A stretch of DNA of 38,054 bases from Bacteroidota bacterium (GCA_947451105.1 CANFXY010000006.1:1-38054), one strand, 5' to 3'; positions 1 to 38,054 are shown, numbered from the stretch's first letter. Notes: generated by a model from the letters alone, not told the origin. Program-made: numbers and translations.

Positions 1-221
1 AAATCGTAGGGGGCTTGGTTGAAAATTTGAATTAATTTCTCTCCGCTATTTATTATAGATTTTCTTTGTCCCCAAGCGATAATTGCCATAAAAAAAGCAA
101 TAATTTCAATGTCTTCCTTTTTCTCAAACCTATGAGGAATCGAAATTGGATCGTCTTTTATAAATCCCAATTGATTGAATTGTTCATGCTTAGAATTCAA
201 ATAGACTTTTAAATTTTTCAT
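1..221 (-). CDS. TIGR02757/DUF2400 family protein (partial, 3' end outside window)
   Basis: This minus-strand reading frame starts at an ATG at 221-219 and stays open to the left edge, so only the first 73 residues are seen. The visible protein contains HRFEKKEDIEIIAFFMAII, then AWGQRKSIIN and NQAPYD, which I recognise as the N-terminal signature of the TIGR02757 (DUF2400) family of uncharacterised proteins common in Bacteroidota. The biochemical function of the family is not established. A -7-like element lies 14 bp upstream and the gene is divergent from the EVE-pyrR-pyrB operon. Family assignment is by remembered sequence pattern, fairly sure. Confidence 0.75.
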   Translation of the reverse strand, partial: MKNLKVYLNSKHEQFNQLGFIKDDPISIPHRFEKKEDIEIIAFFMAIIAWGQRKSIINSGEKLIQIFNQAPYD

Positions 222-235
222 TTAGTTTGAGTTGG

Positions 236-243
236 CAAATATA
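236..243 (-). promoter_or_regulatory. -7 promoter element (TATATTTG) of the DUF2400 gene
   Basis: The minus strand reads TATATTTG, matching the Bacteroidota -7 consensus TAnnTTTG, 14 bp before the ATG at 221. I found no convincing -33 TTG at the usual 17-23 bp spacing, so this is a half-site call. Confidence 0.4.
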
Positions 244-334
244 TTGAACTTAGTTTATTCATAGGTATTTCAAACACCGAATACAGATATTAGACAGTTA
301 TTCATAAATGGTTAATATCCTTTTGCTCTGTTTA

Positions 335-365
335 TTGATAAGTTTATTTTTTTTATGTTCCTTTG
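335..365 (+). promoter_or_regulatory. candidate promoter of the EVE-pyrR-pyrB-asparaginase operon
   Basis: A TTG at 335-337 is followed after 20 bp by TTCCTTTG at 358-365, one mismatch from the Bacteroidota -7 consensus TAnnTTTG. The ATG at 372 lies only six bases downstream, so a transcript from here would be almost leaderless. That leaves no room for a PyrR-type RNA attenuator. Confidence 0.35.
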
Positions 366-371
366 CCTCCA

Positions 372-779
372 ATGAATCACTGGCTTTTGAAATCTGAACC
401 TGTTAAATATTCTTGGGATCAAATGCTGAAAGACAAAAAAACTTTTTGGGATGGGGTGCGCAATTACCAAGCCCGCAACAACCTTAAAGAAATGAAAAAG
501 GGCGACCTTTGTCTTTACTACCACAGCAATGATGGAAAAGAAGTCGTTGGTATCGTTAAAGTGGTAAAAGAATTCTACCAAGACCCGACAACAGATGACA
601 GCAATTGGGTTGTAGTTGATGTTTCTCCCTTCAAGTCCTTGAAAAAGCCAGTTACTTTAGAAACAATTAAAGCGGACAAGCGCTTGGAAAATATTGGTTT
701 GGTTAGACAAGGCCGATTAAGTGTTATGAAATTAACGGCTTATGAGTTTGACGTGATTTTAGAATTATCTGAAGCTTAA
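372..779 (+). CDS. EVE domain-containing protein
   Basis: A 135-residue protein made of a single EVE domain (the THYN1/PUA-like fold thought to bind modified nucleobases). It begins MNHWLLKSEPVKYSWDQM, the hallmark N-terminus of the family, followed by WDGVRNYQARN and KKGDLCLYYHSN, the conserved strands lining the binding pocket. I use the ATG at 372 rather than the in-frame TTG at 363 because family members start directly at M-(N/K)-(Y/H)-W. The stop overlaps the pyrR start by one base (TAATG), indicating translational coupling in a pyrimidine operon. The substrate is unknown; a nucleobase-related role is an inference from the fold. Confidence 0.9.
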   Translation: MNHWLLKSEPVKYSWDQMLKDKKTFWDGVRNYQARNNLKEMKKGDLCLYYHSNDGKEVVGIVKVVKEFYQDPTTDDSNWVVVDVSPFKSLKKPVTLETIKADKRLENIGLVRQGRLSVMKLTAYEFDVILELSEA

Positions 780-1312
780 TGGAAGAAAAACTACTATATG
801 ACCACCAAAAACTCAATGCCACAATCAATCGATTGGCATATGAATTAATTGAAAACCATGAGCAGTTTAGCAGCACAGCAATTATTGGGTTGCAACCAAG
901 AGGTGTTTTATTGGCTCGAATTATCAGACAAAGGGTAGAAGAAATTATTCAATGTAAAATCAAATACGGCGAATTGGATATTACTTTTTTTAGGGATGAT
1001 TATAGAACCAATGACAAACAATTGGTCGCTAGTCCAATTCACATTCCTTTTAGTACAGAAAACTTAAACATCATTTTAATTGATGATGTATTGTATACAG
1101 GCCGCAGCATTAGAAGTGCCATGGATGCTTTGCTTGGATTTGGCAGACCTGCTAAAATTGAGCTTTGTGTTTTGATAGACCGCAAGTTTAACCGCGAAAA
1201 TCCCGTTGCCCCAGATTACGTTGGGAAAACTGTCGATACACGTGGACATGGTCAAAAAGTAAAAGTAGAATGGGAAGAGAAAAATTATAAAGTTTGGTTG
1301 ATTAACGAATGA
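779..1312 (+). CDS. pyrR: PyrR-type uracil phosphoribosyltransferase / pyr regulator
   Basis: This 177-residue type I phosphoribosyltransferase has the PRPP-binding loop IILIDDVLYTGRSIRSAM at about residues 99-116 and the early GLQPRGVLLA segment typical of PyrR. The family converts uracil plus PRPP to UMP, and in Firmicutes also binds pyr mRNA to attenuate transcription. Here it is directly followed by pyrB (4-bp ATGA overlap), so a pyrimidine role is secure. I see no leader terminator/antiterminator ahead of the operon, so an RNA-binding role is doubtful at this locus and salvage may be its main function. Confidence 0.93.
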   Translation: MEEKLLYDHQKLNATINRLAYELIENHEQFSSTAIIGLQPRGVLLARIIRQRVEEIIQCKIKYGELDITFFRDDYRTNDKQLVASPIHIPFSTENLNIILIDDVLYTGRSIRSAMDALLGFGRPAKIELCVLIDRKFNRENPVAPDYVGKTVDTRGHGQKVKVEWEEKNYKVWLINE

Positions 1313-2238
1313 CACAATTATCTGTAAAACATCTTTTAGGCATTAAAGATCTCAAAGAAGAGGATATTCAACTTATTTTTGAGACTGCTGATAATTTTAA
1401 AACGATTATCAACCGACCAATTAAAAAAGTTCCTTCGCTCAGAGATATCACCGTTGCTAATTTATTCTTTGAAAATTCAACCCGTACGAGGATATCATTT
1501 GAATTGGCCCAAAAACGCTTAAGTGCTGATACCATAAATTTTGCTTCATCATCTTCTTCAGTTTCTAAAGGCGAAACCTTAATAGATACAGTTAAAAACA
1601 TTTTGAGCATGAAGGTTGATATGGTGGTAATGCGCCATCCTAGTCCCGGTGCATGTATATTTCTTGCCAAGCACATTGATGCTACAATCTTAAATGCTGG
1701 TGACGGAACCCACGAACATCCAACCCAGGCTTTATTGGATGCCTATTCAATTAAGGAATCATGTGGCGATGTTGCAGGCAAAAAAGTGGCCATTGTTGGA
1801 GATATTCTTCACAGCCGTGTGGCATTATCAAATATTTATTGCCTTCAAAAATTAGGCGCTGAAGTGATGGTCTGCGGTCCTAGTACTTTAATTCCACGCC
1901 ATATAGAACAACTTGGTGTAAAGGTTGAACACAATTTAAGAAAAGCGCTTGAATGGTGTGACGTAGCCAATATGCTAAGAATTCAGTTGGAACGACAAGA
2001 TATTAAATATTTCCCAAGTTTAAGAGAATACAGCATGCAATATGGTCTAACGCTCGACCTTTTAGACAGCATTGGAAAAGACATTACCATCATGCACCCA
2101 GGTCCAATCAATAGAGGTGTGGAAATAACCAGCGAAGTGGCTGATAGCGACTACAGCATTATACTTGATCAGGTAGAAAATGGCGTTGCTATAAGAATGG
2201 CTTGCATGTTCTTGCTTGCCAACCACAAAGATTCATAA
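1309..2238 (+). CDS. pyrB: aspartate carbamoyltransferase catalytic subunit
   Basis: A 309-residue protein that makes N-carbamoyl-aspartate from carbamoyl phosphate and aspartate, the committed step of pyrimidine synthesis. The carbamoyl-phosphate loop FFENSTRTRISFE lies near residues 53-65, HPTQALLDAYS follows in the middle, and the conserved MHPGPINRGVEI is near the C-terminus. Length is normal for the catalytic chain. Its ATG overlaps the pyrR stop by 4 bp, and only 4 bp separate its stop from the asparaginase start. No regulatory chain (pyrI) is in the window. Confidence 0.97.
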   Translation: MTQLSVKHLLGIKDLKEEDIQLIFETADNFKTIINRPIKKVPSLRDITVANLFFENSTRTRISFELAQKRLSADTINFASSSSSVSKGETLIDTVKNILSMKVDMVVMRHPSPGACIFLAKHIDATILNAGDGTHEHPTQALLDAYSIKESCGDVAGKKVAIVGDILHSRVALSNIYCLQKLGAEVMVCGPSTLIPRHIEQLGVKVEHNLRKALEWCDVANMLRIQLERQDIKYFPSLREYSMQYGLTLDLLDSIGKDITIMHPGPINRGVEITSEVADSDYSIILDQVENGVAIRMACMFLLANHKDS

Positions 2239-2242
2239 ATTC

Positions 2243-3262
2243 ATGAGCAATCCGATATTAGTAGAAGTTACAAGGGGAGGCGTTTTAGAAAGTTTCCATA
2301 GAGGCGTTATTTGTATTGTCAATCAAGAAAATAAAATCATCTATTCAGTAGGGGATACCCAACAAATTTGCTTCCCAAGATCTGCCCTAAAGTTTTTTCA
2401 GCAAATCCCGCTTTTATGCTCTGGCGCAGTTGAGCATTTTGGTTTTACAGAAAAAGAAATTGCCCTGTTCTGCGGTTCCCACAATGGTGAACATAAACAT
2501 GTAGATACAGTAAGATCTATATTAAATAAAATTGGACTTGACGAATCATATCTTTTATGCGGCCCTCAAATGCCAACGCTGAAAGATGATCAAGTTGAAC
2601 TGATTAAAGGAGACCTTAAACCTTTGCGCATTCACAACAATTGTTCTGGCAAACACGCTGGTTTTTTGGCATATTGTGTCTACAGAAATTGGCCAGTAGA
2701 AAATTACATTGACCCGAAGCATCCATTACATTTAGAAATTCTTGATATTATCTCTGAATTTCATGAATACCCTAAAGAAAAAATTCAACAAGGTATAGAT
2801 GGTTGTTCTGCTCCCATTTTTGCTTTTCCTGTATACAATCAAGCTATAGCCTATAAGAATTTAATTTTCCCAAATAAATTTAGCGAGTCTGTTCAAAAGG
2901 CTTGTAATATAATGGTTGATGCAATTGTTAATTATCCAGAAATGATAGCTGGTGAGAAAAGATACTGCACAGATTTAATGCGTCATTCTGAGGGAAAATT
3001 AATAGGTAAAACAGGCGCTGATGGTGTTTATTGTATTGGTGTTAGAGGTATAAACCTAGGCATCTGTATCAAAGTGGATGATGGTAAAATGGGACCTCAG
3101 TACAATATTGCGCAAGCGGTAATCGAACAATTGAATATTTTAAGTTCAGAATCCAATACCACACTTAGGCACTATGTCAACCAAGAGAACAAAAATTTTG
3201 GAGGTCTATCCACTGGCGAAACTTTGGTTTCAGATAATGTTAAAGTACTTATCGAAAAATAA
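2243..3262 (+). CDS. L-asparaginase, PF06089-type (asparaginase II family)
   Basis: This 339-residue protein begins MSNPILVEVTRGGVLESFHRG and contains RSALKFFQQIPLL, the SGKHAGFL segment and the GIDGCSAPIFAFPVYN block, all typical of the Rhizobium-type asparaginase family (PF06089). The family hydrolyses asparagine to aspartate and ammonia. I chose the ATG at 2243 over the upstream in-frame TTG at 2216 because the latter lies inside pyrB and adds nine unconserved residues. It is the last gene of the pyr operon, so it may feed aspartate to PyrB (inference). Its 3' end overlaps the convergent beta-lactamase gene by 14 bp. Confidence 0.85.
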   Translation: MSNPILVEVTRGGVLESFHRGVICIVNQENKIIYSVGDTQQICFPRSALKFFQQIPLLCSGAVEHFGFTEKEIALFCGSHNGEHKHVDTVRSILNKIGLDESYLLCGPQMPTLKDDQVELIKGDLKPLRIHNNCSGKHAGFLAYCVYRNWPVENYIDPKHPLHLEILDIISEFHEYPKEKIQQGIDGCSAPIFAFPVYNQAIAYKNLIFPNKFSESVQKACNIMVDAIVNYPEMIAGEKRYCTDLMRHSEGKLIGKTGADGVYCIGVRGINLGICIKVDDGKMGPQYNIAQAVIEQLNILSSESNTTLRHYVNQENKNFGGLSTGETLVSDNVKVLIEK

Positions 3263-4076
3263 GCAAACCTAGGGTTTTGAATACCTTATAAACTACATCC
3301 TTTCTGTCTTGAAATAATTTGTCCGAACTTTTTTCATTTGGGAAAACACAATTTGCAAAGTAATAAACATTGTCTTTGGTCTCAAAATAGCCAACATACC
3401 AGGCTACTTCAGGGTTTTGAGTAGCACTCCATCCCGTTTTTGCCCTAAGGACAAATTCATTGCTACTGTCCGCCAACATGATGTTTTCACATATATTAAT
3501 TGTTCGATCAGACAGGGGTAACTGACGGGTGTGCAAGCGTCTTAAAAAATCAATCTCTTGCATAGGACTGATGCGCATGCCACCTGTTAACCAATACAAA
3601 TCCACTCCGCCACTCGTATCCATATTCCCATAGTGCATTTTATCTAATAATTCTTTCATTTTATTAGCGCCCATGCGTCTTGCAAGTTCTTGATAATACC
3701 AAACAGTTGAGTTTTTAAACGCCATTTTTAATGTGTGGTCCATACTCCAGTTGCTCGACCAACGTTCAATACTGTCCCATTTGATTTCAAAATTTTCATC
3801 CGTAGCAATACCTGTTTCCAATGCCATTAATGTATTTGGTATTTTAAATGTTGAAGCGGGGGTGAAAGATTTGTTTAAAGTACTGCTATCATACAAATAG
3901 TATGTGTTGTGTTTTGTGTCGTAAATAACCATACAACCTTTCGTGTTAATGCTGTCATAGAATTTATCTAAATCAACAAGTTTTATTTTAGCGTCTTCTT
4001 TGTTCAAAAAAGAACATAACAATATACTTGATAAGATTAATCCAAGTAATTTACCTCTGTTTTCTATGACTTTCAT
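3249..4076 (-). CDS. class D (OXA-type) serine beta-lactamase
   Basis: A 275-residue secreted protein with every class D landmark: S75-T-F-K78 (acyl-serine and the lysine normally carbamylated), S123-T-V125, Y149-G-N151, the tryptophan W162 next to the lysine pocket, and K213-T-G215. An N-terminal hydrophobic segment ends near C21; it does not form a standard lipobox, so whether it is a lipoprotein or simply exported is open. The family hydrolyses penicillins and some cephalosporins or carbapenems; the spectrum cannot be read from sequence alone. It is the last gene of the minus-strand run, 9 bp after panE, and its base composition resembles its neighbours, so it looks chromosomal rather than recently acquired. 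Confidence 0.92.
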   Translation of the reverse strand: MKVIENRGKLLGLILSSILLCSFLNKEDAKIKLVDLDKFYDSINTKGCMVIYDTKHNTYYLYDSSTLNKSFTPASTFKIPNTLMALETGIATDENFEIKWDSIERWSSNWSMDHTLKMAFKNSTVWYYQELARRMGANKMKELLDKMHYGNMDTSGGVDLYWLTGGMRISPMQEIDFLRRLHTRQLPLSDRTINICENIMLADSSNEFVLRAKTGWSATQNPEVAWYVGYFETKDNVYYFANCVFPNEKSSDKLFQDRKDVVYKVFKTLGLLIFR

Positions 4077-4085
4077 AAACTTAAT

Positions 4086-5012
4086 TTAGTTGTAATTTGA
4101 TTTCCCAATTTGCTCGATTGCTTTGTTGTAATAAGGCGTATTTAATCCTAATGTCTGAGATTGTTCCACCACATATTCACTGAGTGTTGCAATTTCAGTT
4201 GGTTTTCCAAATATATAATCTCTATGCATACTTGATGAACTGCCGTCGGGTAATTTTAAGAACTGTTCCCAATGCTGCTCTAAGATATTATCAGGAAGTT
4301 TTATTTTCAAGGATTGTGATAGTGCAAATACTTCTACCATCATTTCTTTTAAATTGGTTGCATGTTCTGCATGCTCAACGATGTCTTTTTTGGTTAAGTT
4401 ATAAGCCGAGGTGTAGGTTGCAATTGGGGAGATAAAAGTAAATTTACGCCAAATATTTTCTTCAATATTGTCTACACAAAATGCATGTATACCTGCGGCT
4501 TTAAATAAATTTTCAAGCGCAATTAAACGTTCACTATCTGAAGAGATGTGCTCAAAATAAAGAGAATGTGACTTGCTCTCCATTAATATTTGAGCGGGTG
4601 CTTCCAGCTTACTCACAATATAAATAAATGCCGAACAAAGTATTGAATCTGGAAATTTTCGTCTCAGTATTTCACTGTGGCTGATTCCGTTTAACAATGG
4701 TATCACGATTGTTTCTGCGTCAACTGAATTTGAAATGTTGTCGCATATATTTTCTAAATCATAACTTTTACATGATAAAACCACAACATCCATTTTGGGA
4801 AATGAAGAACAATTATCAGCCGCTATTGAAGGCCTTGCCAATATTGATCCTGCAGGTTCTATCAACTCAATACCATGGCTTAATATTTTTTCAAGATTTT
4901 TACCTCGAGACAGGAAGTAAATTTCAAAACCATCATTTTGCTCTGCATATTGGGCCAATTTTGCACCAATAAATCCCCCGACACCGCCAATTCCAGCAAT
5001 TAAAATTTTCAT
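4086..5012 (-). CDS. panE: 2-dehydropantoate 2-reductase (ketopantoate reductase)
   Basis: This 308-residue NADPH-dependent reductase has the Rossmann motif GIGGVGGFIGAKLA at residues 7-20 and the ApbA/PanE-type C-terminal helical domain containing ENIWRKFTFISPIATYTS, where the lysine is the usual catalytic residue. It would reduce ketopantoate to pantoate for coenzyme A synthesis. Its ATG overlaps the stop of the GNAT gene (ATGA), so the two are co-translated. Several PanE paralogues of other specificity exist in bacteria, so the exact substrate is inferred. Confidence 0.88.
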   Translation of the reverse strand: MKILIAGIGGVGGFIGAKLAQYAEQNDGFEIYFLSRGKNLEKILSHGIELIEPAGSILARPSIAADNCSSFPKMDVVVLSCKSYDLENICDNISNSVDAETIVIPLLNGISHSEILRRKFPDSILCSAFIYIVSKLEAPAQILMESKSHSLYFEHISSDSERLIALENLFKAAGIHAFCVDNIEENIWRKFTFISPIATYTSAYNLTKKDIVEHAEHATNLKEMMVEVFALSQSLKIKLPDNILEQHWEQFLKLPDGSSSSMHRDYIFGKPTEIATLSEYVVEQSQTLGLNTPYYNKAIEQIGKSNYN

Positions 5013-5569
5013 GCTGAATAAGGCTTGAAGTCAAAATCAGATTTCAATACCGAGTAATGCACCGAATCAAGAAACTGACCATCAAAATAGCAATCTTCTC
5101 TAAAGTGGCCTTCTTTGGTAAATCCACTTGCTTGTAAAAGAGAAATACTGGCTTGGTTTGCAGGATCTACAACCGCGGAAATGGAATTTAAATTTAAATG
5201 CATAAATCCAAAATGCATCAAGGGTTTTAATATTTCCCTCATAACCCCTTTTTTGTGTTCTGGCTTATTCAAAATATAACCAATTTCTCCTCTGTAATTT
5301 TCAGGTTGCATGCTCACATAGCCAATAATTCCAATGAGTTTGGGATTGTTCTTGTACGAAATTCCCCAATTAACACTGTCATTTTCTGCAAAACCTTTTT
5401 GTATTTTATGGATATGCAACAAGGCTTCTTCTTTTAATTTACAGATTGGCCTGGGGATAAATTTCATAAGATCGGGATTCGAACGCATTTCGAATACTTC
5501 ATCAAGGTCAGAGTCTTTTAATTCTCTTAAAACAAACCGTTCGGTTTCTAAAATAGGAAATGCTTTCAT
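5009..5569 (-). CDS. GNAT family N-acetyltransferase (RimJ/RimL-like)
   Basis: A 186-residue GNAT protein starting MKAFPILETERFVLRELKDSD, the usual opening of RimJ/RimL-type acetyltransferases. The acetyl-CoA-binding core shows GEIGYILNKPEHKKGVM and the C-terminal NQASISLLQASGFTKEG segment. It transfers acetyl groups from acetyl-CoA to an amine, either a ribosomal protein N-terminus or a small molecule. The acceptor cannot be predicted. It sits between an MFS transporter gene (9 bp) and panE (4-bp overlap). Confidence 0.9.
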   Translation of the reverse strand: MKAFPILETERFVLRELKDSDLDEVFEMRSNPDLMKFIPRPICKLKEEALLHIHKIQKGFAENDSVNWGISYKNNPKLIGIIGYVSMQPENYRGEIGYILNKPEHKKGVMREILKPLMHFGFMHLNLNSISAVVDPANQASISLLQASGFTKEGHFREDCYFDGQFLDSVHYSVLKSDFDFKPYSA

Positions 5570-5578
5570 CTTACAATA

Positions 5579-6757
5579 TTAATTGGCATTAATTTCAGTT
5601 TCAAATTTACACCTAAACAAATACATAGCCACTACGATACTTGAAATGCCTGCAAATAAAAATAACATATTGGAACCTAATTGCATCCAAATTATGCCAG
5701 CCAATACACTAGCCAATAGACTGAAAATGCTTTGAAATGCCGCGTATGTACCAATGGCTGTACCTGTGTCTTCATTGTTGCAATGGTTGCTTATCCATGC
5801 TTTAGAAATCCCTTCCGTCGCTGCGGCGAATAAACCGTAAATTAAAAATAAACCGCCTATGATCAAGTGGTGGCTAAATGTACCCATCCCGATATATACC
5901 ATTGCAAATAGGCATATGCCAATGGTATACATTTTTTTCAAACCGATTTTGTCTGCCAATAATCCCAGCGGATATGCCGCTAGGGCATAAATCAAATTGT
6001 AGAATATATACAGACCTATTACCCAGGTGTCATCCATACCTTCAGACTTTGCTTTCAATAACAAGAAAACGTCGCTGCTATTGATGAGTGTAAACAAAAG
6101 CAATCCCTTAACCAATTGGCGGTAAGATTTTGTGCTGGTTTTCCAATACTTAAGAAATGAAAAAAAGGAGTTGTTTTTTGAATGCTTTTTTTCAAACTTT
6201 TTTTCTTTAAGCAACAACGATATCGCTACGGCAAACAGTCCGGGAATAAGCGCAAATACAAAAAGAGTTTTGTAAGAGGTGGGATGGAAGTATAAGTACA
6301 AAAGGCCTAAGCTTGGTCCAACTACTGCACCAATGGTATCCATAGACCGGTGAAATCCAAACACTTTACCTTTGTTTTCTTTTGTAGCTTCATTGGCTAA
6401 AATGGCATCACGGGCCCCCGTTCTTATTCCCTTGCCTAATCGATCTATAGTGCGCAGGCAAAACACCCAAAATGGAAAGACAAAAACCACCATTAAGGGT
6501 TTAGAAATTGCACTTAAAAAGTACCCTATACGAACAAAGGGGAGGCGTTTACCAGATTCATCCGACCATTTTCCAAAATAACCTTTACTCAGGCCAGCAC
6601 TTGCTTCGGCAATACCTTCCAGTAAGCCAATTAATACAATTGAAAACCCAATTGAATTTAAGTACAAGGGCATTATTGGGTATAGCAATTCACTTGACAT
6701 GTCTGTAAACAGACTTATCAAAGACAAAATCCAAATACTTCTAGTTATTGCAGACAA
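5579..6757 (-). CDS. MFS transporter
   Basis: This 392-residue inner-membrane protein has about 12 hydrophobic helices. It carries the MFS loop motif KGYFGKWSDESGKRLP between helices 2 and 3 and DRLGKGIRTGARDAI after helix 4, typical of an MFS subgroup that begins FTDMSSELLYPIMPLYL. Substrate is unknown; drug or metabolite efflux is possible. The start is a TTG at 6757: the next ATG is at residue 20, inside the conserved FTDMSSELLYP helix, and would cut it. It follows the VIT gene by 19 bp in the same direction. Confidence 0.85.
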   Translation of the reverse strand: MSAITRSIWILSLISLFTDMSSELLYPIMPLYLNSIGFSIVLIGLLEGIAEASAGLSKGYFGKWSDESGKRLPFVRIGYFLSAISKPLMVVFVFPFWVFCLRTIDRLGKGIRTGARDAILANEATKENKGKVFGFHRSMDTIGAVVGPSLGLLYLYFHPTSYKTLFVFALIPGLFAVAISLLLKEKKFEKKHSKNNSFFSFLKYWKTSTKSYRQLVKGLLLFTLINSSDVFLLLKAKSEGMDDTWVIGLYIFYNLIYALAAYPLGLLADKIGLKKMYTIGICLFAMVYIGMGTFSHHLIIGGLFLIYGLFAAATEGISKAWISNHCNNEDTGTAIGTYAAFQSIFSLLASVLAGIIWMQLGSNMLFLFAGISSIVVAMYLFRCKFETEINAN

Positions 6758-6776
6758 ATGAGCTCTATTCTTTCAA

Positions 6777-7877
6777 TTATCCAAGTAAAGAAACACCAAT
6801 TATTTTTCCAATTCCGAAAGTTATTGCAGCAGCAATTAGGCCAAACAAAACTTGTCTAAATCCAGAATACCAAACACTTTTCCCCGTAAATAAAGTTATA
6901 GCCGCCCCAATAATAAATAAGCCCAAACCACTTAAAATGGTACTAAGTATTACAGCTTCATATCCACCCATAAAGAAAAATGGTATAACCGGTAAAATTG
7001 CGCCAATAGCAAACAAGATAAATGAACTTATTGCAGCTTCCATGGCCGATCCTTTTAAATCCTCTGCGTTGATGCCAAGTTCTTCTTTAATGAGTACTTC
7101 GTGCGCATGGTCTTTGTTCTTCATGATGTCTGAGGCCATTTTTCTTGCTTGTTCTTCGGGAATTCCTTTTGACATATAAATTAAAGCCAACTCTTTTTCT
7201 TCGCCCTCAGGGTTTGTCTCCAACTCATCCATTTCCAATTGCATTTGGTTTTCGTATAGTTCTTGAGAACTTTTAACTGAAATCCATTCACCTAAGGCCA
7301 TAGACAATGCCCCAGCTAGTAAACCGGCCATGCCTGCCAACAAAACTTCTTTTTGACCACTGCTTGCACCAGCTATACCCATTACCAAACTGAAATTAGA
7401 TACCAAGCCATCGTTACCGCCCAATACAGCAGCCCTTAAAGCATTGCCTCCAACTGAGCGGTGTCTTTTTTCAAATCTTGCCAAATTTGACCCTGAAATA
7501 TTGGGGCTGTGGTTTAATATGTTTTTTAATATCGTAACATGCGCTGTGTCAGAGAGAGATTCTGTAGTATTTGTTTTCTTTCTGGCATTAACCACTGAGG
7601 ATGAAATGCTTTTTTCTGTGTCCAACAATACGCCCAAGACATAATCGTAACCCAATACTTTGCCAATCTGTTTTAATATTTTAGCTCTATTTGATGGACC
7701 TGGCATATTGTTAATGTCCATTCCATTTTTTTGCATAAATGCCTGAGCATGTCCAAATTCAATCTCACTCATCTGATGAAAAACATTTGCCACATTTGCA
7801 TCCTCTTCATGTTCAGCCAATAGCTTGTATAAAAAGCTTGCATCTATTTCTGTTTGTATGTTTTTTAAATCAATCAT
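6777..7877 (-). CDS. ferritin-like domain fused to VIT1/CCC1 iron/manganese transporter
   Basis: A 366-residue two-part protein. Residues 1 to about 135 form a rubrerythrin/ferritin-like helical domain, with TEIDASFLYKLLAEHEED and EIEFGHAQAF supplying Glu and His residues in ExxH-type positions. From about 150 on there is a VIT1/CCC1 transporter with GGNDGLVSNFSLVMGIAGAS, the cytoplasmic EKELALIYMSKGIPEEQA segment and three C-terminal membrane helices. The architecture matches membrane-bound ferritin MbfA, which exports iron in alpha-proteobacteria. I use the ATG at 7877, which has an AGGA five bases before it, not the in-frame TTG at 7901. It probably protects against iron or manganese excess. 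Confidence 0.88.
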   Translation of the reverse strand: MIDLKNIQTEIDASFLYKLLAEHEEDANVANVFHQMSEIEFGHAQAFMQKNGMDINNMPGPSNRAKILKQIGKVLGYDYVLGVLLDTEKSISSSVVNARKKTNTTESLSDTAHVTILKNILNHSPNISGSNLARFEKRHRSVGGNALRAAVLGGNDGLVSNFSLVMGIAGASSGQKEVLLAGMAGLLAGALSMALGEWISVKSSQELYENQMQLEMDELETNPEGEEKELALIYMSKGIPEEQARKMASDIMKNKDHAHEVLIKEELGINAEDLKGSAMEAAISSFILFAIGAILPVIPFFFMGGYEAVILSTILSGLGLFIIGAAITLFTGKSVWYSGFRQVLFGLIAAAITFGIGKIIGVSLLG

Positions 7878-7911
7878 ATTCCTGAGTTTTATGAAATACA
7901 AAGTTAGGATA

Positions 7912-8797
7912 TTACAGAGAATAACTTTTTAAATGTTTGTTTTTATAATGTTTTATAATTTCCAATACCAGCAGCATGATGCTCGCACCAAAAATTGAAA
8001 TTAGGAAGTGGAATAAGCCAGGGTTTTGAAAACTAAAAAGTGTTTGTAAGTAGGAAATATTAAGCGTCAACAGCAACATTAAAATTGCTATTGCTACAAT
8101 TAATATTAAGGATTTGTTGTTTTCTTTAAGTGTAGAAAATACACTTCTGGTTTTCGAGAGGTTGCTCAAAATCAAAAATATATTTCCAACAATTAAAGCA
8201 GAAAAACTTATAGCTCTTGTCTCAAATTCTGAATGGCCTTCATTAATGGTAAATAAGAAAACGGCCAAAACAAATGCCAATAATAACAAGCCTTGTAAAA
8301 CACTTTCGGCTATTTTGTTTCGGCCAAAAAAAGTGTCATTAAGATTTCTTGGCTTTCTAATCATAATGTCTTTTTCCTCCTTCTCCGATTCAAAAGCGAT
8401 TGAACAAACAGGGTCAATAATTAACTCTAAAAACACAATATGAACGGGCAATAAAATGATTGGCAGATTTTCTTCTTTTTTGTTTCCCATCTCTTAAAAC
8501 AAGCGTTCTAGGTGAGGCTATTTTTTTTAAAGCATCGAGTGCTTTTTCAGTTTTATTGCGGTTGTAAAATGTAATAAAAATTATAATCAGAATACTTGAA
8601 AATAAAATAATGCCTTCTCTGTAGTCACCAATAATGAGGTATAAAACCCCGCATGCCAGCAAAAGCATGAACATTGGCTCTTTTATGACACTAAAAGCAA
8701 TTTCTAAAACTGATTTTTTCTCTGAATTGGGTAATTCATTGAATTCACCTTTGTCTAATTTTTGCTGAACCGACTTAGCGGACAATCCTGTTTCCAT
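7912..8797 (-). pseudogene. cation-transporting P-type ATPase remnant with large internal deletion and frameshift
   Basis: Two overlapping frames carry the two ends of one ATPase. From the ATG at 8797, about 105 residues match the N-terminal membrane segments and the start of the actuator domain of a Ca2+-type (P2) ATPase, ending at SPRTLVLRDGKQ. From about 8460 leftwards, in another frame, the protein resumes at LPIILLPVHIVFLELIIDP and runs through the C-terminal transmembrane bundle to 7912. The whole middle is missing, including the TGES and DKTGT phosphorylation motifs and the nucleotide-binding domain, several hundred residues by comparison with the family. The junction is a purine-rich stretch near 8465-8485. 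A 192-residue C-terminal piece could still be translated from an ATG at 8490, but it cannot pump ions. Confidence 0.88.
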
Positions 8798-8805
8798 AGT
8801 AAATA

Positions 8806-8813
8806 CAAATTTA
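8806..8813 (-). promoter_or_regulatory. -7 promoter element (TAAATTTG) of the ATPase pseudogene
   Basis: The minus strand reads TAAATTTG, a perfect match to the Bacteroidota -7 consensus, eight bases before the ATG at 8797. No clear -33 TTG is seen. The pseudogene may therefore still be transcribed and may drive the genes downstream of it. Confidence 0.4.
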
Positions 8814-8847
8814 AGCTACTTTGCTCTACTTGGTATTTTAATATGGG

Positions 8848-11004
8848 TTAATAAAAATCAACTATACCTGTTTCGACATTGTACAAGCCACCAACAATTT
8901 TTATTTTTCCTGCTGATTCTAATTCAGCAATTATTGGGCTCTCTTTTTTGATTCTATCAATTGTTAGCAATACGTTTAACTCAGAAACCTTATTCACAAA
9001 ATCAAGATTTGAACCGTTTCGATTCAATGTAAAGCTTGATTCTTTGTCAATAGCAGGTTTTATTTTATCAAGCAAGGTTGTTAAGTTGCCCAATTGAACA
9101 TGGTTGCAGGCTCCAATTATTGCACCGCATTTTGTATGTCCAAGAACCACAATGAGTTTAACGCCTACTTCGTGAATTGCAAATTCCATGCTGCCAAGTA
9201 TGTCTTCGTTTAATATATTTCCAGCAATTCGAACGCTAAAGATATCGCCTAAACCAAGGTCAAAAATATGTTCTGTGGTTGTCCGAGAATCGATACAACT
9301 TAATACAATTGCAAATGGGTTTTGCCCAAATGAAGTTGCATTTACTTGTTGTTTTAAATATTTTTCAGCCCAATTGCCTTTGACAAATCGAGCATTTCCG
9401 TTTTTAAGAATTTCAAGTATTTCATCGGGATTCAATTTTTCTTGAGTTTCTTTATCCAGCACATCAACAAATTCAATTCGGTCCTCAAGATGATACTGCG
9501 ATTTAATCCCCAATACATTTACCTTAATGTTCTTTATGCCTGAAATTGTATTTTTAAAATCGTTGATAATGTCTAATACATCTTGATCGATATAATCTGA
9601 ATTGCTGCCATCAATAATAACTTTAGAATTATTTGGGATACTCAATAATGTGTCCTTGATGCTCGCTTTATTTAAAAAAGAAACCTGATTGGGTAATTCT
9701 ATTCGCATGGTTTCATCCAAGTGCAATGTTTCCTTTTTCATTACAAATGGATTGTTAAAGTTACTCTTTAATAAATAGAATATACTGATTGTCAATCCGA
9801 TTAGAACACCTATGAGTAAATCGGTAAACACAATGGCTAATATGGTACAGATAAAAGGGATAAATTGATTCTGCCCCTTTGAATACATGTTTTTATAGAG
9901 TTCCACTTTTGTAAGCTTATAACCTGTAACCAATAAGATGGATGCCAAGGACGCTAATGGAATTAAATTGAGAAAGGGACTTAAAGCCAATAAACTTATA
10001 AGTAAAAACAAGCCATGAATAATGCTTGATAATTTTGTTTTTCCTCCTGCATTGATATTGACAGAGCTTCTCACAATTACGGAGGTTATGGGTATCCCGC
10101 CAATAAATCCCGATAGCATATTGCCTGTTCCTTGTGCAATTAATTCTTTATTGGGAGAGGCATAGCGTTTTTCTGGGTCAATGTTTTCAATGGCTTCTAA
10201 ATTTAATAATGTTTCAAGGGATGCTACAATTGCTATGGTTAAAGCAATTAGCCATACATTGTAATTGCCAATTTCGCTAAATTTAGGAAAGACAAACATT
10301 TGTTTGATTCCATTAAACATCGGGATGTTAACAAGATGACTCTGCTCTATTTGTAAAGAAGGAATAAAAATACCGAAAATGTAATTGATTAAAATGCCAA
10401 TAAATACAACAATCAATGAAGCGGGTAAAAATTGTAATTTTTTTAGTCTAGTTTTATCCCAATAGATCAAAACAAAAAGTGAAACAATCGATACAATCAA
10501 TGCTCCCCAAGAAAAAAAGTTGAAAATCTTTAACAACTCTGAAAAAGTGTTTTCGCCATCGGCTTGGAAAAACGAAAAATCATCCTCTGGATCTTTGTCA
10601 TATCCCATTGCATGCGGTATTTGTTTTAATATTAGAATAACGCCAATTGCTGCCAATAAGCCTTTTATAACATTGCTTGGGATGTAGTTGGCGATAAATC
10701 CACCTTTAAAAATACCAAGTAATATTTGGAATAGACCTGCAATTACAACAGCCAAAAGGAAAATTTCGAAACTTCCCAATTGTGTGATAGAGCTCAATAC
10801 AATTGCTGAAAGTCCTGCTGCAGGTCCGCTAACACTGGTTTGCGATTGGCTTAAAAAACCCACAACAATACCGCCAATTATCCCGGAAATAATGCCAGAT
10901 AATAAAGGTGCGCCGCTGGCCAATGCAACGCCTAAGCACAAAGGCAAGGCAACCAAAAACACCACTAAGCCCGCCGGTAAATCACTTTTAATTTTTTTAA
11001 ACAT
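8848..11004 (-). CDS. SulP-type anion transporter fused to STAS-like and beta-carbonic anhydrase domains
   Basis: This 718-residue protein has three parts. Residues 1 to about 400 are a SulP/SLC26 membrane domain (LPAGLVVFLVALPLCLGVAL at the start, GIPITSVIVRSSVNINAGG in the middle). Residues about 430-535 are a STAS-like cytoplasmic domain. Residues about 545-718 are a beta-carbonic anhydrase with the zinc ligands C570, H623 and C626 (CIDSR, then HTKC) and the Asp572/Arg574 dyad. Such SulP-anhydrase fusions are known and are thought to carry bicarbonate and interconvert it with CO2 at the membrane. All zinc ligands are intact, so the enzyme should be active. It is the first gene of the minus-strand run and is divergent from the ECF operon. 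Confidence 0.93.
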   Translation of the reverse strand: MFKKIKSDLPAGLVVFLVALPLCLGVALASGAPLLSGIISGIIGGIVVGFLSQSQTSVSGPAAGLSAIVLSSITQLGSFEIFLLAVVIAGLFQILLGIFKGGFIANYIPSNVIKGLLAAIGVILILKQIPHAMGYDKDPEDDFSFFQADGENTFSELLKIFNFFSWGALIVSIVSLFVLIYWDKTRLKKLQFLPASLIVVFIGILINYIFGIFIPSLQIEQSHLVNIPMFNGIKQMFVFPKFSEIGNYNVWLIALTIAIVASLETLLNLEAIENIDPEKRYASPNKELIAQGTGNMLSGFIGGIPITSVIVRSSVNINAGGKTKLSSIIHGLFLLISLLALSPFLNLIPLASLASILLVTGYKLTKVELYKNMYSKGQNQFIPFICTILAIVFTDLLIGVLIGLTISIFYLLKSNFNNPFVMKKETLHLDETMRIELPNQVSFLNKASIKDTLLSIPNNSKVIIDGSNSDYIDQDVLDIINDFKNTISGIKNIKVNVLGIKSQYHLEDRIEFVDVLDKETQEKLNPDEILEILKNGNARFVKGNWAEKYLKQQVNATSFGQNPFAIVLSCIDSRTTTEHIFDLGLGDIFSVRIAGNILNEDILGSMEFAIHEVGVKLIVVLGHTKCGAIIGACNHVQLGNLTTLLDKIKPAIDKESSFTLNRNGSNLDFVNKVSELNVLLTIDRIKKESPIIAELESAGKIKIVGGLYNVETGIVDFY

Positions 11005-11023
11005 TTTTTATAATTATTTGAAT

Positions 11024-11039
11024 ATCTAATTATCTAATT
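11024..11039. repeat. tandem 8-mer ATCTAATT x2 between SulP and the ECF operon
   Basis: Two direct copies of ATCTAATT (11024-11031 and 11032-11039) lie in the divergent intergenic region, in the 5' leader of the SulP gene. A 12-mer inside them, TCTAATTATCTA, recurs at 11797-11808 just before the anti-sigma gene. The region is very AT-rich, so this may be coincidence. Confidence 0.3.
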
Positions 11040-11158
11040 ATTCGCAATTTAGGCAATCGTTTTTTTAAATTAAATAGATTTTTTCGACATTTTTTTATGG
11101 GTTTTAACCTTATTCTTCCAAGGAATAAATAATTGCTTTATTTGCTCAGTTTAAAAAC

Positions 11159-11791
11159 ATGTTTTGTCTTTTATTCATCAAATTTCAAGTTCCGTTAAAA
11201 AAATTTAATAATTGTTTTGATTTTATTTCATTTAAAATTGCACCTTTAATATTTCTGATTCTGAATCTTGAGCAATTATATCAAATGTATAAAGACATGG
11301 TTTATAACCTTGCACTGAGTTATGTTCAAAATTCTGAAGATGCTGAAGAAATTACCCAAGATGTATTTGTCGCCGTACACCAATCAATCTCTGGTTTCAA
11401 AGCCCAATCGAACATAAAAACGTGGATTTACCGCATAAGCATCAATAAGTCTTTGGATTTCATAAAAGCCAAAAAGCGTCAAAAAAGATTTGGTAACTTT
11501 ACCTCTTTGTTTTTTGACAACCGTTCAGAAATAAAATACCAAGATTCAGATTTTAAACACCCAGGTATTGTTTTGGAGGAAAAAGAGGCCATCATGCACT
11601 TGTTTAAAATCATCAATCAATTGCCAGACAATCAAAAAACAGTTTTAATACTTTCTAAAATTGAGAATAAGTCACAGAAAGAAATTTCTGAAATAATGAA
11701 TATTTCAGTCAAGGCAGTAGAATCACTGTTTCAAAGGGCCAAGAAAAATATTGAAAAAAAAATATACCCAAACAAAGGATTAACAAAATAA
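11159..11791 (+). CDS. ECF-family RNA polymerase sigma factor (start uncertain)
   Basis: Region 2 runs from about residue 36 (LNLEQLYQMYKDMVYNLALS, then EDAEEITQDVFVAVHQ and IKTWIYRISINKSLDFIKA). Region 4 lies near the C-terminus (LPDNQKTVLILSKIENKSQ, then ISVKAVESLFQRAKKNI), as in ECF sigma-70 factors. I give the ATG at 11159 because it is the only ATG that keeps all of region 2, but the 34 residues it adds are low-complexity F/I/K-rich and look like translated intergenic DNA. Translation more likely begins at CTG 11261 or ATT 11258, or at ATG 11285, which cuts region 2.1. It heads the copper-type operon and is followed after 21 bp by its probable anti-sigma factor. Confidence 0.9.
   Translation: MFCLLFIKFQVPLKKFNNCFDFISFKIAPLIFLILNLEQLYQMYKDMVYNLALSYVQNSEDAEEITQDVFVAVHQSISGFKAQSNIKTWIYRISINKSLDFIKAKKRQKRFGNFTSLFFDNRSEIKYQDSDFKHPGIVLEEKEAIMHLFKIINQLPDNQKTVLILSKIENKSQKEISEIMNISVKAVESLFQRAKKNIEKKIYPNKGLTK
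11212..11240 (+). promoter_or_regulatory. candidate promoter of the ECF sigma gene
   Basis: A TTG at 11212-11214 is followed after 18 bp by TAAAATTG at 11233-11240, one mismatch from TAnnTTTG. If used, transcription would begin about 11245, inside the long ORF, excluding the ATG at 11159. A weaker alternative -7 (TTTATTTG) lies just ahead of 11159. Confidence 0.25.
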
Positions 11792-11801
11792 CATCGTCTA
11801 A
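11773..11801 (+). promoter_or_regulatory. putative ECF-dependent promoter, copy 1
   Basis: CAAAGGATT at 11773-11781, 12 bp of spacer, then TCGTCTAA at 11794-11801, ending 11 bp before the ATG at 11813. The same two blocks with the same spacing occur at 14176-14204. Seen as CAAAGG-N16-CGTCTAA this has ECF promoter geometry, with a CGTC-type -10 and 16-bp spacer. The upstream block overlaps the last codons of the sigma gene. It would drive the anti-sigma, sensor, MbnP and MbnH genes. Confidence 0.6.
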
Positions 11802-11812
11802 TTATCTACAAA

Positions 11813-12070
11813 ATGAAACCGAACCATCCAATAGATCATTTAAGCCAAATTGAAAAAGTGGAAGCGCCTGCACATTTGTTTGAAAAAATTCAAACTAGAA
11901 TTGACAAGCAAAAAGCAGAAAGTTTTTCAATTGCGGCATCTTATGCTATTGCAGCATCAATTGTTTTATTTCTTTGCCTAAACATTAGTCTAATTGTTTT
12001 CAAAGAAAACGCGAACAATAAAATGAATTTATTTACCCAATTGAATACCAATAACGATCTATACAAATGA
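11813..12070 (+). CDS. small one-TM protein, probable anti-sigma factor (CnrY-like position and size)
   Basis: An 85-residue protein with a charged N-terminal part of about 37 residues (containing IEKVEAPAHLFEKIQTRI), one hydrophobic helix at about residues 40-63 and a short 20-residue tail that would lie in the periplasm. It lacks a zinc-binding HxxxCxxC motif. I do not recognise a named family from sequence. The position directly after an ECF sigma gene, the topology and the 4-bp overlap with a CpxP/CnrX-like sensor suggest a membrane-bound anti-sigma factor like CnrY of Cupriavidus, which is similar in size. This is inference from context. Confidence 0.7.
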   Translation: MKPNHPIDHLSQIEKVEAPAHLFEKIQTRIDKQKAESFSIAASYAIAASIVLFLCLNISLIVFKENANNKMNLFTQLNTNNDLYK

Positions 12071-12510
12071 ACAAAGTAAAATTATTAAGCGTGGCAGCAA
12101 TTATACTGCTGATAACTAATTTAATTTCATTGGCATTTATTTTAAACAATAAGCCAGGTAAGAGAGAAGGCCCGAAAGACTACATCATCAAACAATTGAA
12201 TTTTGATGAAAATCAAATAAAGGAATATCAAAAATTGATATTTGACCACCGAATGAATATTCGCAATTACGATGATAAAATATACATACTCAAAGGCGAA
12301 TTATACGGCTTTTTGAATTCACATTCTGAAACTGAAAAAGATTCGTTAATAGGTGAGATTGCGAAAGCTCAAATGGAAGTAGAAAAAATCCATTGTAAAC
12401 ACTTTAAAGATATAAAGAACTTGTGCAAACCATCTCAAATGAATGCCTATAACGACTTGTTGTTAGAAATGTCATACTTGTTCTCGCCATACAGGAAGCC
12501 CAAAAATTAA
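12067..12510 (+). CDS. membrane-anchored CpxP/CnrX-like periplasmic metal sensor
   Basis: This 147-residue protein has an N-terminal membrane anchor (about residues 5-26) followed by an all-helical periplasmic domain with the paired LxxxQ pattern of the Spy/CpxP/heavy-metal-resistance fold (FDENQIKEYQKLIFDHRM and CKPSQMNAYNDLLLEM). Possible metal ligands are H61, M63, H86, M103, H109, C110, H112, C120 and M125, a set rich in sulfur and imidazole as expected for copper or a similar soft metal. Length and layout match CnrX, which signals metal to the anti-sigma factor CnrY. It overlaps the anti-sigma gene by 4 bp and is followed one base later by the MbnP gene. Confidence 0.72.
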   Translation: MNKVKLLSVAAIILLITNLISLAFILNNKPGKREGPKDYIIKQLNFDENQIKEYQKLIFDHRMNIRNYDDKIYILKGELYGFLNSHSETEKDSLIGEIAKAQMEVEKIHCKHFKDIKNLCKPSQMNAYNDLLLEMSYLFSPYRKPKN

Positions 12511-12511
12511 A

Positions 12512-13168
12512 ATGAGCCCATCGTTTAGATACTTTTCTCTTTTATTTCTGTTTTTTATAAACAACGCTTTTGCAACACCTTTGGCAAAAGTAAAAGTAGT
12601 ACTAAATCGACCAGCTCTAACAGATTCAATAGCAATCGATGTGTTTAAATGCTATCTGTCAAACATTGTAATTTCTGATTCTAATTACAAGAATGACTTA
12701 AGTCCAAGTAATTATCATTTATTGGATTTTTCAAATTCGGATACAATCTTTCTCTTTGTAAGTCCTTTTGCAAATGCCAATTCTATTGAATTTAATTTGG
12801 GCATAGACAGCATAATCAATTCTTCAGGGGCATTGGGTGGCCAATTGGATCCGAGCAACGGTATGTACTGGACCTGGCAAAGTGGCTATATCAATTTCAA
12901 AATTGAAGGCTCATCTCCAATCTGCACGTCAAGAAACCATGAATTTCAATTTCATGCCGGAGGCTATGCCTACCCTTATAATGCATTAAAAGCATTTAAG
13001 TTTGAATTGCAACCCAACAAACCGTTTCATATAGAAATTGACCTAGCACTTTTTTTCAATATGATTTCGCTTAAAAATCTTGACCATGTGATGTCACCTG
13101 GCCCCAATGCACTTAAAATTTCCAAAGCCTTAGCATCTTGTTTTAAAATAGTCGAGGATGAAAAATAA
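12512..13168 (+). CDS. MbnP-like copper-binding protein
   Basis: A 218-residue exported protein with a signal peptide (residues 1 to about 21, cleaved near AFA-TP). Its core matches the MbnP family: GGQLDPSNGMYWTWQSGYI at about residues 109-127 with W120 and W122, then FQFHAGG with H148, and FHIEID with H173. Two cysteines, C47 and C138, could form a disulfide. In characterised MbnP a tryptophan is oxidised to kynurenine by the partner di-heme enzyme MbnH and is then needed for copper binding. The gene overlaps the MbnH-like gene by 11 bp, supporting a working pair. No methanobactin precursor or MbnB/C is present. Confidence 0.88.
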   Translation: MSPSFRYFSLLFLFFINNAFATPLAKVKVVLNRPALTDSIAIDVFKCYLSNIVISDSNYKNDLSPSNYHLLDFSNSDTIFLFVSPFANANSIEFNLGIDSIINSSGALGGQLDPSNGMYWTWQSGYINFKIEGSSPICTSRNHEFQFHAGGYAYPYNALKAFKFELQPNKPFHIEIDLALFFNMISLKNLDHVMSPGPNALKISKALASCFKIVEDEK

Positions 13169-14171
13169 ATTAATTTTATTGTCTGTTTTATTGCTTTGCA
13201 TCGCTTTTGTTTCCATCAATAAAAACGCCTTCAAATATCCTAAATATTTCCCCAAACCGGTTTATGCACTTGAAAACAATAATAGGACTGAATTTAAAAT
13301 TGAATTAGGTCGGGTTTTGTTTTATGATCCAATACTCTCCAAAGACAACTCGATCTCTTGTGCTTCTTGCCACAACCCTTATAATGCATTTGCCCATGTT
13401 GACCACAGTTTAAGCCATGGCATAAACGATAAAATTGGCAAACGCAATGCGCCTGTATTGTTTAATTTGGCTTGGCAGAAATCGTTTATGTGGGATGGAG
13501 CCATCAATCATTTGGATGTTCAAGCGCTTGCGCCAATCACACATCCCGATGAAATGGGGGAGACCATTTCAAATGTATTGCTAAAGTTGAATCGAAGTCA
13601 ATCCTACAAACAATTGTTTTACAAAGCATATGGTGACTCGCTGATTAATTCGGAAAGAACGCTAAAGTCAATTTCCCAGTTTTTGTTGAGTTTAATCAGT
13701 TCAAATTCTAGATACGACAGCATGGTGCTTGGTAAAATAAAATTTAATACGAAAGAACAAAATGGTTACCGCTTATTTCAATTGCATTGCAATACCTGCC
13801 ATAGAGAACCACTGTTTACGGATTTCACATTTCAAAGCAACAGACTGAGCATCGATACCAGTTTGAATGACTTAGGTCGATACAGTGTCAGTTTATTGCC
13901 CCGTGATTCATTTAAGTTCAAGGTTCCTACTTTGAGAAACATTGAGTTTTCTTACCCTTACATGCACGACGGACGTTTTAAAACCTTAGCCCAAGTCATG
14001 AACCATTACAATTCTATAGGCTTGATAAACGAAAATATATTAAAAGAACTTCGTAAAGTTATGAAATTAAGTAGCAACGAAAAGGTTGACCTCATTGCTT
14101 TTTTAAAAACCTTAACGGATAAAAAATTTCTTTTTGACGCCAAGCACACTTATTCTAAAAACAATAAATAA
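13158..14171 (+). CDS. MbnH-like di-heme c-type peroxidase (CcpA/MauG superfamily)
   Basis: This 337-residue protein has an N-terminal signal or anchor helix (residues 4-20) and two CxxCH haem sites, C68-A-S-C71-H72 and C211-N-T-C214-H215. It also has the bacterial peroxidase landmarks RNAPVLFNLAWQKSFMWDG and SYPYMHDGRFKTL. The superfamily uses peroxide; members next to MbnP (MbnH) oxidise a tryptophan of that partner to kynurenine. The 11-bp overlap with the MbnP gene makes that role the best guess, although an ordinary cytochrome c peroxidase cannot be excluded from sequence alone. A 43-bp gap with a promoter-like element follows. Confidence 0.88.
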   Translation: MKNKLILLSVLLLCIAFVSINKNAFKYPKYFPKPVYALENNNRTEFKIELGRVLFYDPILSKDNSISCASCHNPYNAFAHVDHSLSHGINDKIGKRNAPVLFNLAWQKSFMWDGAINHLDVQALAPITHPDEMGETISNVLLKLNRSQSYKQLFYKAYGDSLINSERTLKSISQFLLSLISSNSRYDSMVLGKIKFNTKEQNGYRLFQLHCNTCHREPLFTDFTFQSNRLSIDTSLNDLGRYSVSLLPRDSFKFKVPTLRNIEFSYPYMHDGRFKTLAQVMNHYNSIGLINENILKELRKVMKLSSNEKVDLIAFLKTLTDKKFLFDAKHTYSKNNK

Positions 14172-14175
14172 GCAG

Positions 14176-14204
14176 CAAAGGATTTTGAAATTTAAATCGT
14201 CTAA
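14176..14204 (+). promoter_or_regulatory. putative ECF-dependent promoter, copy 2
   Basis: CAAAGGATT at 14176-14184, 12 bp of spacer, then TCGTCTAA at 14197-14204, ending 10 bp before the ATG at 14215. All 17 bases and the spacing equal the copy at 11773-11801. It fills the only sizeable gap inside the operon and would drive the four T9SS genes and the thioredoxin-like gene. Confidence 0.62.
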
Positions 14205-14214
14205 ACATTAAAAC

Positions 14215-15075
14215 ATGAGAAAAATATATTTAAGTATAGCCTTTATCACAACATCAATTTGCAGCATAAACGGACAATCTGTTCCCAATTCTAGCTTTGA
14301 GACTTGGTCGCAAAATGGTCCTTTTGAAACACCAAACAATTGGAATGTCAGTCCTGCCGCATCGAAGTCAACCGATGCCCATACAGGAAGCTATGCTTTG
14401 CAACTAAAAACGGGGATTTTCACCAATCCACAAACCCAGTCGACTGATACCATTCCAGGAATGGCAGCCACCGGTCAACAGGGTATGGGGCCCGGCAATC
14501 AAGGTGTCAATGGTTTTCCTTATACTGCCAGACCAGATAGCTTGGTTTTTTGGTACAAATACCAAGCCCAAAATCTAGACTCATTTGTGGTTCGTTTAAC
14601 TTTATCAAAATGGAATGCTAATGCGAAAGTCATCATTTCAGATATTGTTTTTAAGGGTGGTACAACATCCAAATACACAAGAATAGCTCTTGCCGTTCAA
14701 TATTTTTCAAATTCAACACCCGATACTGCAACCATTCAGGCAATTAGCAGTCAAAGTCCTAGAGAAAATTTAATTTTGGGTTCCACATTAATTATAGATG
14801 ACATCAGTTTTAAGAGCAACAGCAGCTCTTTTGACAAAAGTGTTCAGAATGATGAAAAACAGATTTCATTGTTTCCAAATCCTTGCTCTCAGGTGTTATC
14901 CATAGCGAATTTTACAAGTGAAAAGCTTAAATTAATTGATGTATATGGTTCTGTTGTATTAGAGCAAAATACAATGGGATTAAATCAACTTGAACTATCA
15001 ACCGCTTCATTGGCCTCCGGAATTTACTTCTTGGTTCTAAATGATGGCGTTTACCACAAAATAATAAAAGAATAA
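14215..15075 (+). CDS. PCMD-like secreted protein with T9SS type A sorting domain
   Basis: A 286-residue protein with a signal peptide (to about residue 20). Its jelly-roll-like core starts VPNSSFETWSQNG and contains TGSYALQLKT, DSLVFWYKYQ and the ending LIIDDISF, a pattern I associate with the PCMD/carbohydrate-binding type domains of Bacteroidota. From about residue 215 there is a T9SS type A C-terminal domain (LFPNPCSQVLSI, then LASGIYFLVL). It is thus exported to the surface or medium. Its partner or ligand is unknown. A Gly/Met/Gln-rich loop (GMAATGQQGMGPGNQG) is at about residues 82-97. It abuts the multicopper oxidase gene with no gap. Confidence 0.75.
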   Translation: MRKIYLSIAFITTSICSINGQSVPNSSFETWSQNGPFETPNNWNVSPAASKSTDAHTGSYALQLKTGIFTNPQTQSTDTIPGMAATGQQGMGPGNQGVNGFPYTARPDSLVFWYKYQAQNLDSFVVRLTLSKWNANAKVIISDIVFKGGTTSKYTRIALAVQYFSNSTPDTATIQAISSQSPRENLILGSTLIIDDISFKSNSSSFDKSVQNDEKQISLFPNPCSQVLSIANFTSEKLKLIDVYGSVVLEQNTMGLNQLELSTASLASGIYFLVLNDGVYHKIIKE

Positions 15076-16806
15076 ATGAAGATAAGATCTTTTTTCACAA
15101 CAATTTGTTTGTTTGCATTTCAATATTCAAATGCACAATACAACCAATTATGGATTCCAGATACTTTAACTGGTACCAATTTTAATTTGACCATTAAAGA
15201 CACCTTTGCGCAAATTTGCAATACGGGTAACCAAACCATTACTGGGGGGATTAATGGCAAATTTTGGGGACCAACTTTGTTCTTTAAAAAAGGGGATGTG
15301 GTTCATTTAAATGTTAAGAACAACTTAAACGATTCTACAACAATACATTGGCATGGTATGCATTTGCCTGCTGTGATGGATGGTGGTCCTCATCAAGTTA
15401 TTCCACCTGGTGCGCTTTGGCAACCGTATTGGAAAGTGGTGAATAATGCATCCACCTATTGGTACCATCCACATTTGCACGAAATGACCATGGAGCATAT
15501 AACAAAAGGTATCGGTGGATTGATTATCGTAAGAGATAGTGTTGAATCTGCTTTGAAATTACCAAGAACTTATGGATTCGATGATATTCCATTGGTGCTA
15601 ACGGATAGGGATATAAATTCCTCACGTCAATTTGATTTGGTGCCTTATGGCGATAGTTGTTTGGTAAACATGACACTGAGAGCTCAATATACAGTTCCCA
15701 GCCAGGTAGTGCGTTTCAGGTTGTTAAATGCAGCCATTGAACGTTCTTTTAACATTGGATTTAGCGACAATAGAACATTTTATGTTATTGGTTCTGATGG
15801 CGGATTATTAAATGCACCTGTCCCTTTAACCCGTTATTTATTGCATGCTGGAGAAAGAATTGAGATTCTGGTAGATTTCAAAGGCCAATCATCATCAATT
15901 GATTTAAAAGCATTTAATTCAACTCTTGGGAATGCGATACCAGGTGGCGAGAATTTTCCAAATGGGCCCTTTGCGAATGCACTTGGAAAAAAAGACTTTG
16001 TGATGTTGCATCTAAATTTCAAATCAGCAAGCGGCAATGCAATAACAAGCATACCCAGTGCTTTAACCAACAATGTGCTTTTAAAAGCGGCTGATGCTCA
16101 AATTACAAGAGCCTTGACCATGACAGATAGTGCAGGTGTTCCAGGAACATTAGGCCCTAATACCTTTATCTTAAACCATAGGTTGTTTAAACTGAATTAT
16201 ATCGATTACCAAGTGCCTTTGAATAATACTGAAATTTGGCAAATCACCAATTCTACTGCATTTGGACATCCTTTTCATATACATGATGTAGAATTTAATA
16301 TTATCAGTGTCAATGGCGCCGCACCAACAGCTGCACAAGCGGGTTGGAAAGATGTTGTTTTTGTGCCTGGCGCAACTGGTGGTGGACCCGGTGGTGGAGG
16401 AACACCTTATGTTATAAAATTCATTGCAAAATTTGATGATTACGCCGATGCATTGCATCCGTTTATGTACCATTGCCATATTTCATTGCACGAAGACGAA
16501 GGCATGATGGGACAATTTGTTGTTACAGATCCCAAAAATCAAATAAACATTTCTGAAAATGAGTCTCCTTTCTTTTTGTATCCAAATCCAGCAAACAATA
16601 CACTGTATTTTAATTTTAGTAACCCAAATCAAAATATTTATTATGTAAGAATTGTTGATGCAGTTGGTAGAACAGTATTGATGTTGCCTGCGCCAGATTT
16701 GAGTAAAGGTATAGATATTTCAGAATTTAATTCGGGAATATACACTGTCATTTTAACGGATGGCCACTCGAAGAAAGTGAGCACCCAAAATTTTGTAAAG
16801 GAATAA
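15076..16806 (+). CDS. multicopper oxidase with T9SS type A sorting domain
   Basis: This 576-residue secreted oxidase has all four copper motifs: H91-W-H93-G, H131-P-H133, H398-P-F-H401-I-H403, and H466-C467-H468 with H472 and axial M477. It should therefore hold one type 1 copper and a trinuclear cluster and reduce O2 to water while oxidising a substrate such as Cu(I), phenols or Fe(II). A signal peptide covers residues 1-20. A glycine-rich loop (GATGGGPGGGGTP) precedes the last motif block, and no Met-rich CueO-type insert is seen. Residues about 490-576 are a T9SS CTD (LYPNPANNTLYF), so the enzyme is sent across the outer membrane, unlike periplasmic CueO. Confidence 0.95.
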   Translation: MKIRSFFTTICLFAFQYSNAQYNQLWIPDTLTGTNFNLTIKDTFAQICNTGNQTITGGINGKFWGPTLFFKKGDVVHLNVKNNLNDSTTIHWHGMHLPAVMDGGPHQVIPPGALWQPYWKVVNNASTYWYHPHLHEMTMEHITKGIGGLIIVRDSVESALKLPRTYGFDDIPLVLTDRDINSSRQFDLVPYGDSCLVNMTLRAQYTVPSQVVRFRLLNAAIERSFNIGFSDNRTFYVIGSDGGLLNAPVPLTRYLLHAGERIEILVDFKGQSSSIDLKAFNSTLGNAIPGGENFPNGPFANALGKKDFVMLHLNFKSASGNAITSIPSALTNNVLLKAADAQITRALTMTDSAGVPGTLGPNTFILNHRLFKLNYIDYQVPLNNTEIWQITNSTAFGHPFHIHDVEFNIISVNGAAPTAAQAGWKDVVFVPGATGGGPGGGGTPYVIKFIAKFDDYADALHPFMYHCHISLHEDEGMMGQFVVTDPKNQINISENESPFFLYPNPANNTLYFNFSNPNQNIYYVRIVDAVGRTVLMLPAPDLSKGIDISEFNSGIYTVILTDGHSKKVSTQNFVKE

Positions 16807-16807
16807 T

Positions 16808-18382
16808 ATGAAAAAAATAGTAAGTACTTTCTTTTTACTATTGACATTACCCCTTTTTTCTCAAAGGGGAGTTGTTTTGATTATAGCAGATGATTTGGGC
16901 ACCGACTATTTTGGGTTTTATCCCGACTATGTTGATACGGTTGATGTTCCAAACATTAGGGCTTTGGCTAAAAAAGGGATTAGATTTGTTAATGCAACTT
17001 CAAATCCTGTATGCTCTTCCACGCGTTCAGGAATATTAACAGGCCGTTATAGTTTTAGAACTGGAGTTGGTGGTATTGTGGGTGGCATTGGGGGATCAAA
17101 CCAACTGGATACCTCTGAATTGAGTATCCCTAAAATGCTTAATTTTTACAATCCTAAAATTAATAAGGCAAACATTGGAAAGTGGCATTTGCATCAACCA
17201 AATCCAGCAAGTAATTTATTGAATCCCCTAAAAATGGGTTACAACCACTATGAAGGTCCATTTATTGGTCAGTTGCCAAGCTTTACAAATTGGACCAAAT
17301 ACAATGACGGTGTTTCTAGCAATGTTAAAAATTATGCAACTAGCGAAAATGTAAACAATGCTGTATCTTGGTTAAAGGTACAAAATAATCAACCTTTTTT
17401 CTTGTGGCTTGCTTTTAATGCACCACACGAGCCATTGCATCTGCCACCTGCTGGGCTTCATTCATACACACAATTGTCTGGAACCACTCAAAATATAAAC
17501 AGCAATCCAAAGGCTTATTTTAAAGCAATGATACAAGCAATGGATTATGAAATAGGCCGTTTATGTGACTCCTTAAAAGCAATGAACCGATTTGATAGTA
17601 CCGATTTTATTTTTATTGGCGATAATGGTAACACGGCAAGAACAGCGCAAATAAGTGATTTAACGAAAGCAAAAGGCACCGTTTATCAATATGGTATTCA
17701 TGTGCCTTTTATTGTGTCAGGGCCATCCGTAGTAAATCCCGGAAGAATTTCAAGTGCCTTGGTAAATACCACAGATATTTTTGCAACGGTCATAGAAATG
17801 TTTGGATATTCTCAATGGAAACAGAAAATCCCAAGCAACAAACCTGTGGACAGCAAGAGTATTTTGCCAATCATTAAAAACCAATCCAATTCAATTCGTT
17901 CGTGGGCATTCTCTGAAATTTTCAAATTGACGACCGATTCAGCCGATGGCAAGTCCATGCAAACTTTAAATTATAAACTGATCAGATTTGATTATGGGAA
18001 AGAAGAGTTTTATTGCCTTAAAACAGATCCACAGGAATCATTAAATCTTTTAACTCAAAATTTAGATACAAGTCAATACAATGCCTATGTTTATTTATGC
18101 AACCAAATGACCAGTTTAATAGGTAAGGGCGCAACGTGTTCAAATTCTGGTATAGGGAAGGAAATAAACAGTTCAAGCATCATTTCAATTACAAATCCTC
18201 TCGTCTCTAAAATTCAAATTCAGGGTTTGTTAGAAAACATATATACAGAATTGTATAGCAATACTGGACAATTAATTTACCATGGAAATTCAATTGAACA
18301 AGTTGACTTTTCATACTTAAACCAAGGAATTTATTTTCTTAAAACATCAAATAACAGAATCTTTAAACTAATAAAATTATAA
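16808..18382 (+). CDS. sulfatase-family protein with variant CSSTR signature and T9SS type A domain
   Basis: A 524-residue alkaline-phosphatase-superfamily sulfatase: IADDLGTDYFGF supplies the metal-binding Asp pair, IGKWHLH and APHEPLH are conserved, and IGDNGN is the second metal site. The active-site signature reads C69-S-S-T-R73-SGILTGRY instead of the usual C-x-P-S-R. The modifiable Cys and Arg are kept, but the Pro at +2 is Ser. It has a signal peptide (to about residue 18) and a weak T9SS-type C-terminal domain from about 445 (LENIYTELYSNTGQLIY, ending IYFLKTSNNRIFKLIKL). The substrate is unknown, a sulfated glycan or aryl sulfate being possible. Only 1 and 2 bp separate it from its neighbours. 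Confidence 0.88.
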   Translation: MKKIVSTFFLLLTLPLFSQRGVVLIIADDLGTDYFGFYPDYVDTVDVPNIRALAKKGIRFVNATSNPVCSSTRSGILTGRYSFRTGVGGIVGGIGGSNQLDTSELSIPKMLNFYNPKINKANIGKWHLHQPNPASNLLNPLKMGYNHYEGPFIGQLPSFTNWTKYNDGVSSNVKNYATSENVNNAVSWLKVQNNQPFFLWLAFNAPHEPLHLPPAGLHSYTQLSGTTQNINSNPKAYFKAMIQAMDYEIGRLCDSLKAMNRFDSTDFIFIGDNGNTARTAQISDLTKAKGTVYQYGIHVPFIVSGPSVVNPGRISSALVNTTDIFATVIEMFGYSQWKQKIPSNKPVDSKSILPIIKNQSNSIRSWAFSEIFKLTTDSADGKSMQTLNYKLIRFDYGKEEFYCLKTDPQESLNLLTQNLDTSQYNAYVYLCNQMTSLIGKGATCSNSGIGKEINSSSIISITNPLVSKIQIQGLLENIYTELYSNTGQLIYHGNSIEQVDFSYLNQGIYFLKTSNNRIFKLIKL

Positions 18383-18384
18383 AA

Positions 18385-19737
18385 ATGATTAGAAATGCTA
18401 GCCTCGCAATTGCGCTTGTTTTTTCAATACTTGCAAACGCTCAAACCAATCCAATAATCACCTCTTGGTTGCAGAACACAACTGGAATTTTGGGTAGACA
18501 CTACGTGAATGGTAACTCAACACCGATTAAAGATGCAGATACTGCCAATGTCATGACGGTGTCCTATTCAGGTAATTGGGTTTACATAAGAACCAATGGC
18601 GTGCCTTCGTATATTACAGGACCGTTTTTAGATGGAAACCCTTCATTTACAACAGCACAAAAAGCCATCTTTAAATTAAGTTTAAACCCTGCAAAAAACA
18701 CAGGTACTTTAACCAACACAAACGGTGGAAATATTGGACTATTTATTAATGGTGTTGCGCTATTCGATTACCGTGATGGTGTCTCTTGGAGCAATGCAAA
18801 CAATGCGTTAAAAGGTGGTCCTTTAGGTGGCATGGGAGATAATGTTTGGAACCGCGATGCTGTTGTTGCAGAGAGAAAAGGTTTTGATTGTGCAAAAGGC
18901 CATCCAGCTATGGGAAATTACCACCACCACCAAAATCCAAGTGCATTTAATTTAGACCTTAACGTGGTTTCAACGGTTTGTAACCTATACAATGCAGATG
19001 GATTGTATGTTATAGATTCAACAAAACATTCTCCTCTTATTGGTTTTTCTTACGATGGATTTCCTATCTATGGTGCTTATGCATTTAAAAACGCTGATGG
19101 GACAGGTGGTGTTGTACGCATGAAATCTGCATATAAATACAGAAATATTACAACAAGAACCACCTATTCAAATGGCAGCAATGTTACTGCTGGTCCTGTT
19201 GTTTCGAGCACGTATCCTCTAGGTTATTTTAGAGAAGATTATGAATTTGTTGCAGGCACAAGCGATGATGTTTTGGACGTCCACAATGGCCGTTTTTGTG
19301 TAACCCCTGAATACCCTAATGGAATTTATTGCTATTTTGCAACTGTAGACGCAAATTGGAATTCTGCATATCCATATGCGGTTGGTCCAACATTTTATGG
19401 GGTGAAAAATGCCGTAAAGGTTTCGAGTATTAGCGAACCTGTCACCATTTACAAATCGAAAAATACCGGACTAGAAAGCATAATTCAAGAAATGAATATT
19501 AGCATTTATCCAAATCCTGCAAGCGATTTGTTGGCTATACAATGCAATGAGATCAACCGTGATAACATCAATATAGAGTTGTATGATTTTACTGGCAAAC
19601 TGGTTCAATCTTGTGTTTTATTACAAGGCAGTACCATTGCTTATTTTGATACCCAAACATTGTATGCTGGTCAATATGTGGTAAAAATCAATACCCCTAG
19701 CAAGGTTTATACGCGCAACGTTAGCATCCTTAAATAA
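18385..19737 (+). CDS. YHYH domain protein with T9SS type A sorting domain
   Basis: A 450-residue secreted protein (signal peptide to about residue 19). Its central segment GHPAMGNYHHHQNPSAF, with Y179-H180-H181-H182, then GFSYDGFPIYGAYAF and LDVHNGRFCVTPEYP, fits the YHYH family, whose name motif here reads YHHH. The His cluster could bind metal, but the family function is not established. From about residue 375 there is a T9SS type A CTD (SIYPNPASDLLAIQ, then YAGQYVVKI). It lies 2 bp after the sulfatase and 6 bp before the thioredoxin-like gene, so it is part of the same operon as the oxidase. Confidence 0.87.
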   Translation: MIRNASLAIALVFSILANAQTNPIITSWLQNTTGILGRHYVNGNSTPIKDADTANVMTVSYSGNWVYIRTNGVPSYITGPFLDGNPSFTTAQKAIFKLSLNPAKNTGTLTNTNGGNIGLFINGVALFDYRDGVSWSNANNALKGGPLGGMGDNVWNRDAVVAERKGFDCAKGHPAMGNYHHHQNPSAFNLDLNVVSTVCNLYNADGLYVIDSTKHSPLIGFSYDGFPIYGAYAFKNADGTGGVVRMKSAYKYRNITTRTTYSNGSNVTAGPVVSSTYPLGYFREDYEFVAGTSDDVLDVHNGRFCVTPEYPNGIYCYFATVDANWNSAYPYAVGPTFYGVKNAVKVSSISEPVTIYKSKNTGLESIIQEMNISIYPNPASDLLAIQCNEINRDNINIELYDFTGKLVQSCVLLQGSTIAYFDTQTLYAGQYVVKINTPSKVYTRNVSILK

Positions 19738-19743
19738 TACGTT

Positions 19744-20343
19744 ATGCTAAGACCTTCATTGCGCTTAATTGTCTTGATTTTCACCTTCGTTGTAGTAGGT
19801 TTTGTCAGCGATACCCTGCAAGTTGTTAACGATTTTAGCCTTAAAAACATCGATAGTAAAATGGTTTCTTTAAAAAACTATAAAGATGCCAAGGGGTTTA
19901 TCATCGTATTTACATGCAACCATTGTCCTTTTGCAAAACTTTATCCTGAACGCTTAAACCAATTAAATCTAAAATACAAAGCTTTAGGCGTTCCGTTAAT
20001 TGCAATTAGCTCAACGGACACCATCATGTATGCTGATGACACTTATCCTAAAATGGTAAAGAAAGCGAAGAAAGAAAAATTTAATTTTCCATATTTATTT
20101 GACGGCGATCAATCCGTAGCAAAGAATTTTTCCGCACAAAAAACACCTCATGCTTATGTGGTTTGGAAAGAAAATGGAAAGTGGGTAGTTAAATACGATG
20201 GGGCGATTGACGACAACGGAAACGATCCTGAAAAAGTGAGTAAACACTATGTTGCAGATGCAGTGGATTCCTTGTTGAAGAATAAAACCGTTGCTATCCG
20301 TCAAACCAAATCCATTGGTTGTCAAATTCTTTTTAGAAAATAA
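19744..20343 (+). CDS. thioredoxin-fold redox protein (AhpC/TSA-like, CNHC)
   Basis: This 199-residue protein has an N-terminal signal or anchor helix (about 6-22) and a thioredoxin/peroxiredoxin-like fold with the redox motif C58-N-H-C61-PFAKLYPERL. A C-terminal cis-Pro region reads KTPHAYVV. Proteins with CNHCPF are usually annotated as thioredoxin family or redoxin-domain proteins. It is the last gene of the copper-type operon, and could keep cysteines or copper ligands of the exported proteins reduced in the periplasm (inference). It has no T9SS domain, unlike the four genes before it. Confidence 0.85.
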   Translation: MLRPSLRLIVLIFTFVVVGFVSDTLQVVNDFSLKNIDSKMVSLKNYKDAKGFIIVFTCNHCPFAKLYPERLNQLNLKYKALGVPLIAISSTDTIMYADDTYPKMVKKAKKEKFNFPYLFDGDQSVAKNFSAQKTPHAYVVWKENGKWVVKYDGAIDDNGNDPEKVSKHYVADAVDSLLKNKTVAIRQTKSIGCQILFRK

Positions 20344-20358
20344 AGTTATAATACCGTT

Positions 20359-20631
20359 CTAATCTAAGTTCAAATTTGAATAAACGTCAATTTCAGAATT
20401 GCTTGAAGCTTCGGAATTTAAATTGCTTTTTGGAAGAATAAGTAAAGGGTTGTTCTTGCCGTATTTTACCTCTTCTGTTTGGTTTAAATTGCTCATTAAG
20501 TTTATTAAATCCTTGGTGTAATTGTCCAATGACAAAGCCTGTGAATATGCACTTGAAAGACTTAGGATTAAAAAAAAGCAGATGGTTGATTTTAGATGCC
20601 CTAGATTCTGATTTTTTAGTAAAATATTCAC
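20359..20631 (-). CDS. small secreted hypothetical protein
   Basis: A 90-residue frame with a convincing signal peptide (KSTICFFLILSLSSAYSQA, cleavage near AYS-QA) and a polar, Asn/Ser/Leu-rich mature part. The start would be a GTG at 20631; an in-frame stop lies just upstream, so no longer form exists. I recognise no family. It is convergent with the thioredoxin-like gene (15-bp gap). A competing 84-residue frame from ATG 20647 lacks a signal peptide and looks like a shadow. Confidence 0.5.
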   Translation of the reverse strand: MNILLKNQNLGHLKSTICFFLILSLSSAYSQALSLDNYTKDLINLMSNLNQTEEVKYGKNNPLLILPKSNLNSEASSNSEIDVYSNLNLD

Positions 20632-20706
20632 CCATCAAAGGTGGCATTAATTAGTCTGCAAACTCTTACATTCTAAATTTTATAGTTGTAAAAATTACGG
20701 ATATTA

Positions 20707-23138
20707 TTAAATGTGTTCAGGGTTTACATACGGCAATGTAATAATAAATTCAGTACCTTCATTAGGTTTGCTTTCAGCGACTATATTTCCGCCCATACTT
20801 TCCAATTGTGCTTTTACCATATACAATCCAATCCCATTGCCATCGGTATTGTTATTAAATCTTTTGTAGAGACCAAACAATTGACTGCCATTTTTTTTCA
20901 TGTCTATGCCTATGCCATTGTCCTTGAAATGCAAAATGACTTTTTCCTTTCTAATCTCTGACCAGATGCGCAAAGTTGGCACTTGGCCTTCCTTCACATA
21001 TTTCATGCTATTGCTTATTAAATTATAAAACACACTGTTTAAATAGGTTCTTATAGATCCAATCTTTTCGCATTTTGAAAAATCAAAACTTATTTGAATC
21101 TTACTGTTTTCAATTTGTTTGCCTAAAATATCTTTAACATCTTTAATTAGATCCTTAAATTCAAAAAAATCATTCAGCTCAGAAACATCTTTTTTACTTT
21201 TAATATTTCATTTAAATCTACAATGACATTTTCTAAGCGCTCAGTTGAAATGTCTATTTTTTCTAAAATCTCTTCTTTCTCAATTGGGTCGTTCGACTCT
21301 TTTAACAATGCATTTAAAGCAACAATATTGGCAACTGGCGCCCTCAAATTATGGGACACAATGAAAGCAAATTGCTCTAAATCTTTGTTTCTTCGGGTCA
21401 AAACTGTATTGGTGTTTAGAATGGCATTTTCCATTTCCTTTCGTTTGCTAATGTTTTGCCCTGAGACACAATAGCCAATAATTTCTTTTTCGTCAAGGAC
21501 TGGAATCGCAGTTATTTCAAAATAATTGATTTTTGATTTATTTGAATAGGTGGTTTCATAACTGTAAGATTTCTTTTCCCTTTTGATTTTCTCAAATACC
21601 CAATTGAATTTTTCTTTCCTGTCTGCTTGAAGCAATTTTGGAAAATTCAAACCTACTTTTATTTGAAATCCAGTTAAATTAGAATATTCTTTTAACATGA
21701 TTTTATTGTAGGATTTAATTTTGAAATTAATATCCATTAACAAATAGCCTATTTCTGTGTTTTTGAAAATAGAACTCATATTGGCCTCAGACTTATTAAG
21801 AAGTTTATACGCATCCTCTTTCTTGAAATGTGTCTCAAGCATTTCTGCTATGGTGTTGAGTAAAAAACGCTCTTCTTTTAAAAATATATAATTTACGGAC
21901 GAGTCTTTTTCCGATGGATAAACAACTTCAATGTAAGAGTCTGGATAATCTTTACACGTAATTTCAGAACGTATAAAATTATCACTTGCGTTGTATCCTA
22001 TTGATTGATAAATGTCTGTTCCACATTTCAGTCTTGCCTCACAAGCTAAATCATATTGAAAAGCATTTGGAATTAGATTTATTACACTTCTTAATAATGT
22101 TTCCCTCTCATGGGTGTCATCCAAAAGCAATTTGTTGACCTGTTGCACAACATCAAGCTCTTTAATTCTTAAGCTGAGCAATAACCTTGTTTGTTCCTTC
22201 TTGTTTCTTATACGAATATTTTTAACTGCACTGGATAAATTCTTAGCGATGGTCTCTAATACTTTCACTTCTTGGTCGTCAAATGAATTGATGCTATTTG
22301 AGTAGATGTTAATGTTTCCTGTTACATGCTTTTGAAAATTCAATGCAATGGATACGCATCCTTTCAAACCATACTCGTCTGCTTTTGCTTGCCAAAATTC
22401 AAAGTTCTTTAACAGCTTAAAATTATTTGCAACGGTAGTAATACCAGTATTGAGCGCCGCAGCCGTAGGGCCGCTTCCTTGAACCTTGTCGGCCAAATTA
22501 ATGTTGATGTCTTTTGTGTAGCCAGTTTTTCCAGATGCAGCTGCTATTTTGACATTCTGATTTTCTGCGTCGAATTCGGGTTTAACACCAATCCATACCA
22601 ATTCATAATTGCCAAATTCAACCAAGTATTTACAAACCTCTTGAGTTAAATTAAGTTCATCGTGTATGTTGTATATTAACTCACTTACTTGGTTAATTAA
22701 CTTTAACTCAGAAATTGTCCTTTTTAATTTTTGGTCAACCAGAACTTTCTCTGTCGTGTCAGTTAAAATTCCATTCCAAATGGTGTTTCCATTTAATTGT
22801 CTAAATGGGACGGAGTTGAAATGAAAGTATTTAGGTTCACCTTTCACATTCATGCCCTTTACTTCAATATCAAAGAGACTTAAATCTTGCAAAGAAATTT
22901 TTCCTTTTTCATAAATTTGATCTAAGTCTGCTGCATCTATAAATGCCTTCAATAATTCTTGATTCTTATACAATTCTTCTAAACTATATCCCGAATACGT
23001 CTCTATATTCTTACTTAAATATGTAAATTGACCATTACCCTCTGCGAAATAAGTGTACTGGTAAATTATAACCCCAGGAATATTGTTGCTTAAGGTTTCT
23101 AAGAAAGCGTTGTTAGAATCTAATACTTCTGTATTCAT
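20707..23138 (-). pseudogene. hybrid PAS/GAF sensor histidine kinase interrupted by a one-base frameshift
   Basis: From the ATG at 23138: a PAS domain (about residues 8-130), a GAF domain (about 150-300), a second GAF-like part (about 335-440), a second PAS (about 455-560) and a HisKA H-box with H596 (FIVSHNLRAPVANI). The frame then ends at 21174 with MFLS. In the next frame the protein continues without loss: DVSELNDFFEF, the N box FYNLISNSMKYV, the DNGIGI box and the GNGIGLYMVKAQ box, ending at 20707. The shift lies at a run of six T (six A on the coding strand) at 21190-21195; one more base restores a full kinase of about 810 residues. No membrane segment is seen, so it would be cytosolic. 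No response regulator gene is adjacent. Sequencing error and true inactivation are both possible. Confidence 0.88.
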
Positions 23139-23182
23139 TTTTTTCTTTAATACAGATAGTAAATTATAAATGTATAAGGGTG

Positions 23183-23190
23183 CAAAGATA
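23183..23190 (-). promoter_or_regulatory. -7 promoter element (TATCTTTG) of the sensor kinase
   Basis: The minus strand reads TATCTTTG, a perfect TAnnTTTG match, 44 bp before the kinase ATG. The nearest upstream TTG is only 15 bp away, shorter than the usual 17-23 bp, so the -33 site is doubtful. Confidence 0.4.
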
Positions 23191-23278
23191 GTAAATTATT
23201 TACCCCAATGGTATAATTTTTCGCTTTAAATGCTATTATTTAATCGTTTTATTTCAACAGGTTGACTGGTGAGAGTTG

Positions 23279-23908
23279 CTATAGGATTGGTTTGGCGTAA
23301 CTTAAACGCTCCAATTGCAATGTTTTGTGGTAGCCATCTAATCCACTTCCTGCCAAACTTCCAGCTTTTTCAATGTCTAAATATCCGTCGTCGCCCCAAA
23401 GTGTATCATTTAAATACACGCCAAGAATTTCTCCAATAACAAGACTTGTATTGTTAATTTTCAACTCTACGATTTCTCTTAATTCTAAAGCAATTTGGAT
23501 ATGGCTCTCCAATACAAATGGCGCATAAAAACCATCTTTAAATTCTCTGCTTAATCCACTAGCATCAAATTCTGAAGTTTCTTCTGGATAACGGGCGGAT
23601 GTTTGATGCGCTTGCTTATATATTTCTTCGTTAATATGGTTAACTGTAAAATATTTTGTCTCTAAGATATTGCTAACGGTATGTCGAAGATGGGCATCTG
23701 GTCTGGAGATAAATCCCAACAAGGCAGGATTTGCTCCCAAGTGAACAAATGAGTTGAATATAGCTAGATTGTTTGTTCCAGCTTTGTTTTTTGTGCCAAT
23801 GAGACCAATGCTTTTAAAGCCTGTTAATGAATTTATTAAATTAGCCCGCTTTCTTGAATCCATTTCAAGAAGAACTTTTTTGCTCAAATGTGTGTTTTGA
23901 TTTATCAT
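23279..23908 (-). CDS. flavin reductase-like (FMN-binding split-barrel) protein
   Basis: A 209-residue protein with the flavin reductase-like fold: GLIGTKNKAGTNNLAIFNSF and PALLGFISRPDAHLRHTVSN form the FMN site, and KYFTVNHINEEIY follows as in flavoredoxin-type members. It probably binds FMN and passes electrons from NAD(P)H, but the partner is unknown. The ATG at 23908 gives a normal-length protein without a signal, so it is cytosolic. It stands alone between the kinase and the GH3 fusion, which are read in the same direction with gaps of 140 and 55 bp. Confidence 0.88.
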   Translation of the reverse strand: MINQNTHLSKKVLLEMDSRKRANLINSLTGFKSIGLIGTKNKAGTNNLAIFNSFVHLGANPALLGFISRPDAHLRHTVSNILETKYFTVNHINEEIYKQAHQTSARYPEETSEFDASGLSREFKDGFYAPFVLESHIQIALELREIVELKINNTSLVIGEILGVYLNDTLWGDDGYLDIEKAGSLAGSGLDGYHKTLQLERLSYAKPIL

Positions 23909-23963
23909 ATAGCTGTCTTTTAAACCAAAGTAGAACTAAAATGTTTGTTCTAATTAGTCAGAT

Positions 23964-26798
23964 TTAGTCGTTTTCTGACAACCATAGATAAATGACATCT
24001 TGTATTCTGGTCCTGTAATTTCCGGTTATTAGTTCTTTGTTTTCTTCAACAGGACAAATACGGTTGCTTAAAAACACAAACACCAAACCATATTTTGGAT
24101 CAGCCCAAGTACAGGTGCCGGTAAAACCTGTGTGGCCAAACATTTGATGACTGCCTAGAGTACTTGCTGGACTCGCTTTTCCTGTGAAATCGGGTTTGTC
24201 AAACCCCAAACCTCTTCGAGAATCTAAATTTTGGTAGGTTGTAAATTTCTTTACCGTGCTCAATTTTAAGTATTCTTTTCCATTGTAAGTGCCACCCTGC
24301 TCCAACATTTGCATCAATGTTGCCAAGTCACCTGCGGTTGAAAAGATACCTGCGTGACCACTCACGCCACCCAACATTGCTGCTGCAGGGTCGTGGACAT
24401 AGCCACAAAGTTCTTGTTGCCTAAATAATCGGTCCAATTGTGTTGGTGCGATATTGTCGGTCTTTTGCTTTTTCCAAGGATTGTAGGTAATGTATTTCAA
24501 ACCCATTGGCTTGTAAAAATGCTCGTCAACATATTGGTCCAAACCTTTTCCTGATACTTTCTCTACAACCAATTGCATCAATAACATGCTTAAGTCACTG
24601 TAACGGTATACTTTTGATTCTAGAGGCGAATCGAATATGCGCTTATATATGGTGTCTTTATTGGCTTTCAACATGAATAGTTTGTCTGCTACTTTAATGC
24701 AAAATGCACTGTCTTCTTTGGCGCAGTATACACTGTCGATGTAAGGCAAGGTTTCTTTGTAAAAAGGAATCCAAGCGGTTAATCCCGCACGGTGTTGGAG
24801 TATTTCTGAAATAACTAAGTTTTCTTTATTGGTTCCCTTGGCTTGAGGCAAATAATGGCCTAAAGTTTTCTGTAAATCAATTTTGCCTTGTTCATAGAGT
24901 TTCATTACAGCAAGGGTAGTAGCCGCAATTTTTGTAACAGAGGCAATGTCATACATGGTGCTGTCATTAACTTTTTTCAACTTGTCGTAATTCAAGTATC
25001 CATAAGAACGGTTGAAAACCGCTTTTCCATCTTTCAATACCAATACCCTGCATCCTGGTGCAGCTTTCTTTTGCATCAACTGCTGAACAATGCCATCAAT
25101 TTCATTTAGTTTATTGGTGTTAATGTTGCTGTTATTGGACTCACTGTTGGTGTAAGCTCTAAGTTTTATTGGCAATTTACCCTTTTGAGGGATTTTACCA
25201 GTTATTAAATTAATGGCAGCTTGATGGTAATATTTTAAGTCTTCATAGGCCGCAACAACGCTTGCATTTTCGGGTAAATATTGTAAAACATAGGGATTGC
25301 AAAATCCCACTACTATTAGTTTCTTTTTACTTGCCAAAAGTTTTATTAAAGCAAAATCATTGTCTGTATAACCGGCCTTTTCTTGTTTCCAAAATTTAGG
25401 CTGGTGCAAACTTAACACAACGGTGGTGTAAGGACCTAACTTGTTGAGCAATCCACCTTGTTTCTCCGCATTGGCATCCTTGTCCATTGAAATAAAATGA
25501 TTGTATCCGTTGGCGCTCAATTCCGTTTTCCATGTAGACTCCAAAAGGTCGCCTACCGTGACGAAAACTGTTTTGTCATTGTCTAACTGAGCAATTGTTT
25601 TTTGAGGATCCCTAATTATTTCAACGGTTGAATTTGCTACGTTTTGAAGCAAGACCTCGTTATTATTGCTGTTCAAGTCCTGCAACAAATGAGCTGTTTC
25701 AATTGGTTTGTAGTGGTCCAATCCGGCAACTTTTTTCCATTTTAAAATTCTTGTGACGCGCTTGTCTAATTCACTTTCACTCACGATTCCTTTTGTAATG
25801 GCATCTTTTATCAATTCAAATGCTTTTGGTACATTTTCACTAAACATTAAGATGTCATTCCCGGCCAAAAATGCTTCAAGTTCTAAAAATCCTGGTTCAT
25901 AATATTTTGAAACACCCTTCATGTTCAAGGCATCTGTAATCACTAAGCCATCAAATTTCATTTTCTGACGAAGTACCGTATCGATGATATATTTTGACAA
26001 TGATGCAGGTCTGTTGGGTCTAGAATCCAATTGCGGAAAGTAAATGTGAGCAACCATGATCGATGGGACCCCTTGTCCTATCAAATATTTAAATGGATAA
26101 AACTCTGAGCTGTCCAATTGCTGGTACGATTTGTCAACCTCAGGCATGTCAAGATGAGAGTCTGTATGAACATCTCCATGTCCAGGGAAATGCTTAGCAC
26201 ATGACAATACATCTTCACTCAGCATTCCCTTGCTAAATGCATCTGCGGTAAAAGAAATTCTTTTCTTGTTGTCTCCAAAAGCCCTGAATCCAATTATCGG
26301 ATTCTTAGGATTGACATTAATGTCTACATCGGGGGCAAAATTCATGTGTATGCCAAGGCGCTTCAAGTCGCGCGCTATGGCTGCACCAATTTCATAGGTT
26401 AAACTGTCTTTTTGTAACGCACCTAGTGTGATTGCATATGGATATTTCTGCGTGTGTTGTAAGCGCATAGCTAAGCCCCATTCAGCATCAATTCCAATCA
26501 TCATAGGTACTTTTGATATGGATTGTAAATAATTGCTGAGATAGGCTTGTTTTAATGGGTCATTTTGAAAAAACACCAAGCCGCCAACATGGTAATTTAA
26601 TACTTGATTTTCCAAATCTAGTGTATGCTGCGCATCCTTATTGCTGTATGCTGCAACCATAAACAACTGTCCAATTTTCTCATCTAAGCTCATTTGCTTG
26701 AGTTGGTACTCATACCAAAATTCAGGCACTTGGGCTTTCAATTTGCAATTGAACAACAAACAAATTGCAAGTGTAAATATCTTAAAGATTTTATTCAA
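23964..26798 (-). CDS. GH3 beta-N-acetylglucosaminidase-type enzyme fused to class C-like beta-lactamase/serine hydrolase
   Basis: This 944-residue exported protein starts at a TTG (26798), giving a clean signal peptide MNKIFKIFTLAICLLF. Residues about 28-370 are a GH3 catalytic domain: KHFPGHGDVHTDSHLD at 202-217 holds the NagZ-like D213-x-H215 acid/base pair, and D289 (TDALNMKG) is the nucleophile. A GH3 C-terminal domain follows to about 550. Residues about 570-944 are a serine beta-lactamase/penicillin-binding domain with S620-V-T-K623, Y733-S-D735 and a later HTG (GHTGFTG). The fusion is known in Bacteroidota and suggests turnover of peptidoglycan or related glycopeptides in the periplasm. 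Actual beta-lactam hydrolysis is uncertain. Confidence 0.92.
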   Translation of the reverse strand: MNKIFKIFTLAICLLFNCKLKAQVPEFWYEYQLKQMSLDEKIGQLFMVAAYSNKDAQHTLDLENQVLNYHVGGLVFFQNDPLKQAYLSNYLQSISKVPMMIGIDAEWGLAMRLQHTQKYPYAITLGALQKDSLTYEIGAAIARDLKRLGIHMNFAPDVDINVNPKNPIIGFRAFGDNKKRISFTADAFSKGMLSEDVLSCAKHFPGHGDVHTDSHLDMPEVDKSYQQLDSSEFYPFKYLIGQGVPSIMVAHIYFPQLDSRPNRPASLSKYIIDTVLRQKMKFDGLVITDALNMKGVSKYYEPGFLELEAFLAGNDILMFSENVPKAFELIKDAITKGIVSESELDKRVTRILKWKKVAGLDHYKPIETAHLLQDLNSNNNEVLLQNVANSTVEIIRDPQKTIAQLDNDKTVFVTVGDLLESTWKTELSANGYNHFISMDKDANAEKQGGLLNKLGPYTTVVLSLHQPKFWKQEKAGYTDNDFALIKLLASKKKLIVVGFCNPYVLQYLPENASVVAAYEDLKYYHQAAINLITGKIPQKGKLPIKLRAYTNSESNNSNINTNKLNEIDGIVQQLMQKKAAPGCRVLVLKDGKAVFNRSYGYLNYDKLKKVNDSTMYDIASVTKIAATTLAVMKLYEQGKIDLQKTLGHYLPQAKGTNKENLVISEILQHRAGLTAWIPFYKETLPYIDSVYCAKEDSAFCIKVADKLFMLKANKDTIYKRIFDSPLESKVYRYSDLSMLLMQLVVEKVSGKGLDQYVDEHFYKPMGLKYITYNPWKKQKTDNIAPTQLDRLFRQQELCGYVHDPAAAMLGGVSGHAGIFSTAGDLATLMQMLEQGGTYNGKEYLKLSTVKKFTTYQNLDSRRGLGFDKPDFTGKASPASTLGSHQMFGHTGFTGTCTWADPKYGLVFVFLSNRICPVEENKELITGNYRTRIQDVIYLWLSEND

Positions 26799-26817
26799 AA
26801 TGGGTAATTATGTGAAA

Positions 26818-27591
26818 CTATCTTTCGAAGTTGGCTTTTCTTTTGTTTAAAAAAGCATCGGTGCCTTCTTTAAAATCCTTGGTGCTAAATGCATGGCCAA
26901 ATTCTTCAATCTCGGTTAAGAAGCCATCCTTGCCCTCTGTGAAATAAGCATTAATGCACTTAATTACTTTGGCAACAGCTAAAGGCGATTTGCTTGAAAT
27001 CTTATTTAAGATCTCATTGCATCTTGGCAATAAATCTTCTATTGGAAGCACCTCATTCACCAAGCCATATTCCATTGCTTCATTTGCTCCAATTACATCA
27101 GCAGTTAGCAACAATTGTGTGGCTTTGCCTTTTCCAATTAATTGAATTAAACGCTGTGTGCCTGCATAACCAGGAGGCAAACCAAGATTTACTTCAGGTT
27201 GGCCAAATTTGGCATTTTCTGAAGCCAAGCGCATGTGACAAGACATAGCCAATTCGCAACCACCACCGAGGGCAAAGCCGTTAACCGCAGCGATTACTGG
27301 TTTGCCAGAGTTTTCAATTGTATTCATTACCTCATGTCCGTCTGCTGACATTTTACGTCCTTGTTCTGAAGTGAAATTTACAAATTCAGATATGTCTGCT
27401 CCGGCTGCAAAAGCCTTTTGACCAGAACCTGTCAATACAATTCCGTGAATTTCTTTATCGGCATTGGCTTCAATAACTGCTTGTTTTATTTCTTGAAGGG
27501 TTTGAATATTTAGCGCATTTAATTTACTTTCTCTATTGATGGTAATCGTGCAAATACCATTTTCGTTGTTGCTTAAAATGTTTTCGTACAT
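26818..27591 (-). CDS. enoyl-CoA hydratase/isomerase family protein
   Basis: A 257-residue crotonase-fold protein: ITINRESKLNALNIQTLQEI, the oxyanion-hole segments KAFAAGADISEF and NGFALGGGCELAMSCHMR, and FGQPEVNLGLPPGYAGTQRL with the catalytic Glu of PEVNLG and the second Glu position occupied by Pro-Gly. It probably hydrates 2-enoyl-CoA in fatty or amino acid breakdown, although crotonases vary. I use the ATG at 27591 rather than the TTG at 27600, since a -7 promoter element covers the latter. It is upstream of, and co-directional with, the GH3 fusion (19 bp). Confidence 0.92.
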   Translation of the reverse strand: MYENILSNNENGICTITINRESKLNALNIQTLQEIKQAVIEANADKEIHGIVLTGSGQKAFAAGADISEFVNFTSEQGRKMSADGHEVMNTIENSGKPVIAAVNGFALGGGCELAMSCHMRLASENAKFGQPEVNLGLPPGYAGTQRLIQLIGKGKATQLLLTADVIGANEAMEYGLVNEVLPIEDLLPRCNEILNKISSKSPLAVAKVIKCINAYFTEGKDGFLTEIEEFGHAFSTKDFKEGTDAFLNKRKANFER

Positions 27592-27597
27592 AATGGG

Positions 27598-27605
27598 CAA
27601 ATTTA
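27598..27605 (-). promoter_or_regulatory. -7 promoter element (TAAATTTG) of the enoyl-CoA hydratase gene
   Basis: The minus strand reads TAAATTTG six bases before the ATG at 27591, a perfect TAnnTTTG match. Transcripts from it would be leaderless or nearly so, and it excludes the TTG at 27600 as a start. No -33 TTG at normal spacing was found. Confidence 0.4.
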
Positions 27606-27737
27606 AATTAAAAATTTAAGATACTTATATGGAGTTTATAGCCAAGGTGTCTAATTAAATAAATACTTCTATTCAGGTCTGTTAGATAATACTATTTGTA
27701 TACCGCTCAATTTAAATTATTTTTGTTGAACTACTCT

Positions 27738-28910
27738 ATGAGAAACCTTTTTCTACTTTTTACTTTTTGTTTTGTCTTTTCGTCAACTGTATGTGCTGAT
27801 ATACCTAAGGATTTAATAAAACGGATACTTAATGCAAATGCTTCGTTTGAACAATACCAAATTAAATACGAAAGAAAATTTAAATATCCCTTAGAAAAAG
27901 ACACCTTATCTGAGCTCTTTAACTCAGTAATTTACAGAACAGATGTAGAATATTATATTGGTTATCAACAAGTCAATTATTTAAAGTCCAATTCACCTAG
28001 AAGTATAATCGCTTCTAATACCAAGGGGATGTATAGGGTCAATTTTAGTAACAATTGCCATTATAAAACCATGTTGGCGGATAATGAAACTTTGTTGATC
28101 AAAAACTTAAATGCGAATGTCTACAAACCTCTATTGTACTCCAAAGCCGATTTGCTAAAGTTTTCAGAAAAAAGCAATGACTCAAAGTACATTTACCTAG
28201 AAAAAACCGATAGCATTAAGGATGCGAAGAAACGTTTTATTTGTGTTGAGAAGACGATTATTTGTATAGACAAACAAACCTATTTACCCGTCTCTGAGGA
28301 GCAATTTTCGGTTGGCAAAACCAACAACCAATACAGTCTTTACAAACTCATAGACTATACTTTGCTAGACAAATTATCATACAAGTCCATTTTAAAAACA
28401 GCTGATTCTTTTATTGCAATTATTAAAACCTTCCCAGATGGGGATTCAATAAAAAATTCTAAAAAAGATTTGTATCAGAAAATAAAGATAGGTGACACCG
28501 TAACGCAAATTATGGCTGTGTTGTTCAGAAAAGCCAATTTTAAATTTCATGAAATAAAGGACTCCATTGTACTACTTGATTTTTTCTACACCACTTGTGC
28601 CCCTTGCATAGCAGCAATTCCTGAGTTAAATAACTTGTATTCAAGTTATAAAAACAAAGGTGTGTTCATTTTTGGTATTAATGCTTTTGAAAACGATTGG
28701 TCTAATATCAATAAATATGTTGCAGGTCATCAAATTTTATACCCAATAATAGAGACAAATAAACAAACTTTATATAATTTTGACGTCACTGGTTTCCCCC
28801 GTTTATTAATTATTAAAAATGGCGTACTGGTGAAAATTGTATATGGTTATACAAAAGGTGTTACAGAAATGCTTAAAACAAATTTAGATCAACTGTTAAT
28901 CAAATCATAG
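27738..28910 (+). CDS. exported TlpA-like thiol-disulfide protein with long N-terminal domain
   Basis: A 390-residue protein from the ATG at 27738, which begins a signal peptide MRNLFLLFTFCFVFSSTVCA; the in-frame TTG at 27696 adds 14 residues of no value. About 240 residues of unrecognised, Lys/Asn/Tyr-rich sequence precede a TlpA/ResA-type thioredoxin domain (SIVLLDFFYTTCAPCIAAIPELNNL) with the CAPC redox site and the cis-Pro loop VTGFPRLLII. This layout (unknown domain plus TlpA) is widespread in Bacteroidota periplasmic proteins. It is one base upstream of the LysE gene, so the two are probably co-transcribed. Its partner is unknown. Confidence 0.85.
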   Translation: MRNLFLLFTFCFVFSSTVCADIPKDLIKRILNANASFEQYQIKYERKFKYPLEKDTLSELFNSVIYRTDVEYYIGYQQVNYLKSNSPRSIIASNTKGMYRVNFSNNCHYKTMLADNETLLIKNLNANVYKPLLYSKADLLKFSEKSNDSKYIYLEKTDSIKDAKKRFICVEKTIICIDKQTYLPVSEEQFSVGKTNNQYSLYKLIDYTLLDKLSYKSILKTADSFIAIIKTFPDGDSIKNSKKDLYQKIKIGDTVTQIMAVLFRKANFKFHEIKDSIVLLDFFYTTCAPCIAAIPELNNLYSSYKNKGVFIFGINAFENDWSNINKYVAGHQILYPIIETNKQTLYNFDVTGFPRLLIIKNGVLVKIVYGYTKGVTEMLKTNLDQLLIKS

Positions 28911-28911
28911 A

Positions 28912-29550
28912 ATGTATTTATTCCCAATTTTAAATGGTATTTGGCAAGGTTTTGTTATCAGTATTTTGCTGTTCGGTCCAGCTTTTTTTAAACTCATTCA
29001 CACCAGTATTCAAGATGGCTTTAAAAAAGGTGTTATGTTGGCTTCAGGTGTTTTTTTAAGCGATTTGTTGGTGGCTATTTTGTGTATTTTAGGTGTGGCG
29101 GACTTTATGCAAAATCCAGCATTTCAGAAAATGTATAGCCTTTGCGGGGCCGTTGTACTTTTCCTTATGGGGGTTAAATATTTTCGCCACCAATACAAAG
29201 CATTTTTGCAATCCTATTCAGCCAGGGTTCCCTCAAGTAAAAGCATTTTAAAAGGATTTTGGTTGAATCTTGTCAACCCATTTACCTTTATTCTTTGGTT
29301 TAATGTCATGGGGTCTATCAGTCTAAAATATGCTGAAGATGCCAATTACAAACTGTTGCTGAGCGTTAATTTAATCACAATCTTACTGGTCCTTTTTCTT
29401 ATGGATGTCCTTAAAGTGTTTCTATCACACTTAATTGGTAAGAAATTGAATGCGAGAATTTTCTTTACCATCAATAAATATTTTGGAGTGCTTTTAATGG
29501 TTATAGGGTCGGTGTTTTTAGCGCGTTTTATTTCACTCATTATCCGCTAA
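28912..29550 (+). CDS. LysE/RhtB-type exporter
   Basis: This 212-residue inner-membrane protein has about six hydrophobic segments and the LysE-family features: GIWQGFVISILLFGPAFFKLI in the first helix, GFKKGVMLASGVFLSDLLVA next, and LKGFWLNLVNPFTFILWFN, where NP-x(2-4)-W is characteristic. Members export amino acids such as lysine or threonine; the substrate cannot be told. It follows the TlpA-like gene by one base and ends 7 bp from the convergent UbiA-like gene. Confidence 0.88.
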   Translation: MYLFPILNGIWQGFVISILLFGPAFFKLIHTSIQDGFKKGVMLASGVFLSDLLVAILCILGVADFMQNPAFQKMYSLCGAVVLFLMGVKYFRHQYKAFLQSYSARVPSSKSILKGFWLNLVNPFTFILWFNVMGSISLKYAEDANYKLLLSVNLITILLVLFLMDVLKVFLSHLIGKKLNARIFFTINKYFGVLLMVIGSVFLARFISLIIR

Positions 29551-29557
29551 ACCTTAT

Positions 29558-30412
29558 CTATAGACTAGAGACAAAGTAAACCAATGCCGATTGCCAAATC
29601 AGCATCCCATCTAAAAATAATTTATAATAATAGGTTTTGTTTTTAATCCTATTCGATAAAATAAACCATAGCATTAGAAAACTTGAGGCTGCATAGGCAA
29701 AGTTGATTTTTAAACTTTCTTTTTGATCGAAATAAAGACCCATTAAAATATTCATCGCCAACAGCAAGGCTATGATAAGAATTTTAATTTGATGGCTTGT
29801 TAAAACATGTGCTAAGGTAACAATTCCATCTTTTTGATCGATCTCTTTGTCTCTCAATTCAAATGGAAGGGTAATGGCGGCAATGAAAAAAAAGCGGGCA
29901 AAAAATAAAGGGCTAATTTCGGCAAAACTTAATTCAATATTTAACATTTCAACTGGGATGTTTAAGGTTAAATACGACCATACAAAAGCCACCATACTGG
30001 TCTTTAAAAAGGGTATCTTCTTAATGTAATTGATATACCTAAACTTTATCAAGAAGGGGAGAGAATATAAAGCCGTGATGCTTGCAACGATTAAAAGTTT
30101 TAAATACAAACTGCTGGGAAGATGTAATAGATTGATGAAAATTCCTGTAATAGAAATCAATATAATTACCCGCGAATCCAAATTGATCACTGTTTTTTTC
30201 ACTTGTTCATTGCTTAAATGAAATTGTTTTTTAATGAGTTTGTGAATGTTGTAGTCCAATAAACAGGCAAAAAAAAGCAAGTATGCATAATGGCTAAATT
30301 CTATCGCTTGATTGAATAAAATAAAGGTCAGACCATACATTGCTAAAGCACCCAAAGCAACTATAAAGTTATATTCAACAAGATAATTTAAGATTGATTT
30401 TAACTTCTGCAA
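29558..30412 (-). CDS. UbiA-like polytopic membrane protein with degenerate first Asp motif
   Basis: A 284-residue protein of about eight or nine membrane helices. The later cytoplasmic motif ELRDKEIDQKDGIVTLA matches the second Asp-rich loop of UbiA prenyltransferases, but the first loop, normally NDxxDxxxD, reads LDYNIHKLIKK. Catalysis by the usual Mg-diphosphate mechanism is therefore doubtful. The start is a TTG at 30412; the first ATG is at residue 20, inside the first helix, and upstream frames give no ATG. It is divergent from asd. Confidence 0.7.
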   Translation of the reverse strand: MQKLKSILNYLVEYNFIVALGALAMYGLTFILFNQAIEFSHYAYLLFFACLLDYNIHKLIKKQFHLSNEQVKKTVINLDSRVIILISITGIFINLLHLPSSLYLKLLIVASITALYSLPFLIKFRYINYIKKIPFLKTSMVAFVWSYLTLNIPVEMLNIELSFAEISPLFFARFFFIAAITLPFELRDKEIDQKDGIVTLAHVLTSHQIKILIIALLLAMNILMGLYFDQKESLKINFAYAASSFLMLWFILSNRIKNKTYYYKLFLDGMLIWQSALVYFVSSL

Positions 30413-30461
30413 ATTGTTTTTGTTGCAAAGTAAAACATAAACATACTTATATGCTTCTATA

Positions 30462-30494
30462 TTTGAGAATATTATTGATTAATAACTAAATTTG
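30462..30494 (+). promoter_or_regulatory. promoter of asd (near-leaderless)
   Basis: TTTG at 30462-30465, 21 bp of spacer, then TAAATTTG at 30487-30494, a full match to the Bacteroidota -33/-7 pattern. The asd ATG at 30499 lies four bases further on, so the mRNA should begin at or next to the start codon. Confidence 0.6.
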
Positions 30495-30498
30495 CACA

Positions 30499-31491
30499 AT
30501 GAAAATCGCTGTAGTTGGTGCCACTGGTTTGGTCGGAACTAAAATGTTAGAAATATTAGAAGAAAGAAACTTCCCATTAACTGAATTAATTCCCGTTGCT
30601 TCAGAAAAATCAATTGGCCAAAAAGTAAGGTATAAAGGCAAAGAATTCTCTGTCGTTGGCATGGAAACAGCGATTTCTATGAAGCCTGATATTGCATTGT
30701 TTTCTGCAGGTGGAAATACCAGTTTGGAATGGGCGCCTCGTTTTGCGGAAGTTGGTACAACCGTTATTGACAATTCTTCAGCATGGAGAATGGATGAAAG
30801 CAAGAAGCTGGTAGTTCCTGAAGTTAATGCGGAGGTGTTGACTAAAAATGATAAAATTATTGCAAACCCTAATTGCAGTACCATACAAATGGTGGTTGCC
30901 CTAAAACCGCTTCATTTGAAATATAAAATTAAAAGGGTAGTGGTTAGCACCTACCAAAGTGTTACAGGAACCGGTAAAAAAGCCGTCGACCAGCTCATGA
31001 ATGAACGCAATGGGATAGACGGGCCTATGGCTTATTCGTATCCGATTGACCTCAATTTAATTCCTCAAATAGATGTATTCACACCCAACGACTACACCAA
31101 GGAGGAAATGAAAATGGTGAATGAAACAAAGAAAATAATGGGAGATGAAAGCATTAAAGTTACTGCAACTGCAGTTCGCGTGCCTGTTATGGGTGGCCAT
31201 AGTGAAAGTTTGAATATTGAATTTGAAAATGATTTTGATGTGCCAGAATTAATTCATTTGTTGCAAAATTCTCCTGGCATCATTGTTCAAAACAACTTGG
31301 CCAATTCCGAATACCCAATGCCAATACATGCGCACAACAAAGATGCTGTTTTTGTCGGTCGAATTAGACGTGATGAATCACAAGAAAAAACCCTTAATTG
31401 CTGGGTAGTTTCAGATAATTTAAGAAAAGGTGCAGCAACAAATGCCGTTCAAATTGCAGAATATTTGATACACCATGGCTTGTTGGCTTAA
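30499..31491 (+). CDS. asd: aspartate-semialdehyde dehydrogenase
   Basis: This 330-residue enzyme reduces aspartyl phosphate to aspartate semialdehyde, feeding lysine/diaminopimelate, threonine and methionine synthesis. The NADP-binding loop GATGLVGTKML is at residues 7-17, the catalytic Cys126 sits in ANPNCSTIQM, and the substrate-binding segment YQSVTGTGKKAVDQL and the RVPVMGGHSES block are present. Length is normal. It is monocistronic as far as seen, with its own promoter and a 65-bp gap before the next gene. Confidence 0.97.
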   Translation: MKIAVVGATGLVGTKMLEILEERNFPLTELIPVASEKSIGQKVRYKGKEFSVVGMETAISMKPDIALFSAGGNTSLEWAPRFAEVGTTVIDNSSAWRMDESKKLVVPEVNAEVLTKNDKIIANPNCSTIQMVVALKPLHLKYKIKRVVVSTYQSVTGTGKKAVDQLMNERNGIDGPMAYSYPIDLNLIPQIDVFTPNDYTKEEMKMVNETKKIMGDESIKVTATAVRVPVMGGHSESLNIEFENDFDVPELIHLLQNSPGIIVQNNLANSEYPMPIHAHNKDAVFVGRIRRDESQEKTLNCWVVSDNLRKGAATNAVQIAEYLIHHGLLA

Positions 31492-31556
31492 TTATTTGTC
31501 ATTTTAAAGCCACCTTTTACCGCATAATAGCGTCTTACTACAAATTTGACTTATTT

Positions 31557-34500
31557 TTGAATATTCGTAGATATATAACCATATTATTTTTTGCGTTCAA
31601 TCTAAGTGCAACAGCCCAATGTATCATAGGGGTAAAAGGCTTGCCTTGCATCAATAATCCTATTGAGTTTCTATCTAATACCCCGGGGGCCACAAACCAT
31701 AATTGGAATTTTAACAACGAGGGTTTTAACAACACCAATTCAAATCCAACTTTTACTTTTGCAACTTTAGGAAGCAAAACAATTACCTATTCCTGTACTT
31801 TGCCCAATGGAAAACCATGCAGCAGTTCCATCACCATTGTTATAAAAGCCCGTCCCAAAATTAAAATCAGGTTGCTAAGCGACTCGGTACAATGTTTTGA
31901 AAATAATATTTTCTGCTTCGTTGACTCCAGTACTTCAGGAGACAATGATTATTGTATAAAATCGATAAAATACTTATTCAGCGATGGGGAGCTCATTACC
32001 AAATATGGTAGCAAAAACAAACCGGTAACCTTGCCATCCAATTTTTGCAAGTCATACCTCGATCCCCAAGGTGCTGTTTACACTTTAACGGTTGAAATCG
32101 AAGATTGTAATGGTTGTATTTACAAACAACAAATGCCTTTTTCAATGAAAGTCGAAATGTTGCCACCAATCTCTGCAATTTTTGATGAAAAGTCTAGCAA
32201 CTGCAATGGAACAGTTAAAGTAAAGTTCACCAACCAAACCCAAATGTCGCAATCAAATGTCACTAAATTTATATGGGACTTTGGCGATGGAAGTAAAGAT
32301 TCTAGCAACTGGGACAGTGTTTTTCATAATTACAGCTCGGGGAATAAATTGACAAAAATATTTTCACCCAAATTAATCATTTACACCGGAAATGGGTGTA
32401 GACGAGAATACAAGATGAAAGATATTGTGGTTTTTAACTTTAAACCGTTCATATCCAAAGACCGCGATTCAATTTGTGTGGGTGAAACCATCAACTATCA
32501 ACTATATCCCCTCGAAATGAAGGAGTATATAAGCGAAATAAAAATTCGATGGGATTTTGATCCAGGAATTGATTTCGCCTACCAAGCCAGCAATTCCTAT
32601 CAAACCGTCGGTCCACACATCGTATCTTGCATGGTTCCTCATGTATGCGGCCCCTACATGCTTTACGATACCATTACCGTTATAGGCCCCAAGGCAGTTA
32701 TTGAACCCGATTGGATAGACCCTTATGAAAGGTACCAATGCCAAGCAAAGGACACTGTGCATGTTGCAGACCATTCAAATTACTACCACAACGACCATAA
32801 TTTCTTAGACGATGATAGTTTATTGAATAAAAAACCAACTCAATTTAAATATGCGTTTAAGTTTGATCCGCGCCTTGGCCGCAATGTCCCTTTAAAGCCT
32901 TTTAATTACGACCGCAACGATGTAAATGTTGAACGGATTTGGGATTTTGACGACCCGTATTGTTTGCCTTGCACCAGCGATAGGAAGGCCAATGTGAACG
33001 TTGGGTTGAACTGCAGATATTCTAGAGATAGTGCAGATTATCATGTCTACACTGATTGGGATTCAGTCTACAACTATCTATACACTAAGGCATATTTCAA
33101 TTTGGCCTATTTTGATCCTGTGGCAAAAACCTGTTCAAATAAAAAAATATGGTACGCCGATTCACTATATGCCGTAACCGACTCGGTTCTTTACTACGCA
33201 GACAATGCCCTTGGATTTAAAGCCAAAGACAGCAGTATATTTAAACATGTCAAACATTTTGTCAAAATAAATGCAGGTTTAAAAGGCAAAGCAGTGTACG
33301 AGCCGTTTTCTGATTTACGGGTTTATATACCTACGGGCTGTTCCATACAAATTGACAAGCAAGATGGTTCCGCTTTTTTACAAGTGAACGGTCCTCAGTT
33401 TTATAATGTCAGCAATTTCCATAGGATTATAACGGGGCAAAACGATTCATGTTATTTTGTATATGGTTTAAAAATCAATAAAGATACCTTGCCTTTAAAT
33501 TGGATAAAAAACTACCATTTAAAAGTTCACAAAGTAAAACTGCCTAACATAAAACCTACTGATAGTATCAATTCTATACTGCACAGGCGCTTGTTTTATC
33601 AAACAGTTCCAAGATGTTTTAAAATTACCCTTTACTTAAGAGATACCGTGCATCCAATGCATTGTGTTAATCAAGCCAGTGCAGCAGTTGCTCTATTGCC
33701 GCCATCAGCAAAGCGATTAAGTATAAATGACCATTATTGCTATGGATATAATTTCAAGGTCCTTGAATTTAATTTAGAGGATACAAAGCCAGGTTGTTTG
33801 TCTCCCAATGTTCAGTTTAATCCAGATTTTATCAAAAATCCTGATGATTGGAATTTACTGAATAATTTGTACTACGGAGACATGAAACGTAATGTTTTTC
33901 AAAACGCAACTGCACCATATAGAGGTTACGCAAAAGAAGGACCGAATGGAGGTTTGTTTTATTGGGTATACAATGACAGCATTTTAGCAAAAAAAAATAT
34001 TCAAGATATTAATGTAGCTTTAATCGTAGGAAATGGATTAAGTCCAAACGAATGTGCGGATACAGTTTACTATAAGAATTTTGCTAGTTTCCCAAGGTTG
34101 TCGCCTGATATTGTATTTGCAAGCAACAACAAATCAGTTGAGCATACGTGTAAAGATACATTTGTATACGTAAGCATTCCAAACGATAGGCCAGATGCTA
34201 ATTTTTTAGCCAATCAATCGAGTTGGTATATTATTGATAACCGCTCTGGCGATACACTTGAACGCATAGATGAAACGTATTTCAAAGTACGCAACCACTA
34301 TAAGTACCCTAATCAAAAAGTTAACTATACTGTCATTGAGAGAAGTAAATTAAACAAGAATCAATTGAGGTTGTTTAAAACAGACACCTTGTTTACTGCA
34401 ATTGTTCACAAATATAAAGCCATTGCTTTGCCAGGTGCTGGATTGAATGGATTGAAAAAGGATATGGCAAGACTCGGATTTGATATCAATGACTTTTCAG

Positions 34501-36671
34501 ATTCAACGGTTTTAGATTTTATTTGGAACGGAGTCGGTGTTATTGGAAATCCTTCTTCTGGCAGTAAAGGCTGTATTGATACCACTGGTTATGGCTATTT
34601 GTTGAAATATTATTACAAAATTACCTCAGCCACCATTTTGAGTTACAAGGACAGCAGCTTATATCCGGCTGATAGTGCCTTAATAAACAACAAATACAAG
34701 AAAGTTTATGCGTTTAGGGTTGACCACAACAGTTCTTATAACATCTATAGAAACATCAGCAGTTTTTTCCCTGGCTATTGCGCTTTGGAAGATTTTGTTA
34801 CTGTTGCAGTAGGTTTTAGCGCTAAGGTTGAATTCTCTGATACCATCATTTGTGTGGGCAGAATTATTGAAGCAACAACCGACTTTAGATATTTTAGTAC
34901 CGATTCAAGTGCCTTTGGCGAATATGATACCACAAAATATTGGTACAAACGCATCAATCAAGCAGGGGCTAATAACAGAGAAGGAGTAACCATTTGGGAC
35001 TACAGCAAGGAGGATGACGATGCCAACAAACCAGCAACTGTATTTGGAAACTTCCCTTATTCAAAGAAAGGCTATGGAACCCCATTTGTTATATTGGGCA
35101 ATGAACCTTCTGGTATTTATTATAAGAAGGCGGGTGTCTACACGCTAAGGGTCTTGGCTTCTGATAGCAATTATTGCTCTGACACCGTGACTCAAAAAGT
35201 ATATGTAACAGGACCAAAGGCCGGATTTTATACCGACATTATAACGCCAAATTGCAAAACAATTTTGGAACTTTTTGATACCTCCAAAATTATTGATCCA
35301 TGCGCTGCAAAAGGTTTGGATCCTTGTGACTTCATTTACAAATGGAATATCGACTGGGGTGATGGATCGGGTTCGGTAGATTATTTTAAACAATTGCCTA
35401 AGCAAATTGGCCACGACTATACCCAAAATGGCTATTACACCATTACTCTCACCATAGAATCGGTATTAGGTTGCAAAGACACAGTGCAAAAGCGGGTGTT
35501 TATTCCCGGTCCTAGTCCTGAGTTTAAACCAGAGACAAGCTTAAGAATATGCGTTAATGATTCAGTGACCTTTCGGAATATTAGTGGCAACTACACTGAA
35601 TCTGCGCAATGGTTATGGAATTTTGGTGATGGATTTTATATACCACAAAAAGACACGGGCTTAATGGTGCACCAATATAAAACGCCTGGAACCTTTGATG
35701 TTTTCTTAAGTCAGTATGACAGCATAGCCAATACAGGAAAGTATTGCGCCGATATTTACCCTGATGTAAATAAAGGACAAAAGAAAATCACAGTGGTTGT
35801 TAGTCCATATGATGTGGTGAAATTAATTGCAAGACCAATGGTTGTTTGCGTAGGTGATACCATTCTAGCCCAAGCAAATGTTCAAAGCAGCAACCTTTAT
35901 ACCTTGTACAATTGGTCTGTTGGCAATATTAAAAACCAAACAAATTCATTGTTCTACAATTTCGCGCTTAAAAAACGAGGTAAATTTTTACTTACCATGT
36001 CGCCGGATACCAACGGGGTTAAGGGTGCTTTTTGCCCTGATTACGATTCATTATGGGTTGTTGCCGATAGTGTGAAAGCTGACTTCACAATTGATGAATC
36101 TCAAAAACCAAAATACTGTTTTACCAACACATCACAATGGGCAATCAGTTATAGATGGGGCTTCTTTCATGACAAGGACATTACGCCAGGGAAATTAGAA
36201 TTTAAGGCCAATGCCAAACAAGATGAACCCGATCGCTATATCTGTGAAAACTTTGTGACGCATCCGGGTGAGAATTGGGTTTGTTTGGAAGCCATGAATT
36301 CTTTGGGTTGTTTAGATACTATTTGCAAGAAAATTTACAATGATTTTGAATACGCCATCCTGCCACCCAATGTTTTTACACCTTCTGGAAATGATGGTTT
36401 TGTTGGCACCGATAAAGAGGGTTTAGAGGGGAATAATGTGTTTAATATTTACACAAAAAATGTATCCAATTACCATTTAGTTATATACGATAGATGGGGT
36501 GTTAAAGTTTTTGAAAGCGATAACACGGGCTATGATTGGAACGGACATATAAACAATACTGGAGACGAATGTCCCGATGGTACCTATTATTATATTCTAA
36601 ATTACAGATACATTGGAAAGGACAAAGATGAACCGATACTCAATGGGGTTGTTAAATTAATTTGGGAATAA
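31557..36671 (+). CDS. giant PKD-repeat surface protein with T9SS type B (gliding motility-associated) sorting domain
   Basis: A 1704-residue secreted protein. Starting at a TTG (31557), it has the signal peptide MNIRRYITILFFAFNLSATA. PKD domains with W-x-F/W-GDG cores are visible near residues 238 (IWDFGDGSKDSSN), 1264 (DWGDGSGSV) and 1354 (LWNFGDGF). About 900 residues between them (roughly 340-1230) are rich in Asp, Tyr, Asn and Lys, hold several cysteines and match nothing I recognise. The last 85 residues are a CHU_C/type B sorting domain (PNVFTPSGNDGF, VIYDRWGVKVFES, DGTYYYILNYRYIG). It is probably anchored at or secreted from the outer membrane through T9SS and may serve adhesion. It is a single-gene unit. 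Confidence 0.9.
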   Translation: MNIRRYITILFFAFNLSATAQCIIGVKGLPCINNPIEFLSNTPGATNHNWNFNNEGFNNTNSNPTFTFATLGSKTITYSCTLPNGKPCSSSITIVIKARPKIKIRLLSDSVQCFENNIFCFVDSSTSGDNDYCIKSIKYLFSDGELITKYGSKNKPVTLPSNFCKSYLDPQGAVYTLTVEIEDCNGCIYKQQMPFSMKVEMLPPISAIFDEKSSNCNGTVKVKFTNQTQMSQSNVTKFIWDFGDGSKDSSNWDSVFHNYSSGNKLTKIFSPKLIIYTGNGCRREYKMKDIVVFNFKPFISKDRDSICVGETINYQLYPLEMKEYISEIKIRWDFDPGIDFAYQASNSYQTVGPHIVSCMVPHVCGPYMLYDTITVIGPKAVIEPDWIDPYERYQCQAKDTVHVADHSNYYHNDHNFLDDDSLLNKKPTQFKYAFKFDPRLGRNVPLKPFNYDRNDVNVERIWDFDDPYCLPCTSDRKANVNVGLNCRYSRDSADYHVYTDWDSVYNYLYTKAYFNLAYFDPVAKTCSNKKIWYADSLYAVTDSVLYYADNALGFKAKDSSIFKHVKHFVKINAGLKGKAVYEPFSDLRVYIPTGCSIQIDKQDGSAFLQVNGPQFYNVSNFHRIITGQNDSCYFVYGLKINKDTLPLNWIKNYHLKVHKVKLPNIKPTDSINSILHRRLFYQTVPRCFKITLYLRDTVHPMHCVNQASAAVALLPPSAKRLSINDHYCYGYNFKVLEFNLEDTKPGCLSPNVQFNPDFIKNPDDWNLLNNLYYGDMKRNVFQNATAPYRGYAKEGPNGGLFYWVYNDSILAKKNIQDINVALIVGNGLSPNECADTVYYKNFASFPRLSPDIVFASNNKSVEHTCKDTFVYVSIPNDRPDANFLANQSSWYIIDNRSGDTLERIDETYFKVRNHYKYPNQKVNYTVIERSKLNKNQLRLFKTDTLFTAIVHKYKAIALPGAGLNGLKKDMARLGFDINDFSDSTVLDFIWNGVGVIGNPSSGSKGCIDTTGYGYLLKYYYKITSATILSYKDSSLYPADSALINNKYKKVYAFRVDHNSSYNIYRNISSFFPGYCALEDFVTVAVGFSAKVEFSDTIICVGRIIEATTDFRYFSTDSSAFGEYDTTKYWYKRINQAGANNREGVTIWDYSKEDDDANKPATVFGNFPYSKKGYGTPFVILGNEPSGIYYKKAGVYTLRVLASDSNYCSDTVTQKVYVTGPKAGFYTDIITPNCKTILELFDTSKIIDPCAAKGLDPCDFIYKWNIDWGDGSGSVDYFKQLPKQIGHDYTQNGYYTITLTIESVLGCKDTVQKRVFIPGPSPEFKPETSLRICVNDSVTFRNISGNYTESAQWLWNFGDGFYIPQKDTGLMVHQYKTPGTFDVFLSQYDSIANTGKYCADIYPDVNKGQKKITVVVSPYDVVKLIARPMVVCVGDTILAQANVQSSNLYTLYNWSVGNIKNQTNSLFYNFALKKRGKFLLTMSPDTNGVKGAFCPDYDSLWVVADSVKADFTIDESQKPKYCFTNTSQWAISYRWGFFHDKDITPGKLEFKANAKQDEPDRYICENFVTHPGENWVCLEAMNSLGCLDTICKKIYNDFEYAILPPNVFTPSGNDGFVGTDKEGLEGNNVFNIYTKNVSNYHLVIYDRWGVKVFESDNTGYDWNGHINNTGDECPDGTYYYILNYRYIGKDKDEPILNGVVKLIWE

Positions 36672-36849
36672 GCACTGTTTAATAAATCAGTAGTCAGAGC
36701 AAGAGGGGTGGTAGTAAAGTGGATCCTCATTCTATAATTCCTAAATAAAAGGATTTTGAACGGATGGTTAATTAATTACCTGTTTTGTAAAATTATTTTG
36801 ATGCTCAATTATTTGTGCATTACTATTTGCAAATAATTATCTTCGCAGC
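36672..36849. other. intergenic region before argS
   Basis: No gene is seen in these 178 bp. The right end may hold the argS promoter: TTTG at 36812-36815, 22 bp of spacer, then TATCTTCG at 36838-36845, one mismatch from TAnnTTTG and four bases before the ATG. A perfect 10-bp palindrome, ATTTGCAAAT, is at 36825-36834 between them. No terminator hairpin is clear after the giant gene. Confidence 0.3.
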
Positions 36850-38054
36850 ATGGAAATGGATGTGCTTTTAAAATCAGGGATATGCAATGCTTTAAATCAT
36901 TTGTATGGAACTAGGGTCGAAATAGATTCAATAAAATTAGAACCAACAAATGCAGATTTTAGAGGCGACTTTACCTTTGTTACATTTCCTTACCTCAAAG
37001 TTTCTAAAAAAAATCCTGAGCAAACTGCAAATGAAATTGGTGAGTATTTAAATGCCAATTTAAACGATATTGAATCTTTTAATGTTGTAAAAGGTTTCCT
37101 CAATATTGCATTCAGTCAAAATTTCTGGATTGAAAAATTCAAAACAATTGACAATCTAAAAGCTTCCGAAACGAAAGGGAAAGTAATGGTGGAATATTCA
37201 TCTCCAAATACCAACAAGCCATTGCACCTTGGCCATGTTAGAAACAACCTTTTGGGATATAGTGTTTCTACTATTTTAAAAACCTATGGTTATGAGGTGA
37301 CACAAGCAAACTTGATCAACGACAGAGGCATTCATATCTGCAAAAGCATGATTGCTTGGCAAAAATTCGGCAATGGAGAAACACCAGAATCAAGTGGATT
37401 GAAAGGCGACCATTTAGTCGGTAAATATTATGTTGAGTTTGACAAACAGTACAAAGCTGAAATTAAAACATTAACTGAGTCTGGTGTAGAAGCTGCACTT
37501 GCTGAAAAACAGGCGCCATTGATTCTTGAAGCCCAAGAAATGTTAAGGAAATGGGAGGCTGGCGACGCTGAAGTGATGGAACTTTGGAAGAAAATGAATG
37601 CATGGGTATATGCTGGTTTTGAAGTTACATACAAAAACCTAGGCGTTCATTTTGACCAATACTATTATGAAAGCAACACCTACCTATTGGGCAAAGACCT
37701 GATCGAAGAGGGTTTAAATAAAAATGTATTCTACCGAAAAGAGGATGGAAGTGTTTGGATCGATTTAAGGGATGAGGGCTTGGACGAAAAATTGGTCTTG
37801 AGAAGCGATGGAACTTCTGTCTACATTACCCAAGATATCGGAACTGCAGAGTTAAAATACAAACAGTTTGCTTGCGATAAAAGTATTTATGTCGTAGGCA
37901 ATGAACAAGATTACCATTTCAAGGTTTTGTTTTTAATCCTAAAAAAACTTGGTAAGACATGGGCCAATGGTTTGTACCACTTAAGCTATGGCATGGTTGA
38001 CTTGCCTTCAGGGAAAATGAAAAGTAGGGAAGGAACTGTCGTTGATGCAGACGA
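36850..38054 (+). CDS. argS: arginyl-tRNA synthetase (partial, 3' end outside window)
   Basis: The frame is open from the ATG at 36850 to the right edge (401 codons). It contains an N-terminal Add-1 type domain, the class I signature SSPNTNKPLHLGHVRNN (HIGH equivalent HLGH), the LINDRGIHICKSM segment, a central YITQDIGTAELKY block and GKMKSREGTVVDAD, the KMSKS-region equivalent typical of bacterial ArgRS. It charges tRNA-Arg with arginine. The missing part should be the C-terminal anticodon-binding domain. This is an essential housekeeping gene without odd features. Confidence 0.96.
   Translation, partial: MEMDVLLKSGICNALNHLYGTRVEIDSIKLEPTNADFRGDFTFVTFPYLKVSKKNPEQTANEIGEYLNANLNDIESFNVVKGFLNIAFSQNFWIEKFKTIDNLKASETKGKVMVEYSSPNTNKPLHLGHVRNNLLGYSVSTILKTYGYEVTQANLINDRGIHICKSMIAWQKFGNGETPESSGLKGDHLVGKYYVEFDKQYKAEIKTLTESGVEAALAEKQAPLILEAQEMLRKWEAGDAEVMELWKKMNAWVYAGFEVTYKNLGVHFDQYYYESNTYLLGKDLIEEGLNKNVFYRKEDGSVWIDLRDEGLDEKLVLRSDGTSVYITQDIGTAELKYKQFACDKSIYVVGNEQDYHFKVLFLILKKLGKTWANGLYHLSYGMVDLPSGKMKSREGTVVDAD

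Follow-up and report, generated by a model that had tools for sequence, protein, structure and literature searches.

The stable core of the operon described here is MbnP-MbnH-YHYH, and the trio that heads it, an extracytoplasmic function (ECF) sigma factor, a putative anti-sigma factor and a membrane-anchored sensor with a predicted CnrX-like fold, is a frequent but exchangeable regulator. The operon lies in the window, by which we mean the whole stretch of 38,054 nucleotides of Bacteroidota DNA that was analysed. A multicopper oxidase (MCO)/thioredoxin pair and a sulfatase are optional additions around the core. Each kind of component is already known and it is their combination, together with its conservation, that looks like the new part; the view of an earlier note on this DNA that no system of such composition had been described agrees with the literature that we searched, key subscription papers being outside its scope.

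The earlier note had placed ten co-directional genes here, overlapping or with gaps of 0-43 bp, and all ten open reading frames were found on the + strand where it had put them (Table 1). A gap of 21 bp separates the sigma factor gene from the anti-sigma gene, which overlaps the sensor gene by 4 bp, and a single base pair lies between the sensor and MbnP genes. MbnP and MbnH overlap by 11 bp, 43 bp separate MbnH from the gene for the 286-aa protein, and from there to the AhpC/TSA gene the gaps are, in order, 0, 1, 2 and 6 bp. Family assignment was confirmed with Pfam and NCBIfam for eight of the ten genes, and the 85-aa and 147-aa proteins reached no family cut-off in either collection.

Table 1 Genes of the operon, with positions counted from the first nucleotide of the window
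Feature	Position	Strand	Basis
ECF sigma factor	11159..11791	+	Pfam Sigma70_r2/r4
85-aa putative anti-sigma factor	11813..12070	+	position, conserved motif; putative function
147-aa membrane-anchored periplasmic sensor, predicted CnrX/CpxP fold	12067..12510	+	AF2 model, Foldseek, residue counts
MbnP-family protein, signal peptide, WxW motif (WTW)	12512..13168	+	PF20243
MbnH/MauG-type di-heme enzyme, two CxxCH	13158..14171	+	CCP_MauG
286-aa accessory protein, T9SS type A tail	14215..15075	+	Por_Secre_tail
CueO-like MCO, T9SS tail	15076..16806	+	Pfam, copper motifs
Sulfatase-family protein, marginal T9SS tail	16808..18382	+	Pfam, NCBIfam
YHYH protein, T9SS tail	18385..19737	+	PF14240
AhpC/TSA thioredoxin-like protein, CNHC motif	19744..20343	+	Pfam AhpC-TSA

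Of 97 related genomes, 30 encode a homologue of the 147-aa sensor. With the neighbouring genes of these relatives labelled by similarity, 24 of the 30 sensor loci (the window counted) were found to keep the order sigma factor, short ORF, sensor, MbnP, MbnH and to carry YHYH in the cluster. Linkage of the trio to MbnP/MbnH in other genomes, which the earlier note had set beforehand as its own refuting test, thus recurs; the ten families in this order, for which it had suggested a search, are not the conserved unit, and what is conserved is the sigma factor, anti-sigma factor, sensor, MbnP, MbnH and YHYH. The MCO, sulfatase and thioredoxin genes are present in some of the 24 MbnP-linked loci, the MCO and thioredoxin-like genes being found together in all 12 loci that have an MCO, and the 286-aa protein turns up in a single relative (L034). 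The named isolate Flavobacterium paronense CECT 8460 (L088) carries the sigma factor, anti-sigma factor, sensor, MbnP, MbnH, MCO, thioredoxin and YHYH genes in this order. The other six of the 30 sensor loci vary: in L037 the sensor sits at a contig end and MbnP-YHYH opens another contig of the same genome, L055 has the MCO and thioredoxin only, in L039 a different YHYH-domain protein follows, and L046, L047 and L060 have no related cargo.

The core also exists independently of the trio. Full-length YHYH often adjoins MbnP without a sensor in the 97 genomes, and when 84,980 species genomes were scanned with an MbnH alignment, 80 loci in named genomes were returned, 20 of them in the conserved order. 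Counting only loci with enough flanking sequence, YHYH is present at 28 of the 34 with a close MbnH and the trio at 16 of these 34, against 3 and 1 respectively of the 28 with a more distant MbnH. Mapped on an MbnH tree of 100 sequences, YHYH needs 6 changes and the trio some 19 gains or losses, only a few independent pairs being available for a comparison of trio with YHYH. YHYH is therefore the most constant partner of MbnP/MbnH. Trio-bearing MbnH loci are found in Flavobacteriia, Saprospiria, Chitinophagia and Kapaibacteria, and MbnP-MbnH-YHYH without the trio is also present in Chlorobiota and Ignavibacteriota records. We also considered a TonB receptor 5' of the trio-less loci as a sign of copper uptake, and rejected it, the large ORFs tested there encoding proteins of the CotH, GH16, lectin, peptidase and SprB/CHU_C kinds. 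One SCO1/SenC gene was seen near trio-less loci.

The trio is itself more widespread than its association with MbnP. A sensor profile search of 296 genomes of the phylum gave homologues in 120. Among 20 sensor loci that were examined, MbnP lies directly downstream at four of the five scoring above 100 bits and at none of the 15 scoring lower. The lower-scoring loci consist of a sigma factor, a short ORF or anti-sigma factor and a sensor in the same order as here, so the H-Y-X order, which the earlier note had pointed out as a difference from CnrHYX, is the ordinary one for a trio found across the phylum. After these trios come T9SS-tailed Lcl_C proteins, YHYH proteins of another type, a MauG-like protein or an oxidoreductase, or no evident cargo, and purple acid phosphatase-like proteins come after the second copies in L036 and L041. 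One sensor subfamily is thus devoted to MbnP/MbnH, and the broad Bacteroidota trio stands before other cargo too, most of it secreted.

The structure of the sensor was modelled with AF2 from the window protein and 20 homologues, giving a mean pLDDT of 92.8 and a predicted N-terminal membrane helix (residues 2-27) followed by four periplasmic helices. In a Foldseek search of 350,542 PDB chains ranks 1 to 14 were all CnrX or NccX (probability 1.00, with modest E-values of 0.019-0.12), with TM scores of 0.72-0.76 on the CnrX chains, and CpxP, ZraP and others ranked after them. VIA-align of the model with CnrX gave a Z of 10.7 over 103 residues at 3.1 A, a value to be read with the ease with which helical bundles match one another, as a Z of this size is possible among them. 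Ranking and coverage of the predicted structure nonetheless favour CnrX over other helical bundles and, because CnrX and NccX are its best PDB matches, the comparison with CnrX that the earlier note had drawn is valid at the level of the fold.

The metal ligands do not follow the fold. An HMM alignment with the CnrX of pMOL28 agrees with the structural match and places the conserved His112 of the sensor on CnrX His119, one of the five metal ligands of CnrX (His42, His46, Glu63, His119 and Met123). The other four correspond to K37, I41, I58 and I116 of the sensor, leaving one ligand of five. By residue counts, the sensors linked to MbnP almost all have His61, His112, Cys120 and Gln124, and we hypothesise that His61, His112 and Cys120 may form a metal site. 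The same three residues are also present in many sensors with other cargo, and since the signature is common to sensors with unrelated cargo it need not mean copper.

The sigma factor shares 24% identity with CnrH and scores higher against AlgU, SigW and RpoE structures; by its sequence it is an ordinary ECF protein. Its ATG at 11159 is doubtful, homologues beginning where 11255 or 11261 lies in the window, mostly with TTG, and the true start is probably the CTG found at that position in the window. In the 85-aa protein a short cytoplasmic N-terminus leads into a single hydrophobic, transmembrane-like stretch and a short periplasmic tail that ends in LY, and 24 homologues share the motif LxxIxKVxxPxxLFxKIxxRI with NxLY near the C-terminus. 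Its position, size and hydrophobic stretch suggest that it acts as the anti-sigma factor. No similar PDB chain was found for it and hhalign against CnrY gave a probability of 0.1%, an absence that is not decisive with two proteins this short. The CnrHYX composition that the earlier note had proposed is supported as regards an ECF trio with a CnrX-like fold and is not supported as regards the CnrX ligands and a detectable CnrY. In Bacteroidetes a class I anti-sigma factor is reported to lie near just 6% of the ECF sigma factors (PMC7406223), a figure that a short anti-sigma factor outside class I fits. With regard to a promoter common to the 5' regions of the sigma genes, alignment and a scan for TAnnTTTG gave no clear enrichment and this candidate was rejected; a sigma-70/terminator scan remained at chance level.

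MbnP matches PF20243 with 121.6 bits (cut-off 27) and remains below the TIGR04052 equivalog cut-off of NCBIfam (24.5 bits against 140). Its W120, W122 and H148 are invariant in 25 sequences, and every MbnP homologue among those listed has the WxW motif; the gene adjoins that of MbnH. Compared with PDB sequences the MbnP profile gave no match at E 0.1. MbnH scores 179 bits with CCP_MauG and again falls below the equivalog cut-off, here of TIGR04039 (201.8 bits against 362.85), and its C68/C71/H72, C211/C214/H215 and Y284 are invariant. In the alignment Tyr284 falls opposite the Tyr of 6e1c, at a place where the di-heme peroxidases 1iqc and 3o5c have Met; MbnH and MauG are marked by a Tyr, in place of Met, as the axial residue of the second heme. 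The YHYH protein reaches 193.9 bits with PF14240. Its model has a pLDDT of 73.7, falling below 50 at the YHYH motif itself, and a fold assignment was dropped as the PDB matches were those of the T9SS tail or generic beta-sandwiches. A literature search combining YHYH with copper returned nothing relevant.

In the MCO the copper motifs HWHG, HPHLH, HPFHIH and HCHISLHEDEGM are all kept. CueO proteins are its best solved relatives, with residues 280-368 not alignable with CueO, and it scores 346.7 bits against the NCBIfam CueO cut-off of 525. T9SS C-terminal sorting domains score above cut-off in the 286-aa protein, the MCO and the YHYH protein, and just under the cut-offs in the sulfatase (19.6 of 27 and 21.7 of 23). 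The active-site motif of the sulfatase is CSSTR and not CxPxR, making classical formylglycine formation doubtful. Nothing relevant was found in the literature for an MCO combined with T9SS and a sigma factor.

We give about an even chance to an envelope-stress or metal-responsive ECF system that works like CnrYXH and is switched on by excess metal. The membrane-anchored periplasmic sensor would control the one-TM anti-sigma factor; a periplasmic signal, most likely an excess of copper or a similar thiophilic metal, would change the contact between the two, and the anti-sigma factor would then release the sigma factor to transcribe its own operon, presumably activating itself. MbnH would convert one Trp in MbnP into kynurenine by oxidation, by which MbnP could bind copper, and T9SS would export the surface proteins, namely YHYH and here also the CueO-like MCO and helpers. 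The anatomy of the trio and the predicted fold of its sensor suggest the CnrYXH-like mechanism, and it is the cargo that points to copper as the signal. Excess is the direction that may be expected for this operon by analogy, known CnrX-type sensors (CnrYXH) being activated by it.

A sensor free of metal, detecting misfolding or membrane damage in the manner of Spy or CpxP with MbnP/MbnH/YHYH as one of several envelope-stress cargo sets, is rather unlikely and ranks first among the alternatives. Spy and CpxP have the same fold, most CnrX ligands are missing, and the wider trio precedes purple acid phosphatase-like, Lcl_C, YHYH or other secreted proteins or no obvious cargo; however each of the two structure comparisons places CnrX and NccX ahead of Spy and CpxP, the sensor is membrane-anchored as CnrX is, and its His61, His112 and Cys120 hardly vary across the MbnP-linked subfamily, which has a specific, not a general, cargo.

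Ranking behind it, and unlikely in our judgement, is the use of the same circuit for copper acquisition, on when copper is scarce, with the metal-bound sensor keeping the sigma factor off. The known CnrX-type sensors respond to metal excess, the T9SS-exported MCO resembles CueO, a tolerance type of enzyme, and none of the loci inspected was found to have an adjacent TonB-dependent receptor. Copper, however, represses CorA and MopE, the comparable proteins that have been studied best (PMC3912023; PMC3621798), and this speaks for acquisition and against detoxification; both are found on the surface and have MauG-like di-heme partners, a part in acquisition is what the authors propose (PMC3912023), and the extra MbnP/MbnH pairs of Methylosinus lie near FecIR-like MbnI/MbnR regulators (PMC3621798). 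Our weighting of excess metal, copper scarcity and a non-metal signal follows this division of precedent between CnrX and CorA/MopE. That the trio and MbnP/MbnH are neighbours by chance, or that the trio regulates only itself, is very improbable, and the linkage already refutes chance, since 24 of 30 sensor loci adjoin MbnP and in many families the genes again lie side by side with only a few bases between them, even though the number of gains and losses of the trio on the MbnH tree, set against that for YHYH, marks it as a partner that is not obligatory.

We tentatively suggest, as possible rather than probable, a distinct, Bacteroidota-centred form of copper homeostasis in which a CnrX-fold sensor, its His/His/Cys site unlike that of CnrX, would govern the making of a kynurenine-dependent MbnP/MbnH pair and YHYH; if true, the secreted YHYH protein would be a third participant in the chemistry of this pair that has so far gone unrecognised. 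Widespread as they are, MbnP/MbnH pairs have been called 'mysterious partners' (PMC3621798), and they here gain a constant third partner and a defined, testable candidate regulator. The trio in turn offers a concrete answer to how some Bacteroidetes ECF sigma factors without a class I anti-sigma factor may be controlled, and its presence in F. paronense CECT 8460 makes the locus directly testable.

Among known systems CnrYXH/NccYXH of Cupriavidus metallidurans resembles the trio in combining an ECF sigma factor, a short one-TM anti-sigma candidate and a membrane-anchored sensor of CnrX fold at the head of the operon that it is expected to control. It differs in gene order, cnrY-cnrX-cnrH-cnrC-cnrB-cnrA on pMOL28 against sigma-anti-sigma-sensor-MbnP-MbnH here, in the four CnrX ligands that are not conserved and the CnrY homology that is not detectable here, and in its cargo, which is RND nickel/cobalt efflux there and MbnP/MbnH/YHYH/MCO here. 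Methanobactin operons (TIGR04052/TIGR04039; 6e1c) share the adjacent WxW MbnP and MauG-like di-heme enzyme, whereas here no methanobactin genes were recognised and the scores lie under both TIGRFAM cut-offs. In the literature searched, the one precedent for MbnP/MbnH near an ECF/anti-sigma pair is in Methylosinus, where the regulator is the FecIR-like MbnI/MbnR (PMC3621798) and not a CnrX-like one. CorA/CorB and MopE/SACCP of methanotrophs likewise pair a surface or envelope kynurenine copper protein with a MauG-like cytochrome (PMC3912023), but they have another regulator and YHYH is not reported there; MbnP is not markedly similar in sequence to CorA or MopE (PMC3621798). Finally, the MCO of the window has the Cu-oxidase domains and copper motifs of CueO and differs from it in carrying a T9SS tail.

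The MCO and the thioredoxin-like protein carrying a CNHC motif were found together in 12 of 12 loci (window, L034, L035, L036, L040, L041, L045, L052, L055, L084, L088 and L108), including L055 where the pair is present without MbnP/MbnH, and because of this constant co-occurrence the two genes look like a sub-module. In the window genome two more MbnP-MbnH pairs, on contig 63 (L063) and contig 83 (L064) of G000, are divergent and lack both the trio and YHYH.

In the sulfatase of the window, as in those of L036, L040, L041 and L073, the formylglycine motif CxPxR is replaced by CSSTR/CSATR, and related sulfatases in L080, L102 and L117 retain CSPTR. The start position of the sigma gene is conserved among relatives and is mostly TTG (L034, L035, L036, L040, L041, L037, L048-L051); the window has CTG at this position (11255-11263), so that the start called at 11159 probably makes the gene 32-34 codons too long.

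An ORF of equal size occupies the place of the SulP/carbonic anhydrase gene in three relatives of the same genus (L034, L035, L042). The stand-alone P-type ATPase domain adjoins a VIT-family protein and is perhaps a gene fragment.

Features of the window and of related loci
Feature	Position	Strand	Remark
P-type ATPase (cation) C-terminal domain, stand-alone	window 7912-8490	-	192 aa
SulP transporter-carbonic anhydrase fusion	window 8848-11004	-	divergent from operon
MCO	window 15076-16806		
Sulfatase	window 16808-18382		
CNHC thioredoxin-like protein	window 19744-20343		
Glycoside hydrolase family 3/beta-lactamase-like serine hydrolase domain fusion	window 23964-26798	-	
CnrX-like trio, other cargo	L036:2400-3810	-	
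CnrX-like trio, other cargo	L041:13152-14565		

CnrX-like trios in Bacteroidota also lie upstream of other cargo, mostly T9SS-exported (L036, L041, L180, L185, L187, L193), comprising purple acid phosphatase-like, Lcl_C and YHYH-domain proteins and not metal efflux pumps. On pMOL28 a 41-aa protein annotated as 'YHYH domain-containing protein' (L145:12905-13027) directly adjoins cnrYXH, the nickel/cobalt sigma system of Cupriavidus; it may share no more than its name, and that by chance, with the YHYH proteins of PF14240.
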